DNA of 64,000 bases, from assembly GCA_034044135.1 (NCBI GenBank), contig CP139021.1, positions 3,797,635-3,861,634 of the forward strand. The letters run 5' to 3'. Of the stretch, positions 1-64,000 are shown in pieces (within the stretch, counting starts at the first letter, position 1; each line of letters starts with the position of its first letter). This DNA is from Flammeovirgaceae bacterium SG7u.111 (GTDB lineage: Bacteria; Bacteroidota; Bacteroidia; Cytophagales; Flammeovirgaceae). Below the pieces are notes generated by a model that had not been told where the DNA came from, made no database searches, and was given only the letters and a program-made list of their open reading frames with translations. The translations under genes were made by a program, and so were the position numbers.

Positions 1-2453
1 GAAATCTGTGTCGGATTTGTACTGGCTGTATACACTCCTGCCTCCATCTCCAAACCGTTCAATATAAATTTATCAACAGCTACTTCCGAAGCCAGTTCCA
101 TGAAACCGCCTTCTTCCAGCACGACAGACAAAGTATCACCTGCACTTTTTGCATGGCTAAAAATCGCCTTGTTTCCAGCTCCAACTTTGATCGTGCTATT
201 TCCAAAAGCGTTTGCCGCAGTGCCATTGATAGCGGTAAAAGAAGCTGCATTGTAACTTGGCGTAGCAATATCCCAAGTGCCAGTGAAGTTGCTGTTATCA
301 CCACTCAACACCACCGTTGCATCACATTCGCAATCCCTTACATTTTGGGCGAAAATAGAAGATGAACCAGTAAACGTTCCGGGCAAAGTCATGCTGCTTC
401 CAGCAACATTTGAACTATTCAATTTAAGATAAATATTACCTGTTATGGCAATAGGCGCATCAAGGGTAAAACCGGCTCCACTTGTAGCATACCTTAACGC
501 TGAACCTTCTTGCATTTCAATCTGCCCAGTTGCTGAATGTGTTCCTCTCAAGCGGATGCCTCCAGTGCCCTTCACCGTCAAATTTGCAGGGAAAACCCAA
601 GAAGTGGTTTCCATTTCAATTTCTGTAATTACTTGTTCGCCTTCTTCTGGCAAAAGCTGTGGCGAATAATGTTCGGCAACATCCCAGTTACCATTTTCCC
701 CTCCTACAAAAGCAAATACATCAGGTCTACCAATAGTGATTTTGCCTGTCCCGCTGATCAAACTAGGGTTCGATGTAGCAGTGTATTCGCCCAAACCTTG
801 GAGCACACCATCAATATAAAATTCGGAAAGGACTATATCTGCATTCAAAATCAGAGAAGAGCCCGCTACAACTTCTAGTTTCGATTCTGGATGAAAAACT
901 TCGCTATTTCCCACCAAAAAAGTAGCCCTGTTGGCAACAGACACATCACCTTTTCCAAGCGAATGGGCTACCGCAGCACTCAATGTTCCTTCTTCCACAC
1001 TAAAAGCCCCTGAATAATCAGCATTATCTGTATTGAGCACCAAACTTCCTGAACCGCTTTTTGTTAGCGTATGAACTCCTGTGATAACAGCATCGAGCGT
1101 TAGCGCATTTTCAGTAAAAACAGTCACCGCCCCTTTGGTTGATATTTTCCCTTCTAAAGAAGCTGTTGCAGTTGCACCGATAGTGGAGCCGCCAATAGCC
1201 AAATAAGCAAGCGTGCTATTTGAAGAAACACTCAATGTAGCTCCGTTGCTCAGTGCCAAATCGGCATCAAACGAACCTCCATCAGCATCTACCACAAAAC
1301 TTCCGTCCACGGTAGCAGCTTCACCTGTTGCCGGCACTCCTGCCGGATTCCAGTTTGCAGCAGCTAACCAGCTACCTGAAGCATCGTTTCCTGTCCAAGT
1401 ATAACTCGCTACCAAAGGAGCTTCTGCCGTTGGATCCCAATTATCATTTCCTCCCAATACAGCCTGAACTGTGTAACCAGAAGCTTCTTCATCTGTCAAC
1501 GCTCTTATTCCAACCCAGTTGGCACGACCGCTCATATCGGCACCGCCACCTGTATTTTGATATTCATACAATTCTAAATTAGCACTCGTATCCGCATAAT
1601 CCATATTCCAAGTAGTTGGCCAGCCAAGCGGATCTATTTTGTCGGTCATGTCGCATTTCAGCCACGTAACTTTCGGATAATTATGCCAAGGTCTTCCTAG
1701 GGCAATGGTATTCCCATCGTCGCCAGCACGTGGGCTGTCTTCCACATACGTCACGTCGCATTCGCTAAAAACAAACCCATATTTTTGAGCTAAATCGGTA
1801 GAAGGTGCGGTAATCCAACCACCTCCCCAACTTCTAATTTCGCATTTGTCGAAGAAAGCAATGCCTCCTCCATAAATATAATCGGTACGACCTAGTACCA
1901 AACAGTTTTGAAAGTACGAGCGCTTGCCCACTGACCAAAAATAAATGGTATCTTGATAGCCTTTAAGGTTGCAGTTGACGAAAACAACTTTGTCTGATCT
2001 GACCGTGATTGCTTGAGCCTGCCCTACCGGCCCTGCCGTATTTTGTATGGTCAGATTTTCTGCTCGAAAGCCGTCTCCATGGATAGTGACTGTGGCGGAA
2101 GTTCGAATATTATCACCCGTCCAGAGAGCGGCATCTTCCGTGGGGCATTTACCAGCCTCGCAGTCATAGATATGGTAACTCAAAATGGTCTCGTCCCTAC
2201 TTTCACCTATGATAGAAACATTGGTTTTTGAAGCCGGAACAATGAGCTTTTCCGTATCGTACAAGCCCCTTTTAATATAGATTACCGTAGAAGTTTCACT
2301 GTTGTTGGGAACGGCATCAATTGCCGCCTGAAGGGAGGTGAAATCTCCAGAACCGTCTTGCGCCACTACAATATCGTAGGACTGGGCTTGGAGGGTGGAA
2401 TAACTCAGGAAGAACAATCCTAAGAGAAAAAACATCTTTTTCATTTTCATCAT
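1..2453 (-). CDS. Pectin methylesterase (CE8) with C-terminal beta-strand repeats, 3' end cut by window edge
   Basis: Removes methyl esters from homogalacturonan, normally outside the cell or in the periplasm. The frame is open without interruption from the ATG at 2453 to position 1 (about 817 codons). Residues 1-25 form a signal peptide ending LQAQ. The pectinesterase domain (about 26-300) opens with DGSGDFTSLQAAID and has the family motifs: GQAQAITV (Gln about 145), GYQDT (Asp about 168), GRTDYIYGG (second Asp about 187) and LGRPW (about 249). From about residue 320 the protein changes to Gly/Ser/Thr-rich repeats with a TWTGN...NW unit, like autotransporter-associated beta-strand repeats. 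A sorting domain such as a T9SS tail would lie beyond the edge and cannot be seen. Two further Met codons follow the chosen start within the leader, so the exact start is uncertain by a few residues. Confidence 0.88.
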   Translation of the reverse strand, partial: MMKMKKMFFLLGLFFLSYSTLQAQSYDIVVAQDGSGDFTSLQAAIDAVPNNSETSTVIYIKRGLYDTEKLIVPASKTNVSIIGESRDETILSYHIYDCEAGKCPTEDAALWTGDNIRTSATVTIHGDGFRAENLTIQNTAGPVGQAQAITVRSDKVVFVNCNLKGYQDTIYFWSVGKRSYFQNCLVLGRTDYIYGGGIAFFDKCEIRSWGGGWITAPSTDLAQKYGFVFSECDVTYVEDSPRAGDDGNTIALGRPWHNYPKVTWLKCDMTDKIDPLGWPTTWNMDYADTSANLELYEYQNTGGGADMSGRANWVGIRALTDEEASGYTVQAVLGGNDNWDPTAEAPLVASYTWTGNDASGSWLAAANWNPAGVPATGEAATVDGSFVVDADGGSFDADLALSNGATLSVSSNSTLAYLAIGGSTIGATATASLEGKISTKGAVTVFTENALTLDAVITGVHTLTKSGSGSLVLNTDNADYSGAFSVEEGTLSAAVAHSLGKGDVSVANRATFLVGNSEVFHPESKLEVVAGSSLILNADIVLSEFYIDGVLQGLGEYTATSNPSLISGTGKITIGRPDVFAFVGGENGNWDVAEHYSPQLLPEEGEQVITEIEMETTSWVFPANLTVKGTGGIRLRGTHSATGQIEMQEGSALRYATSGAGFTLDAPIAITGNIYLKLNSSNVAGSSMTLPGTFTGSSSIFAQNVRDCECDATVVLSGDNSNFTGTWDIATPSYNAASFTAINGTAANAFGNSTIKVGAGNKAIFSHAKSAGDTLSVVLEEGGFMELASEVAVDKFILNGLEMEAGVYTASTNPTQI

Positions 2454-2861
2454 TTCAGAGAATTTTTATTTGTTAATGTGTAGTTGATTATGCCTGCCTT
2501 TTTGGACAAAAAAAGCTCCAGCCCACCCAACGGATTTTTCGCATAGGAGCGCTGGAAGTATTCATTTCATAGAAACAGAACACTCATATCCGGACGGAAA
2601 ACAAGCAGTAATTAGGACTCCTTAAATGGAGTGTTTGTGTAGTAAAATACCTTCTCTGCGTTGAGGAATTTTATAAAAAAGATTGATCTCTAGCTAAAGT
2701 AGTTAGAGATTTAGTAGTACATAAATACGTGTTTTGGAGGAGAGAGCCAAACAAGAATTATAAAAAAATGTAAATAATACAATTTAACATATGCTATCAC
2801 AAAACACACTTTACTGTACTTGACATAATGTTTAGAAATATTCGGGAACGTTACAACAGAC
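2454..2861. other. Gene-free stretch upstream of the pectinesterase
   Basis: No convincing reading frame. It must hold the pectinesterase promoter on the minus strand. A weak inverted repeat (tccagc ... gctgga, about 2518-2555) could form a stem with a large loop, but it has no T tail and I give it no function. Confidence 0.5.
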
Positions 2862-3536
2862 TCACTTTCCAAATTTATACACAGGGTAGCCACTGAAATC
2901 ATCCCACTTCTGCACCAGCTTAAAGCCGCTTTTTTCCATTTGTGAAAGGAGTTCTTTTTCCGAGGCAAAAGGAACGCCGCAATCTTCTCCGGGGCAAATC
3001 TTCACTTCTCCTTCTTCCACAAACTCATCCCTGACAAAGAAATGCCCATCGTCTTTTAGCTTGGTAAAAATATCGTTCATCACCGCTTCTTTATCCTCTA
3101 TCACGTGGTAAGTTGCATTGGTGTAGATCACATCAAAATAGCCGGCGGGCAAGTTAGTTTGGGTGTACGTGCCAATAGCTATCTGAAAACTGCTGTTTTC
3201 CCTCAAGGGCTTTTCGGTGAGTTTGGAATAATAGGCCAGCACTTTGCCCAGCTCCTGCTCGCTCAGGCAAGCCGTATCTATATCTTGCACATACACCTCA
3301 AGGCTATCGACCAAGCTGGAAAGCATGACAGGCACTGCTCCGTTCTGAGAGCCAACATCGGCAAAGGCATCCCCCGGTTTCAATTCCAACAGCCCTGCCA
3401 AGGTAGCGAAAGATTCTTTGATCTCTTTTTTGGTAAATACCCGACCGCATGCATAGGGTTTGTTCTTTCCCTTTTGGCTGGCGCAGGAGGAAAGGAGAAC
3501 ACTTAAGAAGATGAATGAGAACAGAAGGTTTTTCAT
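2862..3536 (-). CDS. Lipoprotein with a class I SAM-methyltransferase domain
   Basis: 224 residues. The N-terminus is a lipoprotein signal (hydrophobic stretch, then LLSSC with Cys at 18), which predicts export and lipid anchoring. The rest looks like a Rossmann methyltransferase: motif I FADVGSQNGAVPVML (about 59-73), an acidic turn YVQDID after strand 2, and DVIYTNATYHVIEDKEAV as motif IV and following helix. A C-terminal segment carries Cys pairs (CPGEDCG). Substrate unknown. S-adenosylmethionine is cytoplasmic, so an exported methyltransferase is unexpected; the fold may be reused, or the leader may be misread. It is followed on the same strand by nothing close, and the two genes upstream of it are separate. 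Confidence 0.75.
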   Translation of the reverse strand: MKNLLFSFIFLSVLLSSCASQKGKNKPYACGRVFTKKEIKESFATLAGLLELKPGDAFADVGSQNGAVPVMLSSLVDSLEVYVQDIDTACLSEQELGKVLAYYSKLTEKPLRENSSFQIAIGTYTQTNLPAGYFDVIYTNATYHVIEDKEAVMNDIFTKLKDDGHFFVRDEFVEEGEVKICPGEDCGVPFASEKELLSQMEKSGFKLVQKWDDFSGYPVYKFGK

Positions 3537-3642
3537 AAACTAAATTTATGCAAACAGCCTGCATAAAACAAGTGAGTGGGATTGGTGATTTCGACATACC
3601 AGGGGGAATCTCCTTTAGTGGACGTTAGATATAAAATATTTT

Positions 3643-4038
3643 TTAGTACCCCAACCAAGCAAAATTCATCCATATAAGAGTAACAAAAGAAAATATCCCA
3701 TAAATAACTCCCAATACTCTCAACCTTTGCTTCATATTTTGAGTGTAATTTTCTACCTCTTTCCTTACTAATGGACAATCACTTCTCTTTTTTCTGATGT
3801 AAAATATCACAGATAGTGTAATACCAAGACAAATAGGTAAGTAGTACAAACGGAAAATCTCAGAGTAGTCCTCTTCCACTAAAAATGATAAACATGTTAG
3901 CACAAATAGGAAGTTTGACGCCAAGAAAAAGCCAATAAACATTGCAGTAATGAGATATATTTTATTCTCACTTTGAGTTGACAGCTTTCTACATATCATG
4001 TATAGATCAACAAATAAACATTTGAAAAATCGTAGCAT
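3643..4038 (-). CDS. Small integral membrane protein of unknown function
   Basis: 131 residues with three or four hydrophobic segments (about 27-50, 65-82, 108-128) and a basic loop (IRKKRSD) between the second and third. I do not recognise the family. Its ATG overlaps the stop of the upstream gene at 4038 by one base (TAATG), so the two are almost certainly co-transcribed and translationally coupled. Confidence 0.6.
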   Translation of the reverse strand: MLRFFKCLFVDLYMICRKLSTQSENKIYLITAMFIGFFLASNFLFVLTCLSFLVEEDYSEIFRLYYLPICLGITLSVIFYIRKKRSDCPLVRKEVENYTQNMKQRLRVLGVIYGIFSFVTLIWMNFAWLGY

Positions 4039-4475
4039 TAGTCGTGTTGTTTTAAAGGGTTTCCTAAGTAGCCTTTTAAGTCTAAAATATATTCCAATGT
4101 ATCACCCTCATGAATTTTGTATAAAAAACACCAGTCAGTGTTGGGTTGCTTTACCAACCGATCTCCTATAGCCATGATATCATCCACATGAAGCCCGTCG
4201 TGACTCGAAACTGTCGCTATCAAATTTCTTTTGTCCCCTCCTTCTAGGGTGATGAGGCAATGCCTAGGAGAATCTCTGAATTCATTGGAAGGCATGCCGT
4301 ATAGTGAAACATCGATAACCTCTGCGTTAATTCGCTCTTCAAACCCAAAAAACGGATACCTGTCATACCATTCTTCCAGTTTTTTTAGCATTTTTTTCTC
4401 TGAGTAATCCTCATATAATAACATTGAGACAACGAATAGCGAGGCAATTGCTAACAGTGAAATCTTTTTTTTCAT
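4038..4475 (-). CDS. Membrane-anchored protein of unknown function
   Basis: 145 residues. One N-terminal hydrophobic segment (about 5-22) after MKKK suggests a signal anchor; the remainder is a soluble, probably extracytoplasmic domain with no motif I know. It is the first gene of a two-gene unit with the membrane protein at 3643-4038. The IS982 element begins about 45 bases upstream of its start, so its native promoter may have been displaced or replaced. Confidence 0.6.
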   Translation of the reverse strand: MKKKISLLAIASLFVVSMLLYEDYSEKKMLKKLEEWYDRYPFFGFEERINAEVIDVSLYGMPSNEFRDSPRHCLITLEGGDKRNLIATVSSHDGLHVDDIMAIGDRLVKQPNTDWCFLYKIHEGDTLEYILDLKGYLGNPLKQHD

Positions 4476-4520
4476 ATTGACTTTTTGTTGCTGATAAAAC
4501 CGTTCTAGGAATTACCATTA

Positions 4521-5457
4521 CTCTAATTAATTCAAGTTGCGGTGTATATAAGTAAATCTGCCAAAATGTATAAGTTTAAGAGCGACCAAGCCATTAAACT
4601 AAATACATTATGACAGATTATACGATTGCAATATATTGTTTTATTGATGGTTTTCTAAAAAACACCGGTGGCAAAGATGAAAGCAAAAGAAAAATGAACG
4701 ATGCGGAGATCATGACCACCGCCCTGGTCTCGTGCAGGTATTTTTCAGGCAACCAGGCCAAGGGGATGCATTATATGAAGGCACATTTCCAAGTCGACCT
4801 GATAGACAAATCTGGTTACAACAGGCGGCTACATGGCCTTTCCCTGCAGCTTCACCTGCTTTTTATAGGCCTGGGAAATACCCTGAAAGACCTCAACACT
4901 TCTTGTGAATACCTGATCGATAGTTTTCCGGTTGCGGTATGCCGGAACATCAGAATACCGAGAAACAAAATACTGGATGGTGTAGAGGCCTATAGAGGGA
5001 AGAATGCGTCCAAGAGGGAGTATTTTTATGGTTTTAAAGTTCAAATGGTCACCACTGCGGCGGGGGTCCCGGTCGATTATTTTATCTGTGCGGGCTCCTT
5101 TGCCGATATCACGGCCTTTAAGGCGATGGATATCGACCTTCCTGAAGGGAGTACGTTATATGCCGACAGTGGCTATACAGAATATGAAATTGAAGATTTG
5201 CTCAAAGAATGTGAGGGCATTGACTTTTTGGTCGAAAGGAAGTCCAATTCGACCAGAAAAGACTCCCCAGCTTTGGCTTACATCAAAAAACATATGAGAA
5301 AGCGGATCGAGACATCCTTTAGTGAGATCAATGCATTTTTTCCCTTGAAGATCCATGCCGTGACACCGCAAGGCTATCTGCCCAAAATATTCCTGTTCTT
5401 GTTTGCTTATACTTTGAAAAGATCAATTTGATACAACGCAACTTGAATTAATTAGAG
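4521..5457 (+). mobile_element. IS982-family insertion sequence, copy A
   Basis: A 937-bp element bounded by perfect 21-bp inverted repeats, 4521-4541 and 5437-5457 (core ttcaagttgc / gcaacttgaa). It encodes one transposase in the forward direction. No target-site duplication is evident: the left flank ends ccatta and the right flank begins catctt. Confidence 0.88.
4610..5431 (+). CDS. IS982-family transposase
   Basis: 273 residues, a normal length for the family, and apparently intact. DDE-type transposase: the IDSFPVAVC segment holds the first Asp, YADSGY the second, and the ETSFSEINAFFP segment the Glu region. The start at 4610 is preceded by an A-rich stretch inside the left inverted repeat region and the stop lies 6 bases before the right repeat. 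Different in sequence from the other IS982 element at 25.2 kb, so the two are not recent copies of each other. Confidence 0.88.
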   Translation: MTDYTIAIYCFIDGFLKNTGGKDESKRKMNDAEIMTTALVSCRYFSGNQAKGMHYMKAHFQVDLIDKSGYNRRLHGLSLQLHLLFIGLGNTLKDLNTSCEYLIDSFPVAVCRNIRIPRNKILDGVEAYRGKNASKREYFYGFKVQMVTTAAGVPVDYFICAGSFADITAFKAMDIDLPEGSTLYADSGYTEYEIEDLLKECEGIDFLVERKSNSTRKDSPALAYIKKHMRKRIETSFSEINAFFPLKIHAVTPQGYLPKIFLFLFAYTLKRSI

Positions 5458-5507
5458 CATCTTGACGGCATTGACTTTACCACAAATCTACTACCTCTCT
5501 CTCCAAC

Positions 5508-5583
5508 TAACCAAAAACGCCCCGCCAAAAGATGACGGGGCGTTTCGATTGTTGCTTTTTTTAATTTGCTGTCCTTGTTTGGC
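5508..5583. repeat. Intergenic hairpin repeat, copy A
   Basis: About 75 bp repeated imperfectly at 5882-5960. The centre is a perfect 9-bp stem, aacgccccg (5516-5524) with cggggcgtt (5536-5544), followed by ttcgattgttgc, a T-run and ccttgtttgg. The same order of blocks is present in copy B. Confidence 0.7.
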
Positions 5584-5881
5584 AAACCCGACGTGGTGGT
5601 TTGGGACGCCCACGACGATAGGTGGGTGGGGGCAAAGCGTCGGGGGCGTAAAAAAAACGACCCCGACGGGTACGACCCTTGCTGAGCGATGGGGTCGCTC
5701 CAAGCGCCCCCATCGTTATTCTTGCGCCTGAACTAGCGCCGTTACTCTTTTTAGAGCAGCAAAGGTTTATAACCCTAAAGATAGCCCCTCCATAACCCTT
5801 TTTGACGCAGCAAGTAACGGTGGTAGTTGTTTTTAGACAACGCCGACTGACAAATAGGAAACTGGGCAACGACCGGCTCCA

Positions 5882-5960
5882 AAAACCAAAAACGCCCCGC
5901 CAAAAATTGACGGGACGTTTCGATGGTTGCATTTTTGTTTTTACTTGCTACCCTTGTTTG
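5882..5960. repeat. Intergenic hairpin repeat, copy B
   Basis: Second copy of the repeat at 5508-5583, direct orientation. Stem 5891-5899 with 5911-5919, here with one C-A mismatch; the flanking blocks (cgtttcgat, gttgc, T-run, ccttgtttgg) are conserved. Confidence 0.7.
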
Positions 5961-6029
5961 GGACGAGCGGATGCTCGCCCCACCTTAGATTTGTGCAGTT
6001 GTATTATTCGAAGGATTGTGTTTAATTGG

Positions 6030-6137
6030 AAAACCTTGATTTCCTTTTGGCCAAGGGGGGCATGGGCGACTCAACTCGCTCCACGAACAAGATTCATCCC
6101 ACTGCTGGATGCCCGTGTCCCCTCCCGTGCCCAGGCC
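6030..6137 (+). ncRNA. Candidate IS110 bridge RNA segment (strong helix upstream of the transposase)
   Basis: The leader of the IS110 transposase can form a 12-bp helix: ggggg-catgggc (6056-6067) with gcccgtg-tcccc (6111-6122), including two G-U pairs. The 43-base apical part contains a smaller catcc/ggatg stem. A further cctTG/CAagg pairing lies at 6034-6038 with 6052-6056. IS110-family elements are known to encode a structured bridge (seek) RNA in a non-coding end, upstream of the gene in the IS110 group. Position and structure fit; the assignment is inference. Confidence 0.35.
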
Positions 6138-6229
6138 TGTATAAGAGTTTGCCACCGTTAAGGTAGTTAGGCTACGCACCAGGTCCTTGGCCTCTAGGTT
6201 TTTTGTCCAACATAAAAATACGGATAACC

Positions 6230-7237
6230 ATGGAATTTAAAAACTTTATCGGCATCGACATCAGCAAAGACACCATCGACCTGGCCCTCTTGGCCGAACA
6301 TGGAGAGCTTGTCAACCTCAAATGGGACAACGACGGGAAAGCACTGGCCAAAGGGCTAAAGTCCCTGTTCAGGGAACACGGAATGGACAAAGAAGACACC
6401 TTGCTATGTGCCGAGCACACAGGACAGTTCGGCAACAAGCTGATGGAAGTGTCCCTGGACCTGGGGCTTTGCCTCTGGATGGAATCACCTTATTCCATCT
6501 CCCGCTCGCAGGGAATGACAAGGGGAAAGGACGACAAGGTGGATGCCGAGAGGATCGCCGGCTATGCCAAGCGGTTCGCCGACAAGGCAAGATTGGTAAA
6601 GCCTACACCCAAGACTATCAATAAGTTAAAGCTTTTGTCCTCTGAGCGGGAACTTGCCATGAAGGATCTCTCGAAATACAAAGGGCAGCTAAAACAGGAG
6701 AAAGGGTTTCTGGACAAAGAGTATTTCAAGGAAAAAGAAAAGAGGGTGAAGAAGCTCATCGCCCTCTATAAAAAAACGGTCGAGGAGATAGAGGAACAGA
6801 TAGCCCAGTTGATAGAGGACGACCCGGACATCAAGGACAGTTTCGACAAGATCGTCTCCGTGGAGGGCGTGGGAAAGCAGACGGCCATCGCCACGATAGT
6901 GGCCACGGAAAACTTCCAGAAATTTGACGACCCCAAGAAGTTTGCCTGCCACATCGGCTGCGCCCCGTTCAGGTACGTGTCGGGCAGCAGCATCCGCTCA
7001 CGCAACAAGGTCTCGCAAAAAGCCAACAAGGACCTGAAGAAAATATTCCACATGGCGGCACTCTCCACCCTGAGGACAAAGGGGGAGCTGCGAAAATATT
7101 ACGACCGCAAAGTGGAGGAGGGCAAGCACAAGATGTCCGTCATAAACGCCATCCGATCAAAGCTCGTCCACCGCATCTTTGCGGTCATTAACCAAAACAG
7201 GAAATATGAAAAAATTTATACGCATTCCCTTGTTTAA
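6230..7237 (+). CDS. IS110-family transposase (DEDD recombinase)
   Basis: About 335 residues from the ATG at 6230; a TTG nine codons upstream is in frame but the domain begins right after the ATG. The RuvC-like N-terminus gives FIGIDISKDTIDLAL (Asp), the CAEHTGQFG segment (Glu) and DDKVDAERIAGYA (two Asp). A coiled middle (about 145-200) precedes the C-terminal Transposase_20 region with SVEGVGKQTA and the YVSGSS motif expected to carry the nucleophilic serine. Intact by length and motifs. Works with a non-coding guide RNA in studied relatives. Confidence 0.9.
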   Translation: MEFKNFIGIDISKDTIDLALLAEHGELVNLKWDNDGKALAKGLKSLFREHGMDKEDTLLCAEHTGQFGNKLMEVSLDLGLCLWMESPYSISRSQGMTRGKDDKVDAERIAGYAKRFADKARLVKPTPKTINKLKLLSSERELAMKDLSKYKGQLKQEKGFLDKEYFKEKEKRVKKLIALYKKTVEEIEEQIAQLIEDDPDIKDSFDKIVSVEGVGKQTAIATIVATENFQKFDDPKKFACHIGCAPFRYVSGSSIRSRNKVSQKANKDLKKIFHMAALSTLRTKGELRKYYDRKVEEGKHKMSVINAIRSKLVHRIFAVINQNRKYEKIYTHSLV

Positions 7238-7257
7238 ACCATAAGAGTAGTGGGGGG

Positions 7258-7340
7258 CATCTTCGCAGTCATAAACCAAAATAGGAAATATGAAAAAATT
7301 TATACACATACCCTTGCTTAAACCATAAGAGTAGTTGGGG
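7258..7340 (+). mobile_element. 3' remnant of a second IS110 copy
   Basis: This stretch repeats 7170-7257 with about 90% identity. It encodes the last 21 residues of a sister transposase (RIFAVINQ...THTLA, stop) and the following ccataagagtagt-tgggg end. The remnant abuts the intact element directly and ends at the stop codon of the next minus-strand gene. Confidence 0.8.
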
Positions 7341-7832
7341 CTAATTTTTGTTCTTACGTGACAATTTTTTGTCGGCGTCTAAAACAGCAAATTCTTTTTT
7401 AAATACGTGTGTTCGTGTATCAACATATCCATTTTCTAAATACTCATATTCTTCAATAACTCCCCGAAGAGTTTTAGTTTTATTCTTAACCGAATCTATC
7501 TTAATGAAAAAACTAGCTATTGAATCTTCTCCTAATACCTGACCTAAAGTGCTACTGTCCACAACATTGAAATTTTTGTCGTAGTTTCCTATGATTACAC
7601 GAAAATTTTTAAGCCTTGGTTCTTTCATTTTTACAGTAACTTTTACGGCTTCGCCTACATACATAGTATCAGACTCAGCATAAACTGTAAATGGCAATTG
7701 AGAAAAGTCCTGTAATTCCACAGAATATCCTTCTAAAGGTTTTTCTTCTGTCTTAATTACATTCTTATCACCAGCTTGTTTACATTGTGCTAATAATATT
7801 ATAAGAACTAAAATTACAAGATTTCTAATCAT
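7341..7832 (-). CDS. Lipoprotein of unknown function downstream of the RHS fragment
   Basis: 163 residues. Lipoprotein signal with lipobox LLAQC (Cys at 17), then a soluble domain with beta-rich pattern (TVYAESDTMYVGEAVKVTVKM) that resembles an immunoglobulin-like or carboxypeptidase-regulatory fold, without a recognised family. Its stop at 7341-7343 lies immediately beside the IS110 remnant, so the last few codons (RKNKN) could have been altered by that insertion. It is the third gene of a unit starting with the RHS fragment and may act with it, for example as a protective or partner protein; that is inference from position only. Confidence 0.6.
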   Translation of the reverse strand: MIRNLVILVLIILLAQCKQAGDKNVIKTEEKPLEGYSVELQDFSQLPFTVYAESDTMYVGEAVKVTVKMKEPRLKNFRVIIGNYDKNFNVVDSSTLGQVLGEDSIASFFIKIDSVKNKTKTLRGVIEEYEYLENGYVDTRTHVFKKEFAVLDADKKLSRKNKN

Positions 7833-7843
7833 CAGATTATGTT

Positions 7844-8122
7844 TTAGTAATTGATATTAAAAGTATCTTTTTTTATTATTTGCTTCTTGTCATCATAGTA
7901 TTTTACCTGCTTAAGACTATCATTGATCATAGATCCCATTGCAGTGTGCGCAGCATCTTCAGCGTAAAATATACTATTAAAAGCAGAATATGGTGGATAC
8001 AGCCGCTTCTGTGCCGTTTTTTGTGCACTTCTAGCAAATTCACTCTTAATGTCTTTTATCTTACTAGGTAGACCATGATAGTGTTTACTTGAAGCGGCCC
8101 AAGCTTTCCCAAATTTTTTCAT
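7844..8122 (-). CDS. Small basic protein coupled to the RHS fragment
   Basis: 92 residues, Lys/Ala-rich, no signal peptide and no known motif. Its ATG overlaps the RHS stop codon by four bases (ATGA), a sign of translational coupling, and the next gene follows after 11 bases. In RHS loci the gene just behind the RHS tip is often an immunity protein or an extra tip piece; nothing in the sequence proves either here. Confidence 0.55.
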   Translation of the reverse strand: MKKFGKAWAASSKHYHGLPSKIKDIKSEFARSAQKTAQKRLYPPYSAFNSIFYAEDAAHTAMGSMINDSLKQVKYYDDKKQIIKKDTFNINY

Positions 8123-10128
8123 CCAACATTGGGTGATACCGCTGGTAGACTTGGTCTTAATGGATCTGGCATACCTGATAAATCTTGCAATAAACTGACA
8201 TCACTATAGTCAATATAAGTTAAAGGACCATTTCCACGCTGCTTTGGAAGATTAGGTTCTGGTCCTGGATTGTTCCCCTGAATTACCACCGCAGGAGGGT
8301 TTTCAACAATATCGCCGATGAATCCACGAATAGCTTTACCAATAGTAACAAGACCCATTCCAGGGTAATAACCACCCCCTGAACCTCCAAAAGAACCGCC
8401 ATTACCCGTAGCTTCTGCTTGAACCAAAGCTCCAATGCTAATACCAAATTCTGCATCATTCCAAATAGAAGTGCCATCATTACTATTATCAATCGAAAAA
8501 CTCCCATCTTTGTTTTTACTTATTCTACCAGATACTTCCTCATGTTCTCTTCTGTATATTCTTGCCTCTTTTCTTGTTTCAAATAAACCATTTGGGTCTA
8601 TAAACGATATCGGATTATTAAACGCATATCTGTAAGGCGAAAGGTTAGAAGCTTTATGACCAAGAGGATCCACAACATGCCATCTCCCCAATGTAGCATC
8701 GTAATTTCTCCATCCATAGTCCATCCAGTGCAGCCCAAACTCTTCCTGCTTCTCCTTTCCGTTATACTGGAATATATGGTCAGGCGCGCCTTGCCTTTCA
8801 ATCCCCGCCATGTTCATGCCGTAGGGGTAGTAGTGGTTCTCCTGCACCACCAGTTGCTGGTGTGCGATCTTGAAATCGTCCACCCAAACCGGCTCGCTGG
8901 ACTCGTTCACTACGAACACTTTTGCATAGCCATTGTGCTTAGCCTTATCAGGGGAGGCCTTTAGTTCGATCCACTTCTTATCCGAGTCTTCACTCCTGAT
9001 TTCCGTTCTGGCACTCTGCACCACCTCGTCGTTCTCGTTGTAGAACACCACCTGCACATAGGCGAGGGGCACACCATTTAAGCCATCAGTACCAGGAGGC
9101 TTCATGCCCAATCCCAAGTTACCAAAAAAGCTTCCTGTTTCCGAGCCTGTCCCAAAACTTTCCGAGAAAAATGTAGAATAGTTACCTGAACTTGGCGAAG
9201 ATGCTGGGTTATCGTAATAAACCCATACGGATGCTTCTACTTTGTCGTCCTTGCTGATCTTGAACATCTTGTAAGGGCCTACCGTAGATTCTATCTTGAC
9301 CGCTTTAGTCCCGCCATGCGAAAATTCCCCATCTCTTGTCCCTAATTGGTCAAAAGTGGCTTCTTCCAGTTCCTTGGTCTTTGCAGGAGTCTCCTCCATG
9401 GTCGCCACATATTCCTTGGTCGCCTCCCTAAAGCTTACCCTCAGGTTGCCGAGGTGGTCCTTGTAGTGGTACTCGTATACATAGCCGCTTCCTTCCTCGA
9501 AAGGCAGCGTGCTCTTGGGCAGCACCCTGCCTTCTGCCATGTGCATGAACTGCAGCTCGCCGTCCTCATACACAAATTCTCCTACGTAGTCGGTGGTCTT
9601 TTTCAATGCACCACCTTCAAATACCTTCTTCTGCAGCTTGATCCCCGCCGCATCATAAGTGTACTCTATCCGCTTGTCGGAAGAGCCGAACTTGATCACG
9701 CTGGGCAGGTTGAGGTGGTTATAGGTGATACCGTTCCCGCTGCCATCTTTTATGCCCTTGTTCAGGTCTTTTACCAAGTTGCCATTGGCATCGTAGGCAT
9801 AGTCATTGCCACTTGTGTTCCCGTCGGTGAAGTCTCCAGCTACCTCGTGGTTGTTACCGCTGGTGCCGTCCGCCACGCTCAGTAGTCTGTTCCCATCGTA
9901 GCTATAGCTCAATTGGTCTATGTACCCGTAGCTTTTCTGCTCCTGCTGGGTTAGCCCCTTCCTATTTAGGCTAAGGATATTGCCGTTGAGGTCGTAGCTA
10001 ATGTTCGATACGTCGTAGTCCTCGTCGCTGTTAAAATTTTGGTCAAAACCATAATTGGCAGCGGTGAGGCGGTTGAGCTTGTCGTAGCTGTAGCATGGAG
10101 TGGAAACTATTTCCATAGCCTCTGGCAA
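8119..10128 (-). CDS. Orphan RHS/YD-repeat protein tip with variable C-terminus
   Basis: 669 residues if started at the TTG at 10128; the first ATG is four codons later. Contains YD-type repeats (YSYDKLNRL, YDLNGNILSL, YDANGNLVKDL, YDAAGIKLQKK) in residues 10-190, a jelly-roll-like segment at about 270-430, and the RHS-associated core (QYNGKEKQEEFG ... LGRWHVVDPL ... YRYAFNNPISFIDPNG) at about 460-530. After DPNG follows a different, Gly/Pro-rich 140-residue tail that I cannot match to a toxin family. Full RHS proteins have a signal peptide and far more repeats, so this is an N-terminally truncated or displaced tip cassette. Upstream (10129-10270) there is no remaining coding frame. Confidence 0.8.
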   Translation of the reverse strand: MPEAMEIVSTPCYSYDKLNRLTAANYGFDQNFNSDEDYDVSNISYDLNGNILSLNRKGLTQQEQKSYGYIDQLSYSYDGNRLLSVADGTSGNNHEVAGDFTDGNTSGNDYAYDANGNLVKDLNKGIKDGSGNGITYNHLNLPSVIKFGSSDKRIEYTYDAAGIKLQKKVFEGGALKKTTDYVGEFVYEDGELQFMHMAEGRVLPKSTLPFEEGSGYVYEYHYKDHLGNLRVSFREATKEYVATMEETPAKTKELEEATFDQLGTRDGEFSHGGTKAVKIESTVGPYKMFKISKDDKVEASVWVYYDNPASSPSSGNYSTFFSESFGTGSETGSFFGNLGLGMKPPGTDGLNGVPLAYVQVVFYNENDEVVQSARTEIRSEDSDKKWIELKASPDKAKHNGYAKVFVVNESSEPVWVDDFKIAHQQLVVQENHYYPYGMNMAGIERQGAPDHIFQYNGKEKQEEFGLHWMDYGWRNYDATLGRWHVVDPLGHKASNLSPYRYAFNNPISFIDPNGLFETRKEARIYRREHEEVSGRISKNKDGSFSIDNSNDGTSIWNDAEFGISIGALVQAEATGNGGSFGGSGGGYYPGMGLVTIGKAIRGFIGDIVENPPAVVIQGNNPGPEPNLPKQRGNGPLTYIDYSDVSLLQDLSGMPDPLRPSLPAVSPNVG

Positions 10129-10216
10129 CCTTGGGCGTGGGCGCCCTATAAATTTTCCTCATCATGCTAAAGCTTGACAGGCGCGGCTGGAGCCAAGCGA
10201 GATTGGTTGTTAAAAA

Positions 10217-10249
10217 GCGACGCCATCGTTTAAAACGATGGCATCGCTA
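10217..10249. terminator. Hairpin between the RHS fragment and the tricorn-like gene
   Basis: Thirteen-base stem agcgacgccatcg / cgatggcatcgct with one mismatch and loop tttaaaa. It sits 20 bases after the tricorn-like stop (minus strand) and may end that transcript. The loop side gtttaaaacgatg recurs in the hairpin at 19561-19595. Confidence 0.5.
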
Positions 10250-10270
10250 GCCCTACCTAACTAACCCAGC

Positions 10271-13200
10271 CTACTCCAACTCCTTCAAAATCTCTTCAAT
10301 AGCCTTATCTAGTTGGGGGTGATTTCCGTCCAAGCGGTCTTTGAAGTTTTTGGGTACGAAGATGTCGGGTTTTACGCCTTCGGCTTCTAGGTTTTTGCCG
10401 TCTAGGGTGTAGCAACCCCAAGAAGGCAAGCGATAGAACGAACCGTCCACCAAGCCTTTGCCCGAAGTAAAGATGATCCAGCGGTAGGTTTCCGTGCCTA
10501 TGATCTTGCCCAAGCCCAGTTCTTTGAAGCCACCTGCGGTCATCTCCGCATCGCTCAACGATTGCTCGTTGATCAGCAGCACGATGGGCTTTGCCGCAGG
10601 ACCAAAGTTGGATTGCTGCGTAAGTTGCCCTTCTCGGTATTTCCAATTGAGGTAGGGCTTGTGGGAGAGGAATTGCAGCACTTTGTCGTGCACATTTCCG
10701 CCCGTATTGTAGCGTAGGTCAAGAATCAGTGCATCTTTTTTATAGGCTTCGGACACCATTTCTCGCATAAAGTTATCAAGCTCGCCGCCGCCCATATTTT
10801 TCATGTGCACATAGGCTATGCGGTTTTCGCTTTTTTCGTCCACATATTTTTGGTTGGCGTCCGTCCACTCGTTGTACATCTTGAAGCGGGTGCTGTAATA
10901 CGGCTCTGGGTGGAGCTTCACCTCTTTTTTCACCCCTGCCCTTTCGAAGGTCAGGAGCATTTCCTCGTCTAGCGAAGGCGTATTGAAATAGGTTTCACGG
11001 TTCGTGGTTTCAACCACCGCTACTCCGTTCACCGCCACCAATTTGTCCCCAGGCTCGATGTCTTTTTGGGGCAGGGCTGCGGGAGTTTTGCTCACCACAG
11101 TTTTTACCACATAAGGCTGCTCGTTTTCAAACACAATTCCCGCCGAAGCCGAGGCAGTTCTGTAAAACCCATTTTCTTCTTTCCCAAAGGAATAAAAACC
11201 AAGGTGAGAAGAATTCAGTTCGCCCAACATATCGTTGATGATGCGCCTTAGCTCCGCTCGGCTGGTCACGTAGGGCAAGAACTTGACGAAGTCGTCCCGC
11301 ATTTTTGCCCAGTCCGTTCCGTGGAAAGTTTCGTTGTAAAAATTCTGCTCCAGGTTCGCCCAAGTTTCGTAGAACATTTGGTTGAATTCCGAAGAAAGGT
11401 TTTTGCGGAAGGTGTAAGAAATATCAATTTTCTCCACCTTGTTTCCCCCAAGGTTCAGCTTGTGGATATTTCCTCTTCCCAGTAGGTAATATTGCTTGTC
11501 GTTAAAAGCGATTTCAAAACCTCCGCTTTCCAGCCCTTCTATTTTTTTTGTCTTGGTTTTCTCAAACTCTTCGTAAGTCGTGTTCCAAATGGCATATTTC
11601 CGCTCGTCGTGGTTAGAGCCGTAGAGCACATGGATTTTGTCGTCTTTCTTTATCACATAGGGCGCGCCCTGCGAACCAAAATTGGGGCTAACCCGCTGCA
11701 CCCGTTCCATTATCCCTTCCTCGCTGATCTTTATTACCAGCTCAGGTTTTTTCTCTTCCTTCTCTTCTTTTGCATCCTTGTCTTTTTTCCCCTTCTTCTT
11801 TTTGTCATCTGCATCCTCGTCGTCGCCCTTTTCCTCTTTTTCTTCAAAAAGTTCTTCGAATTTATCGGAGCGGTACGGATTTTCTAGCTCGGTAAGCGCC
11901 ATGCGGTAAACCCGTGCGTCTTGCATCCCAAAAGGGTAGCTTGGCTGCGTTCGGTTAGATACATAATAAATGTACTTGCCCTCAGGCCCCCAAAACGGAT
12001 CAGACTCGGCTACGCCCGTTTTGGTCAGGTTCGTTTTGGTTTTGGTGGGAATGTGATAGACAAAAATCTCTCGTTCAAAATTTCGGATGGGGGAAAATAG
12101 GACATATTTCCCATCGGGCGAGAGGTACGGCATGGGCGCATACATGTCCCACATTTCTTCTTTGAGCAAGGTCTCGCTCGCCATCGTTTCCAAATCCATC
12201 ATTCGGATTTCGTCACGACCGCCTAGGTACACGCCTTTTTTCTTCTCAGCATCAAAGGTCAAGTTTCGGTTGTTATGCTCATCACTAGTCAACTGCTTTT
12301 CAGCACCTTTACCATCGGCAGCTATACTAAAATAATTAAGATAGCCACCAACAGTTTGGTTGAAAACCAAGGTTTTGTTATCGCTCAGCCATTTCACTTC
12401 CATCACCCTGCCCTCGGCACTTGTTTCCAGTTGTTTGATAAACTTTCCTTCCACATCCGAAACGAACAGCTCGCCTCTGGAAATAAAAGCTAGCTTCTTG
12501 TTATCGGGCGATACATCAAAGCCACTGATATTTCCCGAAACTTTAAAGTCTTGGGCTTTTGCCAAGGTATTGTTCGTAAAAATCTTGATGGGGACTTTTG
12601 TAGTTTCACCAGAAGCTACATCGTAGACGTGCAATTGGTAATCTTTCTCAAATACGATTTTAGAACCGTCCGCTGAAATTTTGGGATAATAAACAGAAGA
12701 TTCAAAGCTAGTCAACTGGGTCTTTTGCCCATCCTTAAAGGTGTACAAGTTGTATTGCTCATTCGCTTCGGTAGAAACAAAATAGACCGTTCCTTTCTGG
12801 TCTATCATCGCCCACATATCTTTGCCAATGTAGTCGGTATATTCCTTGTATTCGCCCGTTTCGGGGTTGTACGATTTTATATCTGGGTTGTACGCACCTT
12901 TGTATTTTTTCCTGTTTACAAACCGATTGCTTTCCCATGTTTCGTTGAAGTAAATCTCCCCGCTGGTTGGGTGCTCCACCGCATTATGCACCGTATTGAA
13001 GTAATGATCAAAAAGCCTTTTTGGCGTTTTCCCATCTATTCCTACCGTGTAGGTGGTGAAGTTGTTCACCCTGCTAGAAGTAAAATAAATGGTCTGGCTA
13101 TCCCAAGCCCAAGATTCCACATCGTCGGCAGCTTGGTGGAAAGTCAGTTGTTTGATCTCCCCGCCTTCCAAGGGCATGATGTACACATCGGGGTTTCCAT

Positions 13201-13465
13201 ATTGGGTGGCGGTAAAGGCGAGCCACTTGCCATCGGGGGAAATATTGGGGCGATATTCTTCGCCTTCCATGGCGGTTAACCTCATGGCTTCTCCACCTTC
13301 GCTTCGCACCATCCAAAGGTCTCCTGCATAGGAGAACACGATCTTGGAAGCATCGGGCGAGAGTGTTGGTTGGCTGGCAAAATAAAATTGGTTGCTCTGC
13401 CCAAATAGTGCTTGTGAGGCAAAGGCTAAAAGCAAAAAGAAACTAGCTATGGTTTTGTTTTCCAT
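10271..13465 (-). CDS. Tricorn-like protease, S41 family, with N-terminal beta-propeller
   Basis: 1064 residues with a signal peptide (ending ALFGQ), so it is exported. Order of parts: TolB/WD40-like propeller blades (about 25-530, repeated SPDGKWLAF and SPDNKKLAF units), an extremely charged Asp/Glu/Lys linker (about 540-580), the tricorn C1 region (about 680-770), a PDZ domain (about 770-850, EPGDKLVAVNGV) and the S41 serine-protease domain (about 860-1060). The catalytic serine lies in the EQSLSDAEM segment near residue 970 and the oxyanion region in LRYNTGG. Tricorn proteins degrade peptides; the exported version probably acts on periplasmic peptides or proteins. Single-gene unit. Confidence 0.92.
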   Translation of the reverse strand: MENKTIASFFLLLAFASQALFGQSNQFYFASQPTLSPDASKIVFSYAGDLWMVRSEGGEAMRLTAMEGEEYRPNISPDGKWLAFTATQYGNPDVYIMPLEGGEIKQLTFHQAADDVESWAWDSQTIYFTSSRVNNFTTYTVGIDGKTPKRLFDHYFNTVHNAVEHPTSGEIYFNETWESNRFVNRKKYKGAYNPDIKSYNPETGEYKEYTDYIGKDMWAMIDQKGTVYFVSTEANEQYNLYTFKDGQKTQLTSFESSVYYPKISADGSKIVFEKDYQLHVYDVASGETTKVPIKIFTNNTLAKAQDFKVSGNISGFDVSPDNKKLAFISRGELFVSDVEGKFIKQLETSAEGRVMEVKWLSDNKTLVFNQTVGGYLNYFSIAADGKGAEKQLTSDEHNNRNLTFDAEKKKGVYLGGRDEIRMMDLETMASETLLKEEMWDMYAPMPYLSPDGKYVLFSPIRNFEREIFVYHIPTKTKTNLTKTGVAESDPFWGPEGKYIYYVSNRTQPSYPFGMQDARVYRMALTELENPYRSDKFEELFEEKEEKGDDEDADDKKKKGKKDKDAKEEKEEKKPELVIKISEEGIMERVQRVSPNFGSQGAPYVIKKDDKIHVLYGSNHDERKYAIWNTTYEEFEKTKTKKIEGLESGGFEIAFNDKQYYLLGRGNIHKLNLGGNKVEKIDISYTFRKNLSSEFNQMFYETWANLEQNFYNETFHGTDWAKMRDDFVKFLPYVTSRAELRRIINDMLGELNSSHLGFYSFGKEENGFYRTASASAGIVFENEQPYVVKTVVSKTPAALPQKDIEPGDKLVAVNGVAVVETTNRETYFNTPSLDEEMLLTFERAGVKKEVKLHPEPYYSTRFKMYNEWTDANQKYVDEKSENRIAYVHMKNMGGGELDNFMREMVSEAYKKDALILDLRYNTGGNVHDKVLQFLSHKPYLNWKYREGQLTQQSNFGPAAKPIVLLINEQSLSDAEMTAGGFKELGLGKIIGTETYRWIIFTSGKGLVDGSFYRLPSWGCYTLDGKNLEAEGVKPDIFVPKNFKDRLDGNHPQLDKAIEEILKELE

Positions 13466-13634
13466 GAATTAACTATTCTGAGTGTAAAAGTTTTAATACA
13501 CTCACAAGTTACTACTAGCAATGTTTTTTGCAAAACGATTCAACGGAATAGCAAAAAGCTTAATTATTCTTTTTAAGAAAAGCAAACACCAATAATTATA
13601 CTAATAGCAATATCTTTTGTTTGTTATTACAATG

Positions 13635-13905
13635 TAAGAGCATGTTTAAATTTTGAAAAGAGCCGGGCAGGCTAAAACTTTGTAGTGACGAAACAACAAA
13701 GTTTATGGAAACAGGATATACCCGCTTGACCGCCCGGCAATGGCAATATATAAAAGAATATCTTCCCGTGGAAAGGAAACGCAAATATGACCTCAGGGAC
13801 GTGGTAGACTCGATCTTGTACTGCATGCGCAGCGGACAGCAGTGGCGCAGCCTCTCGGGCGAGGGACGCCCTCCTTGGAACGTGGTATGGAATGTCTACA
13901 TTTAT
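13635..13905 (+). mobile_element. 5' fragment of an IS5-family (IS427-like) element
   Basis: Begins with gagcatgtttaaattt, a typical outer end of this group, and carries only the start of a transposase. The fragment stops where the IS3 end (tggtac) begins at 13906; its right part is not present after the IS3 element. Confidence 0.65.
13705..13905 (+). pseudogene. Truncated IS5-family transposase (N-terminus only)
   Basis: About 67 residues of the DUF4096 N-terminal domain: LTARQWQYIKEYLP, RDVVDSILYCMRSGQQWRSL and PPWNVVWNVYIYW are typical. The reading frame runs on into the IS3 element as unrelated residues and stops at 13947. Catalytic region absent, so not functional. Confidence 0.75.
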
Positions 13906-13949
13906 TGGTACGGAAATAAGAGGTCGCAATCACGTATATTGCGATAATT

Positions 13950-14273
13950 ATGAAACAGTACGAAAAGGAATTTAAAACAATGATAGTGGGCCTGCTCGAA
14001 TCCGGACAACCAGCCAGGCAAGTGGCGGAAGACTACGGTTTGAGTGCGAGCATGATAAGGAGATGGCGAAGGGAGTCGAGGGGCGGAAAGGAAGCCTTCA
14101 CCGGAAAGGGGGTGGCCTCCCTGACACCCGAGCAAAAGAAGATACAACAATTGGAAAAAGAACTTCGGGAGTCCAGGATGGAGGCCGAGATATTAAAAAA
14201 AGCCATCGGCATCTTCTCCCAAAAAGACGGGACAAATACCGGTATCCTGTTGGGAAAATGTTGGGTTGTCTAG
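13950..14273 (+). CDS. IS3-family ORFA (helix-turn-helix protein)
   Basis: 107 residues. N-terminal HTH (YEKEFKTMIVGLLESGQ ... VAEDYGLSASMIRRWRRE) and a C-terminal leucine-zipper helix (QQLEKELRESRMEAEILKKA) as in IS3 ORFA. A run of seven A followed by G at 14195-14202 gives the heptamer A-AAA-AAG used by this family for programmed -1 frameshifting into ORFB; the -1 frame does continue as recognisable ORFB N-terminal sequence (KYRYPVGKMLGCLGVSKNG). Confidence 0.8.
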   Translation: MKQYEKEFKTMIVGLLESGQPARQVAEDYGLSASMIRRWRRESRGGKEAFTGKGVASLTPEQKKIQQLEKELRESRMEAEILKKAIGIFSQKDGTNTGILLGKCWVV

Positions 14274-14792
14274 GGGTGAGCAAAAACGGGTAAAGTGTGG
14301 GTGCCAGATATCACATATATAAGGGTAAATGACGGCTGGTGCTACCTGACCAGTATGCTCGACCTTGCCGACAGGAAAGTGGTAGGCTGGTCGCTTTCAA
14401 GCGATATGACGGCCGAGAACACGGTGATAGCGGCTTGGGTGAATGCGAGGAAAAACAGGCAGATAAAAGACGGGTTCGTCCTCCATTCGGACAGAGGTGT
14501 GCAATACGCCTGCAACAAGACAACAAGTGTTTTTTCTTTCAACAGAAAAATGAAACAGAGCATGTCAAGGAAAGGAGACTGTTGGGACAACGCCGTGGCC
14601 GAGAGTTTTTTCAAGAGCATCAAGTACGAGTGGCTCAACAGGTTCGAGTTCACTTCCTACGACGAGGTTTACAGGCAGGTGGCATGGTATATCAACTGGT
14701 ACAACACCAAAAGGCTCCACGCTAGCCTTGGCTACAAAACACCTAAAGAAAAAGAAGCGGAACTTAATTTTATTCAATCAATGGCGGCCTAA
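14203..14792 (+). pseudogene. IS3-family ORFB with internal deletion
   Basis: The N-terminal piece ends at GVSKNG followed by a stop near 14293. The C-terminal piece (14295-14792, other frame) begins in mid-domain with VWVPDITYI and holds all catalytic motifs of the rve domain: DITYI (Asp), LHSDRGVQY (Asp) and SRKGDCWDNAVAESFF (Glu), ending NTKRLHASLGYKTPKE. The roughly 100 residues that normally connect both pieces, including the HTH_21 region, are missing, and the join changes frame. Confidence 0.8.
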
Positions 14793-14805
14793 TCTTTTTG
14801 TACCA

Positions 14806-14956
14806 AATTTTGTTGCAATACCAGTCATTGATGAATATATTAACTGGTACAACAATGAAAGGCTTCATTCCAGCTTAGGTTACCTGACTCCTGCTGAAAA
14901 AGAATTACAATTGAGAATTAAACAATTTGATAAAGTGGCTTAATAAATTTGTACCA
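14806..14956 (+). mobile_element. 3' fragment of another IS3-family element
   Basis: Codes for the last 40 residues of a different IS3 ORFB (VIDEYINWYNNERLHSSLGY ... FDKVA, stop at 14943), then a ttgtacca end like that of the neighbouring element. Nothing of its 5' part remains. Confidence 0.75.
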
Positions 14957-15166
14957 TTTTTATTAGGTAGTCCAATATATGCATTTTTACTTAAATTGAC
15001 AGCATTGCCAGTCCGCCCACATCTTGAAAGGACACTCAACATCTCGCCGAATATTCCGAAATACTCTTAAATTGAAGCTCCTACATTGGTTTTATTAATT
15101 CGAGCCCCTTTCGTTGCACAAAAAAATATTGAAACATGACTATCGTCACATTTTATTCAAAAAACC

Positions 15167-15184
15167 TATCGTACATTTGCGATA
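15167..15184 (+). promoter_or_regulatory. Candidate ArsR operator enclosing the arsR -7 box
   Basis: tatcg-TACATTTG-cgata: a 5-bp inverted repeat whose 8-bp spacer is exactly a Bacteroidota -7 element (TAnnTTTG). A bound repressor would cover the promoter. The same arms and spacing recur at 15515-15530. The predicted leader to the ATG at 15191 is very short. Confidence 0.55.
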
Positions 15185-15190
15185 GACAAT

Positions 15191-15496
15191 ATGAAAAGAA
15201 GCTTAGAACATATAGAATATAAGGAGGATACAGAAGCATTGGCAAAATTTGCTAAAGCACTAGGTCACCCTACTCGCATAGCTATTTTAAAACATCTCGA
15301 AAACCAATCTTGCTGTTTTACGGGAGATTTAGTTGATGTATTACCGATTTCACAATCAACCGTCTCGCAACATTTAAAAGAATTGAAAAATGCAGGCTTG
15401 ATTCAAGGAGAGTTAAACCCTCCAAAAATAAAGTATTGCATCAATCAAGAAAACTGGAACATTGCCAAAACGTTGTTCCAACAATTTTTTAGTTGA
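15191..15496 (+). CDS. arsR: ArsR/SmtB-family metal(loid)-responsive repressor
   Basis: 101 residues, a winged-helix protein of normal family length. ALGHPTRIAILKHLE is the helix 1-2 signature and ISQSTVSQHLKELKNAGLI the recognition helices. A Cys-Cys pair (QSCCFTGDL, about 37-38) sits where ArsR proteins carry their arsenite-binding cysteines (ELCVCDL). First gene of a five-gene run with transport genes, so it very probably represses this operon until arsenical or another thiol-reactive metalloid binds. Two candidate operators flank it (15167-15184 and 15515-15530). Confidence 0.88.
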   Translation: MKRSLEHIEYKEDTEALAKFAKALGHPTRIAILKHLENQSCCFTGDLVDVLPISQSTVSQHLKELKNAGLIQGELNPPKIKYCINQENWNIAKTLFQQFFS

Positions 15497-15514
15497 TATT
15501 TTTTTAACAATCAA

Positions 15515-15530
15515 ATCGTCTATTGGCGAT
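15515..15530 (+). promoter_or_regulatory. Second candidate ArsR operator
   Basis: atcg-N8-cgat, the same arms and spacing as the site before arsR (atcgtctattggcgat). It lies in the 51-base gap between arsR and the thioredoxin-like gene, so it could give separate control of the downstream genes or act as a roadblock. Confidence 0.45.
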
Positions 15531-15547
15531 AAACAAATTCATGTATT

Positions 15548-15784
15548 ATGAGCAAAATAATTAAAGTTTTAGGGACAGGCTGCCCAAAATGCAAGACAAT
15601 GACAAGTATTGTTCAAAATGTAGTCGAAGAAAACCATATTGATGCTACCATCGAAAAAGTAGAAGACATAATGGAAATCATGAAATTCAATGTAATGGCC
15701 ACGCCAGCCTTGGTGATAAATGGCGAGATAACAATAAAAGGAAGAGTGCCTTCAAAAGAGGAAGTCTTGGCTCTTTTGAATTAA
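15548..15784 (+). CDS. Small thioredoxin-like (glutaredoxin-like) protein
   Basis: 78 residues, no signal peptide, a minimal thioredoxin fold of the TM0996/MTH895 type. Redox motif GTGCPKCKTM (Cys 13 and 16) and the cis-Pro segment MATPALVING. Such proteins are common partners of ArsR and DUF318 permease genes; here it may reduce arsenate or hand metalloid to the permease in the cytoplasm. Second gene of the operon. Confidence 0.85.
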   Translation: MSKIIKVLGTGCPKCKTMTSIVQNVVEENHIDATIEKVEDIMEIMKFNVMATPALVINGEITIKGRVPSKEEVLALLN

Positions 15785-15891
15785 GCCCAACCTACTTACT
15801 ATGAATTATCATTCGCTGGGTGTACTTGTCTATATGAGCAATCAACTATAGACATGCCATAAGCTATCTTATTCTATTAACACTATAGAAA

Positions 15892-16869
15892 ATGTTTGAT
15901 TGGGTACAACACATAGCCGATTGGCTAGTCTTTGATGTCTTGAATCTAAAAAAAGGGCAACATTTAGCAGAAGCCTTAAATTTCTTTATTTATGACACCA
16001 CAAAGATTCTAATCCTACTTTTTGTCGTCATCTTTTTTATGGGAATAGTCAATAGTTACTTCCCCATAGACAAGGTTAAAAGCTATCTGTCGAGAAATAA
16101 ACTATACGGATTGGAATACCTTATGGCAAGTCTTTTTGGTGTGGTAACACCTTTTTGTTCTTGCTCATCAGTTCCTTTATTCATCGGGTTTGTGAGAGGC
16201 GGAATTCCATTAGGTGTAACCTTTGCTTTTTTGGTTACTTCACCTCTGGTCAACGAAGTGGCAATTGGGCTTTTTATTGGCTTGTTTGGTTTAAAAACAA
16301 CAACCATTTATGTGATTAGTGGTATTTTGTTAGGCACTGTTTCGGGCCTTATCCTCCAAAAATTAAGCTTGGAGCGTTTCTTGACCCCTTGGGTAAAAGA
16401 AGTATTGGCAAATGCGCAAAGAGAGGAAGATATCTTTCAAGCAGAAAAACAATCCCTTGTACAACGTTTGCCAATCATTTGGGCAGAAGTGCTAAAAATC
16501 CTTAAAGGCATTATCCCTTATGTTTTAGTGGGCATCGCAATTGGTGGGCTAATGCACGGTTATATTCCAGAAGGTTTTTTTGAACAATATATGGACAAAG
16601 ACAACCTATTCGCTGTACCTATTGCTACTGTCTTGGCTGTGCCAATGTACTCAAATGCATCAGGCATACTTCCTGTAGTGCAAGTATTGGTCAATAAAGG
16701 AATTCCCTTAGGGACGGCTATCGCATTTATGATGGGAGTTGTTGGTCTTTCTTTGCCGGAAGCAATGCTTTTAAAAAAAGTAATGACCCTAAAGCTCATC
16801 GCTATCTTTTTTGGCATAGTCACACTCTGCATTATTGTTTCTGGGTATTTATTCAACATATTATTATAA
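15892..16869 (+). CDS. ArsP-like permease (DUF318 family)
   Basis: 325 residues with about eight membrane segments in two halves around a hydrophilic loop (about 165-205). The family signature TPFCSCSSVPLF is at about 86-97, and the second half has AVPMYSNASGILPVV. ArsP, a studied member, exports trivalent methylated or aromatic arsenicals; substrate here is inferred from that and from the ArsR and ArsG neighbours. The gene follows after 107 bases without other genes, and the next gene starts 11 bases after its stop. Confidence 0.85.
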   Translation: MFDWVQHIADWLVFDVLNLKKGQHLAEALNFFIYDTTKILILLFVVIFFMGIVNSYFPIDKVKSYLSRNKLYGLEYLMASLFGVVTPFCSCSSVPLFIGFVRGGIPLGVTFAFLVTSPLVNEVAIGLFIGLFGLKTTTIYVISGILLGTVSGLILQKLSLERFLTPWVKEVLANAQREEDIFQAEKQSLVQRLPIIWAEVLKILKGIIPYVLVGIAIGGLMHGYIPEGFFEQYMDKDNLFAVPIATVLAVPMYSNASGILPVVQVLVNKGIPLGTAIAFMMGVVGLSLPEAMLLKKVMTLKLIAIFFGIVTLCIIVSGYLFNILL

Positions 16870-16880
16870 ATCAACAAAAA

Positions 16881-17318
16881 ATGAAAACAGTTAAGATTTT
16901 TTCGGTTTTAGTATTGAGCTTACTACTCACATCTTGCTACGGACAAGGCAAAAGCACTACATCTCCCACAGATGAATCTATTTCAAAAATTGAAGTGCTG
17001 GATTTTCACTCAACACACAGGTGCATGACCTGCAAGGCAATTGAGGCAAACACAAGCTACACGCTGAACACCTTTTTTTCACAGGAATTGAAAGAAGGCC
17101 AAATCACGTTTCAGGTTATCAATATAGACGAAAAGGAGAATGAAAAAATAGCCGAAAAATTTGAGGCAGCGGGAACAGCACTATTCTTAAACGTAATTAA
17201 AAATGGAAAAGAAACTAAAATAGATCTAACCGATTTTGCTTTTATGAAGGGAACTAAGCAAGAAGCTTTTTCTAAAGAACTGAAAGAGAAAATCGCAACG
17301 GAATTAAAGACACTCTAG
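16881..17318 (+). CDS. Thioredoxin-fold lipoprotein
   Basis: 145 residues with a lipoprotein signal (LLLTSC, Cys 19), so probably anchored on the outer face of the inner membrane or in the outer membrane. The mature part has a thioredoxin-like pattern: strand IEVLDFHST, redox motif HRCMTCKAIE (Cys about 49 and 52), then QVINIDEKEN and GTALFLNVI. It is wedged between two transporters (11 bases after one, directly before the other), which suggests a periplasmic redox or metalloid-handling role in the same pathway. Confidence 0.8.
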   Translation: MKTVKIFSVLVLSLLLTSCYGQGKSTTSPTDESISKIEVLDFHSTHRCMTCKAIEANTSYTLNTFFSQELKEGQITFQVINIDEKENEKIAEKFEAAGTALFLNVIKNGKETKIDLTDFAFMKGTKQEAFSKELKEKIATELKTL

Positions 17319-18029
17319 ATGGACTTTTTGCAATCGCTTTTAGAGAACTATAATATTCCAATAGTATCGGCATTTATACTCGGACTAATGACAGCCATTA
17401 GTCCGTGCCCTTTGGCGACCAACATAACTGCCACTGCATTTATTTCTAAAAACATTTCGAGCAAGCGAAAGGTATTTTTAAGCGGAATATTATACTCCGT
17501 GGGAAGAGGGTTTAGCTATACTGCAATTGGCTTGATATTATTTTTTGGCGCAAGTAAGTTCCATATTGCCCGATTTTTCAATCAAAATGGAGAAAAGTAT
17601 TTAGGTCCTTTGCTGATAATCATTGGCTTGATTATGCTAAATATTATAAAGCTCAATTTTTTAGGGACATTAAATATTCAAGAAAAACTTTCTGAAAAGT
17701 TGAAAGGCAAAGGGCTATTAGGATCTTTTTTGATAGGTGTGGTTTTCGCCTTAGCATTTTGCCCTTACAGTGGAGCATTGTTTTTTGGCATGTTGGTCCC
17801 CATGACAATCGCATCAGCAGATGGGCTTTATCTGCCTATTGTATTTGCATTTGGCACGGGCTTGCCTGTAATCCTTTTTACTTATTTATTAGCTTTTACA
17901 GCAGGAAAAGTTGGTATATTCTACAACAAAATCACAAAAATTGAAAAAGCAATGCGAACCGTCGCAGGTATTGTTTTCATCATAACTGGACTTTATTACA
18001 TTTTCATTTTCACGGGAATATTGGAGTAG
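17319..18029 (+). CDS. ArsG-like/DsbD-type membrane transporter
   Basis: 236 residues, six membrane segments. Twin motifs ISPCPLATNITATA (about 28-41) and LAFCPYSGALFFGM (about 145-158) identify the CcdA/DsbD-like superfamily, in which paired cysteines exchange electrons across the membrane; the subgroup found with ArsR is annotated as ArsG, an efflux permease for aromatic arsenicals. Starts at the base after the stop of the thioredoxin-fold lipoprotein. Last gene of the operon; it may pass reductant to that lipoprotein rather than move arsenic itself. Confidence 0.82.
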   Translation: MDFLQSLLENYNIPIVSAFILGLMTAISPCPLATNITATAFISKNISSKRKVFLSGILYSVGRGFSYTAIGLILFFGASKFHIARFFNQNGEKYLGPLLIIIGLIMLNIIKLNFLGTLNIQEKLSEKLKGKGLLGSFLIGVVFALAFCPYSGALFFGMLVPMTIASADGLYLPIVFAFGTGLPVILFTYLLAFTAGKVGIFYNKITKIEKAMRTVAGIVFIITGLYYIFIFTGILE

Positions 18030-18189
18030 TCCACATTCGTAACTTTAGGTAAACTTATTAGGTCGGAGCCGTAAATCCAGAACATACTAAGGTCTTTAAA
18101 AAAAGTCATAGGCTTACTCCCAAAAAAAAAATCATTTTCTGCAATCTTTCAACAATCTCTGCTCCCTACCCTATTTTTCCAGACCACTC

Positions 18190-18330
18190 ATATATCAGTA
18201 AAAAGACTGTCGGAAATATTGTTAGCCTACTTGGGCAATTTAAATTTGTAGGTTAATCCGCAGTATATGTATAAGAAAAAACAGCCGCTATGGAGCAGGA
18301 ATTGTCCTATCATACAAGTGTTGGCAACAA
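18190..18330 (+). repeat. Promoter/leader repeat, copy 1
   Basis: About 140 bp that recurs at 19625-19781. Shared blocks: attgttagcc, acttgg, atttgta-gttaa, gtatatgta, acagcc, gctatggagcaggaatt, tcct, tacaa-tgtt-gcaa. Copy 1 holds a good promoter, TTG (18219-18221)-N19-TAAATTTG (18241-18248), and the Crp gene starts 17 bases after it. A short agga-attg-tcct stem is present. Confidence 0.7.
18219..18248 (+). promoter_or_regulatory. Predicted promoter of the Crp/Fnr-like gene
   Basis: TTG at 18219-18221, 19-bp spacer, TAAATTTG at 18241-18248, matching the Bacteroidota consensus. Leader of about 90 bases to the ATG at 18348. Confidence 0.5.
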
Positions 18331-18347
18331 TAAAAAAACCACCATAA

Positions 18348-18914
18348 ATGAAAGAACAAATCAAAAAGTATTTCAATCGATATGTTGAGTTTAGTGATGC
18401 TGAAATAGACGATGTTTGTTCTAAGTTAGCATCAAAAACATTTCAAAAAAAAGATTACATACTTAAGGAAGGGCAAGTATGTAAAAAAAAATATTTCATC
18501 ATAAATGGATTAGTTCGCTCTTTTTACATTGACAATAAAGGAAATGAAAAAATAACTCAATTTGCCCTTGAAAATTGGTGGATAACAAATATGGAAAGTT
18601 TTATCAGCCAAACACCTTCTCTTTCATCTATTCAAGCCCTTGAGAAAACTCAAATATTAATGATTAACAAAGAAGACTTAGAAAATCTATACACTTCTAT
18701 TCCAAAACTTGAAAGGTTATTCAGAATCATTACTGAAAATATGCTAATTGCTATTCAACGCAGAAATGACATCTATTTACAAATGAAAAGTAAAGATCGA
18801 TATGATGATTTGACAAGCAGTTTTCCAAATTTTACCCAGAGAGTTCCTCAATATATGATTGCCTCATATCTGGAAATCACACCTGAATATTTAAGTGAAC
18901 TAAGAAAAAATTAA
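18348..18914 (+). CDS. Crp/Fnr-family transcription regulator
   Basis: 188 residues, the usual length of the Bacteroidota subgroup. The N-terminal cyclic-nucleotide-type beta roll includes ILKEGQVCKKKYFIINGLVRSFY and ITQFALENWWI; the arginine-Ser phosphate cassette of true cAMP receptors is absent, so the ligand is unlikely to be cAMP. The HTH is compact: VPQYMIASYLEITPEYLSELRKN at the very C-terminus. A perfect palindrome stands in the gap before the next gene (18930-18943) and is a good candidate for its target. Carried behind a repeated promoter/leader module. Confidence 0.85.
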   Translation: MKEQIKKYFNRYVEFSDAEIDDVCSKLASKTFQKKDYILKEGQVCKKKYFIINGLVRSFYIDNKGNEKITQFALENWWITNMESFISQTPSLSSIQALEKTQILMINKEDLENLYTSIPKLERLFRIITENMLIAIQRRNDIYLQMKSKDRYDDLTSSFPNFTQRVPQYMIASYLEITPEYLSELRKN

Positions 18915-18929
18915 CTGCTTTTTCATTTC

Positions 18930-18943
18930 TTAAGATATCTTAA
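18930..18943 (+). promoter_or_regulatory. Palindrome TTAAGATATCTTAA, candidate Crp-family site
   Basis: Perfect 14-bp palindrome between the regulator and the AhpD-like gene, with a third half-site (taagata) at 18948-18954. Its centre lies about 43 bases before the start predicted from the TAAGTTTG box at 18966-18973, the position from which class II Crp activators work. Confidence 0.5.
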
Positions 18944-18965
18944 TTTTTAAGATACAAGTACACGA

Positions 18966-18973
18966 TAAGTTTG
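18966..18973 (+). promoter_or_regulatory. Predicted -7 box of the AhpD-like gene
   Basis: TAAGTTTG, a full match to TAnnTTTG, 31 bases before the ATG at 19004. There is no good -33 TTG upstream, in keeping with a promoter that needs an activator. Confidence 0.45.
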
Positions 18974-19003
18974 TTTCATGATTAATTAAAATAATAAAAA
19001 ATT

Positions 19004-19456
19004 ATGGAACGAATTACATTTAGCCAGATTCCAAAAGGAATGGTGGAAAAATTAATGGGAATTGAAAACTACATTAAAGAATCAGCATTAGATTTACAGC
19101 TTTTAGAGCTAATGCGCTTACGAGTGGCTCAAATTAACAAATGTGCATACTGTATTGATATGCATTACAAGGAATTAAAACATACAGGAGAAACCGAACT
19201 ACGCATGTCAACTATTAGTGTTTGGAATGAAACTCCATTCTTTACCGAAAAAGAAAAAGTAGTCCTTAAATTTACAGAAGCCTTGACTGAAATAAATGAA
19301 AAAGATATTTCAGATGAAATTTTTGATCCTCTAACTAAATTCTTTGACACGGAAGAAATTTGCAACTTAACTTTTGCTGTCTCTCAATTAAATACCTGGA
19401 CAAGATTAGTCAGAACCTTCAAATTTACAGCAGGGAATTATGAAGTAAAGAAATAA
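19004..19456 (+). CDS. AhpD-like carboxymuconolactone decarboxylase family protein
   Basis: 150 residues, all-alpha AhpD-like fold. The redox-active motif is NKCAYCIDMHYKEL (Cys about 47 and 50, His about 54), as in alkylhydroperoxidase AhpD-type proteins rather than in true decarboxylases. Likely a thiol peroxidase or related oxidoreductase in the cytoplasm. Located 89 bases behind the Crp/Fnr-like gene with its own -7 box and an intervening palindrome, suggesting that the regulator switches it on. Confidence 0.85.
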   Translation: MERITFSQIPKGMVEKLMGIENYIKESALDLQLLELMRLRVAQINKCAYCIDMHYKELKHTGETELRMSTISVWNETPFFTEKEKVVLKFTEALTEINEKDISDEIFDPLTKFFDTEEICNLTFAVSQLNTWTRLVRTFKFTAGNYEVKK

Positions 19457-19560
19457 TACTGTAGCACATCGAGTGACGGCCGTGAGCCATAGCCCCACTT
19501 TGCGCCTCACTAGCCGTTCCACTAGATCGCCAGCTAGGTCACACTACCCACTTTAGTACT

Positions 19561-19600
19561 AACCGACGACATTGTTTAAAACGATGTCGTCGGTTTATTT
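19561..19600 (+). terminator. Terminator-like hairpin after the AhpD-like gene
   Basis: Perfect 12-bp stem aaccgacgacat (19561-19572) / atgtcgtcggtt (19584-19595), 11-base loop containing gtttaaaacg, followed by ttattt. Related in loop sequence to the hairpin at 10217-10249. Confidence 0.65.
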
Positions 19601-19624
19601 TAGACTTCGGCTCACTGAAAACAT

Positions 19625-19781
19625 ATACACATATCAACAAAAAGGCTATCGAAAACATTGTTAGCCCACTTGGACAAATTGGATTTGTAAGTTAACTTAC
19701 GGTATATGTAGAAGGGAAATAACAGCCTCTGCTCCACAGCGGCTATGGAGCAGGAATTATCCTGCTATACAAATGTTAGCA
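19625..19781 (+). repeat. Promoter/leader repeat, copy 2
   Basis: Direct repeat of 18190-18330, slightly longer because of an insertion (tctgctccacagcg) that creates a gctcca/tggagc stem. The TTG (19658-19660) and 19-bp spacing are kept, but the -7 box reads TGGATTTG (one mismatch). The cagga-atta-tcctg stem is perfect here. The histidine kinase gene begins 26 bases after the repeat. Confidence 0.7.
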
Positions 19782-19806
19782 AACATTTTGACAACAAAAA
19801 CATCTT

Positions 19807-22800
19807 ATGAAAAGTCCTGAAATACCAAAAAATGACTTGGAACGACTAAAAGAACTGGAAAGTTATCAATTGATTGGACTTGCCGAAGATGAAGATTATG
19901 ACTTTATCACTTCTATGGCCGCTCAAATATGTGGTACAAAAATATCTTTAATTAGCCTAATCACTGAAGATAAGCAGTGGTTCCTTTCTCATCATGGCGT
20001 GGAAGTACGCGAAACGCCAAAAGACTATTCTTTTTGCGCCCACGCTATCAATAAACCTAATGAACCATTCATTGTAGAGGATGCCCGTAAAGATATGCGG
20101 TTTCAAGACAACCCTTTTACCACCGGTGATCCGTATGTCATCTTCTATGCAGGTATTCCCTTAGTCACAAACGATGGCTATCCCCTAGGTACACTTTGCA
20201 CAATTGATGACACACCTAAAAAGCTCGACAAATCACAGCTAGAACAGCTTAAAAAATTAGCGAGGCAGGCAGTAAAGTTTTTTGAAGCCAGAAAAAAAAG
20301 CATTGAGCTTGATATTCTGAATGAAGAGCTGGATAAAAAGAATATATTACTCCAAAACATACAAGAAGCGAATGAGTTGGGTATGTGGGAACTGGATATT
20401 ATATCGGGCAAAATTATCTGGAGCGATATCATTTATGACATACACGAAGTGCCTAAGAGTTTTAACCCTAACAAAACAAGTGGACTAGAGTTTTACCACC
20501 CTGACTACAAACCTATAATTTCAGAGGCTGTGGCACAGTGCAGTGTAGATGGTAAACCCTATGACTTAGTATGCCAAATGATCACCGCTAAAGAAAATTT
20601 GATTTGGGTACGGGCTACAGGCAGGAAAGTGGGCGATAAACTCGTTGGTAGCTTTCAGGACATCACCAACATAAAGCAGAATGAAATTAGGTATAAATCC
20701 ACAATCGAGGGCACCAATGTGGGTACCTGCGAGTGGAATGTGCAAACAGGTGAGATAGTGTTCAATGATCGATGGGCTGAAATCGTGGGCTATACACTAG
20801 AAGAACTTGCTCCTTTGAGTATAGAAACCTGGATGAACTTAGCCCACCCTGATGACCTGGAAGAATCTAGACGCAGGCTAAATGATTGTTTTGAGAAAAA
20901 GGCAGAGTACTATGAGTTTGAAGCTCGTATGAAGCATAAAGAAGGGCATTGGGTATGGGTGTATGACAGGGGAAAGGTTTTTGAATGGAGTGAGGATGGA
21001 AAGCCTTTGATGATGTATGGTACCCATCAGGATATTTCCGAAAGGAAGTATGAGCAAGAGAGGCTGCGCATAAGTGAAGAAGCTTTCAGGGGAAATTTCG
21101 AAAATGCGGCGATTGGAATGGCTTTGCTGGACGAAAAGGGAAAATGGCTAGAAGTAAATACTAAAGTCTGTGAAATAGTTGGGTATACACAAGAGGAATT
21201 ATTAGAACTTACATTTCAAGATATTACACATCCTGATGATTTAAATACTGATTTGGCACTTTTGCATGAACTTATTGAAGATAAAAGGGATCATTATCAA
21301 ATGGAAAAACGATACTTCCATAAAGACGGACATATCGTCCATATCCTATTGGCAGTATCTATGGTAAAGAATAAAGAGGGTAATGTGCTCCATTTTATTT
21401 CGCAAATAATAGATATTTCCGAAAGCAAAAAACTCCTTTCAGATATTGAATACCAAAGAAACTTGTTATCTGCTTTATACAATTTATCTCCGATAGGAAT
21501 AGCCTTAACTGAATACGAAACTGGTAAGTTTTTAGACGTAAATGATAAATTACTGGAACCAACAGGCTATGCAAAGGAGGAGTTCTTAGCACTTAGCTAT
21601 TGGGATACCACCCCTAAAGAGTATGAGCCATTTGAAGCTACTGCGCTGCAACAAATTGAAAGCAAAGGAAGCTATGATCTCTTTGAAAAAGAATACATTC
21701 GTAAAGATGGCTCACGGTACCCAATAGCTCTTCAGGGAGTGATAATAAAGGATAGCAATGAAAAAAAACTAATTTGGTCTTTTGTAAGGGATATTAGCAA
21801 GGAAAAAGAACATGAAAGGAAGCTACAAGAAGCAATTTCCAGTTTGCAAGCTATTCTGGACGCAAGCAAACAGGTTGCCATTATCGCTACCGATAAAGAG
21901 GGTACAATAACTTTGTTCAACTCCGGTGCTGAACAGCTACTTGGGTACAAAGCAGAAGAAGTTGTCGGCAAACACAATCCAGGACTTATTCACCTTACCG
22001 AAGAGGTAGAAAGGCAGAGTAAAGAACTGTCAGTAAAGTACAATGAAGAAATAAAAGACTTTGAAACCTTTGTCTATGAAGCTAAAATTGGTGTACCCAC
22101 AACCAGAGAATGGACCTATGTAAGAAAAGACGGTTCAACTTTTCCTGTACTACTCTCAGTTAACGCCATACTTGATCACGATGAAATAGTAGAGTATTTA
22201 GGCGTGGCAACAGACATTAGTGAATTAAAAAAGATAGAGAAAGAGATCAAGTCTTTACTTGACATTACGAATCAGCAAAATGAAAGACTCCGCAATTTTG
22301 CCCATATTGTATCGCACAACCTGCGGTCGCACAGTGGAGGTATTTCTGAAATTATTAATTTAATTCAAATGAGGCATCCAGATATATTCAATAGTGAATT
22401 ATTTGATTTTCTTAATAAAGGAGCCGAAAATCTGAAACAGACTGTACATGATTTAACAAAAATAATAAAAGTGAATTTAACAAAGTCTGATGTTTCAAAA
22501 GTAAATATCCATGAAGTCATTCAAAAAAACACAGAGAGTCTGAACATACTAATAAAAAAAGCGCAATTTGAAATCATCAATAATATAGACAAAGACCTTG
22601 TTGTCAAGGGTGTTCCTGCATACCTTGATAGTATTGTGCTAAATATGATCACGAATGCTATAAAATATAGAAGCAAAGAAAGACCAGGCTATCTGAAGAT
22701 TTATGCAAATATGGAAGAATCCACGGTGGCTATATCTTTCGAAGATAACGGACTGGGCATAGACCTGAAAAAACATGGTGACAAACTGTTTGGGATGTAC

Positions 22801-22941
22801 AAAACATTCCATTATCACCATGATTCCAGAGGTGTAGGCTTATTCCTTACCAAAAACCAAATAGAAAATATGGGTGGTAAAATAGATGTAAAAAGTGAAG
22901 TAAACGTAGGTACAACTTTTAAAATAACTCTAATAAAATGA
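19807..22941 (+). CDS. GAF/multi-PAS sensor histidine kinase (soluble)
   Basis: 1044 residues without membrane segments, so a cytoplasmic sensor. Order: GAF domain (about 1-170, with YSFCAHAI and FYAGIPLVTNDGYPLGTLC), then five PAS/PAC units (about 180-300, 300-425, 425-545, 545-675 and 675-805; each PAC ends in a DIS or DIT motif), then the kinase. The phospho-accepting His is in FAHIVSHNLRSH (about 837). The ATPase part has N-box NMITNAIKYRSK, EDNGLGIDL and a degenerate GVGLFLTKNQ. Stop overlaps the start of the response regulator by four bases, so the two form one two-component pair. Signals are unknown; multiple PAS units suggest several ligands or stacked relay. Confidence 0.92.
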   Translation: MKSPEIPKNDLERLKELESYQLIGLAEDEDYDFITSMAAQICGTKISLISLITEDKQWFLSHHGVEVRETPKDYSFCAHAINKPNEPFIVEDARKDMRFQDNPFTTGDPYVIFYAGIPLVTNDGYPLGTLCTIDDTPKKLDKSQLEQLKKLARQAVKFFEARKKSIELDILNEELDKKNILLQNIQEANELGMWELDIISGKIIWSDIIYDIHEVPKSFNPNKTSGLEFYHPDYKPIISEAVAQCSVDGKPYDLVCQMITAKENLIWVRATGRKVGDKLVGSFQDITNIKQNEIRYKSTIEGTNVGTCEWNVQTGEIVFNDRWAEIVGYTLEELAPLSIETWMNLAHPDDLEESRRRLNDCFEKKAEYYEFEARMKHKEGHWVWVYDRGKVFEWSEDGKPLMMYGTHQDISERKYEQERLRISEEAFRGNFENAAIGMALLDEKGKWLEVNTKVCEIVGYTQEELLELTFQDITHPDDLNTDLALLHELIEDKRDHYQMEKRYFHKDGHIVHILLAVSMVKNKEGNVLHFISQIIDISESKKLLSDIEYQRNLLSALYNLSPIGIALTEYETGKFLDVNDKLLEPTGYAKEEFLALSYWDTTPKEYEPFEATALQQIESKGSYDLFEKEYIRKDGSRYPIALQGVIIKDSNEKKLIWSFVRDISKEKEHERKLQEAISSLQAILDASKQVAIIATDKEGTITLFNSGAEQLLGYKAEEVVGKHNPGLIHLTEEVERQSKELSVKYNEEIKDFETFVYEAKIGVPTTREWTYVRKDGSTFPVLLSVNAILDHDEIVEYLGVATDISELKKIEKEIKSLLDITNQQNERLRNFAHIVSHNLRSHSGGISEIINLIQMRHPDIFNSELFDFLNKGAENLKQTVHDLTKIIKVNLTKSDVSKVNIHEVIQKNTESLNILIKKAQFEIINNIDKDLVVKGVPAYLDSIVLNMITNAIKYRSKERPGYLKIYANMEESTVAISFEDNGLGIDLKKHGDKLFGMYKTFHYHHDSRGVGLFLTKNQIENMGGKIDVKSEVNVGTTFKITLIK

Positions 22942-23339
22942 AGAAGATAGACTTAGCTTGTATTGTAGAAGATGATCCAATGCATTTGTTCATAACTCAG
23001 AATTATATCGAACTATCAGGACTTGTCGAAAAAATTATAGTTTGTGAAAATGGTAAGGAGGCATACTCCACATTAAAAATCATGATCCAGAATAGCGAAA
23101 AATTGCCCGAAATCATTTTTCTGGATTTGAACATGCCCGTTTGGGATGGATGGCAGTTTCTGGACGAATTCACTCAAATACCGATAGAACAAAAAATTAC
23201 TATTTATATTTTAACAAGTTCAAATAACGAAGAAGATATTAAAAGAGCTGAACGGTATAGTTTAACAAGTAACTACTTAATCAAACCAATTGATCAAAGT
23301 CGATTGAAAAATGTTTTGACAGAGCTTGTTAATAATTAA
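22938..23339 (+). CDS. Single-domain response regulator
   Basis: 133 residues, receiver domain only. Acidic pair VEDDP (about 10-13), phospho-acceptor Asp in IIFLDLNMPVWDGW, Thr/Ser in ILTSSNN and Lys in LIKPID. No output domain, so it acts through protein contact or as a relay, as usual for the rcp1-like proteins paired with PAS kinases. Overlaps the kinase gene by four bases (ATGA). Confidence 0.92.
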   Translation: MKKIDLACIVEDDPMHLFITQNYIELSGLVEKIIVCENGKEAYSTLKIMIQNSEKLPEIIFLDLNMPVWDGWQFLDEFTQIPIEQKITIYILTSSNNEEDIKRAERYSLTSNYLIKPIDQSRLKNVLTELVNN

Positions 23340-23355
23340 TTCTATCGACAAGCTC

Positions 23356-23390
23356 AAAAAACCTCTGTGCTGAAAAGTACAGAGGTTTTT
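23356..23390 (+). terminator. Rho-independent terminator after the two-component pair
   Basis: aaaaacctctgt (23356-23367) pairs with acagaggttttt (23379-23390), loop of 11 bases; the stem itself ends in T residues. Confidence 0.85.
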
Positions 23391-23475
23391 GGGTGTTTTA
23401 ACCCCTGTAAAACAACTTCCTTGGAAAAATTACAAACTCAACTCCTACTTGCCATTTTGTTATATTTGGAAGCAT

Positions 23476-24423
23476 ATGAATGAATATTTTAGATCAATCA
23501 TCCTGCAGAGAACAGGCGCATCTTCTTTAGTTGAAAAAGAGATGATCCAGAAATTGTGGAGTGGGTACGGGAAAATCATGCGAGTTGGGTTGGAGAACGC
23601 TTCTGTCGATAGTGTAGTGGTAAAACACGTTCAGGTGCCCATCTATAAGAATCATCCCCGAGGGTGGAACACGGATATCGGTCATCAACGAAAGGTGAAA
23701 TCGTACAAAGTAGAAACCACATGGTATGACCTATACAGTAAAAATAGTACCGCCCGTCTGCCCCAATGCTTGGCCATTGATACGAAAGAGGATGAGGTGC
23801 TAATGGTGTTGGAGGATTTGGATGCTGTTGGTTATCACTTGCGAAAGCATGTTGTCACATGGGAAGATATAGCTGAGTGCTTGGCATGGTTGGCGCAATT
23901 TCATGCAAGTTATTTGGGGAAACCCCCAGATGGGCTTTGGGAAATAGGCACCTATTGGCATTTGGAAACCAGATTGCAGGAATTGGCAGTATTGAATGAC
24001 CAACGATTGAGGGAGGCAGCTCCGGTTATTAATGAAAAACTGAATAGCTGCACGTACCAAACGTTTGTACACGGGGATGCCAAGCTGGCAAACTTCTGTT
24101 TTGCTAATGATGGCCAAGTCGCCGGGGTAGATTTTCAGTACGTAGGCGGCGGGTGTGGGATGAAAGATGTGGCGTATTTTATAGGAAGTTGTCTGAACGA
24201 AAGTGAGTGTGAACGCTTGGAAGCACGAATCTTGGATACCTATTTCGGGCATTTACAAAATGAACTTGAGGAAAGAAATGAAGCGCTTGAGAGGGAATGG
24301 CGGTCTTTGTACCGGATAGCCTGGGCGGATTTTCATCGCTTCCTGAAAGGATGGAGCCCCGGTCACTGGAAAATTAATAGCTATAGTGAACGCATAACAG
24401 CAGAAGTGATCAATAACTTATAG
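23476..24423 (+). CDS. EcKL/CHK-like small-molecule kinase
   Basis: 315 residues from the ATG at 23476; codons upstream in the frame overlap the terminator and are unlikely to be translated. Protein-kinase-like phosphotransferase of the ecdysteroid/choline-kinase-like group: ATP-binding VVVKHVQVP, catalytic loop [14 protein letters not shown] (HGD...N) and metal-binding [18 protein letters not shown]. Phosphorylates a small hydroxylated compound; which one cannot be told. A TATATTTG sequence at 23461-23468 could be its -7 box, with a very short leader. The next gene starts two bases after its stop and encodes a phosphatase fold. Confidence 0.82.
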
Positions 24424-24425
24424 AA

Positions 24426-25265
24426 ATGGACCTGCTACAACTTAACGAAATAGCGATAGAGGCAGCCCTTTCAGCGGCAAAAGTCATTTGGAAGTATAGG
24501 AATGAGGAGGTGAAAGTGGAGAAAAAGAAAGGTGGGATAAGCTATGCTTCACAAGTAGTGACGGCAGTTGATATAGCATGCGAAAAAGTAATTCTTTCCC
24601 ACCTGCTTCCCACCTGCGACCAATTTGATTTGGCACTTTTATCGGAAGAGACCGAAGATAATGGTAGTCGATTCGAAAAAGACTTTTTCTGGTGCATTGA
24701 CCCGATGGATGGAACGCTTCCTTTTATCAATGGGCAACCTGGTTTTTCTGTGTCAATTGCTTTAGTCGCCAAAGATGGGACGCCGTACATTGGAATCGTA
24801 TTTGATCCGAATACGGATACATTGTACCATGCCATCAAAGGAAATGGTGCTTTTAAAAATGGCAGCCCTTGGGAAATTGAGCATAGAAATGACCACCTGA
24901 CCTACGTAACAGATCGAAAGCTGAAAAATACACCTCGTGCAGCAGAAATAGAAAGCTTGCTTCACGAACATGTACAAAAGTTGGGCTTGAGTGGAGTAAC
25001 AGAAATTGCTGGTGCGGGTTCAGTGCTGAATGCCATCCTTGTACTGGAAAATGGACCAGCATGTATGCTGAAGTTCCCCAAAAAAGAGAATGGTGGAGGG
25101 TGCATATGGGACTTTGCCGCCACGGCATGTATTTACCAAGAACTGGGATTACCCGCAACGAATTTTGAAGGAGGAAGATTGGACTTGAATAGAAAGGACG
25201 GTACGTTTATGAACCAAGAAGGGGTCTTTTATGGTAATTTAATTAATAATGCGAATCAAGGGTAG
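24426..25265 (+). CDS. Inositol-monophosphatase-like phosphatase with IS-altered C-terminus
   Basis: 279 residues. Metal-site motifs of the IMPase/CysQ family are all visible: LLSEETEDNG (about 75-84), CIDPMDGT (about 96-103) and IWDFAATACIYQELG (about 219-233). It may act on inositol phosphates, nucleotide 3'-phosphates or the product of the kinase encoded two bases upstream. The IS982 element begins at 25249 within the gene: the present end GNLINNANQG comes partly from the element. Joining the flanks across one target repeat gives GNLINR and a stop, so the original protein was four residues shorter and the core is untouched. Confidence 0.85.
   Translation: MDLLQLNEIAIEAALSAAKVIWKYRNEEVKVEKKKGGISYASQVVTAVDIACEKVILSHLLPTCDQFDLALLSEETEDNGSRFEKDFFWCIDPMDGTLPFINGQPGFSVSIALVAKDGTPYIGIVFDPNTDTLYHAIKGNGAFKNGSPWEIEHRNDHLTYVTDRKLKNTPRAAEIESLLHEHVQKLGLSGVTEIAGAGSVLNAILVLENGPACMLKFPKKENGGGCIWDFAATACIYQELGLPATNFEGGRLDLNRKDGTFMNQEGVFYGNLINNANQG
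25244..25248 (+). repeat. Target-site duplication, left copy
   Basis: taata directly before the IS982 element B; the same five bases follow the element at 26218-26222. Confidence 0.75.
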
Positions 25266-26217
25266 AAATATTCCTGATATAAAGAAAAGCCATAAAGGGT
25301 TTATTTTAGGGTGTGAAACTTAAAATAATCAACCTTTATAGCTTTCTGGATGACTGCTATAATAACATATTGTGCCATCATTGCCAAAGATTCAGCAACA
25401 ATACAGTGGTAAAGTTTACTGATGTTGAACTATTGACGTGTTATTTCTTTGCTCTGCTGGAAGAAGAGAAAACCCAGGTTTCTAAAATATATGGATACAT
25501 CACTAAATATTGGAAAAGCTGGTTTCCTGACCTCCCTAGCTACCAAGCATTTAATAACCGTTTAAACCGATTGTCCGACGTTTTGCCATTGTTGATAGAG
25601 GTATTGCTCTGCTATAATGCTGGTTTACATATAAATGATGGGAATGACTATTCTATAGATTCGTTTCCCATTATACTCTGTAAAGGAAACCGGTATGGAA
25701 AAGTAGCCAGAAATATCTCTACAAAAACGTATTCCAAGACCAAAGGGATTTACTATTATGGCGTCAAGATGCACTGCTTGGTCCAAAACCGCCCCAACTC
25801 CTTGCCCATACCGAAATGGGTAGGTGTCACTGCCGCTACGGCACATGATATCACCGTTTTTAAAGAGCTGCTCCCACCAATGACAGCGGTAAATGTATTT
25901 GGGGACAAGGCATACCTCAGCAAGGAAGTGGCAGGGTTATGTGAGGAAAGAAATATCCGGCTTTTATGTCCTCCAAAGAGAAAAAAGGGCGGAACGGAAT
26001 GGGAAAGGCGATATAATGAGGCCTTTATATCATTTTGGGGCAAAGCTGTATCAAGAACTAGACAGGCTGTAGAAGTCTTCTTTAGTTGGTTGATTGAAAA
26101 AGTCGACATTCAAAATGCATCAAAAGTAAGGTCAGAAAAAGGGCTGATGGTTCACGCTTTTGGAAAATTTGCTTCAGCCCTTTTTATTTTAATGGGATTT
26201 TAACCCTTGATTCGCAT
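25249..26217 (+). mobile_element. IS982-family insertion sequence, copy B
   Basis: 969 bp with perfect 14-bp terminal inverted repeats atgcgaatcaaggg / cccttgattcgcat and a 5-bp target duplication (taata). Inserted at the stop codon of the phosphatase gene. One intact transposase gene, same direction as that gene. Confidence 0.88.
25313..26203 (+). CDS. IS982-family transposase
   Basis: 296 residues, intact. DDE motifs: YSIDSFPIILCKGNR (first Asp), NVFGDKAYLSKE (second Asp) and the RQAVEVFFSWL segment (Glu). Read from a GTG at 25313, 64 bases inside the element; another start slightly downstream is possible. Only distantly similar to the transposase at 4610-5431. Confidence 0.85.
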   Translation: MKLKIINLYSFLDDCYNNILCHHCQRFSNNTVVKFTDVELLTCYFFALLEEEKTQVSKIYGYITKYWKSWFPDLPSYQAFNNRLNRLSDVLPLLIEVLLCYNAGLHINDGNDYSIDSFPIILCKGNRYGKVARNISTKTYSKTKGIYYYGVKMHCLVQNRPNSLPIPKWVGVTAATAHDITVFKELLPPMTAVNVFGDKAYLSKEVAGLCEERNIRLLCPPKRKKGGTEWERRYNEAFISFWGKAVSRTRQAVEVFFSWLIEKVDIQNASKVRSEKGLMVHAFGKFASALFILMGF

Positions 26218-26222
26218 TAATA
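26218..26222 (+). repeat. Target-site duplication, right copy
   Basis: taata directly after IS982 copy B, matching 25244-25248. Confidence 0.75.
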
Positions 26223-26250
26223 GATAAAAAAGGCATTCATTTTTGTAAAC

Positions 26251-26490
26251 TATTGGAAGTACAAGCTTTTATAAAGATATTGAACCTTCCGTCGAAGAAT
26301 TACACAATACAATTAGAATCTGGAATCTTCAAGTTCTGCCAAAAGACGTGGTTACTTTCACTCTTCTAGTAAAACTAAAGTTGATACTTAAAGGGATATC
26401 CGAATTCAATGGGCAGCTTGTTTGGGAGTAACGCTTCAAAAACAAGAAGATGGTTGGAAAATCGTACAGAGTCATATGTCTTTATCGACA
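26251..26490 (+). pseudogene. Probable decayed SnoaL/NTF2-like gene
   Basis: Two frames each read like part of a SnoaL-like protein: an earlier piece SFYKDIEPSVEELHNTI and LPKDVVTFTLLV, and a later piece CLGVTLQKQEDGWKIVQSHM with the typical strand and GWKIVQSH ending. They are in different frames, there is no clear start, and the sequence ends close to a terminator hairpin. Read as a gene broken by frameshift and 5' loss, possibly from the IS982 event. Confidence 0.4.
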
Positions 26491-26501
26491 AACAAAAAAA
26501 A

Positions 26502-26537
26502 CCGTTGGGTAGCTTTTGTGGCAAAGCTACCCAACGG
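26502..26537. terminator. Bidirectional terminator hairpin
   Basis: Perfect 15-bp stem ccgttgggtagcttt (26502-26516) / aaagctacccaacgg (26523-26537), six-base loop, A-run before and short AT-rich tail. Lies between the decayed gene and the convergent GRAS gene and can serve both. Confidence 0.8.
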
Positions 26538-26569
26538 ATAAGTTTAGAACAGGTTCGCTATTCTATGAA

Positions 26570-27685
26570 TTAGCCAAATACGACTTCTTCTTTTGCCTCA
26601 GCATAAATCACCGAAAGAACCGTTTCTGTCTCGAAAGTAAATCCTAGGAAACCTTCAGGCATAAACCCAAGTTCAATCTTTCCATTTTGTATAACGGGAA
26701 GGTCATCCAAGAAGTCATTTTTTACTTCAAAGCCACAATTGCCAAGCTTTTCTATCCACTTAGAAGCAGGTTCATGTTTCTCAAATCGTTCCCCATTATC
26801 CTCTTTTCCAAGGATATCTTCTATCTCTCTACCAAAGAAAAGCTTAAGCCCATTTTTGATTTTTGTATCTACAGACAGATTATCCACCACTTTAAATATG
26901 TGGTAAAAATGCTGGTAACAATTCTGGAACCTTTGATAAAAATCGGGTTCGAAATGATCGGAATTAGGCTCTATAAGCACTATTCCAGCAGGATTTAACT
27001 CACGAAGCGCATTTAGTACATGCAAACGTTCTTCTTGGGTCTGAATATGGTGTAGTGCCAAAGAAGAAACCACCATTACATCGCCTTCATGCCCAGCCAT
27101 CGCACCTTTTAGATCATTGGCTTTCAAGTCTTGGACGAAGGCATGTATGGGAGTAAATGCAACATTGAAAGGTACTTCTCCCGCTGTATCATAAATGATT
27201 TTCTCGGCTGTTTCAAGAGCATCCCCAAAAGGCTCAACTCCAACTACAAGCACATCTTCCAAGGTTTCTGATTGCGCTAGCTTCAAAAGCAAGTTTTTAA
27301 TCTGAATCCCTTGGCCTATCCCTACATCAAGGATTACCGCTTTTTTTCTATCTTTCAGCTTATCAAACACAACCGTATTGGCTAACTCGTGCCCCCATTT
27401 CACAAAAGGGAACTCATCTATAAGCACGTTGAAAAGCTCGATTTGAGGGATTTCATACTTTTTCAAGTAAATATGTTCTTCCCCCTGTATTGGTTCAATC
27501 AAATTTTTAAGCGCTTTTATAATGAGCGTAGATAAAAACTTTTCCGAATCATCAGTGATTCCTTCAAGACAATGGTCAAGAAAAATCTCTATTTCAGTCT
27601 TAGCCTTTTCTGTAAACTTATCTGGATAATAGCTCATGATATACTCAAGAGCATCGTAGATTTTGGGTGTAGTAAACGTATACAT
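26570..27685 (-). CDS. Bacterial GRAS-family protein (predicted methyltransferase fold)
   Basis: 371 residues from the ATG at 27685; a TTG nine codons upstream is less likely. The middle has the GRAS signature motifs known from plant regulators: a VHIID-like AVILDVGIGQGIQIKNLL (about 106-123), the leucine-rich LALHHIQTQEERLHVLNAL, a PFYRE-like FYQRFQNCYQHFYHIFKVVD and a C-terminal SAW-like FMPEGFLGFTFE. Bacterial GRAS proteins are predicted to be Rossmann methyltransferases binding SAM or a small ligand; the glycine-rich IGQG loop is intact here. No signal peptide. Substrate unknown. Single-gene unit. Confidence 0.8.
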   Translation of the reverse strand: MYTFTTPKIYDALEYIMSYYPDKFTEKAKTEIEIFLDHCLEGITDDSEKFLSTLIIKALKNLIEPIQGEEHIYLKKYEIPQIELFNVLIDEFPFVKWGHELANTVVFDKLKDRKKAVILDVGIGQGIQIKNLLLKLAQSETLEDVLVVGVEPFGDALETAEKIIYDTAGEVPFNVAFTPIHAFVQDLKANDLKGAMAGHEGDVMVVSSLALHHIQTQEERLHVLNALRELNPAGIVLIEPNSDHFEPDFYQRFQNCYQHFYHIFKVVDNLSVDTKIKNGLKLFFGREIEDILGKEDNGERFEKHEPASKWIEKLGNCGFEVKNDFLDDLPVIQNGKIELGFMPEGFLGFTFETETVLSVIYAEAKEEVVFG

Positions 27686-27846
27686 TATTGTCTGGTTGAG
27701 TTGTTGACGCAAAAACTGAGCTATGTTTATTGCCTCATTCCTACTGCCTAGCTAGACAGCAATATTGTAAAACACTTATTTTTATAATAGGAGCATCTGT
27801 AATAAAACAGCAAGTTAAATACCAAGTCTAATATCCAACCAAGTTT

Positions 27847-28236
27847 CTAGGCATAGTTCTTATCTAACCAGTTTACAGCCTCTGCAATTGATTTAAAATA
27901 TTGAACACTTTCAGTTGCACCCTTATCGGCAAACTTTTTTAAAGAAATTTGAGTAAAGATATTTTCGGGAAGCACAAATGCCATAGCCTCAAGACCATGT
28001 TGGAACATTTTGGGCATTGCCAAACGGGCATACTCAGTATCCTCTCGCTTTACCACCTCTTGGTTTATCGTATCGGATATTATAGTTTTCACAGTATTGC
28101 TCTCCATGAATTTGGTTGTAGCGTCAATAGCGTTTCTAAAATCAACTGACGGAGCAAACCCAGTCCAAGTTTGAGTTATCCTTTGTTTATCTTGATCATA
28201 CTCAATCTTTACTTTTGAATTTTCATATACTATCAT
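27847..28236 (-). CDS. SpoIIAA/STAS-like small protein
   Basis: 129 residues from the ATG at 28236 (MIVYENSKVKIEYD); codons further upstream are in frame but AT-rich and unlike coding sequence. The pattern YENSKVKIEYDQDKQRITQTWTG followed by DFRNAIDATTKFMESN and TIISDT resembles small STAS/SpoIIAA-like proteins frequent in Cytophagales, which are of unknown role. Soluble. No operon partner. Confidence 0.65.
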   Translation of the reverse strand: MIVYENSKVKIEYDQDKQRITQTWTGFAPSVDFRNAIDATTKFMESNTVKTIISDTINQEVVKREDTEYARLAMPKMFQHGLEAMAFVLPENIFTQISLKKFADKGATESVQYFKSIAEAVNWLDKNYA

Positions 28237-28711
28237 AGTATGTTTAATGTTAATTAATAAACCTGAATAGTAAACTGACAAATAATCTATATTAGATATA
28301 TTAAAACACACACACTGTAATATCTTGTGTTTTAACAAAAAAACAATAATAAATTCTTAAAATAATATCAATTCTTAATGTTCTACTTTTTAAGCATAAC
28401 TCGTAGTTGATTAACAGCTTAGCAAAAGCAGAAAAAATCCCGTACCAAAGTTATGCTTTTTCATCAATAACTTACGTGCAATATAAAAAATTGTCACAGC
28501 TAAAGTGTAACAAACAGCAAAACTTATACCTCCCATCAATCAACCCAATATTAGCCAGCTCATAAAACAATAAGTATTTTAAAGCAGGAACAGAGGGGGG
28601 GGGTAGGTTACCACATAATGGTCCTTCGATATCTTACCACTAAACGGGCAACAACCTCGTAAATATTGATTTGATCGGTATATGAATACTATCTAAGAAA
28701 GAAGTAAGGAT
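28237..28711. other. Gene-free AT-rich stretch with a run of nine G
   Basis: No coding frame. Notable only for nine consecutive G at 28595-28603, placed about 110 bases beyond the stop of the CLC gene. It should carry the promoter of the STAS-like gene at its left end. Confidence 0.5.
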
Positions 28712-30052
28712 TTAGTTTTTCTTTTTCTCTCGGTTTTTCTTGCGTTCTTCAAGCGTATCTTTTCTTATTTCGCCGAGATTTCTTTCTTTGTCCTGTATGT
28801 AATCAAAAAGCTTTGGAACTCCTACTTTTTGAGATGAATAGATTCCTGTATGCCCACTAAAATAATAGGCAACAAAACAGGCTACGGCAAAATACAAGGT
28901 ATTTTCAGATCCAAATAATTCAACACCCATTATGGTACAAGCCAAAGGCGTATTGGTAGCTGCGGCAAATACGGCAATAAAGCCCAAGCCAGCAAACAAG
29001 TCTATGGGCGCATCCATCAGCCAGCCGAGTGTATTGCCCAAAGTGGAGCCTACAAAAAACAAGGGAGTTACTTCACCTCCTTTAAAGCCAGTACCAAGGG
29101 TAATGGCCGTAAGCACTAGCTTTTTGAGCCAACTGAATGCATCAGCCCCACCCTCTTTGAACGAGTTGAGAATGGACACTCCTCCCTCTTGATAGGCGTA
29201 TACGCCGAGACCATTGTAGTCATAATTTCCATAAAGAAAAGTAACCGCAATAACTACCCCTCCACCTACTAAAGGAATGAGGTAAGGATTTTTGATAAAC
29301 CGTTTTGAAAGGTCTTTGATCCGGTGGGTAAGCTCTCCAAAGAGGAAACCTGCCAAGCCAAAGGCTGCACTCGCCAAAATGACCTTGAGCATAAGCAACA
29401 GATTTACTTTTACGTGCGCATCGAAAATGGTTGTTTGCTCTTCAAAAATAATTGAATAGTGGGTATGCCCTAGCCCCCATGCAGAGCAACTCATGTCGGC
29501 AAGGATACTTGCCAAAAGTGCAGGAATAATGGCATCGTAGCGGATTTTGCCTATAGCTAATACTTCAAGGGCGAAAATAGCTCCAGTGAGAGGCGTACCA
29601 AACACAGCACCAAACCCTGCTGCAACACCTGAAATCAAAAGTATTCGGCTATCCTTTTCTTCAAGCTTTATTACCTTACTCCAAAGCGCAGAGATGCTGC
29701 CGCCTATCTGAACAGCCGTTCCCTCTCGCCCTGCCGACCCACCAAACAAATGGGTCAATATGGTACCAAAATATACCAAAGGCGCCATTCGAAAAGGGAC
29801 TCCCCCACCCGGCTCGTGAACTTCATCCATAATAAGGTTATTTCCTTTGTCGGAGTTTTTCCCAAACTTGGTATATCCCCAAACAATCAACAGCCCTACC
29901 AAGGGTAAAAGATACAACAGCCAAGGGTGAGCTATTCGGTATTCGGTGGCAAGTTTTAGCGTCCAGAGGAAAAAGGCATTGGCAGTGCCAACCATAACCG
30001 ACATGGGTAAGATTATCAGCAACCACTTTCCGAGTGTTTTAAATTCTTTCAT
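28712..30052 (-). CDS. CLC-family chloride channel or H+/Cl- antiporter
   Basis: 446 residues, about ten to twelve membrane helices. Selectivity motifs: [16 protein letters not shown] (about 97-112, the gating Glu is in GREGT), [20 protein letters not shown] (about 134-153) and [15 protein letters not shown] (about 322-336). No CBS domains; the C-terminus ends in a very basic tail ([10 protein letters not shown]). The residue corresponding to the proton glutamate cannot be judged by eye, so channel or antiporter remains open. A TATATTTG box on the minus strand (30078-30071) stands close to the start. Confidence 0.88.
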
Positions 30053-30464
30053 TTATCACTATTTGAAGCGCAAATATAAATTTACCTTCCCTAATAAAAA
30101 AACACACTAAAAATAGGTTTATCGATCATAACAGGTACGCTATTTGGTTCTTTTATAATCTAATACTTACATCATAGTTTTATCTAGAAAACAAACATTC
30201 CCGAGCGACAATCAATCTATAATCAACTGGTTACTATCAATTTATTTAATAACAGACTAACCTTTTCTTAAATTTAACCGTACATATGTAAGCATAAATA
30301 TTACATTAAGCATCACCTACTATCATCAACCTGCTCCTCAACTAGCCAACATCACATTACCTTTATTCTAATGCGTTCTGGTTCCCTCCAAAAGTCTTCT
30401 CTTTTGGTCATGGATATTCTGGTAAAACTTGAGTTATTCCGTCATTCCCCAAACTATCTCAATT
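30053..30464. other. Gene-free AT-rich stretch between divergent genes
   Basis: Lies between the CLC gene (minus) and the LysM gene (plus). Apart from the -7 box at 30071-30078, nothing identifiable. Confidence 0.5.
30071..30078 (-). promoter_or_regulatory. Predicted -7 box of the CLC gene
   Basis: TATATTTG on the minus strand, 18 bases before the ATG. No clear -33 element. Confidence 0.3.
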
Positions 30465-30950
30465 ATGAAAAACACCAGTAAATTTCTTGCCCTAATAATT
30501 ATCTTGTTATGTGTTAGCGCTATTTCTTACTCAAGCTTTGCCCAACAAAACTTGATTGAATACAAAGTCCAAAAAAGCGAAGGCATTATCACCATTGCCA
30601 AAGCTCATAACATGGATCTTGAAAAGTTCTTGGAAATAAACAACTTGAAGATAGATAATACGATTTATCCTGACCAAGTACTCAAAGTATATGAAAAAGT
30701 AGAGAGCGCTGTCACTACGCCTCAAACGCAAAACTCTGGCAGCTTAAACACATTAAAAAAAATGAATATTGAACTAGTTGCTAGCATCCTCATTCTTATC
30801 CTCTTTTTAGTTGCAGTATTTTTCAGCATTATAAAAAAGAAAGAGGGTAGCAGCAAACAGGAAATCAACCAACTGAGAAAATTAGAAGAAGAATTAGCCA
30901 AAGATGAAATGAAACTTGACACAATCCGCAAGATCATCTTGAGCCAATAA
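30465..30950 (+). CDS. Secreted LysM-domain protein with a membrane segment
   Basis: 161 residues from the ATG at 30465 (upstream in-frame codons lack ribosome-site context). Signal sequence (about 5-26, ending FAQQ), one LysM domain (about 31-72: EYKVQKSEGIITIAKAHNMDLEKFLEINNLK ... ILKVYE type), a linker, a membrane helix (about 100-122) and a charged coiled tail. LysM binds peptidoglycan glycan; the topology puts LysM in the periplasm and the coil in the cytoplasm. Function beyond wall binding unknown. Followed by a terminator. Confidence 0.75.
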   Translation: MKNTSKFLALIIILLCVSAISYSSFAQQNLIEYKVQKSEGIITIAKAHNMDLEKFLEINNLKIDNTIYPDQVLKVYEKVESAVTTPQTQNSGSLNTLKKMNIELVASILILILFLVAVFFSIIKKKEGSSKQEINQLRKLEEELAKDEMKLDTIRKIILSQ

Positions 30951-31010
30951 AAAACTACATCAGTTTTAAAAAAGGCAATATTTATGTAAAATACACAAAT
31001 ACTCTGTTGA

Positions 31011-31041
31011 AAGAAAAAGCGGCATAAGCCGCTTTTTCTTT
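31011..31041 (+). terminator. Terminator after the LysM gene
   Basis: aagaaaaagcggc / gccgctttttctt stem with an ataa loop and T-rich end. Confidence 0.85.
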
Positions 31042-31116
31042 GTCAGGGCTTAAGGCTTTTTCAACAAATCCACCCATCTCTCCTAATACTTTTCTCTCAT
31101 TTTCTTTCCCAATTGC

Positions 31117-31145
31117 TTGTACTAGCCACAAAAAGTTTAATTTTG
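31117..31145 (+). promoter_or_regulatory. Predicted promoter of the zinc metalloprotease gene
   Basis: TTG (31117-31119), 18-bp spacer, TAATTTTG (31138-31145), leaving a leader of about 80 bases to the ATG at 31234. Confidence 0.5.
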
Positions 31146-31233
31146 GGGTATAAGGCATTTATTTAAAAAACACACACCCTGTTTGGTCGATAGTTAATAG
31201 CAACTCGGTCTATGCTTAAAAAAACACAACCGC

Positions 31234-33702
31234 ATGAGAAGAACCACACTATACCTCCTAGCTTTATTGCTAGCATTTCCGCTTTTGGCTCAAAGAAAAG
31301 ACAAAAAGAACAATGACAACAGCCTTGATCCAATCGAAAGAAAAGTAAAAACAGCCAAAGCTTTTGAAGGCTTTTACAATTTTTATTGGGACAACAAAAA
31401 AGGGGCGATTTTCCTTGAAATCGACCGCCTCAAAGAAGAATTTCTCTATGTAGGCTCACTCCCCGCAGGAGTAGGCTCCAACGACATAGGCTTAGACAGG
31501 GGGCAACTTGGTCCTCAGCGGGTAGTGCAGTTTGAGCGACATGGAGATAAGATATTGATGGTAGAAAATAATTATGACTACCGTGCAATAACAGACAATA
31601 CCGCAGAACAGAAAGCGGTGGAAGATGCATTTGCCAAATCGGTCATTTGGGGGTTTGAGATTGTTGCCGAAGCAAAAGGCAAATTCTTGGTAGATGCAAG
31701 CAAGTTTTTGTTGCAAGATGTGCACGGGGTGGCAAGTCGGTTAGCGAGGGCAAACCAAGGTTCGTATTCGCTTGATGCAAGCAAATCAGCAGTTTATATG
31801 CCCATGACCAAAAATTTCCCCAACAACTGTGAATTTGAAGTCACCCTTACATTTTCGGGCAAACCCAAAGGTGGATACATACGCTCAGTAACACCTACAG
31901 CCTCATTGGTAACAGTACGTCAGCGCCATTCTTTCATCAAACTTCCTGACAGCAACTACACGCCTAGGAAATATGACCCAAGAAGCGGATACATCCCAAC
32001 TAGTTACTACGATTATGCTACACCTATTTATTCCCCTATAAAAAGGCAATTCATACTGCGCCATAGGTTGGAGAAGCAAGATCCTACAGCCAAGGTTAGC
32101 GAGGCTATCGACCCAATTGTATATTACCTCGATCCGGGAACGCCTGAGCCTATCCGTTCGGCGCTACTTGAAGGGGCCTCTTGGTGGAACCAAGCTTATG
32201 AGGCTATTGGCTATAAAGATGCTTTCCAAGTCAAACTTCTTCCAGAAGATGCTGACCCAATGGATGCAAGGTACAACGTAATAAATTGGGTACATCGCTC
32301 AACGAGGGGCTGGTCATACGGAAGCTCTATTCGTGATCCGCGCACGGGTGAAATCATCAAAGGACACGTAAGTTTAGGCTCGCTTCGGGTTCGCCAAGAT
32401 TACCTAATAGCTTCTGGACTCATTGCCTCTTTTAAAAATGGAAACATGGAATCGAAAGAAGCAATGGAAATGGCTTTGGCAAGGCTAAGGCAATTGTCTG
32501 CCCACGAAGTTGGCCATACTATTGGTTTGTTACACAACTTTGCCGCAAGTACCAATGATCGCGCCTCGGTTATGGATTATCCTCACCCACTTATAAAAAT
32601 GCGAGGTAATGGAAGCATTGACCTTTCTAACGCTTACGCAACAGGTATTGGCGAATGGGACAAAATCGCCATAGCATATGGCTACCAAGATTACCCTGAC
32701 AATGTAGACGAAGAAAAGGCTCTTGCCACCATTATAGAAGATTACATCAAAGATGGCTATCGCTATATCTCAGATTCGGATGCTCGTGCTAAGGGTGGTG
32801 CACACCCCAGTGCTCACCTTTGGGACAACGGCAAAAGTGCAGTGGATGAGCTCACACGTATCATGAGAATCCGTGAATTTGTACTAGCAAACTTTGATGA
32901 ATCGAAAATCCAAGAAGGCATGCCAATGGCAACCATCGAAGAAATCCTTGTGCCTATGTTTATGTTGCACAGATACCAAGTGGAAGCCGCAGTGAAAACT
33001 ATTGGAGGCTTAAATTATAGCTACGCCATAAAAGGGGATGATCAAATAGTGACCGAGATGATTCCAGCGCAAACACAGTTAGATGCTTTAGAAGAGCTTT
33101 TGGCAACTATTTCCCCTAGCGCTTTGACCTTACCAGAAGAATTGATCAAAAAAATCCCTCCAAGACCGGTTGGGTTTAGCCGAAGCAGGGAAACTTTTGC
33201 CAACCGCACTGGCGTTACTTTCGATCCGCTGACCGCTGCTGAAAATGCAGCCCAACTTACTCTTGGCTTGCTTTTTAACGCACAAAGGGCAAATAGGCTC
33301 GTTGAGCTTCCCGCAAGAAATGCCGAACAACCTAGTCTTTCTAAGGTAATTGACCTTACACTAGACCAGACTCTTAAAGCTTTGCCTATTCCAGAAGGGC
33401 TTGCTGGGGAAACCAGCCGAATGGTGGGAAAACTATCTATTAAAAACATCATGGCTTTGGTAATGAACAAAAATGCTTCTGAACAGGCGAAAGCGGTAGC
33501 GATGCTTAAGCTTTCGGAAACAGCAGAATGGCTTGACGAGAAACTTCCTAAAGAAAGAAATGAAAATCAAAAAGCACATTTTATGTACTTAAAATCTCAG
33601 ATAAAAACCTTCTTGGACAACCCGGAAGATATCGATATTCCTGAAACATTGAATCCGCCAGCAGGTTCGCCTATTGGTAGCGATTTGCAGTGTGGAAATT
33701 AA
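31234..33702 (+). CDS. Exported zinc-dependent metalloprotease (DUF5117/DUF5118 type)
   Basis: 822 residues with a signal peptide (MRRTTLYLLALLLAFPLLAQ). N-terminal DUF5118/DUF5117-type region (about 35-300), then the metzincin-like catalytic domain with the zinc motif SAHEVGHTIGLLHNF (HExxHxxGxxH, about 423-437) and a Met-turn candidate SVMDYPHP (about 446-453). The C-terminal 250 residues are helical. This family is frequent in Bacteroidota with unknown physiological substrates; it acts in the periplasm or outside. Single gene, followed by a hairpin. Confidence 0.9.
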   Translation: MRRTTLYLLALLLAFPLLAQRKDKKNNDNSLDPIERKVKTAKAFEGFYNFYWDNKKGAIFLEIDRLKEEFLYVGSLPAGVGSNDIGLDRGQLGPQRVVQFERHGDKILMVENNYDYRAITDNTAEQKAVEDAFAKSVIWGFEIVAEAKGKFLVDASKFLLQDVHGVASRLARANQGSYSLDASKSAVYMPMTKNFPNNCEFEVTLTFSGKPKGGYIRSVTPTASLVTVRQRHSFIKLPDSNYTPRKYDPRSGYIPTSYYDYATPIYSPIKRQFILRHRLEKQDPTAKVSEAIDPIVYYLDPGTPEPIRSALLEGASWWNQAYEAIGYKDAFQVKLLPEDADPMDARYNVINWVHRSTRGWSYGSSIRDPRTGEIIKGHVSLGSLRVRQDYLIASGLIASFKNGNMESKEAMEMALARLRQLSAHEVGHTIGLLHNFAASTNDRASVMDYPHPLIKMRGNGSIDLSNAYATGIGEWDKIAIAYGYQDYPDNVDEEKALATIIEDYIKDGYRYISDSDARAKGGAHPSAHLWDNGKSAVDELTRIMRIREFVLANFDESKIQEGMPMATIEEILVPMFMLHRYQVEAAVKTIGGLNYSYAIKGDDQIVTEMIPAQTQLDALEELLATISPSALTLPEELIKKIPPRPVGFSRSRETFANRTGVTFDPLTAAENAAQLTLGLLFNAQRANRLVELPARNAEQPSLSKVIDLTLDQTLKALPIPEGLAGETSRMVGKLSIKNIMALVMNKNASEQAKAVAMLKLSETAEWLDEKLPKERNENQKAHFMYLKSQIKTFLDNPEDIDIPETLNPPAGSPIGSDLQCGN

Positions 33703-33708
33703 AACTGG

Positions 33709-33736
33709 AAATGACGGGGTTGCACCCGTCATTTAT
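33709..33736 (+). terminator. Terminator-like hairpin after the metalloprotease
   Basis: aaatgacggg / cccgtcattt, ten-base stem with gttgca loop and a short tatt tail. Confidence 0.7.
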
Positions 33737-33801
33737 TACCAATAACCAATACGAAGGGGTAAATCCCTACGCCTTATGTAGGGCAACAAAATCAATAGAC
33801 A

Positions 33802-35142
33802 ATGGCAGAGGAGAAGAAAAGTTTTGAGGATTTTAAATTGAACAAGCAACTGCTAAATGCAATTGCCGATGCGGGCTATACGACCCCTACTCCTATTCAA
33901 GAGAAGGCAATTCCACGTATTTTGGCGGGGCAAGATATCTTTGGGATAGCCCAAACAGGAACAGGGAAAACGGCCGCTTATCTTCTCCCCTTGCTCATGA
34001 AGGTAAAATATGCACAGGGCGAGCATCCAAGAGCGCTGATCATTGCGCCTACAAGGGAACTTGTCATTCAAATTGACAAAGAAATCTCGAAACTTGGTGC
34101 CTATACCGATCTTAGGCACGTGGCGCTTTATGGAGGAATTGGACCCACCAAGCAAATTGAAAGCATGGCTGGCGGGGTTGATATTGTAGTAGGAACACCT
34201 GGCAGAATTATCGATATTTACCAACGAGGCGGGGTCTTTTTGAGGCAAGTAAAAACTATGATCCTCGATGAAGCCGACCGCATGATGGACATGGGCTTTA
34301 TGCCCCAGATAAGAAGCTTGCTCGAACTCCTGCCCGGCAAAAGGCAGCACATGCTCTTCTCGGCTACCATGCCCGAAAAAGTGGTGAAGCTCTCCGAAGA
34401 ATTCCTAGAATTCCCAGAAATGATAGAAGTTACGCCCCCAGCCACCACTGCCGAAACCATTGAGCAATGCATTTACCGTATCCCAAACTTCAAGTCCAAA
34501 ATCCATATGCTTCTTTATCTTTTGGAAGATACAGAGGAATTCAAAAGGGTGATTGTGTTTGTAAGGAGGAAAGAAACTGCTGACAATATCGGCAAATTTT
34601 TGACACGAAAAGCCGAAGGGGACATTCGGATTGTCCATGCAAACAAAGGGCAAAACTCACGCATCAATGCAATTGACGCTTTTAAAGATGGCGGAGTTCG
34701 AGTATTGGTTTCCACCGATGTGTCTTCACGAGGTTTAGATGTGAGCATGGTAAGCCATGTGATCAATTTTGATGTCCCTGTGATGTATGACGATTATGTC
34801 CACAGAATTGGCAGAACCGGAAGAGCTGAAAACGAAGGCAAGGCGATAACTTTTTGCAATCCGGCGGAATCGTACCACATCAATAAGATAAAGAAACTTA
34901 TTCGGATGCAAGTCCCTGAGCTCCCCGTACCAGATGGAGTAGAAATCACCCCTACCGATTTCCACGAGAAGCAGGAACAAGACAGGGAAATTGATGAGCA
35001 GAAAAAGAAAGACAACCCAAATTATAAGGGTGCTTTCCATGAAAAAAAGAAACGCCCGCTTACCTCTAAGGAAGATGCCCCATGGCTTCATAGAAATGAC
35101 AAAAAGAAAAAGAACTTCACGAAAAAGAAAAGGCGGAAATGA
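33802..35142 (+). CDS. DEAD-box RNA helicase
   Basis: 446 residues. Unwinds RNA duplexes in the cytoplasm. Motifs in order: Q motif (PTPIQEKAIP), I AQTGTGKT, Ia PTRELVIQ, Ib VGTPGR, II LDEADRMMDMGF, III SATMP, IV VIVFVRRKE, V STDVSSRGLD, VI HRIGRTGR. A C-terminal tail of about 70 residues is very Lys-rich, useful for RNA binding, as in RhlE/SrmB-type proteins. The stop codon overlaps the start of a sensor kinase gene by four bases, an uncommon partner. Confidence 0.93.
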   Translation: MAEEKKSFEDFKLNKQLLNAIADAGYTTPTPIQEKAIPRILAGQDIFGIAQTGTGKTAAYLLPLLMKVKYAQGEHPRALIIAPTRELVIQIDKEISKLGAYTDLRHVALYGGIGPTKQIESMAGGVDIVVGTPGRIIDIYQRGGVFLRQVKTMILDEADRMMDMGFMPQIRSLLELLPGKRQHMLFSATMPEKVVKLSEEFLEFPEMIEVTPPATTAETIEQCIYRIPNFKSKIHMLLYLLEDTEEFKRVIVFVRRKETADNIGKFLTRKAEGDIRIVHANKGQNSRINAIDAFKDGGVRVLVSTDVSSRGLDVSMVSHVINFDVPVMYDDYVHRIGRTGRAENEGKAITFCNPAESYHINKIKKLIRMQVPELPVPDGVEITPTDFHEKQEQDREIDEQKKKDNPNYKGAFHEKKKRPLTSKEDAPWLHRNDKKKKNFTKKKRRK

Positions 35143-36875
35143 GATTTTCGGTAAGGTTCAAGCTAGTTTTACTGATCAACCTTTTGGTAGTCCCATTGGT
35201 AGCATTTCTTTCTGTTGTCTTTTACCAACAGTTTAAAGCAGCACTCGACGAGCGGACCTTGCTACACCTTTCTTCTATCCAACAACTGAAAAAAATCCAG
35301 ATAGAAGACTATATAGAGGAAAAAAGAAAAGTGGTTGCAGAAATCTTCCAGTCCCAGCACGATCCTTTACCCTTATCTTTCGAGGATAGTGTTTTTTATG
35401 TAAACACTTCTGATAAAAAAACTTTAGAAAGGCTTCGTATCGATATAGACAGCTTGCGGTCCACTACTGGCATCCAGCTAAAAAACGCATGCTTTTTAAC
35501 AAAAAACGGCAAGGCCAGCGTACTCTTTTGGCAACAGGCAAATGACACCACCCTTGCTGTTTGCTTTTCCCGGTTAAAAAATATCCAGCAGATTTTGGAC
35601 GAGCGCACTGGAATGGGACAAACAGGGGAAAGCTATCTGGTAGGCCCTGATCGGGTGATGCTTTCCAAATCCCGTTTTTTTCCTTCTGCACCAAAGGATA
35701 TACAAGTAAACACAGAAGGGGTACGAAAAGCCCAAAATGGTAAAAAGGGAATGGGTATTTTCCCCGATTACAGAAACATCAGCGTCTACAGTGTTTTTCA
35801 ACGAATAGAAATCCCTGAACTCAACTGGGTCATTCTTACCGAAATAGATAAAGAAGAAGTTCTTTCCCCGCTGAATGACATGAAGCAAAAGCTCGTTTTG
35901 ATCTCTTGCCTTATGCTGATTTTTACGGGCATCACCTCTTTTTTCTTAGCCAAGATAATAGTTGCCCCGCTAGTGCGGATGAAAACTTTTCTTACCGAAA
36001 TGGCCAAGGGGAAATTCAACATCTATGTGCGCGAGCCACGGATGAAAGATGAAATCTACGAAATGTTTAATGCTCTGCAACAGTTGCTACAATCGATCAA
36101 CGGGGCAAAAAACTTTGCGGATAGTATCGAAAATTTCGATTTCGAACAGAACTACGAGCCCCTCAGCAAATACGATACGCTGGGGAATGCGCTACTGCGG
36201 ATGAGAGATAAGCTCCTAGAGTACAAAGAAAAAGAGGAACTATTCCAACTAGAAACCCAAAAAGCACTACTAGAAGGCCAAGACAAGGAACAATTTAGGC
36301 TTTCCAAGGAACTTCACGACGGATTAGGTCCTTTGCTTACCACCTTGAAAATCACCATCCAGTCCCTGCCTATTTCCGAAAAGGAAATAAACCACCTTAC
36401 TGAATTGTTGGATGAAACAATTAACGAAGTAAGGAGGATGACCTACAACCTAATGCCACAAGCCCTCATCGATTTTGGCGTAGGCCCTTCGCTTTTGAAA
36501 TTTGTAGAAACGGTGAAAAGTGCCAGCGGGATTGATATAAAATATGTAAGTTCGTTTGAGCCTGGGCGCACTATTGCTCCTGAAATAAATATGGGGTTAT
36601 ATAGAATAGCCCAAGAAGCGCTCAACAATTCCGTGAAACACGCTGATGCTACCGAAATAAAACTGTCCATTACCGAATTTGAGGACAAGGTTTCCTTCTT
36701 TTTTAAAGACAACGGAAAAGGGTTTGATATTGATGAAGTTGAGCTTGGATCGGGAATTTTGAATATGCAAGAGCGCTGTAGGGTGTTGGAAGGGGAATTT
36801 TTCTTAGATTCGGATAAAAATGGGACTACTATAGAAATTGAAATCCCAAAATCAAGTACCAGTGCTATTTTATAA
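35139..36875 (+). CDS. Membrane sensor histidine kinase (HisKA_3 type)
   Basis: 578 residues. Two membrane helices (about 5-28 and 248-270) enclose a 220-residue extracytoplasmic sensor of dCache-like pattern (contains MGQTGESYLVGPD and VFQRIEIPELNWVILTEID). HAMP at about 270-325, a helical linker, HisKA_3 dimerisation with phospho-His in ELHDGLGPLLTTL (about 391), and a HATPase with ALNNSVKHADA, FKDNGKGFD and GSGILNMQERC. Pairs with the LuxR-type regulator 73 bases downstream (NarL-type system). ATG overlaps the helicase stop (ATGA). Confidence 0.92.
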   Translation: MRFSVRFKLVLLINLLVVPLVAFLSVVFYQQFKAALDERTLLHLSSIQQLKKIQIEDYIEEKRKVVAEIFQSQHDPLPLSFEDSVFYVNTSDKKTLERLRIDIDSLRSTTGIQLKNACFLTKNGKASVLFWQQANDTTLAVCFSRLKNIQQILDERTGMGQTGESYLVGPDRVMLSKSRFFPSAPKDIQVNTEGVRKAQNGKKGMGIFPDYRNISVYSVFQRIEIPELNWVILTEIDKEEVLSPLNDMKQKLVLISCLMLIFTGITSFFLAKIIVAPLVRMKTFLTEMAKGKFNIYVREPRMKDEIYEMFNALQQLLQSINGAKNFADSIENFDFEQNYEPLSKYDTLGNALLRMRDKLLEYKEKEELFQLETQKALLEGQDKEQFRLSKELHDGLGPLLTTLKITIQSLPISEKEINHLTELLDETINEVRRMTYNLMPQALIDFGVGPSLLKFVETVKSASGIDIKYVSSFEPGRTIAPEINMGLYRIAQEALNNSVKHADATEIKLSITEFEDKVSFFFKDNGKGFDIDEVELGSGILNMQERCRVLEGEFFLDSDKNGTTIEIEIPKSSTSAIL

Positions 36876-36948
36876 AACAACCTTGGTATTGGCAGCCTAC
36901 TCCTCATGGAAAATGGAATGCCTTTATTAAAGTTCAATCATTTAGTCT

Positions 36949-37575
36949 ATGATAAAAATACTTATAGCTGACGACCACCAACTATTTAGGGATGGTATCA
37001 TTTCGCTCCTTTCGAGTGTGGAAACATTTGAAGTGCTTGGCGGAGTGAGCAATGGAAAAGAACTACTTGATGAGCTTCGCGCAGGCAAAATGCCTCATGT
37101 GGTGTTGCTCGACCTTGGAATGCCTGTAATGGATGGGTTTGAGGTATTGAAAATTGCAAAAAAAGAATTCCCCAAAATAAAGTTTATAGCCATCTCTATG
37201 CACGACGACGGGCAGTATGTGGTAAAGTGTGTGCGTAGCGGAGCTTTCGGCTATTTGCTCAAAAATGCTGACAAAGAAGAACTGATTGAAGCGATAGAAA
37301 CCGTTGTTGATGGGCATAAGTATTTTAACCGACGAATTACGGAGTTGATGATCAACAACATGGCGGTAGAAGGCACACAAATCAAAAAACTATCGGAACG
37401 GGAGTCGGAAATATTGGAAATGGTTTCGGATGGAAAAACTACCAAGGAAATTGCCGATGAGCTTTGCGTAAGCACCCGCACCGTGGAGACCCACCGGGTA
37501 AATATGATGAAAAAATTAGCTGTGACCAACACCGCAGAGCTAATAAAAAAAGCAGCCCACTTGGGCTTAATCTAG
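36949..37575 (+). CDS. NarL/LuxR-family response regulator
   Basis: 208 residues. Receiver domain: acidic pair ADDHQ, phospho-Asp in VVLLDLGMPVMDGF (about 54), Ser in AISMHDD, Lys in YLLKNAD. The C-terminal LuxR HTH is LSERESEILEMVSDGKTTKEIADEL and STRTVETHRVNMMKKL. DNA-binding partner of the kinase directly upstream. The targets are unknown; the small gene at 37778 is the next downstream but has its own promoter. Confidence 0.93.
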   Translation: MIKILIADDHQLFRDGIISLLSSVETFEVLGGVSNGKELLDELRAGKMPHVVLLDLGMPVMDGFEVLKIAKKEFPKIKFIAISMHDDGQYVVKCVRSGAFGYLLKNADKEELIEAIETVVDGHKYFNRRITELMINNMAVEGTQIKKLSERESEILEMVSDGKTTKEIADELCVSTRTVETHRVNMMKKLAVTNTAELIKKAAHLGLI

Positions 37576-37608
37576 CGATTTTAGTTTTTTTATGCCCTTT
37601 CCAAAAAA

Positions 37609-37631
37609 CCATCCGAATAATTACGGATGGT
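37609..37631 (+). terminator. Hairpin after the response regulator
   Basis: accatccg / cggatggt stem with an eight-base loop; A-run before but only a poor T tail after, so a weak terminator. Confidence 0.45.
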
Positions 37632-37699
37632 CGCCATCGTATCTTCTTTGTAAAAAAAAATACAATTTTATCGATATAGATTTGAGAGCTACATCAGCG

Positions 37700-37707
37700 T
37701 ACTTTTG
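37700..37707 (+). promoter_or_regulatory. Predicted -7 box of the 98-residue protein gene
   Basis: TACTTTTG, a match to TAnnTTTG, 70 bases before the ATG at 37778. A TTTG at 37681-37684 is the nearest -33 candidate, with a short 15-bp spacer. Confidence 0.4.
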
Positions 37708-37777
37708 TATAGAGATTGGTTGAAAGGCCAATCTCCAAAAAAACAAAAAAAAGTATCACACATAAAATATTAAGATC

Positions 37778-38074
37778 ATGTTAATCAAAGCTTCAATCAT
37801 CGAGAAATACATCAAAAGCGAAAGAGGAATTGTGAGAGCGGGAATCGGCACAACAGTAATCGAAACTCGTTTCTTCTCATCAATGGACAAATTCCACGAA
37901 TGGTACGATACCTTCAAAGAGCAACTTTGGGAAGACAACAAAGAAAAAGTTGACAAAGTAGAAGGTATTTATGTGAAAACTGAAGAACTCAAAATTGACG
38001 ACACTTCAGCTCCTAAAAAAATCAACCAGTACGCTACTTTTAGGCCTGGTGTTTCTTACAAATACGCCCACTAA
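37778..38074 (+). CDS. Small soluble protein of unknown function
   Basis: 98 residues, no signal, no membrane segment. The start has an AT-rich leader and the gene sits between its own predicted promoter and a strong terminator, so it is a separate transcription unit and may be well expressed. Sequence is of mixed charge with an aromatic stretch (FHEWYDTFKEQLWED). Not recognised. Confidence 0.65.
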   Translation: MLIKASIIEKYIKSERGIVRAGIGTTVIETRFFSSMDKFHEWYDTFKEQLWEDNKEKVDKVEGIYVKTEELKIDDTSAPKKINQYATFRPGVSYKYAH

Positions 38075-38116
38075 GCTCATATTTAATCAATTTTTATTGA
38101 TTTCCTTATAGATTGG

Positions 38117-38148
38117 ACAGTCCTCAAGAGTTGGGGACTGTTTTTTTG
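38117..38148 (+). terminator. Strong terminator
   Basis: acagtcctcaa / ttggggactgt, 11 pairs with one wobble, gag loop, then seven T. Confidence 0.88.
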
Positions 38149-38196
38149 TTTGTAGAACGTTGTATAAAATTTGGCTTAGGCCTAAGTTTGGCAACT

Positions 38197-39303
38197 ATGA
38201 ACCAAACTACTACCTCAGAGCACAAAAAAGAAATTGGCGAATTGCTCAAAGAAATTGCCAATCTACAAGCAAAAAAACATCCCCTGCTGCGTGATGGCAT
38301 TTTTCCTTCTACTCGCGAGCATCGCTTTTTACCCTACCACCGAATCGACGAAAACATTTTCCTTTCTGCCGCTATTTGCTTTCTCCTCCAGCGGTTTCGC
38401 CCGCTTTTGACTACAGCCCAACAGAGACTTGCCGATGATATTTGCCAAAAAGTAACCGCTTGTTATCCTTATTACAGGAAAAATACCGAACGGGAAACCT
38501 ACAATTTCTTCGAGCACAAGCCCAATGCCCACTTCCCCCATGGTATTTTAGCACACCGCTTGCAGTTTCTCCGCCCTGCGGACGATGTAGACGACACCTC
38601 GCTCATTTACCTTACTTCAAAAAAAAATGAGAGACAAGTAGCTTGGCTCAAAAACAAGCTTCCACAGCATGCAAACATCAGTTCGGGAAAACAGATTGGA
38701 CATACTTTTCCCCATTATTCCCACCTTCAAGCTTATTCTACTTTTTTTGGAGAGAAAATGTACATTGAGTTCGATTGCTGCGTGCTCAGCAATCTGCTAA
38801 TGCTATTGCTCAACAGCGAACAGCCGCTCAATCAGCACGACCTTGACTCATTAAAATACATCACTTCGGTAATAGAGAAAGAAGAGCATATCTCCAGCCC
38901 TTTTGTAGTTGCGCCAAGCTATCCAAGGAGCAGTCATATCCTTTACCATACGAGCCGATTAGTACATGTTACCCACCGCCCAGAAGTATTTCCTTTGAGG
39001 AAAGCGTTGGTAAAAAGCGTTAGAAAAGAACTTGAAAACCCACCTCGAAACGAAATGGATAGGTTGCTCTTAAGCATTTCGGCGAAGCGCTTAAATATCC
39101 CTATTCCTCCAACTATAGCAGGATTCAAGAAGTCACAAATAATTAAAGAGGATTTCTTTTATGTAAGCCTTTGGTCACTAAGCAGCTCTCCCAAGTTTCG
39201 TAAATTAGATAAACTTGCTTTTTTTCAAGTGCGATTTCGTTGCCGTGCCTTCAACCTTGCCTTACTTATGGAAAATCACCTTTTAAGTGCAGGAAATCAC
39301 TAA
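38197..39303 (+). CDS. Orphan protein with a DxDDT motif, possible alpha/alpha-barrel enzyme
   Basis: 368 residues from the ATG at 38197; the frame is open further upstream but only across the terminator. No signal peptide. Helix-rich throughout. The central stretch ETYNFFEHKP, FPHGILAHR and RPADDVDDTSLIYL contains DVDDT, which has the form of the DxDD acid motif of class II terpene cyclases and of other alpha/alpha toroid enzymes. The rest of the protein is not similar enough, by eye, to assign squalene-hopene or diterpene cyclase, and the QW repeats of that family are not evident. Product therefore unknown; an isoprenoid- or sugar-acting enzyme is possible. Confidence 0.6.
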   Translation: MNQTTTSEHKKEIGELLKEIANLQAKKHPLLRDGIFPSTREHRFLPYHRIDENIFLSAAICFLLQRFRPLLTTAQQRLADDICQKVTACYPYYRKNTERETYNFFEHKPNAHFPHGILAHRLQFLRPADDVDDTSLIYLTSKKNERQVAWLKNKLPQHANISSGKQIGHTFPHYSHLQAYSTFFGEKMYIEFDCCVLSNLLMLLLNSEQPLNQHDLDSLKYITSVIEKEEHISSPFVVAPSYPRSSHILYHTSRLVHVTHRPEVFPLRKALVKSVRKELENPPRNEMDRLLLSISAKRLNIPIPPTIAGFKKSQIIKEDFFYVSLWSLSSSPKFRKLDKLAFFQVRFRCRAFNLALLMENHLLSAGNH

Positions 39304-39376
39304 AGGATGCTAGTTCTGTAAATTTTCTTTCCTAACTTTATTAGAAACACAAATACACAACTACAACAATCATTAC

Positions 39377-40645
39377 ATGAACCACAAAAGAAGAAGTTTT
39401 CTCAAAAAAATCTCTGCAAGTAGCTTAGGCGCTTTTATTTTCAACCCCACATCAACATTTAGTAACCCTCCAAAAGACCAGCCCCTATACATAGACAAGG
39501 GCGAGCTTGATTGGAAAAGTATTAGAAAAACATTCCCGCTCAACACTGAGAAAGTATTTATGAACAACGGTACGATGGGACCATCGCCAACAAGAGTCCT
39601 CGATGCCGTTAAAAAAAGAATGGATGCTGTGAACGAAACAGCCTCTTATTCAAAAAAGCATAATACCAGACAAAAACTTGCCGATTTTTTCGGGGTGAAA
39701 CCCTCCGAATTAGCACTCACACACAATACCTCTGAAGGAATAAATATAGTTGCAAGTGGCTTGCCTCTTTCTAAAGATGATGAAATCATTTTATGTAGCC
39801 ATGAACATGTAGGAAATGCTTTGCCATGGTTGAACAGGGCAAAAAAAGACGGACTAGTTGTCAAGTCATTTGAACCTGGGGATAGTGTTGCTGAAAACTT
39901 AGAGTTGATTAACGCCCTCATTACCAAGCGCACAAAGGTGATAGCTTTGCCTCATGTCACTTGTACTACGGGGCTTGTATTTCCCATAAAAGAGATTGTG
40001 GAATTGGCTAAGCCGAAAGGAATTTACACTGCGATTGACGGCGCGCAAGCCCCTGGCTGGAAAGTGATCAATTTAGAGGAATTAGGGTGTGATTTTTATG
40101 CTGGTTGCGGACACAAGTGGATGCTCGCCCCAAAAGGAACAGGGTTTCTTTATGTTAAAGAAAGTAAGCTAGATGAACTGGAGCCCTCTTGGGTCGGTGG
40201 GTATTCGGATGCTGGATGGACTTTGCAGCCAGCAAAAATAAAAGGCTGGAACCCAACTGCCCATCGCTATGATTTTGCCACTCAAAACGATGCGCTACTG
40301 GTCGGATTTGACGAAGCCATTACCTTCTTAGATGAGTTAGGTATTGAATCAATTGAGCTAAGAACTCGGGCTCTAGCTGAAAACCTTTATGAACAACTAC
40401 AAAGCCTTGGGGAGAAGGTAAAGCTATTGAGTCCCAGCGAAGAAGCTTCTAGAAGCACTTTGATTGGCTTTAGGGTAAACAACGGCATGAATTACAAAGA
40501 CCTTTGGTCAGAGCTTAACAAGCAAAAATACAGAGTTAGGATGGTGCCCGAAGCAGGATTGAACTCCCTCAGAGTATCCACACATATCTATAATAGCCCC
40601 GAAGAGATAGATGGTTTTATAAATACTCTAAAAAATTATCTTTAA
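39377..40645 (+). CDS. PLP-dependent aminotransferase class V with twin-arginine-like leader
   Basis: 422 residues. Residues 1-32 look like a Tat signal (HKRRSFLKKISASSLGAFIF), predicting export of a folded enzyme. The PLP domain follows: MNNGTMGPSP start, LTHNTSEGINIV, the cofactor Asp in AIDGAQAPGW and the Schiff-base Lys in GCGHKWMLAPKG (about 251). Resembles isopenicillin-N-epimerase/cysteine-desulfurase-like members more than SufS, as no mobile-loop cysteine is seen. Reaction on an amino acid or amino sugar in the periplasm is inferred. Single gene. Confidence 0.82.
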   Translation: MNHKRRSFLKKISASSLGAFIFNPTSTFSNPPKDQPLYIDKGELDWKSIRKTFPLNTEKVFMNNGTMGPSPTRVLDAVKKRMDAVNETASYSKKHNTRQKLADFFGVKPSELALTHNTSEGINIVASGLPLSKDDEIILCSHEHVGNALPWLNRAKKDGLVVKSFEPGDSVAENLELINALITKRTKVIALPHVTCTTGLVFPIKEIVELAKPKGIYTAIDGAQAPGWKVINLEELGCDFYAGCGHKWMLAPKGTGFLYVKESKLDELEPSWVGGYSDAGWTLQPAKIKGWNPTAHRYDFATQNDALLVGFDEAITFLDELGIESIELRTRALAENLYEQLQSLGEKVKLLSPSEEASRSTLIGFRVNNGMNYKDLWSELNKQKYRVRMVPEAGLNSLRVSTHIYNSPEEIDGFINTLKNYL

Positions 40646-41178
40646 AAATAAGGTTGATGACCTTCTAAGCTTACAACAACTTGTTTTGTACAAAAAAGTA
40701 ATGCAAGAAAAAGCTAAAACTCAAAAATTCAATACCCTAAAAAAGAATTTCTTTGAGCTTTAGCTGAGCTTAAAGAACAGGATCTTGATCTAAAGAACCT
40801 GTTTAAAGTAATTCTCAAGGTATATTGTTAACAGCAAGTAGGTTGTCTTCCAGTTTTTTATCCCCATTCACAAAAAGGCTTTCCAAGTAAGAAAAGCCTT
40901 TTTTTTATATAAAACGGATAGATTTTTACAAAATTTTAGGCAAAGACACACTGCTCTCAGCGCAAAAAGGAGCAATTACAGGTTTTTTTTTACCCTAAAA
41001 CGCCAAACCTTACAAGGATTTGGCAATTCAGCTCAATACCAAATGTTCACGCTTGTTAATAGTTACCGATATAGGGTCGTTACTAAGATGCAGGTACAAA
41101 AATTGAGACTTGTTTTTGAAAACAATATATGAGCTGACAAACCTCATAAACTAATAACAAACGAAAAACTAAACAAAC
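40646..41178. other. Gene-free stretch with two inverted repeats
   Basis: Holds an inverted repeat agctaaaactcaaa (40712-40725) / tttgagctttagct (40752-40765), 13 of 14 paired around a 26-base loop, and the terminator at 40872. No coding frame. The right half must carry the promoter of the small lipoprotein gene at 41179. Confidence 0.5.
40872..40906 (+). terminator. Rho-independent terminator
   Basis: aaaaaggcttt (40872-40882) / aaagccttttt (40893-40903), ten-base loop, followed by T-run. Confidence 0.85.
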
Positions 41179-41424
41179 ATGGAAAATTTCAACGCTAGAT
41201 TGAGCAGCATTACCAAACTTAACTTCGGAAAATGGTCAATGATTTTTTTAATGGCACTGCTTATTGGAGGCACTTCTTGTTCTTCTAATAGCTATGCAAA
41301 AAAATCTAAGAAGGAAAACAAGCACTTGTTCTCTGTAAATGGCAGGAAAGTAAACCAATCTAAATGGAGTGTAATGGACAAACACGCAGATTGCCCAACC
41401 GGTAGGAGAAGAGAAAAATATTAA
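41179..41424 (+). CDS. Small basic lipoprotein-like protein
   Basis: 81 residues. A hydrophobic stretch (about 19-34) ends in GGTSC, a lipobox, after an unusually long 18-residue N-region. The mature part is short and strongly basic (AKKSKKENK, GRRREKY). Not recognised. Own terminator follows (41449-41485). Confidence 0.55.
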   Translation: MENFNARLSSITKLNFGKWSMIFLMALLIGGTSCSSNSYAKKSKKENKHLFSVNGRKVNQSKWSVMDKHADCPTGRRREKY

Positions 41425-41448
41425 TTATTGGATCGAACCAAATACCTA

Positions 41449-41486
41449 AGCTGAAAGCAAGTTAACTACTCGCTTTCAGCTTTTTT
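41449..41486. terminator. Terminator shared by convergent genes
   Basis: agctgaaagc (41449-41458) / gctttcagct (41472-41481) followed by six T. The stem overlaps the last codons of the minus-strand gene that stops at 41462, so it can end the plus transcript only outside that gene; compact packing. Confidence 0.8.
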
Positions 41487-41734
41487 ATTTCCCCTGCAAG
41501 CAAATCTATCTGTTGCTGCATTTCATCTTTTGAAACTGAATCCAAAGCTGGCGTGTCGCTAGCTATTATTTCCAAGTGCTCCACCCGGTTCTTCAGCTCA
41601 ATCAACATTCTTTTGCTCTCTCCATCAAACCCATTATTACTTTTCAGCTTCATGCGCTGATACCCTAAAATCATTCCACCTACTATTGCTATAATAGGGA
41701 TCATTAAAGCAACAAAACCTAAAAAATACTCCAT
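41462..41734 (-). CDS. PspB-like membrane-anchored coiled-coil protein 2
   Basis: 90 residues: one N-terminal membrane helix (about 5-25), a short basic stretch (YQRMKLK), then a coiled coil (ELKNRVEHLEIIASD ... QQIDLLAGEIKKLKAS). Same plan and clear sequence similarity to the preceding gene product, so they are tandem duplicates. The plan also matches phage-shock PspB. Could help sense or stabilise the envelope; inference from architecture only. Confidence 0.65.
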   Translation of the reverse strand: MEYFLGFVALMIPIIAIVGGMILGYQRMKLKSNNGFDGESKRMLIELKNRVEHLEIIASDTPALDSVSKDEMQQQIDLLAGEIKKLKASS

Positions 41735-41746
41735 AGAAAAAATAGA

Positions 41747-42043
41747 TTAATTACTTACTTTCAACTGTTTAATCTCATTTGCTAAATAATCGATTTGATG
41801 TTGGAGTTCTTGTGTAGAAGCTCCTTCAAGTTGGCTAATATCAGGGTCGCTAGTAACCATTTCCAAGTTTTCCACCCTTTTCCTTAAGCTAGCATTTTCT
41901 TGTTTTAGCTCTTCGAGCAATCTTAAATCTCCACCGCCCAATGCTTGCCTTTCAAGCTTCATTTTTTGGACTTTGTAATAATAGCTTCCAATAATTGCCA
42001 CAATTGGAATAGAAAGAGCAAACAACGGAACCAATATTCCCAT
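41747..42043 (-). CDS. PspB-like membrane-anchored coiled-coil protein 1
   Basis: 98 residues with the same layout as the following gene: membrane helix (about 4-24), KMKLERQALGGG, coiled coil with RVENLEMVTSDPD and LQHQIDYLANEIKQLKVSN. Spacing of 12 bases to the next gene and 7 bases from the previous one indicates an operon of three. Confidence 0.65.
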   Translation of the reverse strand: MGILVPLFALSIPIVAIIGSYYYKVQKMKLERQALGGGDLRLLEELKQENASLRKRVENLEMVTSDPDISQLEGASTQELQHQIDYLANEIKQLKVSN

Positions 42044-42050
42044 AATAATT

Positions 42051-42701
42051 CTACGATTTAAAAAGTTGATACATTTCTACACTTTCACGGATCGCCGTTT
42101 TAGATTCTTCGTCAAGCACCATGTCCTCAAAAGAAGAGTCGCCAAGGAAGCGTACCCAAATTTCTTTATCGGTATTTTCAGCTATAAGTTGCAAAATCTG
42201 CCTATCTTTTTCGCCCCCATACCTTATAAACTCGTATTTTTCACCACTTTGAGCAGCCAATCTAGGGGTTGCGACTCTTGGCACTAACGTACTGTCTATC
42301 ACTTGATCTCCTACCCTCACCAATATTTGCGTATGGTCAAGCGATTGAGCTCCTGTATAATGGCTAACCAAATAAAGTTCTCCATTTTCATTGAGGTGTG
42401 CTGCCAAACCTGTGCCTTTAGGGAGTTTCAACCCCCACCTCTTGTGGTAATACCAAATACTAGCTTCATCATCCTTGTCCTGAATAAACTTTTCTTTAAG
42501 GACCTCGTAAATCTCCAACTTTTCTTCTTCCAAGCCTGAAACGCCTACCAAATCGGCTGTTTCTATTTCCCCAACAACTTCTGCTTTTTTGCATTTATCT
42601 GCCAAGTAGGCTTCTAGATCTCTTTTTTCCAAAAAAGAGTGGTAAACACCTACGCCTATTACTAGTGAGGTAATGGAGAAAATAGTTAGGAACAGCTTCA
42701 T
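42051..42701 (-). CDS. Membrane-anchored protein of unknown function
   Basis: 216 residues. N-terminal membrane segment (about 3-20), coil to about 75, then a soluble domain (HKRWGLKLPKGTGLAAHLNENG, GDSSFEDMVLDEESKTAIRES) without a recognised family. First gene of the operon with the two PspB-like proteins, so the three probably work together at the inner membrane. Confidence 0.65.
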   Translation of the reverse strand: MKLFLTIFSITSLVIGVGVYHSFLEKRDLEAYLADKCKKAEVVGEIETADLVGVSGLEEEKLEIYEVLKEKFIQDKDDEASIWYYHKRWGLKLPKGTGLAAHLNENGELYLVSHYTGAQSLDHTQILVRVGDQVIDSTLVPRVATPRLAAQSGEKYEFIRYGGEKDRQILQLIAENTDKEIWVRFLGDSSFEDMVLDEESKTAIRESVEMYQLFKS

Positions 42702-42909
42702 AAGTAATTGGGGTTAGTCAAGAATAATTGGACACTGCAAAACATTTCAATCTAAAGCTAATAGAAGAAACTTTATAAAGCAAGGTGATTTTTTCTATCG
42801 GCAGCAATCTATGTTGAATGGCAGAAAAACAGAATTCATATCTAGATTTTTGAAAACAATTATCGCCTCAGGGTATTTAAAAAGTAGGTAACAAAAAACG
42901 TATTGCATT

Positions 42910-43143
42910 ATGTGGAAAGAAGAAGATAATAAATTGGTGAGATTTTTCGAGTTCAAGAATTTTGTGGAGGCTTTCGCCTTTATGACCCAAGTGGCACTCA
43001 TAGCCGAAAAGCACGACCACCACCCCTTGTGGACAAACGTGTACAACCAAGTAAAAATCAAACTCAGCACGCACGATGCTGGAGACAAAATCACCGAAAA
43101 AGACAGAAAACTTGCGAAAGCGATAGATGAAATATTTGAATAA
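42910..43143 (+). CDS. phhB: Pterin-4a-carbinolamine dehydratase
   Basis: 77 residues, slightly shorter than the usual 95-110 because the first strand is reduced. Dehydrates 4a-hydroxytetrahydrobiopterin in pterin recycling; in some proteins the same fold has other roles. The active-site motif [27 protein letters not shown] (three His) is complete (residues about 32-58). No aromatic amino-acid hydroxylase gene is nearby. Confidence 0.85.
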
Positions 43144-43232
43144 AAGACACAATAACACCTTGCTAAGATATTTTTTTTGAATCTGCGTAGATTTAAAAAA
43201 AAAATTACCACATCACTCTCAACTAGGCTTAT

Positions 43233-44348
43233 ATGAAATTCAATATTGACCAACTTTTCCAAATAGACGAAGTAAAAGCTAAAAATGCACTCGAATACCT
43301 GCTCTATGCAGCCATCATATTTGGTGTATTAATGCTTTTTTACTTTTTATTCAATATCTACTTAAAAAAGCTAGAAGGAAAAGGAAAGTATCCGTATGTG
43401 TCCAAATTGAGAAAATCGCTCAGAGCTCCAGTTTTTTTACTCGCACTTTTTATATCGCTTATCGTTCCCCTTCAGGTAGTTGAGCTTCCCGACAAAATCA
43501 ATAGTCCATTACAGATAATTTTAAAATTGATCCTGATTGGGCTAAGTGCATGGACGGCAATTCGAGCTATTAGCCTCACAAAGCACCTTGTACTAAGGAA
43601 ATACGATATTACAGGAAAGGATAACCTGAAGGCCAGAAAAGTATATACACAGTTCAGGGTAATGGAGCGCATCTTGATTTTTATCATCGTGATTGTAGCC
43701 CTCTCTTTAGGTTTAATGACTTTTGAAAGCATCCGAAAGTTTGGCGTAAGCCTGATAGCATCTGCGGGTATTGCCGGAATCATCCTTGGCTTTGCGGCAC
43801 AGAAAGCACTGGGAACGGTGCTAGCAGGCTTTCAAATTGCCATTACTCAACCCATTCGGCTAGAAGATGTAGTGATAGTGGAAAACGAATGGGGCTGGAT
43901 AGAAGAAATAAACCTGACGTATGTGGTAGTGAGAATTTGGGATCAGCGAAGGTTGGTACTACCTACAAACTACTTCATAGAAAAACCTTTTCAGAACTGG
44001 ACACGGACCAGTGCCGAAATCCTTGGAACAGTATTTATCCATACCGATTACAATGTACCTTTTGATGCCTTACGAGAAGAACTCACCCGATTGCTTGAAG
44101 CCAGCGAACTTTGGGACAGGCGAGTAAACGTATTGCAAGTGACGGATGCAAAGGAAAGAACGGTGGAAATAAGGGCGCTGATGAGCGCAGTAGACTCGCC
44201 TACCGCTTGGGATTTAAGAGTGTATGTCCGAGAAGGATTGATAAGCTTTTTACAGAAAAACTACCCTGAAAGCTTGCCAAGAACTAGGGTAGTCATGGAA
44301 GATAACTTAGCGAGCAAGCCTGATAGGATGTTGGAAAACAATCCATAG
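43233..44348 (+). CDS. MscS-family mechanosensitive channel
   Basis: 371 residues. N-terminal membrane helices (about 18-43, 65-85, 90-110, 138-158), then the pore helix IASAGIAGIILGFAAQKALG and the conserved beta-domain entrance GFQIAITQPIRLEDVVIVENEWGWIEEI. C-terminal cytosolic alpha/beta part to 371. Opens under membrane tension to release solutes. Overall longer at the N-terminus than E. coli MscS by about one helix pair. Confidence 0.9.
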   Translation: MKFNIDQLFQIDEVKAKNALEYLLYAAIIFGVLMLFYFLFNIYLKKLEGKGKYPYVSKLRKSLRAPVFLLALFISLIVPLQVVELPDKINSPLQIILKLILIGLSAWTAIRAISLTKHLVLRKYDITGKDNLKARKVYTQFRVMERILIFIIVIVALSLGLMTFESIRKFGVSLIASAGIAGIILGFAAQKALGTVLAGFQIAITQPIRLEDVVIVENEWGWIEEINLTYVVVRIWDQRRLVLPTNYFIEKPFQNWTRTSAEILGTVFIHTDYNVPFDALREELTRLLEASELWDRRVNVLQVTDAKERTVEIRALMSAVDSPTAWDLRVYVREGLISFLQKNYPESLPRTRVVMEDNLASKPDRMLENNP

Positions 44349-44431
44349 TAATTAAAAGATGAGAGCTGTATAATTCTGTTTTTTTGAAAAATAATAGTCT
44401 AATTTGCGAGACAAGCAAAACAGAAGAAAAG

Positions 44432-45022
44432 ATGAGCAAATTAGAAAACACTCTCAAAGCATTTGATGCCGCTAACACAGAAGATCCCAACAAAGAAACA
44501 TGGGAAGGGAAAGAATATCCCAAAGAGCTGATATATGGGCAAAGAATGAGCGAAATGCTCGGAAAATATAGCGAAGGAGAAACCCCAAGCGAAACACTCC
44601 AACTTGCCTCGCGCTGCCAGCACATTCGTCGCTGGACTATTCCCCGAAGCGATTACCCCATGGACAGGAAGGGTTACCTCAAATGGCGGACGCAATTAAA
44701 AATATTCCATGGCGAAGAAGCTGGGAAAATCATGGCTGAACATGGCTATGATGAGGAAACTATTCAGACAGTGAAAGATTTGCTGATGAAAAAGAACCTC
44801 AAAAAAGACCCCGAAAGCCAAGCACTGGAAGACGTAATCTGCTTGGTATTTCTACAGTATTATTATGATGACTTCCTTGCCAAGCACCCAGAAGAAAAAA
44901 TCATCGAAATCCTCCAGAAAACATGGGGCAAAATGACGGAAAAAGGGCATGACCACGCTCTTCAACTTCAGTACACCGACAAGGGTTTGCTGCTAGTTAA
45001 ACGGGCATTAGGATTAGCCTAA
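44432..45022 (+). CDS. DUF4202 protein
   Basis: 196 residues from the ATG at 44432; an upstream ATG at 44384 is in frame but the conserved part begins here. DUF4202 pattern: FDAANTEDPN at the N-terminus, SRCQHIRRWTIPRSDYPMDRKGYLKWR, and ALEDVICLVFLQYYYDDF. The His and Asp residues in these blocks suggest an HD-like metal site. Function of the family is unknown. Ends at a strong terminator. Confidence 0.85.
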   Translation: MSKLENTLKAFDAANTEDPNKETWEGKEYPKELIYGQRMSEMLGKYSEGETPSETLQLASRCQHIRRWTIPRSDYPMDRKGYLKWRTQLKIFHGEEAGKIMAEHGYDEETIQTVKDLLMKKNLKKDPESQALEDVICLVFLQYYYDDFLAKHPEEKIIEILQKTWGKMTEKGHDHALQLQYTDKGLLLVKRALGLA

Positions 45023-45029
45023 AAATGTC

Positions 45030-45075
45030 GCCCAAAGTCTAGTTAGTTTTACAAGAGGTAGACTTTGGGCAGTTT
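45030..45075. terminator. Strong terminator between convergent genes
   Basis: Perfect 12-bp stem gcccaaagtcta (45030-45041) / tagactttgggc (45059-45070), then gttttt. Confidence 0.88.
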
Positions 45076-45079
45076 TTAA

Positions 45080-45799
45080 TCATTCTCCTATACCAACGTC
45101 CCCTGTTTCAACTTCTTCCACTTCTTCGTACACCTGACCGGTAAAATCTTGATAGAACACCGCAGGCTTCAGGTCTGTATTTCCTAATATTGTCTCTATC
45201 TTTTCCTCACGAACTTCTTTATCATTTTCAGAAAGAGCCCTGTTCACCAAAACGGCAAAGGAAATATCTGTCAAGTCTGTTGAAAGGTTAGTTGATTTCA
45301 CCCAGCCCGTTGTAAACCACTGGTCTTCTTTGCGCTTCCCTTTTACTTTCACCCACTCTCCTTTTTCTTCCCGAATAGCCACAAAATCCATTCGATCAAA
45401 AGCAGTTTGTGTAGAAGTAAGTAAATCTGGCCTTTTATAAATAGTTGCATCGTTGAGAATTACCCCAGGCGTAGCATCTACTGCCAAAAAATCATCTTGA
45501 GACCATCCTTCTGTGCCGTCGGTGAGGCGAATTTTGGTATACAACCTTTCCCTTTGAGAATTTGTATCCAACACAGATTCCCCCCAAGAAGTAACTGCTT
45601 CGCCAAGATAGATGGACGTGAGGTATTTGGATTTTGCACTTGGGCTTTCCCGCACCGAAAGCTCTTCCCAAAGGCAAATAGTTTTGGTTTCCTCGGAGAG
45701 CTTATGCTCTTTCTGAACCGTAGGTTTCGTATTCTGTAGCTTGTCGCAAGCAGAAAGGCTTAGCAAAAGAAGGCTGGCTAATGTAAAATATAGTTTCAT
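45080..45799 (-). CDS. SH3-domain lipoprotein
   Basis: 239 residues from the ATG at 45799; the upstream frame has no good start. Lipobox LSLSAC (Cys about 18). A bacterial SH3-like domain follows (LWEELSVRESPSAKSKYLTSIYLGEAV), with a second SH3-like copy at about 110-170 (DATIYKRPDLL ... WFTTGWVKS). Acidic C-terminus (EEVEEVETGDVG). SH3b domains usually bind cell-wall peptides. Probably outer-membrane anchored. Role otherwise unknown. Confidence 0.78.
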   Translation of the reverse strand: MKLYFTLASLLLLSLSACDKLQNTKPTVQKEHKLSEETKTICLWEELSVRESPSAKSKYLTSIYLGEAVTSWGESVLDTNSQRERLYTKIRLTDGTEGWSQDDFLAVDATPGVILNDATIYKRPDLLTSTQTAFDRMDFVAIREEKGEWVKVKGKRKEDQWFTTGWVKSTNLSTDLTDISFAVLVNRALSENDKEVREEKIETILGNTDLKPAVFYQDFTGQVYEEVEEVETGDVGIGE

Positions 45800-45941
45800 G
45801 ATTTTGTGAGAATGTTGGTAAAATATCTTCTTCAAATGAAGCTGTCTAAAGTTAGCAGGCAGCTTTCCTTTTACAAAGCAAGTATAGTGCAAACGAGTGT
45901 ATAGAAGTTGGAAAATAGCAAAACACCAGCATTGCAAAAAA

Positions 45942-45968
45942 ATAGCCCCAACTGAGCTGGGGCTATTG
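45942..45968. terminator. Hairpin between two minus-strand genes
   Basis: aatagcccca / tggggctatt, ten pairs, seven-base loop, A/T-rich on both sides. Placed just after the stop of the DUF3857 gene at 45993 in its direction of reading. Confidence 0.8.
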
Positions 45969-45992
45969 AAAATCTAAAACTATAATTGAAAC

Positions 45993-47915
45993 CTAGGTTT
46001 TATTCACAAAAACCAGCCGCTTTTTATCGGCTTTATTTACTTTCTTAAGGAAGTCCCTAAACTCAACATACGATTCTTTTGAATACCTACCCGAGTTCAT
46101 TTCCATCCTTCTGGTATACGTAACCTTATTCCCCTCTACCTTTATTCTCGATTCGTAAAGCCCAAAATCCGATTCAATTTTCTGATCTCTTGCGACCGAC
46201 TCCAAATGATAATTCTCCGGAATCTGGTATACCATCGTATCTATATCTATAAAATCGTAGTACTTGCTGAGGTAAACATCATTCTTCCTCTCCTCCAATT
46301 CTTTAGGAACACCATCCCATTTCGACAATAAGTTTGGTCGAAGAAACAAGCGCTTCCCACTTTTAGATGCACATTTTCTGATAGAAATCTCCATGGCTTC
46401 TTCTACATACGGAGAATCATCCTTGTGCCTTACCAGGTTAAAATCGAGAATATCAAACGTTGAAATATCCAATTTCTCGTACAACCATTCTTTTTGATCT
46501 TCTTTTGGCACCTCTACCACAAAAGCCCTTGTACCTTCCTGCAATGCATGGTACTCATTATTTAACTTCCCCTTAGCGTTTCCTTCTTCGTCCAATACAA
46601 ACTCCCCTACCCTCAAGAGCAAGTTTTCATGCTTATCGTAAGCAGGTGTGCGAACAATCTTGCCACCTTCTTCTGAAAACAGCAGCACATCCCTATCATC
46701 TGTAAAATCGCCAAGGTAATTGAATGCTTCTGTCTGGCTGGTACACTCTAGCCAAATAGTGTCGCTTTCTTGGGGTACGCAAAGAATAACATGGTTGAAC
46801 TGAGCTGAAGGGAAATCTGTAAGAATTGGGTCATCATCATCGCCAGCTTTTACCAAAGCTACATGAGATTTTATCCCGACTTCTTTCAGCAGCGCATGAG
46901 TATAATTCACCAAGGCCTTGCAATCGCCATAACCTTTTTCTGCTACCAAAGAAGCTGGAAAAGGTTGCCACCCCCCTATTCCCAACTGAATACTCACGTA
47001 CCTGGTGTTTTCCTGAAGATACTTGTAAACCGCCTTTATTTTGTCCACTTCATTATCCAAGCCACTTACCACCTTTTGTATTTCGGCAACTGCCTCTGGG
47101 GAAAGCTCCTGCCTGTTATCCCAAAGTTGGTAAATAAACTTTCCGTACGAATCCCAAGAACTCAAATCTCCATCAAAACCTTCTAAAGAAAAAGCGGAAG
47201 GAGCGAGTAATACATATGCCTCATCTTCATTGTTGGTATATCCTTCTGGCTTGTAAGCTTTGAGATTCCTAGCTTCCCAACGAAAAACATTCTTTCCTGC
47301 CTTTACAGTTTTTATTTCACCATTGCACTTGTCAAAGTTCATCTCCTTGTACCGAAGCTCTAGCCCCTCGGGCATAATCACCTCGTAATAAGACAATTCC
47401 ACCGCCGATTTGGATGTTGGGTGCGGAAACCAAGGTCTGTAAAACATCAAGCCTTCGTATTCAACTTCCAATTCAAATTCCACTGTGTAGGGATACTGAT
47501 GGTAAGTCAATTCGGCAACTTTCATTCGGTTATCATCGAACAAGGAACTGCCAGAAACTGCACTCTGATCTTTGATATCGATATTTTTCAGTTTGTCAAC
47601 CTCACTACCAAAAGCATCATAAACAGTTCCCTTTATCAAGTTGATCTTTTTTAGCTTATCATAGCCTGTGGCAAGCTCCGCATGCCTTTTCCCATTCTTA
47701 TTCAAAATAGTGTAGGCCCACTTGGTCTTGAACACGCCATGCCCCTTATCCTTCACTTCAAAAACGTTGCTATCGAAGCGCAAAACAGCATCTGCTCCTT
47801 CCAGCAACTCCTCTGGTATAGCACTTACAGGGTATTTGGGGTCATTTTTCGCCAGTAACCCTCCAGAACATATAGTTAGAAGTAAAAGCGATAGAATAAT
47901 TGACTGTAACTTCAT
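45993..47915 (-). CDS. DUF3857/transglutaminase-like exported protein 2
   Basis: 640 residues with signal peptide (ending SGGLLAKN). DUF3857 beta domain (about 55-215), then a transglutaminase-like core with GDCKALVNYTHALLKEVGI (catalytic Cys about 333), FNHVILCVPQ (His) and a C-terminal DUF3858-like barrel. Such proteins are common in Bacteroidota; whether they cross-link, hydrolyse or only bind peptides is not known. Tandem with a second member 55 bases upstream, together one operon. Confidence 0.85.
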   Translation of the reverse strand: MKLQSIILSLLLLTICSGGLLAKNDPKYPVSAIPEELLEGADAVLRFDSNVFEVKDKGHGVFKTKWAYTILNKNGKRHAELATGYDKLKKINLIKGTVYDAFGSEVDKLKNIDIKDQSAVSGSSLFDDNRMKVAELTYHQYPYTVEFELEVEYEGLMFYRPWFPHPTSKSAVELSYYEVIMPEGLELRYKEMNFDKCNGEIKTVKAGKNVFRWEARNLKAYKPEGYTNNEDEAYVLLAPSAFSLEGFDGDLSSWDSYGKFIYQLWDNRQELSPEAVAEIQKVVSGLDNEVDKIKAVYKYLQENTRYVSIQLGIGGWQPFPASLVAEKGYGDCKALVNYTHALLKEVGIKSHVALVKAGDDDDPILTDFPSAQFNHVILCVPQESDTIWLECTSQTEAFNYLGDFTDDRDVLLFSEEGGKIVRTPAYDKHENLLLRVGEFVLDEEGNAKGKLNNEYHALQEGTRAFVVEVPKEDQKEWLYEKLDISTFDILDFNLVRHKDDSPYVEEAMEISIRKCASKSGKRLFLRPNLLSKWDGVPKELEERKNDVYLSKYYDFIDIDTMVYQIPENYHLESVARDQKIESDFGLYESRIKVEGNKVTYTRRMEMNSGRYSKESYVEFRDFLKKVNKADKKRLVFVNKT

Positions 47916-47970
47916 ATGTATTGAATAATTAAAAGTTGAATTCTAAAATGCACATAGCAACATATTAAAA

Positions 47971-49950
47971 CTATGTCCTTCTTTTTAATACTAATTGCTC
48001 GGCCTCTTTTTCTATAATTTGAGCAAAAAACTCTTTCAACACAGCATAATCTGATGGAGCAAAAAGAGTTTGGTTAATCTTGACTGTATTCGTAACCATA
48101 AGCACCCCACCTTGCTGGAAGATTCTATAAGAAAAACTACCAGCCTTGTTGGGTAATGCAATTGCTACAGATTCAGGTATTTCTTCCACATCAAAACCCT
48201 CGGGAAGAGTAAAAGTCATTTTGAATGATTGCAATATCTTAGAACCAAAATCAACAGGATATTCTCTTTCTTCTTGTTTGAAAGGGTTTTCCTCAAAAGA
48301 CTTAACCAAAACAGGGTTAAGATAAAGCATATCATCTTCAGTAGTCAAGCCATCTAATGTAAATTTGATAGAGTTTTTAACAGGTTGGGCAAGGTCTTTC
48401 TTTACCCCTTCTATTTTATATTCATCTATCAAGATACCTGTTTCATCTCCGTTCCAATTCTCCTCCATGTATTTTTCCTCATCTGTTCGCAGAATTTCAC
48501 TTCTCATCACCCTAGCCGCATAACTTCCCGATATCGCTCGCATTTCACCTGCAAACTCCCCATCTTCGTTCACCCTCATCACTACATTTACCACTTCGGT
48601 AATCATTCCGCCAGTATCAATATTTATCCAATCTGTATGTGCCTCAGTAATAATCCTTCCTTGCCCATTCATACATTTGTAAGGCACCATTCCTACAGGT
48701 AAAAGTGGATCTGTTGCATCAATCAAAAACTTCTGTTCACCTGTTCTCACATAAGCCAGTACATAATTAAAATCATCAAGTTTAGGGAAAAATTGATTTA
48801 CCCTACCATGTTGCCTTGTGCTCAGGATAACGGGGTCCGCTTTTAGCCCAGCTTCCCTCAACATCACTATCATCATCAAATTCATATCAGCAGAATTGCC
48901 CTTATGCTCATCCAAAGCTTTCTTTATTCCATTAGAATACAGACTGTTTATTTCATCCCATTTCACATTGTTTTGTACAAATGAAACAATAGCCGCTATT
49001 TGTTCTTCTGGAGTAGAATGCTGTGCACAAATAGCTTTTACCTCACTTTTCAAAAAACCAGTCCGTCCCAATTGATACCCAAAATTTTCAGATTCCATCA
49101 GTTGTCTTGCCACTTTTGGCCAAGTAGCCGACACATCCTTCCTAGAGTCATTCGGGTAGTCCGTATAGATCAATTGATATTCGATCTTTTTCACGTAGTC
49201 TTCGTAGGTAGTCACAAAATCTTCGAGCTCCAGGGCTGGCGCATCTTTTACAACCCACAAGTCTTGGTTCACTCTATAATCCAAACTTTCCCCTTGTCCA
49301 AGGTTGATATTTCCTCTCTTTTCAGATGTTTGATGGTCAGTGAATGCAAAATGCCCCTGAGGGAATGGGCGATAACCAAAATATTCTGGAATTTCAGTTT
49401 GATATTCGCTATACAATACGGGAATATCCTCTTGGAAGTACCATTCCTGAAGATTAAAGATAAAGTCTGAAAGAATACTATATTCTATTTCATAGATGGC
49501 TCCCTCTTCAATATTCGGCATGGTAAACTTATGTCTATACCAATTACCACGGATATGCTCTTTAAACACATCTTTCTTCTCCAACTTAAACTTCTCTACT
49601 TTACCATTTTTCACTACATAAGTATGGCCTTTCAAGCTTGTTATCTTTTCATCATTTCCACCTTCATCGTAAAGAACAACAGAAAAGTCAGCGTGCTCAT
49701 AACCTTGTTTGTTCAGGATTTTCACCCTACGATGCCTTTTGTGGTAAAGCTGGAAACCCTCGCTACCATACTGAATGTAACTCCTCCCCTTGTCGAAAAG
49801 AACGACCGCATTTGCAGCTGTGTCTTTTTCATAAACTTTCATATCCAGCTCACTTTGATCAAACTTCCCATACTTCACCTTAAGTTGGGCAAAAGCGGCA
49901 GTGCAATTCAACCCAATAAGAAGGGTCAGTACTAGAAAACAAGTTTTCAT
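47971..49950 (-). CDS. DUF3857/transglutaminase-like exported protein 1
   Basis: 659 residues from the ATG at 49950, where a signal peptide begins (MKTCFLVLTLLIGLNCTAAFAQ). DUF3857 at about 45-250, transglutaminase-like core where the usual Cys is replaced: the segment corresponding to GDCK reads NSADMNLMMIVMLREAGL, so the nucleophile is missing and the protein is likely non-catalytic. C-terminal DUF3858-like part. First of the two-gene operon; perhaps a partner of the cysteine-containing paralogue. Confidence 0.82.
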   Translation of the reverse strand: MKTCFLVLTLLIGLNCTAAFAQLKVKYGKFDQSELDMKVYEKDTAANAVVLFDKGRSYIQYGSEGFQLYHKRHRRVKILNKQGYEHADFSVVLYDEGGNDEKITSLKGHTYVVKNGKVEKFKLEKKDVFKEHIRGNWYRHKFTMPNIEEGAIYEIEYSILSDFIFNLQEWYFQEDIPVLYSEYQTEIPEYFGYRPFPQGHFAFTDHQTSEKRGNINLGQGESLDYRVNQDLWVVKDAPALELEDFVTTYEDYVKKIEYQLIYTDYPNDSRKDVSATWPKVARQLMESENFGYQLGRTGFLKSEVKAICAQHSTPEEQIAAIVSFVQNNVKWDEINSLYSNGIKKALDEHKGNSADMNLMMIVMLREAGLKADPVILSTRQHGRVNQFFPKLDDFNYVLAYVRTGEQKFLIDATDPLLPVGMVPYKCMNGQGRIITEAHTDWINIDTGGMITEVVNVVMRVNEDGEFAGEMRAISGSYAARVMRSEILRTDEEKYMEENWNGDETGILIDEYKIEGVKKDLAQPVKNSIKFTLDGLTTEDDMLYLNPVLVKSFEENPFKQEEREYPVDFGSKILQSFKMTFTLPEGFDVEEIPESVAIALPNKAGSFSYRIFQQGGVLMVTNTVKINQTLFAPSDYAVLKEFFAQIIEKEAEQLVLKRRT

Positions 49951-50388
49951 AATTAGCAGAAATTTAGTTGGGAAAAGGCTTCCCATATGGATTTATATAT
50001 TAACAAAATATAAAATTGACTCTTTAGAGGTATCACACCAGATCGTATCGTCATAAAACTAATTGCAAAATATTATACTGCAATTTCAAAAAATATCGAT
50101 AATAGTGGCTTAAATGAATTATACACAAAATGTTACATCTTGATATGTAAAACCCAATTATAATATATACTTTGTTTTACCCAAACGAGACATCGTTAAT
50201 AATTGTATATTCCCCATAAAAAAATAGATTTTTATATGATTAGGTGAAATATTTTTTTTGCCTATCGCACACTTTTATTGTTGGGCTTCATTTCCTATCT
50301 TGCTAACCTTTTTTAATGGGCTGATTCTATTGATTTTTTTAACACTTCAACAACACTATTTTTTGTTTTTAAACTTAAACACATAAAA
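49951..50388. other. Gene-free AT-rich stretch between divergent genes
   Basis: Separates the DUF3857 operon (minus) from manA (plus) and should contain both promoters. No clear consensus box, hairpin or coding frame identified. Confidence 0.5.
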
Positions 50389-51381
50389 ATGTCGACATTA
50401 TATCCACTCAAATTCAAGACTATATTTAAAGACAAGCTTTGGGGCGGTGAAAAGATGAAAACCGTACTTGGAAAAGATTTTTCCCCCTTACCCAACTGCG
50501 GCGAGACCTGGGAGATTTCGGGTGTGGAAGGAAATATTTCTGAGGTAAGCGAAGGGGAACTAGAAGGAAAATTGCTTACTGAGCTTATAGAAACTTACAA
50601 AGACAAACTAGTGGGCAAAAAGGTTTATGAAAAGTTTGGGGATGAATTCCCACTTTTAGTAAAATTTATCGATGCCAACGATGACCTTTCTATCCAAGTC
50701 CACCCTGACGATAAACTAGCTGCCGAGCGCCATAATTCTTTTGGCAAAACCGAGATGTGGTACGTGTTCCAAGCAGATGAAGGAAGTAAACTAAATGCAG
50801 GCTTCAGCAAGGAAGTGGACAAAGAAACCTATCTCAAGCACCTAAAGGAAAATACGCTTGATGAAATCTTGAATATTGAAGAAGTCCAAGCCGACGATGT
50901 GTATTTCATTCCCGCCGGAAGAGTCCACTACATAGGCAAAGGATGCCTACTTGCGGAAATACAACAAACTTCTGACGTTACCTACAGAATTTATGATTTT
51001 GACAGGAAAGATGACAAGGGAAATGCGAGGGAGTTGCACACCGAGGAAGCACTTGATGCCATCGATTACAAGCACTATGATCAGTACAAAACCGAGTATA
51101 AAAAAGAGGAAAACACCTGCACGAAACTGGTAACTTCAGATTATTTCGAGACCAAAGTATTGAGATACACAGGTGAAGAAACCGAACGTGATTACCGCCA
51201 CCTCGATTCCTTTGTTATTTATGTTTGCTTTGAAGGAAAAGTTGAATTGGAATATGCGGATGGAAAAATTACCATTGAAAAAGGAGATGCCGTTCTACTC
51301 CCCGCCAGCTTGAAATACGTGAAATTAAAGCCAAAATCGCAATACAGAATGCTTGAGTCTTATGTACCTAACTTCATTTAG
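50389..51381 (+). CDS. manA: Mannose-6-phosphate isomerase, class I
   Basis: 330 residues. Interconverts mannose-6-phosphate and fructose-6-phosphate in the cytoplasm; feeds GDP-mannose and mannose use. N-terminal FKDKLWGGEKM, zinc-binding IQVHPDDKLA (about 103-112) with GKTEMWYVF, and the active-site block YFIPAGRVHYIGKGCLLAEIQQTSDVTYRIYDFDR (written in parts: PAGRVHYIGKG, EIQQTSDVTYR). C-terminal cupin complete. Ends with a terminator. Confidence 0.92.
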   Translation: MSTLYPLKFKTIFKDKLWGGEKMKTVLGKDFSPLPNCGETWEISGVEGNISEVSEGELEGKLLTELIETYKDKLVGKKVYEKFGDEFPLLVKFIDANDDLSIQVHPDDKLAAERHNSFGKTEMWYVFQADEGSKLNAGFSKEVDKETYLKHLKENTLDEILNIEEVQADDVYFIPAGRVHYIGKGCLLAEIQQTSDVTYRIYDFDRKDDKGNARELHTEEALDAIDYKHYDQYKTEYKKEENTCTKLVTSDYFETKVLRYTGEETERDYRHLDSFVIYVCFEGKVELEYADGKITIEKGDAVLLPASLKYVKLKPKSQYRMLESYVPNFI

Positions 51382-51411
51382 CACATAAATTTACATAGAA
51401 AACAAACAAAA

Positions 51412-51440
51412 ACAGCCCACGCATAAGCGTGGGCTGTCTA
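51412..51440. terminator. Terminator between convergent genes
   Basis: acagcccacgc (51412-51422) / gcgtgggctgt (51427-51437), ataa loop, flanked by A-run and T-rich sequence so usable on both strands. Confidence 0.85.
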
Positions 51441-51463
51441 GTTTTGAAGATCTATAAAACCGT

Positions 51464-52237
51464 TTACAACCTGCCAAGAAGCTCAGCTTTTTTGCTATCA
51501 AACTCTTCAGCTGAAAGTATTCCCTTGTTTTTTAATCCAGCTAATTTTTCGATTTTCACAAAAATATCTTCTTCCAAATCGCTGTTGGTTTCAACTTGAG
51601 ATGGTTGCTGCGCTTGATTATTTTGCGGAGCAGGATCTCGCTGAGGCTTCGGACGGTTGTCTTCACCCGATACAATCGGTAACGAGTTCAGGTCAACATT
51701 TCCATATTGGCTGGTAAACGAAACCGAATATCCTCCGCCTTGCTGCTGCCCTACCCCTCCTATCTGGTGATCCAGTGTGTCATAAATAGTCACTTTTCCA
51801 TTCAGCTGAATAGCCAAGCGAGATATTTGGTTAAAGATGGCGTAGTTCATACCATTTTGGCTACCAGTCGAATTTGGAAAACCTAAATCTCCCCACCAGT
51901 TACCACCATACTGCCCACCCTGCTGACCTTGGTGCTGCTTGGGTTTTGGAAGAGGCACATACTGAACAGCGCCCTGATTTATCAGGTTTGAAATATCTAT
52001 ACAAAGCCCATCAACAACTGCTTTCAAATTATTGTTGAACATATCTCCTACCATAGTCATTCCGCCCTGCATCCATTGCCCACCGCCACCAAGCTCTGGA
52101 ATGTTAAATTGAGCCATGCTTCCACCGCTCATCATCAGCGCATGTGCCAAGTCCTGCGCTGCGCCTGAACTCACACCGTACCTGTTCGCTATATTTGTCA
52201 AATTCTGGATGCTAACATCCGTAAATCTTGCATTCAT
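51464..52237 (-). CDS. SHOCT-domain protein
   Basis: 257 residues from the ATG at 52237. N-terminal helical part (IQNLTNIANRYGVSSGAAQDLAHALM), a Gly/Gln/Asn-rich middle (about 45-130), a small beta segment, and a typical SHOCT helical hairpin at the C-terminus (KIEKLAGLKNKGILSAEEFDSKKAELL). SHOCT motifs promote self-association. No signal peptide. Preceded by a good promoter (52289-52317). Function unknown. Confidence 0.75.
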   Translation of the reverse strand: MNARFTDVSIQNLTNIANRYGVSSGAAQDLAHALMMSGGSMAQFNIPELGGGGQWMQGGMTMVGDMFNNNLKAVVDGLCIDISNLINQGAVQYVPLPKPKQHQGQQGGQYGGNWWGDLGFPNSTGSQNGMNYAIFNQISRLAIQLNGKVTIYDTLDHQIGGVGQQQGGGYSVSFTSQYGNVDLNSLPIVSGEDNRPKPQRDPAPQNNQAQQPSQVETNSDLEEDIFVKIEKLAGLKNKGILSAEEFDSKKAELLGRL

Positions 52238-52288
52238 TTCTTTATTGCGCTTTTTGTTAAAAATATCCTTGCAGATAACATTTTGATG

Positions 52289-52317
52289 CAAAGTTAGCGA
52301 TAAGCCTTATCAATCAA
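52289..52317 (-). promoter_or_regulatory. Predicted promoter of the SHOCT gene
   Basis: On the minus strand TTG (52317-52315), 18-bp spacer, TAACTTTG (52296-52289), about 50 bases before the ATG. Confidence 0.5.
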
Positions 52318-52357
52318 GCACGTTTCTCAATAAGTTCATGGTTTGTTTTGAAACAAA

Positions 52358-52384
52358 AAAGCCCCACGCTGTGCGTAGGGCTTA
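52358..52384. terminator. Terminator after alaS
   Basis: aagccccacgc / gcgtagggctt with one mismatch and a tgt loop, next to A- and T-rich flanks; 20 bases past the alaS stop in its direction. Confidence 0.75.
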
Positions 52385-52403
52385 ATTCCACAAATTGACG
52401 GTG

Positions 52404-55019
52404 TTACAATAATTCTTTAGAATCAGCTAGGGCTTTTTCCAACCCACTTGCGTCCTTCCCACCCGCTGTAGCAAAGAAAGGTTGGCCGCCACCGCCACCT
52501 TTTATATTTTTAGCAAGCTCTTTCACGATCTTGCCAGCGTGCATTTCCTTCTCTTTCACTAGCTCATCGGAAATCATTACTGCCAACATCGGCTTGCCAT
52601 TGAACTCTGTACCCAACACCATGAACAGGTTATCGACCAACTTACGAGTTTCAAAAGCTAAGGCCCGAAGGCTGTCATTGTCAGGAACGCTCACTTTAGC
52701 AGCGATGTAATTCACGCCATTAATCTCTTTTGCCTGAGCCACCAAGTCTTTCTTCAGATTTTGCAATTCCTTTTGCTGAAGCGTAGCCAAGCTTTTGGCA
52801 ATTGCATTTTTTTCATCCACCAAGCTCTGCACCGCTTTCACCAAATCTTTCGGGTTTTTCAATAGCTCTTCTACTTCTTTGAGCAACGAATCTTGCTGCA
52901 CCACAAACTCCTCCATCGCTTCGCCCGTGATCGCCTCTATCCTTCTCACACCTGCAGCCACTGAACTTTCTGAAGTGATTTTGAGCATGCCGATTTTGCC
53001 CGTAGCTGGCACGTGCGTACCTCCGCAAAGCTCCACCGAGTAGTCTTTGTCGAAGGTGATCATACGAACAAATTCACCGTATTTCTCTCCAAACAATGCC
53101 GTTGCGCCCATCGCTTTCGCATCCTCTATCGGTACATTTCGTTTCTCGTCTAGTGCGATATTTTCCCTGATTTTCGCATTCACTAGTTGCTCTACTTCAC
53201 GAATTTCTTCGTCCGTCATTTTTGCAAAGTGCGAAAAGTCAAAGCGCAAAATACTTTCGTTTACATACGAACCTTTCTGCGCAATATGATCGCCCAATAC
53301 TTGTTTCAAAGCTGCTTGGAGCAAGTGCGTAGCCGAGTGATTATTTTCCGTTGCCCTGCGCTTACTTTCATCTACCACACAACGGAAAGTAGCCGAAAGA
53401 TCTTTGGGAAGTTTCGGGGCAAACTGAATAATTAAATCATTTTCCTTTTTAGTATCGAAAATGGCAATTTTCTCCCCATCGGCTTCCAAGTAGCCTTTAT
53501 CGCCTACTTGCCCACCACTTTCCGCATAGAATGGAGTTGTCTCCAACACTAGTTGATAAAGCGTTTTCTTCTTCTCTTTCACCTCGCGGTAACGCAAAAT
53601 TTTCGATTCCGACTCCAAGGCCTCGTATCCTACAAATTCAACTTCATCGCCTTCGTTCACCACTATCCAGTCGCCCGTTTCAGAAGTCGCATCAATTTGC
53701 GAGGTCCTCCTCTGTTCAGCCATAGCCTCTTTAAAACCTTGCTCATCTACTTCAAAGCCATTCTCCCCTGCGATCAAGGCAGTGAGGTCATAAGGGAAAC
53801 CGTAAGTATCGTACAGCACAAAAGCAGCTTTTCCATCCACTTTTTTCGAGCCTTCATTTTTCTCTATGTATTCGCCCAAGATTGCCAAGCCTTTTTCCAG
53901 TGTACGCAAGAAAGAAGATTCTTCTTCCTTAATCACCTTTTGGATAAATGCTTTTTGAGAAAGAATTTCGGGGAATACCTCACCGAACTGCTCACCCAAA
54001 ATATCTACCAGCTCGTACATGAAAGGTTCTTTGAAATTGAGGAAAGTCGTTCCATAGCGAACCGCCCTTCTCAAAATCCTACGGATCACATAACCCGCCT
54101 TGTTGTTCGATGGAAGTTGCCCATCGGCAATGGCGAATGAGATCGCGCGGATATGATCAGAAATCACTCGAATAGCGATATCCACTTTCTCGTCGTCACC
54201 ATACTTCACATCTGCTTTCTTAGCCAAATAGCTGATGAGCGGGGTAAAAACATCCGTATCGTAGTTCGACTTTTTCTTTTGGATAGCCATCACCAAGCGC
54301 TCGAAGCCCATTCCTGTATCTACGTGCGTATCAGGAAGCTTCTTTAACTCTCCGCTTGCCAATCGGTTGAACTGGATGAAAACGAGGTTCCATATTTCCA
54401 CCACCAACGGGTCATCTTGGTTCACCAAATCCTTACCAGGTACTTTTGCCACATCGGCTTCGTCCCGCAGGTCAATATGGATCTCGGAGCAAGGGCCACA
54501 AGGACCAGAATCGCCCATTTCCCAAAAATTATCTTTTTTAGAAGCATAAAGAATCCTATCTTCCTCAACAAAAGCTTTCCACAATTCAGCTGCTTCTTTA
54601 TCTGGCTCCAGCCCGTCTTTTTCATCTCCTTCAAACACCGTTACGTACAAACGGTCTTTGGGCAATCTGTACACATCGGTAAGCAGCTCCCAAGCCCAAG
54701 CAATTGCTTCTTTTTTGAAATAATCGCCAAACGACCAGTTACCCAGCATCTCGAACAGCGTGTGGTGATAGGTATCCAGACCTACTTCTTCCAAATCGTT
54801 ATGCTTTCCAGAAACCCTCAAACACTTTTGCGTATCGGCCACACGAGGATTTGAGGCGACCTTATTTCCCAAAAAATAATCTTTGAACTGGTTCATGCCC
54901 GCATTGATGAACATCAGCGTAGGGTCATTTTTGACCACTAGTGGCGCTGAGGGCACTATTTGGTGTTCTTTATTTTTAAAAAAGTCTAAAAACTGCTGTC
55001 TGATCTCCTTGGCTTCCAT
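52404..55019 (-). CDS. alaS: Alanine--tRNA ligase
   Basis: 871 residues, full length. Charges tRNA-Ala and edits mischarged Ser/Gly. Class II core (about 1-250) with MFINAGMNQFKDYFLG and HHTLFEMLGNWSFGDYF; anticodon/tRNA recognition middle; editing domain with zinc motif NNHSATHLL (about 560) and ELCGGTHVPATG (about 668); C-terminal DHHA1-type domain with Gly-rich GGGGGQPFFATAGG. Single gene, divergent from the M23 peptidase gene, an order I know from many Bacteroidota. Confidence 0.97.
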   Translation of the reverse strand: MEAKEIRQQFLDFFKNKEHQIVPSAPLVVKNDPTLMFINAGMNQFKDYFLGNKVASNPRVADTQKCLRVSGKHNDLEEVGLDTYHHTLFEMLGNWSFGDYFKKEAIAWAWELLTDVYRLPKDRLYVTVFEGDEKDGLEPDKEAAELWKAFVEEDRILYASKKDNFWEMGDSGPCGPCSEIHIDLRDEADVAKVPGKDLVNQDDPLVVEIWNLVFIQFNRLASGELKKLPDTHVDTGMGFERLVMAIQKKKSNYDTDVFTPLISYLAKKADVKYGDDEKVDIAIRVISDHIRAISFAIADGQLPSNNKAGYVIRRILRRAVRYGTTFLNFKEPFMYELVDILGEQFGEVFPEILSQKAFIQKVIKEEESSFLRTLEKGLAILGEYIEKNEGSKKVDGKAAFVLYDTYGFPYDLTALIAGENGFEVDEQGFKEAMAEQRRTSQIDATSETGDWIVVNEGDEVEFVGYEALESESKILRYREVKEKKKTLYQLVLETTPFYAESGGQVGDKGYLEADGEKIAIFDTKKENDLIIQFAPKLPKDLSATFRCVVDESKRRATENNHSATHLLQAALKQVLGDHIAQKGSYVNESILRFDFSHFAKMTDEEIREVEQLVNAKIRENIALDEKRNVPIEDAKAMGATALFGEKYGEFVRMITFDKDYSVELCGGTHVPATGKIGMLKITSESSVAAGVRRIEAITGEAMEEFVVQQDSLLKEVEELLKNPKDLVKAVQSLVDEKNAIAKSLATLQQKELQNLKKDLVAQAKEINGVNYIAAKVSVPDNDSLRALAFETRKLVDNLFMVLGTEFNGKPMLAVMISDELVKEKEMHAGKIVKELAKNIKGGGGGQPFFATAGGKDASGLEKALADSKELL

Positions 55020-55120
55020 TTATTTCTCCTAAGCTTTCTTCTTTATACAAATACCCCCAAACTTTCTTCGGGGATTTCTTTTTCAATCGCTAAAATTACT
55101 GATTTTACTAGAGTAAGCGG

Positions 55121-55128
55121 CAAATGTA
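55121..55128 (-). promoter_or_regulatory. Predicted -7 box of alaS
   Basis: TACATTTG on the minus strand about 100 bases upstream of the alaS start. Confidence 0.4.
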
Positions 55129-55196
55129 AAATAGGTTTTTGAAAAAATGTTTATTCTCCCCAACTATCCTCACAGAGGGGCAAAAAATCCTGATGC

Positions 55197-55227
55197 TTGC
55201 GAAGGCTTAAAATTCTGTTTACATTTG
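55197..55227 (+). promoter_or_regulatory. Predicted promoter of the M23 peptidase gene
   Basis: TTG (55197-55199), 20-bp spacer, TACATTTG (55220-55227), leader of about 65 bases to the ATG at 55298. Confidence 0.55.
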
Positions 55228-55297
55228 TTCCCAAATAGAACCTATATAACCTTGAGCCTGTTTTTAAGTCTGATTTAATACACAAGGAAAAACACAA

Positions 55298-56278
55298 ATG
55301 GCAAAAATCCAATATCATTACGATACAGAAACTTGTCGGTACGAGCGAGTAAAAAAATCTAAGGTTGACATGTTGGTCAATGCCTTGGGCATTTTGTTCG
55401 TATGCGTGTTCTCAGGTTTTATCTTTTCCGTGATCTACACCACGTATTTTCCTTCTCCAAAAGTTTCTAGGCTTACACGAGAAAATAAAGAGCTGGAAGC
55501 TTATTACGAAAAACTTAGTAAGGAAATAGGCGATGCGAAACTGATGCTGAGCAGTTTGCAAGACAGGGATGATAATATTTACCGAACCATTTTTGAAGCT
55601 GAGCCAATTTCGAGAGAAACAAGCCTTTCGAGGATAGGAAGCACTGAGCGCTACAAAGACATTTTGGAGAGCCAGGACGACAAAAGTACCTTGGTGATAA
55701 GCTCGTTACAAAAAATGGATGCACTCAAGCGTCAGGTCTACGATCAAACCCAAGAATACGACGAGCTAGTCGACATTACTAAAGCAAAAGCTGAAATGCT
55801 TTCGGCCCTTCCCTCTATCCAGCCTATTGCAAATAAAGATCTTACCCGACTAGCTTCGGGTTATGGCATACGTTTCCATCCTATATTGAAAGTAAGAAGG
55901 ATGCACAAAGGCTTCGACTTTGCCGCCCCACAGGGCACGCCAGTGTACGCCACTGGCAATGGAACGGTGATAAAAGTGCAAAATATAAACCGGGGTTATG
56001 GTAAAAATATTGAAATTGATCATGGCTACGGATATGTTACCAAATACGCCCACCTCTCTGATTTTGAAGTGAGAAAGGGGCAAAAAGTAAAAAGGGGACA
56101 GATTATTGGAGCAGTAGGTGCTACGGGAACAACAGTTGCCCCGCATGTACATTACGAGGTGCTTTTTGATGGGCACAACATCAACCCAATCGACTTTTTC
56201 TACAACGACCTTACACCACAAGAATACACCAAGCTTCGTGAAATAGCTTCCATAGAAAACCAATCTTTGGGGTATTGA
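55298..56278 (+). CDS. M23-family peptidoglycan endopeptidase
   Basis: 326 residues. Membrane anchor at about 24-48, coiled coil at about 57-100, then the LytM/M23 domain (about 200-300) with the zinc ligands in RMHKGFDFA (HxxxD), YAHLSD and APHVHYEVL (HxH). All catalytic residues are present, so an active endopeptidase cutting peptidoglycan cross-links in the periplasm is likely. Conserved next to alaS and followed by a MerR gene. Confidence 0.92.
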   Translation: MAKIQYHYDTETCRYERVKKSKVDMLVNALGILFVCVFSGFIFSVIYTTYFPSPKVSRLTRENKELEAYYEKLSKEIGDAKLMLSSLQDRDDNIYRTIFEAEPISRETSLSRIGSTERYKDILESQDDKSTLVISSLQKMDALKRQVYDQTQEYDELVDITKAKAEMLSALPSIQPIANKDLTRLASGYGIRFHPILKVRRMHKGFDFAAPQGTPVYATGNGTVIKVQNINRGYGKNIEIDHGYGYVTKYAHLSDFEVRKGQKVKRGQIIGAVGATGTTVAPHVHYEVLFDGHNINPIDFFYNDLTPQEYTKLREIASIENQSLGY

Positions 56279-56312
56279 TATTTCAGCAAAGAATATTTGC
56301 CTTGGTTTGCCT

Positions 56313-56340
56313 AGCAGTAATTAAAATTACTGCTTTTTTT
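56313..56340 (+). terminator. Terminator after the M23 gene
   Basis: agcagtaat / attactgct with a short loop, then seven T. Confidence 0.88.
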
Positions 56341-56457
56341 ATATTCAACTTGTTAAAACACAAGTATAGGTTTATATTGAGTTCGAAAAAATGCTTTAAG
56401 AAACTTGCTTCAAACAGTACTTGAGCAATTTCGAGTTAAATAGTTGATTATCAAACA

Positions 56458-56480
56458 ACATCCTTTCCGCAAAAGGATGT
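56458..56480 (+). promoter_or_regulatory. Hairpin upstream of the merR-type gene
   Basis: acatccttt / aaaggatgt, perfect nine-base stem with a five-base loop, 25 bases before the ATG at 56506. Possible operator for autoregulation or a leader hairpin. Confidence 0.35.
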
Positions 56481-56505
56481 ATTAATTTAGTAGAGAACTG
56501 CTTAG

Positions 56506-56838
56506 ATGGAAATAGAAAAAAGATATTATACCATTGGTGAAGTTGCTGAACAATTTGAGGTCGCCACCTCTCTTATTCGTTTTTGGGAAAGCCAGTTCGA
56601 CATTATCAAACCCAAAAAGAACAAAAATGGAGCAAGACAATACACCAAAAATGATATAGAAGCCATTCGGACAATTTACCATTTGGTGAAAGAGAAAGGG
56701 TTTACGCTCCAAGGAGCAAAAGAAACACTAAAGAAAAACCCTAAAATAAAAGCAAATGCCGAAGCAGTCCGCTCACTCAAAAAAGTGAGAGAATTCTTAA
56801 TCGATCTCAGAAGCAACATAAAAGACGAGCAAGAGTAA
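56506..56838 (+). CDS. MerR-family transcription regulator
   Basis: 110 residues. Winged HTH: YYTIGEVAEQFEVATSLIRFWESQF and NGARQYTKNDIEAIRTIYHLVKEKGFTLQGAKETL, then a short dimerisation helix. Effector domain absent and no metal-binding cysteines, like the small MerR proteins found next to alaS and M23 genes. A hairpin precedes the start. Targets unknown; it may regulate cell-wall genes. Confidence 0.9.
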   Translation: MEIEKRYYTIGEVAEQFEVATSLIRFWESQFDIIKPKKNKNGARQYTKNDIEAIRTIYHLVKEKGFTLQGAKETLKKNPKIKANAEAVRSLKKVREFLIDLRSNIKDEQE

Positions 56839-56924
56839 AAATTCGAATTATTTTTTTGACTAACCTTTCAAACACCTTCCAGCAGATACTGATTTTGCCC
56901 AGTACCTTTAAACCCCTAACTGAA

Positions 56925-59684
56925 ATGAAACTAAATTCCTATATAAAATCCCTTTTGGGGCTTTTTTGCCTATCTATTTTGGCTGCAGCTTGTGTAAAAA
57001 TATCCCCTCCGGGCGGCCCGCTTTTGCTTCAGTGCGAATACCAAACCGACCCCATTGGCATAGATGCTTTGCGCCCAAGACTTTCGTGGATGGTGAATGA
57101 TAGTAGCAGAGGAGCTGCTCAAACAGCTTATCAAATTTTGGTGGCTAGCAGCTTAGAGTTGCTTGAAAAAGACGAAGCAGATATTTGGGACAGTGGGAAA
57201 ACACTTTCAGAAGAATCTGCCTTGGTGACGTTTACAGGTTCCGAACTCAAGTCGAATACTAAATATTACTGGAAAGTACGGACTTGGAACAACGAGGATA
57301 TGATGTCGCCGTACAGCAAGCCTGCCTCTTGGCATATGGGGCTGCTGCGTTCCTTCGATGCCGATTGGTCGGCAAACTGGATTGGCAACGAGGAAACAGG
57401 CAAGCCGCCTCGTTCGATTATGCTCCGCAAAGAGTTTGAAACAAAGAAGCCCATAAAACAGGCTACAGCTTTTGTGACGGGCTTGGGCAACTATCTTTTT
57501 TACCTCAACGGAGAAAAAGTCGGCAAAGACTTGCTCACCCCAGGTTGGACACATTACCCCAAGAAAATCCAGTACCAAAGCTATGATGTTACTTCTATGC
57601 TTAAATCGGGCAAAAATGCCGCAGGAGCTATTTTGGGAAACATGTGGTGGAGTAGCGGATTAGGCTGGCAAGGCGGAAACGAACGATACAGCGAAGGTCC
57701 CCTTCGTTTTCTTCTTTCTCTCCACATCACATATACCGACGGAAGCAAAGAAAAAATAATCTCCGATAAAAACTGGCTAACGACCAACTCTCCATTTGTG
57801 AGCAATACGCTTTACCATGGCGTAACCTACGATGCTCGCTTAGAACAAAAAGGATGGGCAATGCCCGGTTTCCAAGCAGAAAATTGGGACTCGGTTGCCA
57901 TAGTACCTCAAGAAAAAGTAAAACTAGTTGCCCAGCAAGGACCTCCTATCCAAGTGGTAGAAGAAGTGAAACCTATGAAAGTGACCGAAGTTTCTTCTGG
58001 AAAATTCGTTGCTGATTTTGGCATCAATATGGTAGGCTGGGTTTCCCTTAAAGTGAAAGGAGATGCTGGTAAACAAGTTACCCTCCGCTTTGCCGAACTG
58101 CTCGATGAAAAAGGAAACGTGGACCAAAGAAATTTACGTTCGGCGAAAGCCACTGACAAATACATATTGAAAGGAGAAGGGGAAGAAACGTTTGAGCCAA
58201 TGTTCACCTATCACGGTTTCCGCTACGTGGAAATTTCGGGAGTCGATACGCTTGATGCAAGTAACTTGGTGGGAAAAGTGATTTATTCGGCAGCTCCTAC
58301 AACGGGTACTTTTGAATGCTCCAATGAGCTACTCAATAAAATTCAGGAAAACATAGTGCGAGGTCAGCGAAGCAATATGCATAGCGTCCCCACCGACTGC
58401 CCCCAACGAGACGAGCGCTTAGGCTGGATGGGTGATGCGCAAATTTTTGCACCTACCGCTTCGTACAACATGAACATGTCAAGATTTTTTGCCAAGTGGG
58501 AAAAAGACATTACCGATAGCCAGCACGAACAGGGCTATGTTCACGATGTAAACCCTGCGATAGTTGTAAAAGGGCCGTCCAGACCTGGTTGGGGCGATGC
58601 CGTGGTAGTAGTTCCCTGGATCATGTACAAATTTTATGGCGACAAAAAAATAATCACTGATAACTATGAAGGCATGGTCAAATGGGTTACCTACATGGAG
58701 CGTAAAGCCAATAATTACCTTTACGATTGGGCAGACCCCGAAAACCCTAATGCCTTAGAATATGGGGATTGGATTGCGCCTGTTGAATCTCCCAAAAAGC
58801 CGATTGGTGCAGCGTATTTCTTTTACAGCGCAAAGCTATTGGGTGAAATGTCGCGAGTAATTGGGAAAGACGAAGAAGGTGACAAATACGATTCGCTTTG
58901 CAGCAAAATCCAAAACATATTCCAAGAGACCTATTTTGATGAATACACCGCCAATTACGATAGCAGCACCCAAACGGCAAACTTACTTCCCGTAGCCTTT
59001 GGCATAACTCCGCCAACACTCAAAAAAAGGGTGATTGACCAAGTTGCCAAAGATGTTGAAGCAAATGGATTCCATCCAAGTACGGGCTTTTTAGGAACTT
59101 CTTATCTTCTTCCGCTCCTCAGTGAATATGGGCATCATGAAGTTGCTTACAAAACCGCTACTCAGACTTCCTTCCCTTCGTGGGGCTACATGGTAGAAAA
59201 TGGAGCAACTACTATGTGGGAGCTTTGGAATAGCGACAAAGAGCCGCCAGAAAGCATGAATTCCCGCAACCATTTTGCACTAGGCTGTGTGGGAGAATGG
59301 TATTTTGGGTATTTGGCAGGTATCCGTCCAGAAACTTTTGAGCCAGGCTTCAAAAGCAGCGTTATTGCCCCGATGCCCGCAGGAGATCTTACTTGGGCAA
59401 AAGCCTCGCTCAAAACAAATTACGGAACGCTCGAAAGCCATTGGCAGAAAAAAGACGGTAAATTCATTTTAGATGTAGCTATTCCAGCAAACACCGCTTC
59501 GAGAGTTCGAATTCCGCTAATGGGAATAGATAAACCAACTTTGATAGAAGGGACAGACTATTTGGTAAAAAAAGGTAGAAAAGACGATGACGTGTCGGGA
59601 ATCCAGATCAGAAGTATTGACAAAGAATTTATCGAGTTGATAGTTGGGGGCGGAAGGTATTCTTTTGTTTTGAATTTGGAATAA
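56925..59684 (+). CDS. Alpha-L-rhamnosidase, GH78, lipoprotein
   Basis: 919 residues from the ATG at 56925, where a lipoprotein signal begins (lipobox ILAAAC). Releases alpha-linked L-rhamnose from pectic or other glycans at the cell surface or in the periplasm. Order: Bac_rhamnosid_N-type domains (YLNGEKVGKDLLTPGWTHYPK), concanavalin-like domain, the (alpha/alpha)6 catalytic barrel with PTDCPQRDERLGWMGDAQ (Asp, Glu and Asp of the acid site) and TTMWELWNSDK (catalytic Glu), then the C-terminal beta domain (GECEY type not visible, ending GGRYSFVLN). All expected acids present. Stands alone, without SusC/D genes nearby. Confidence 0.93.
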   Translation: MKLNSYIKSLLGLFCLSILAAACVKISPPGGPLLLQCEYQTDPIGIDALRPRLSWMVNDSSRGAAQTAYQILVASSLELLEKDEADIWDSGKTLSEESALVTFTGSELKSNTKYYWKVRTWNNEDMMSPYSKPASWHMGLLRSFDADWSANWIGNEETGKPPRSIMLRKEFETKKPIKQATAFVTGLGNYLFYLNGEKVGKDLLTPGWTHYPKKIQYQSYDVTSMLKSGKNAAGAILGNMWWSSGLGWQGGNERYSEGPLRFLLSLHITYTDGSKEKIISDKNWLTTNSPFVSNTLYHGVTYDARLEQKGWAMPGFQAENWDSVAIVPQEKVKLVAQQGPPIQVVEEVKPMKVTEVSSGKFVADFGINMVGWVSLKVKGDAGKQVTLRFAELLDEKGNVDQRNLRSAKATDKYILKGEGEETFEPMFTYHGFRYVEISGVDTLDASNLVGKVIYSAAPTTGTFECSNELLNKIQENIVRGQRSNMHSVPTDCPQRDERLGWMGDAQIFAPTASYNMNMSRFFAKWEKDITDSQHEQGYVHDVNPAIVVKGPSRPGWGDAVVVVPWIMYKFYGDKKIITDNYEGMVKWVTYMERKANNYLYDWADPENPNALEYGDWIAPVESPKKPIGAAYFFYSAKLLGEMSRVIGKDEEGDKYDSLCSKIQNIFQETYFDEYTANYDSSTQTANLLPVAFGITPPTLKKRVIDQVAKDVEANGFHPSTGFLGTSYLLPLLSEYGHHEVAYKTATQTSFPSWGYMVENGATTMWELWNSDKEPPESMNSRNHFALGCVGEWYFGYLAGIRPETFEPGFKSSVIAPMPAGDLTWAKASLKTNYGTLESHWQKKDGKFILDVAIPANTASRVRIPLMGIDKPTLIEGTDYLVKKGRKDDDVSGIQIRSIDKEFIELIVGGGRYSFVLNLE

Positions 59685-59979
59685 ACCAATGTTATCAAGC
59701 AGGCTTATTTGAATTAACATTGAGTTTTAAGCTAAAAAAACGTACAGGTTTGCGCAATTCTGATATATTTGTTTTTTACAACTCATCAAACTTGGCTAAG
59801 ATTTAGGTTTTTGGGAGCTTTCCTTCTACCTAAATACCAATAGACTAACTTGGTATTACCAAGATTCGCCGAAAAATAATCAACTCACTATTACTGACCC
59901 TAGGGGTTACTTCTGTTTTGCTTATTAAGCAAGCGGATATTTTTTACATAAAAGAAGAAAACTATTTGAGGCTATATTT

Positions 59980-61905
59980 ATGGAGCAATATTTCGAGACT
60001 ATAAGACTTTTGCTGGCATTTCTGGTGATTTTGATTGCTGCTAATCGGATTTCCTACATGTTTTTAAAAGTCAAACTTCCCCTTATTACAGGTCTACTGA
60101 TAACAGGGGTTTTTGCAGGGCCTTTCATCTTGCAGCTCATTCCCAAAGCCTCCATCACCCACCTCAATTTTCTCAATGAAATATCCTTAGCCTTCATCGC
60201 CTTTGCTGCAGGCTCGGAGCTTTACCTCAAGGAAATCCGAAGCCGGATGAAAAGCATCATCTGGATGACCTTTGGACAATTGGTAATCACCTTCGTCATT
60301 GGGGTGGTTGGCGTATATTTCATTGCCGACTACATCCCTTTTATGGATGGAATGGAAACCAGGAGCAAAATTGCCATAGCGGTGTTGGTCGCTACTATTT
60401 TTGTAGCCCGCTCACCCTCTTCAGCCATAGCTGTCATCAATGAACTTAGGGCAAAAGGTCCTTTCACTCAAACTGCGATGGGTGTTACCGTACTCAAAGA
60501 TGTATTGGTAATCATCCTGTTTGCCATCAACTTCTCTTTAGCAGGAGCAACCATTACAGGTGAAAAATTTGATTTCTTTCTTTTTCTAGTCGTCTTACTA
60601 GAGCTTGCTGGCTCTTTCTTATTAGGCTATGTGCTTGGGAAAGTATTAGAAATTATTCTCAGTATAAAGGCTACCACAAATGTCAAGACGGTCTTGATCC
60701 TTTCGGTTGGCTATGGAGTTTATGTTTTCTCCTCGTTTGTAAGCCACTGGAGCGAAGGTCAGTTTGGTGTGCACTTCCACATGGAGCCTTTGCTTATCTG
60801 TATTATAGGCAGTTTTGTAGTTACAAATTACAGTAAATACCGGCCTGAGTTCTTAAAAATCATCCACGATACAGGTCCTTATATCTACCTCACCTTCTTC
60901 ACCCTTACAGGTGCGGGTATGTCTATGGATATCTTGATGAACGTTTGGCAAATTGCTTTAGCTCTATTCGCCATCAGGTTGCTGGGAATGGTTTTAGGAG
61001 GCTATGTAGGCGGTATTTTGGGTGGAGACCCGATGAAATACAACCGTATTAGTTGGATGCCCTACGTTACCCAAGCGGGCGTGGGCTTAGGTTTGGTGAC
61101 TGAAATAGCAGGAAGCTTTCCGAGTTGGGGTGAAGAATTTGCCACCATCATTATTGCCGTAATCGTCCTAAACCAGATAGTTGGGCCACCTCTATTCAAA
61201 TGGTCGATTGCCCATGTCGATGAAGACCATTCCAAAGGAAGCACACCACTTTACGATGGGCCTAGAGATGCCATTATTTTTGGACTGGAAGGAAAAGCAA
61301 TTGCCCTCGCCCGAACACTAATGAAAAACGGTTGGCAAGTAAAAATAGCCACCAACATGTCCAATATCGACCTCAGTCAGATGAAAGATGTGGATATTCA
61401 CTTCGTAAAAGACTGGAGCGTTGAAACCTTAGATAAACTAGAAACGGAAAAAGCAGAAGCCATTGTAACCATGCTTTCAGACAAAGAAAGCTTCAAAATA
61501 TGCGAACTAGCCTATGAAACCTACGGCACCAAAGACATGGTAGTCAGGCTCAATGACCGAACCTATTACGACCAGTTTGTGAAGCTTGGCGCAAGGATAG
61601 TAGAGCCATCCATGGCCATTGTAAATCTGCTTGACCAATTCGTCCGCTCTCCTTCTACCACTTCCCTCCTTTTGGGCATGGAAGAAAGCCAGACTACCGC
61701 AGAAATCGAAGTACGAGACCCAGATATTCACGGTATGTTTATCCGAGACCTTCGCCTACCGCCAGATATCATCATCCTTTCCATAAAGCGTGGTGAGCAA
61801 ATCTTGGTTTCTCACGGTTATACCCGCTTGAGAAAGCACGATTTGGTCAATATAGTTGGTTCAAAAGAAAGCTTAGAGCAAGTGCGTATGAGGTTTGAAA
61901 GCTAA
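59980..61905 (+). CDS. CPA2-type cation/proton antiporter with TrkA domains
   Basis: 641 residues. Na+/H+ exchanger domain of about twelve helices (about 10-415), with KVKLPLITGLLITGVFAGP at the first repeat and GVTVLKDVLVIILF in the ion-binding region. C-terminal regulatory part: TrkA-N Rossmann domain (about 425-545; nucleotide loop degenerate, IIFGLEGKAIALAR) and TrkA-C (about 560-641, EVRDPDIHGMFIRDL). Probably K+ or Na+ for H+ exchange in the inner membrane. No operon partners. The 295 bases before it show nothing clear. Confidence 0.9.
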   Translation: MEQYFETIRLLLAFLVILIAANRISYMFLKVKLPLITGLLITGVFAGPFILQLIPKASITHLNFLNEISLAFIAFAAGSELYLKEIRSRMKSIIWMTFGQLVITFVIGVVGVYFIADYIPFMDGMETRSKIAIAVLVATIFVARSPSSAIAVINELRAKGPFTQTAMGVTVLKDVLVIILFAINFSLAGATITGEKFDFFLFLVVLLELAGSFLLGYVLGKVLEIILSIKATTNVKTVLILSVGYGVYVFSSFVSHWSEGQFGVHFHMEPLLICIIGSFVVTNYSKYRPEFLKIIHDTGPYIYLTFFTLTGAGMSMDILMNVWQIALALFAIRLLGMVLGGYVGGILGGDPMKYNRISWMPYVTQAGVGLGLVTEIAGSFPSWGEEFATIIIAVIVLNQIVGPPLFKWSIAHVDEDHSKGSTPLYDGPRDAIIFGLEGKAIALARTLMKNGWQVKIATNMSNIDLSQMKDVDIHFVKDWSVETLDKLETEKAEAIVTMLSDKESFKICELAYETYGTKDMVVRLNDRTYYDQFVKLGARIVEPSMAIVNLLDQFVRSPSTTSLLLGMEESQTTAEIEVRDPDIHGMFIRDLRLPPDIIILSIKRGEQILVSHGYTRLRKHDLVNIVGSKESLEQVRMRFES

Positions 61906-62135
61906 TAGTTCTTCTCTGAGAAGCAAATCTGGAGTTTGTGCTAGCCATCCTTTTTACCTAGAATGGCAATATGCTCAATTCACTTCGTTTTCATAATTGA
62001 AACAGGAGCATCTATTTGGGCTTAAGTGTAAAAGAAGTAAATTTGAAATAAGCTAGGGCCTATAGCAACCATACCATTATCCTCTCTCCTACCAATTACC
62101 CATTTTTTATTCTAGAATCCACTGTACTAAAAATA

Positions 62136-63461
62136 TTGAAAGTGAACAACGAAGTAAAAGTAGAAAGCATAGCAATAGCGAAAAACCAGCCAAAGATCAT
62201 CAATGCCTGGTGTTCGTACGATTGGGCCAACTCAGTATATGCACTTACCATTTCCTCCGCCATTTTCCCGGTATACTACAACAGCACTACCCGAGCTGCT
62301 TTTGGTGGCGATAAGATCCAATTCTTCGGCTTTCCTATCGAAAACACTGTACTTTACTCCTATGCACTCTCTTTTTCATTTCTCATCATCGTATTTCTTT
62401 CGCCTATCCTTTCGGGAATGGCTGATTATGGGGGGATGAAAAAGAGAATGATGAAATTCTTTACCGCATTAGGTTCAGCGTCCTGCATCGCCCTCTACTT
62501 TTTCAATGGGCACAATGTAGAGTTTGGAATCATCGCTACCATTTTGGCAAGCACAGGCTGGGCTGGCGCACTGGTTTTTTACAACGCCTACCTCCCCGAA
62601 GTCGCCACTGAAGATCGCTTCGATTCTATAAGTGCCCGAGGCTACGCCATGGGGTATGTTGGCAGCGTACTGCAGCTTATATTTAGCCTCATGATCATCA
62701 TGAACCACGAATACTTGGGCATCACCGAGGCTTTTGGTTCTAAACTCGCCTTCCTTACCGTCGGGGCTTGGTGGTTTTTATTTGCCCAAATATCCTTTCA
62801 CTACCTCCCCTCCAATGTGCACCAACGCCCGCCTAAGCGTACCAACCTGTTCAAAAAAGGGTACGGCGAACTTAAAAAGGTGTATTTCTTGGTGAAGAAA
62901 ATGCCCGAAATAAAGCGGTTCTTACGCTCCTTCTTTTTCTACAACGCAGGGGTGCAGACCGTGATGTTGCTAGCAGCTACATTTGGAGAGAAGGAAATGA
63001 GCCTTACCGTTGACCAGCTTATCACCACAGTGCTACTCATTCAAATAGTGGCAATAGCAGGGGCATATCTTTTTGCCCAAATCTCAGCTTGGAAGGGGAA
63101 TAAATTCTCCATAGCCGTCATGGTCATCATTTGGGTGGGAGTATGCGCCTATGCTTACCTCATGCAAACTGTGTTGGATTTTTACATCCTCGCCTTTGTA
63201 ATAGGCTTGATAATGGGCGGCATCCAATCCATGTCTCGCTCCACCTACTCCAAGCTAATCCCCCGCGATACTTACGATACCGCATCCTTTTTCAGCTTCT
63301 TCGATGTAGCCGAAAAACTCTCCATCGTAATGGGAACTTTCCTTTATGGATTGATAGAACAAATTACAGGGAACATGCGCTTGAGCGCCCTGTCTTTAGT
63401 CGTACTTTTCGTTATTGGGTTTATTTTGCTTATGAGGTTCAAGATGCCTGAGAGGGAGTAA
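62136..63461 (+). CDS. UMF1/Atg22-like MFS transporter
   Basis: 441 residues, twelve membrane helices. The N-terminus INAWCSYDWANSVYALTISSAIFPVYY is the signature of the UMF1/Atg22-like branch, as are GRTYSK-like SRSTYSKLIPRD and FFSFFDVAEKLSIVMGTFLYG. Substrates in bacteria are not established; the eukaryotic relative exports amino acids from vacuoles. There is no ATG at the beginning: the start is TTG at 62136 or GTG at 62142. Confidence 0.88.
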   Translation: MKVNNEVKVESIAIAKNQPKIINAWCSYDWANSVYALTISSAIFPVYYNSTTRAAFGGDKIQFFGFPIENTVLYSYALSFSFLIIVFLSPILSGMADYGGMKKRMMKFFTALGSASCIALYFFNGHNVEFGIIATILASTGWAGALVFYNAYLPEVATEDRFDSISARGYAMGYVGSVLQLIFSLMIIMNHEYLGITEAFGSKLAFLTVGAWWFLFAQISFHYLPSNVHQRPPKRTNLFKKGYGELKKVYFLVKKMPEIKRFLRSFFFYNAGVQTVMLLAATFGEKEMSLTVDQLITTVLLIQIVAIAGAYLFAQISAWKGNKFSIAVMVIIWVGVCAYAYLMQTVLDFYILAFVIGLIMGGIQSMSRSTYSKLIPRDTYDTASFFSFFDVAEKLSIVMGTFLYGLIEQITGNMRLSALSLVVLFVIGFILLMRFKMPERE

Positions 63462-63518
63462 AAGAGGGTACAGGCTTCTAGAGTACAGCTTTTTTAGCTT
63501 GGTTTCTTAATAAGAATA

Positions 63519-64000
63519 TCAAAAGTACTTTTTCAGTAATGAATGCTCGACCTTTGGAACAGTATTATATCTCTGAGTTAATACATTTATCTCTTGCGCA
63601 TTTTTATCGAATTCTTTCTTCGACACTTTTGGACCGATAAGGATGCTTGAAATAGTGATATTTGGAAAGATATGATCTAGCCTTTCTTGGGTAACTTTAT
63701 ATTTTTCAAAATCTTCTTTTCTAAGTTTTGATTCAAATTCAATTTCACAGCTATGTTTGAGCTTCAATTCTTTTTCATACAGTTTTCCTGTAAACAAAAG
63801 ACGAACTTCTCTTTCCGACTTATAAATACCTGATTTATGGTTCGATAACAGGTTTCTAAGTAACTCATCTATACCACGTATTTTAAAGCCATTATTTGAT
63901 TTAATAAATTCTTGGTATGCTTTTGAAAATGCAATTATCTTATCAACTCCTTCATGACCATATTTTACTTTAGAAAGCGCATAATGAACCCAATGATAAG
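63519..64000 (-). CDS. DUF2971-like protein, 5' end outside the window
   Basis: The frame is open from the right edge to the stop at 63519 (about 160 residues seen). It has DUF2971-like blocks: YHWVHYALSKVKYG at the N-side, IYKSEREVRLLFTG in the middle and ISSILIGPKVSKKEF near the end. Members often lie in defence or mobile regions, but their function is unknown. The assignment is by pattern and moderate; the start and the neighbourhood are beyond the window. Confidence 0.55.
   Translation of the reverse strand, partial: YHWVHYALSKVKYGHEGVDKIIAFSKAYQEFIKSNNGFKIRGIDELLRNLLSNHKSGIYKSEREVRLLFTGKLYEKELKLKHSCEIEFESKLRKEDFEKYKVTQERLDHIFPNITISSILIGPKVSKKEFDKNAQEINVLTQRYNTVPKVEHSLLKKYF

What the first reader, a model, noticed from the sequence alone, without database searches (positions are those of the whole stretch)
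5961..7340. IS110 element with a structured 5' leader (bridge-RNA candidate) and a sister remnant
Seen: a 12-pair helix (6056-6067 with 6111-6122, two G-U pairs) capped by a smaller stem in the leader of an intact DEDD transposase, and a 9-base match ggggggcat shared by the helix (6055-6063) and the right junction (7252-7260). Known: IS110-family recombinases use an element-encoded bridge RNA whose loops pair with target and donor DNA. Inferred: this leader encodes it, and the shared 9-mer may be part of the recognition. The neighbouring 83-bp remnant is a natural comparison, because it keeps a second right end.
Basis: partly seen in the sequence, partly recalled or inferred. Interest (0 to 1): 0.6.

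Follow-up and report, generated by a model that had tools for sequence, protein, structure and literature searches.

The report
IS110 element with a bridge RNA
A mobile DNA element in this genome carries a structured leader RNA whose two loops match the place where the element sits and its own ends, so it very probably jumps by the recently described bridge-RNA mechanism; sister copies in the same genome carry different guide letters that in most cases follow the letters of their own insertion sites.

Summary
The leader of this IS110-group transposase contains the 12-pair helix, and leaders of relatives keep it through compensatory changes. Eleven full copies in the genome fix the element as 5982-7249, not 5961-7340. 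Bases 5961-5981 belong to a REP-like palindrome, the target; 7257-7333 is a truncated right end of another copy. The leader (model hit 6037-6192) has the bridge-RNA layout: target loop with guides 6075-6083 and 6098-6104, then donor loop with guides 6141-6148 and 6159-6165. The donor guides match the element's two ends; the target guides match this copy's flanks (8.5 of 9 and 7 of 7). L001 and L004, 98.6% identical, differ in a 3-base block of the left guide that mirrors the difference between their targets; a second genome shows a one-base case. Matching is not universal: 7 of 11 own copies score at least 8 of 9, four do not, and two of the latter contradict the block rule. The shared 9-mer GGGGGGCAT is a coincidence at the junction. 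Verdict: a new member of a known kind (IS110 bridge-RNA element), with an N-A core instead of CT. Function is inferred from sequence only; there are no RNA or recombination data.

The parts
5954..5982 (+). left half of the target site: REP-like palindrome ending in GATGCTCGCCCC and the core A at 5982; left target CTCGCCCCA = 5974-5982
   Evidence: the same left site without insertion (L120, GCTCGCCCCA-GTTGG); 24 sites with at most 1 mismatch
5982..7249 (+). the IS110-group element, 1268 bp counted with one core A at each end (ACCTTAGATT ... CATAAGAGTA)
   Evidence: boundaries from 11 copies with different flanks
6037..6192 (+). predicted bridge RNA (target-binding loop plus donor-binding loop); transcript ends not known
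   Evidence: covariance model R1, 168 bits; this copy is in the model's seed, so it matches by construction. Hits outside the seed
6056..6067 (+).
6075..6083 (+). left target guide CTCGCTCCA
   Evidence: 8.5 of 9 with 5974-5982; differs between copies at 6078-6080
6085..6095 (+). small hairpin GAA-CAAGA-TTC between the two target guides
   Evidence: helix 2 (three central pairs with changes on both sides, outer pairs weak)
6098..6104 (+). right target guide CCCACTG
   Evidence: pairs 7 of 7 with CA-GTGGG, the core plus right flank
6111..6122 (+). 3' strand of the target-loop stem
6141..6148 (+). left donor guide ATAAGAGT, identical to the right end of the element (7241-7248)
6159..6165 (+). 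right donor guide TAAGGTA, reverse complement of TACCTTA (joined ends: T 7248, then A and CCTTA)
   Evidence: layout repeated in relatives
6230..7237 (+). DEDD recombinase, 335 aa
   Evidence: PF01548 and PF02371; aligns with the IS621 and ISCro4 transposases of solved structures, E 5.4e-22 and 1.6e-20
7249..7255 (+). core A and right target (A-GTGGGG)
7257..7333 (+). truncated right end of another, related copy
   Evidence: 91% identity to the element's right end
7334..7340 (+). right target flank of that other copy, GTTGGGG

Best explanation
This is an IS110-group insertion sequence that moves by bridge-RNA-guided recombination. The leader RNA folds into a target-binding loop and a donor-binding loop. 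In the target loop, 6075-6083 pairs with the bottom strand left of the insertion point and 6098-6104 with the top strand right of it. In the donor loop, 6141-6148 and 6159-6165 do the same with the joined ends of the excised circle. The DEDD recombinase exchanges strands at one shared A, the second base of an N-A core, inside a REP-like palindrome. Shown here: ends, target, conserved fold, and guide-end and guide-flank matches. Inferred: transcription, binding by the recombinase, circle formation and catalysis.
For: Ends and the single shared A from 11 copies. Fold: 23 of 26 pairs have a change on both sides over 17 distinct rows; covariation 0.572 against 0.258 shuffled and at most 0.201 when slid (the alignment is fitted to the model, so it leans that way). 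Without alignment, 34 of 51 representative leaders (32 of 48 from outside the own genome) have a stem of 10 pairs or more around 43-54 nt at -158 to -228, with 30 distinct 5' strands; shuffled leaders give 1.5 on average, 6 at most, in 100 rounds. The model found leaders outside its seed at the right place and strand: L063 E 1.3e-11, L136 1.2e-7, L137 0.0028. Donor guides 8 of 8 and 7 of 7. Target guides: window copy 8.5 of 9 (p 0.008) and 7 of 7 (p 0.002); L002 likewise; L005-L007 9 of 9 (p 0.0005 each); L010 and L011 8 of 9 (p about 0.02); relatives L092, L095, L063 9 of 9, L093 8.5 (p 0.0005-0.0095). Over eight guide classes only the true assignment of 40320 reaches the observed left-guide sum; right guide 2 of 5040, two classes having the same right guide. 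Co-change: block 6078-6080 is CGA in L004-L007 and so is the target block in all four; it is GCT in L001 and L002 with target GCC. In G001 the first guide base is G or T together with the target.
Against: Four of 11 own copies fail in the fixed register: L003 3 of 9 (6 when shifted by one; better with a 1-nt bulge, by eye), L004 6.5, L008 6 (guide block GCT at a CGA site; a hybrid copy) and L009 2.5 (about 7 when shifted by one, by hand). In one search the target of L009 fits the guide of L010 (7.5) far better than its own. Right-guide matches are weaker: 7,7,5,2,6,5,6,4,5,5,3.5 of 7 for L001-L011; in the scan only 4 of 16 copies (L001, L002, L003, L093) reach p<0.05, and L003 does so at another place. 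Of 37 loci from other genomes 12 reach p<0.05 and 8 p<0.01 in the left-guide scan, uncorrected; three of the eight are identical copies matching outside the target loop, and one of the 37 (L089) had too little flank. The single-sequence fold is not unusual. Rfam gives no hit at gathering cut-offs. No RNA data.
Confidence: 0.92

Rival explanations
1. The leader structure is only a cis-acting mRNA element (attenuator or translation block) of the transposase, not a guide RNA.
For: It lies directly upstream of the start codon, and the leader can form competing stems.
Against: It does not explain why two loop segments equal the element's own two ends, or why two others follow the insertion flanks across copies and relatives.
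Confidence: 0.03
2. Target choice is by the recombinase protein reading the REP-like palindrome, and the guide matches are by shared descent or chance.
For: Six of 11 left flanks (and that of the left-end fragment) end in the repeat's GCTC-NNN-CC arm, so copies share flank sequence anyway; L008 sits at a site that its guide does not match.
Against: The recombinases of L001-L006 are 98-99% identical yet sit at different arms, mostly with matching guides. In G001, G013 and G014 quite different targets match quite different guides 8.5-9 of 9 in four of five copies. Only the true assignment of 40320 reaches the sum.
Confidence: 0.03
3. The shared 9-mer GGGGGGCAT is part of recognition.
For: It is present at both places.
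Against: It spans the seam of the right target flank and the truncated right end; none of the right junctions printed for the other 10 copies has it; chance 7%. In the RNA it lies in the stem, not in a loop.
Confidence: 0.01

Closest known systems
IS621 bridge-RNA system (IS110 group; PMC11208160, PMC11208158, passages seen)
   Same: DEDD RuvC-Tnp recombinase; bridge RNA in a long left end; loops in the order target, donor; left guide pairs with the bottom strand, right guide with the top strand; 9-nt left target guide that includes the core. IS621 too targets REP sequences (title in a reference list).
   Different: Core here is N-A: the A is shared, the first base differs between donor (T) and target (C in 9 of 11 copies); IS621 has CT in both. 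By eye the donor loop lacks a long inner stem-loop; a separate 5' stem-loop was not searched for systematically. Recombinase similarity is E 5.4e-22.
seekRNA of IS110 and IS1111 elements, e.g. ISEc21 and ISEc11 (PMC11187229, abstract and passages seen)
   Same: Non-coding region upstream of the gene; for IS110 elements the order of the two matches is the reverse of IS1111; natural reprogramming between ISEc11 and ISXne4 is reported.
   Different: That case compares two related IS; here it is seen between copies of one genome, L001 and L004 being 98.6% identical.
ISCro4 transposase (PDB 9t56)
   Same: Homologous recombinase, E 1.6e-20.
   Different: Compared by protein sequence only; its RNA was not compared.

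Membership tests
IS110 family, IS110 group | DEDD (RuvC) domain plus Transposase_20 domain | tested here: met
   PF01548 and PF02371 above cut-off; alignment with IS621
IS110 family, IS110 group | conserved SG in a G--P----SG motif | tested here: met
   read by eye: GCAPFRYVSG in P0001; motif as given in PMC11187229
IS110 family, IS110 group | long non-coding region left, short one right; no long subterminal inverted repeats | tested here: met
   248 nt left, 12 nt right; longest exact inverted repeat between the outer 50 nt is 6 bp
bridge-RNA elements | conserved RNA fold with two loops in the non-coding end | tested here: met
   target-loop stem also without alignment; donor-loop stems rest on 8 pairs
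bridge-RNA elements | donor loop complementary to both element ends | tested here: met
   8 of 8 and 7 of 7 in the window copy; same layout by eye in G001, G013, G014
bridge-RNA elements | target loop complementary to both flanks | tested here: met
   met for the window copy (8.5 of 9, 7 of 7) and, on the left guide, for 7 of 11 own copies; four exceptions
bridge-RNA elements | RNA is transcribed, binds the recombinase and directs recombination | not testable with these tools
   needs RNA-seq, binding and recombination assays
IS621-type subgroup | CT core dinucleotide | tested here: not met
   one shared A; donor TA, target CA or TA. Not filed in the IS621 subgroup
IS1111 group | bridge RNA region downstream of the gene and subterminal inverted repeats of 7-17 bp | tested here: not met
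   12 nt downstream, longest exact inverted repeat 6 bp

The most novel reading that the evidence does not exclude
Within one genome this element family re-aims itself: the target-binding loop behaves as a module that mutates and is exchanged between copies by recombination (L008 joins the loop of one lineage to the recombinase of another; L005 is also mosaic), so that copies follow the changing arms of a REP-like repeat family; strand exchange uses a split core in which only one base, A, is shared.
Probability: 0.33. Interest if true: 0.5.

Novelty: new member of a known kind. Interest (0 to 1): 0.36.

Why it matters
It gives a bridge-RNA element with 11 copies and four guide classes in a single genome, so the question of how guides change targets in nature can be studied on copies that differ by little else. 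It shows a core of type N-A. For tool builders it is a further recombinase of 335 residues with a predicted guide layout.

Tried and rejected
Rfam scan of the window at gathering cut-offs: no hit. Single-sequence folding: not significant. DNA search of 38 genomes, the own one included: matches in the own genome only. One-sequence scan of genome contigs: 5 loci, three nearly full-length at 36-41% identity and two stretches of 40 residues at 53%. The shared 9-mer as recognition element: rejected. The left-guide scan in distant relatives (37 loci) was mostly inconclusive; their core register may differ. The order-wide model search hit 5 of 194 genomes with stricter filters, so the model covers the close group only.

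Right-end remnants: 12 fragments including the window's, against one left-end fragment, as far as the search shows. Three of the 12 stand directly right of a copy of the right target flank (A-GTTGGGG, A-GTTGGG or, after the window element, A-GTGGGG). I found no mechanism and leave it open. A promoter at the joined ends was looked for by eye only and is not claimed.

Choices that affect counts: guide and target strings were taken; the G013 right guide was chosen by eye at the expected place, since the scan preferred another place. A first stem count (34 of 50) had wrongly dropped L065, which has a full leader and no stem; the count was redone (34 of 51). In one search eight loci were left out of all counts (five duplicates; L083, L085, L086 with incomplete genes or leaders), and 22 near-identical further copies were left out of the 51; with them it is 50 of 73. 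Among the 51 some genomes give more than one element; L108, left out, has a stem while its kept sister L107 has none. The alignment includes three weak hits (L102, L150, L082), of which L102 is at a wrong place; none was removed.

Full report
What is there. The region holds one intact IS110-group insertion sequence. The transposase (6230-7237, 335 aa) matches DEDD_Tnp_IS110 and Transposase_20 and aligns over most of its length with the IS621 and ISCro4 transposases of solved structures. The genome G000 holds 11 full copies and further fragments. Comparing the copies with their different flanks puts the ends at ACCTTAG (5982) and CATAAGAGTA (7249), 1268 bp.

Target. Six of the 11 left flanks, and that of the one left-end fragment, end in a REP-like palindrome with the arm GCTC-NNN-CC followed by A. 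Sites of the pattern GAGCGGANGCTCNNNNCAG occur 24 times with at most one mismatch, 10 times exactly, against 0 for the pattern read backwards. Five of the 24 are left junctions of inserted copies or of the left-end fragment (by position). The 10 exact ones keep CAG, but two of them (L113, L117) are followed at once by a right-end fragment. L120 reads CTCGCCCCA-GTTGG, the left site of the window copy without insertion, and L121 reads CTCGCTCCA-GTGC, a perfect match to the left guide of this copy, also empty. One base, A, is shared at both junctions; the base before it is C on the left in 9 of 11 copies and T in L010 and L011, and T on the right in all 11.

RNA fold. A model was built from nine leaders of three genomes (own, G001, G014). 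Outside its seed and its seed's near-copies it found L063 (E 1.3e-11), L136 (1.2e-7), L137 (0.0028) and L140 (0.23) in the leader on the right strand; three further weak hits include one at a wrong place (L102). In 194 genomes of the order it hit 5 (17 places; the one in G093, E 0.0035, was not examined) with stricter filters. On the alignment, 23 of 26 pairs show changes on both sides and 86.3% of cells pair, against 67.3% shuffled and at most 51.6% slid; this alignment is fitted to the model. A test without alignment agrees: 34 of 51 representative leaders (32 of 48 from other genomes) have a stem of at least 10 pairs around 43-54 nt at -158 to -228 from the start codon, with 30 different 5' strands; shuffled leaders give 1.5 on average and at most 6 in 100 rounds. 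L010 and L011 do not pass this strict test.

Guides. In the donor loop ATAAGAGT (6141-6148) equals the right end, and TAAGGTA (6159-6165) is the reverse complement of TACCTTA formed by the joined ends. In G001, G014 and G013 the right end reads ATAAGAGA and so does the guide. In the target loop the window copy has CTCGCTCCA (6075-6083) against the left flank CTCGCCCCA (8.5 of 9, a wobble counted as half, p 0.008) and CCCACTG (6098-6104) against CA-GTGGG (7 of 7, p 0.002). Of the 11 own copies seven reach at least 8 of 9 on the left guide; L003 (3), L004 (6.5), L008 (6) and L009 (2.5) do not. Right-guide matches in fixed register are 7,7,5,2,6,5,6,4,5,5,3.5 of 7 for L001-L011. Of five copies in G001, G014 and G013 four reach at least 8.5 on the left guide. 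Across eight guide classes only the true assignment of 40320 reaches the observed left-guide sum, although the target of L009 fits the guide of L010 better than its own; for the right guide 2 of 5040, two classes having the same right guide.

Natural re-aiming. L001 and L004 differ at 18 of 1268 positions, three of them the adjacent 6078-6080 (GCT to CGA) inside the left guide; eight of the 18 are peculiar to the window copy. All four copies with guide block CGA (L004-L007) have CGA in the target; of the four with GCT, two (L001, L002) have GCC, which pairs with one wobble, while L003 has CTC and L008 CGA. In G001 the two copies differ in the first base of the left guide (G or T), and their targets differ the same way. 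L107 and L108 in G069 differ in the last base of the matching stretch (C or T) in guide and flank alike, with scores 8 (p 0.0045) and 7 (p 0.21); their core register is not established. L008 has no difference from L009 over the last 1074 alignment columns but carries the leader start of the other lineage, and its flanks are of two kinds; L005 is mosaic in the leader and early gene. This suggests that loops and recombinases are reshuffled by recombination. Natural reprogramming between related elements is already reported (ISEc11 and ISXne4; PMC11187229, passages), so the principle is not new; its occurrence among close copies of one genome is a fine-grained case.

Remnant. 7257-7333 is a truncated right end followed by its own GTTGGGG. 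The search shows 12 right-end fragments including this one and one left-end fragment. In three (window, L014, L021) a copy of the right target flank lies directly left of the fragment. No explanation was found.

Comparison. Layout and strand logic are those of IS621 (PMC11208160 and PMC11208158, passages): left guide on the bottom strand, right guide on the top strand, target loop before donor loop, core included in the pairings. The clear difference is the N-A core with an unshared first base. I searched the held papers only with the terms and make no claim that the core or this element is unreported.

Limits. All functional steps (transcription, binding, circle, strand exchange) are inferred from homology and sequence matches.

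Noticed in passing
Only one copy was found in that genome; its right end was not found with three motifs.
   Followed up: partly
window 7250-7340; L014; L021: Right-end fragments lying directly right of a copy of the right target flank, 3 of 12; right-end fragments outnumber left-end ones 12 to 1 in the search.
   Followed up: partly
window 6343-6387: Eight clustered positions where the window copy differs from L002-L006, which agree with each other there, as after a small gene-conversion event.
   Followed up: no
L010 and L011: Two copies with the same guide carry a recombinase broken into two reading-frame pieces, yet sit at different places with the same left target TCCCACCTA, perhaps moved in trans.
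   Followed up: no
window 4610-5431: A neighbouring DDE transposase gene of another IS family (PF13612 and PF01609).
   Followed up: no
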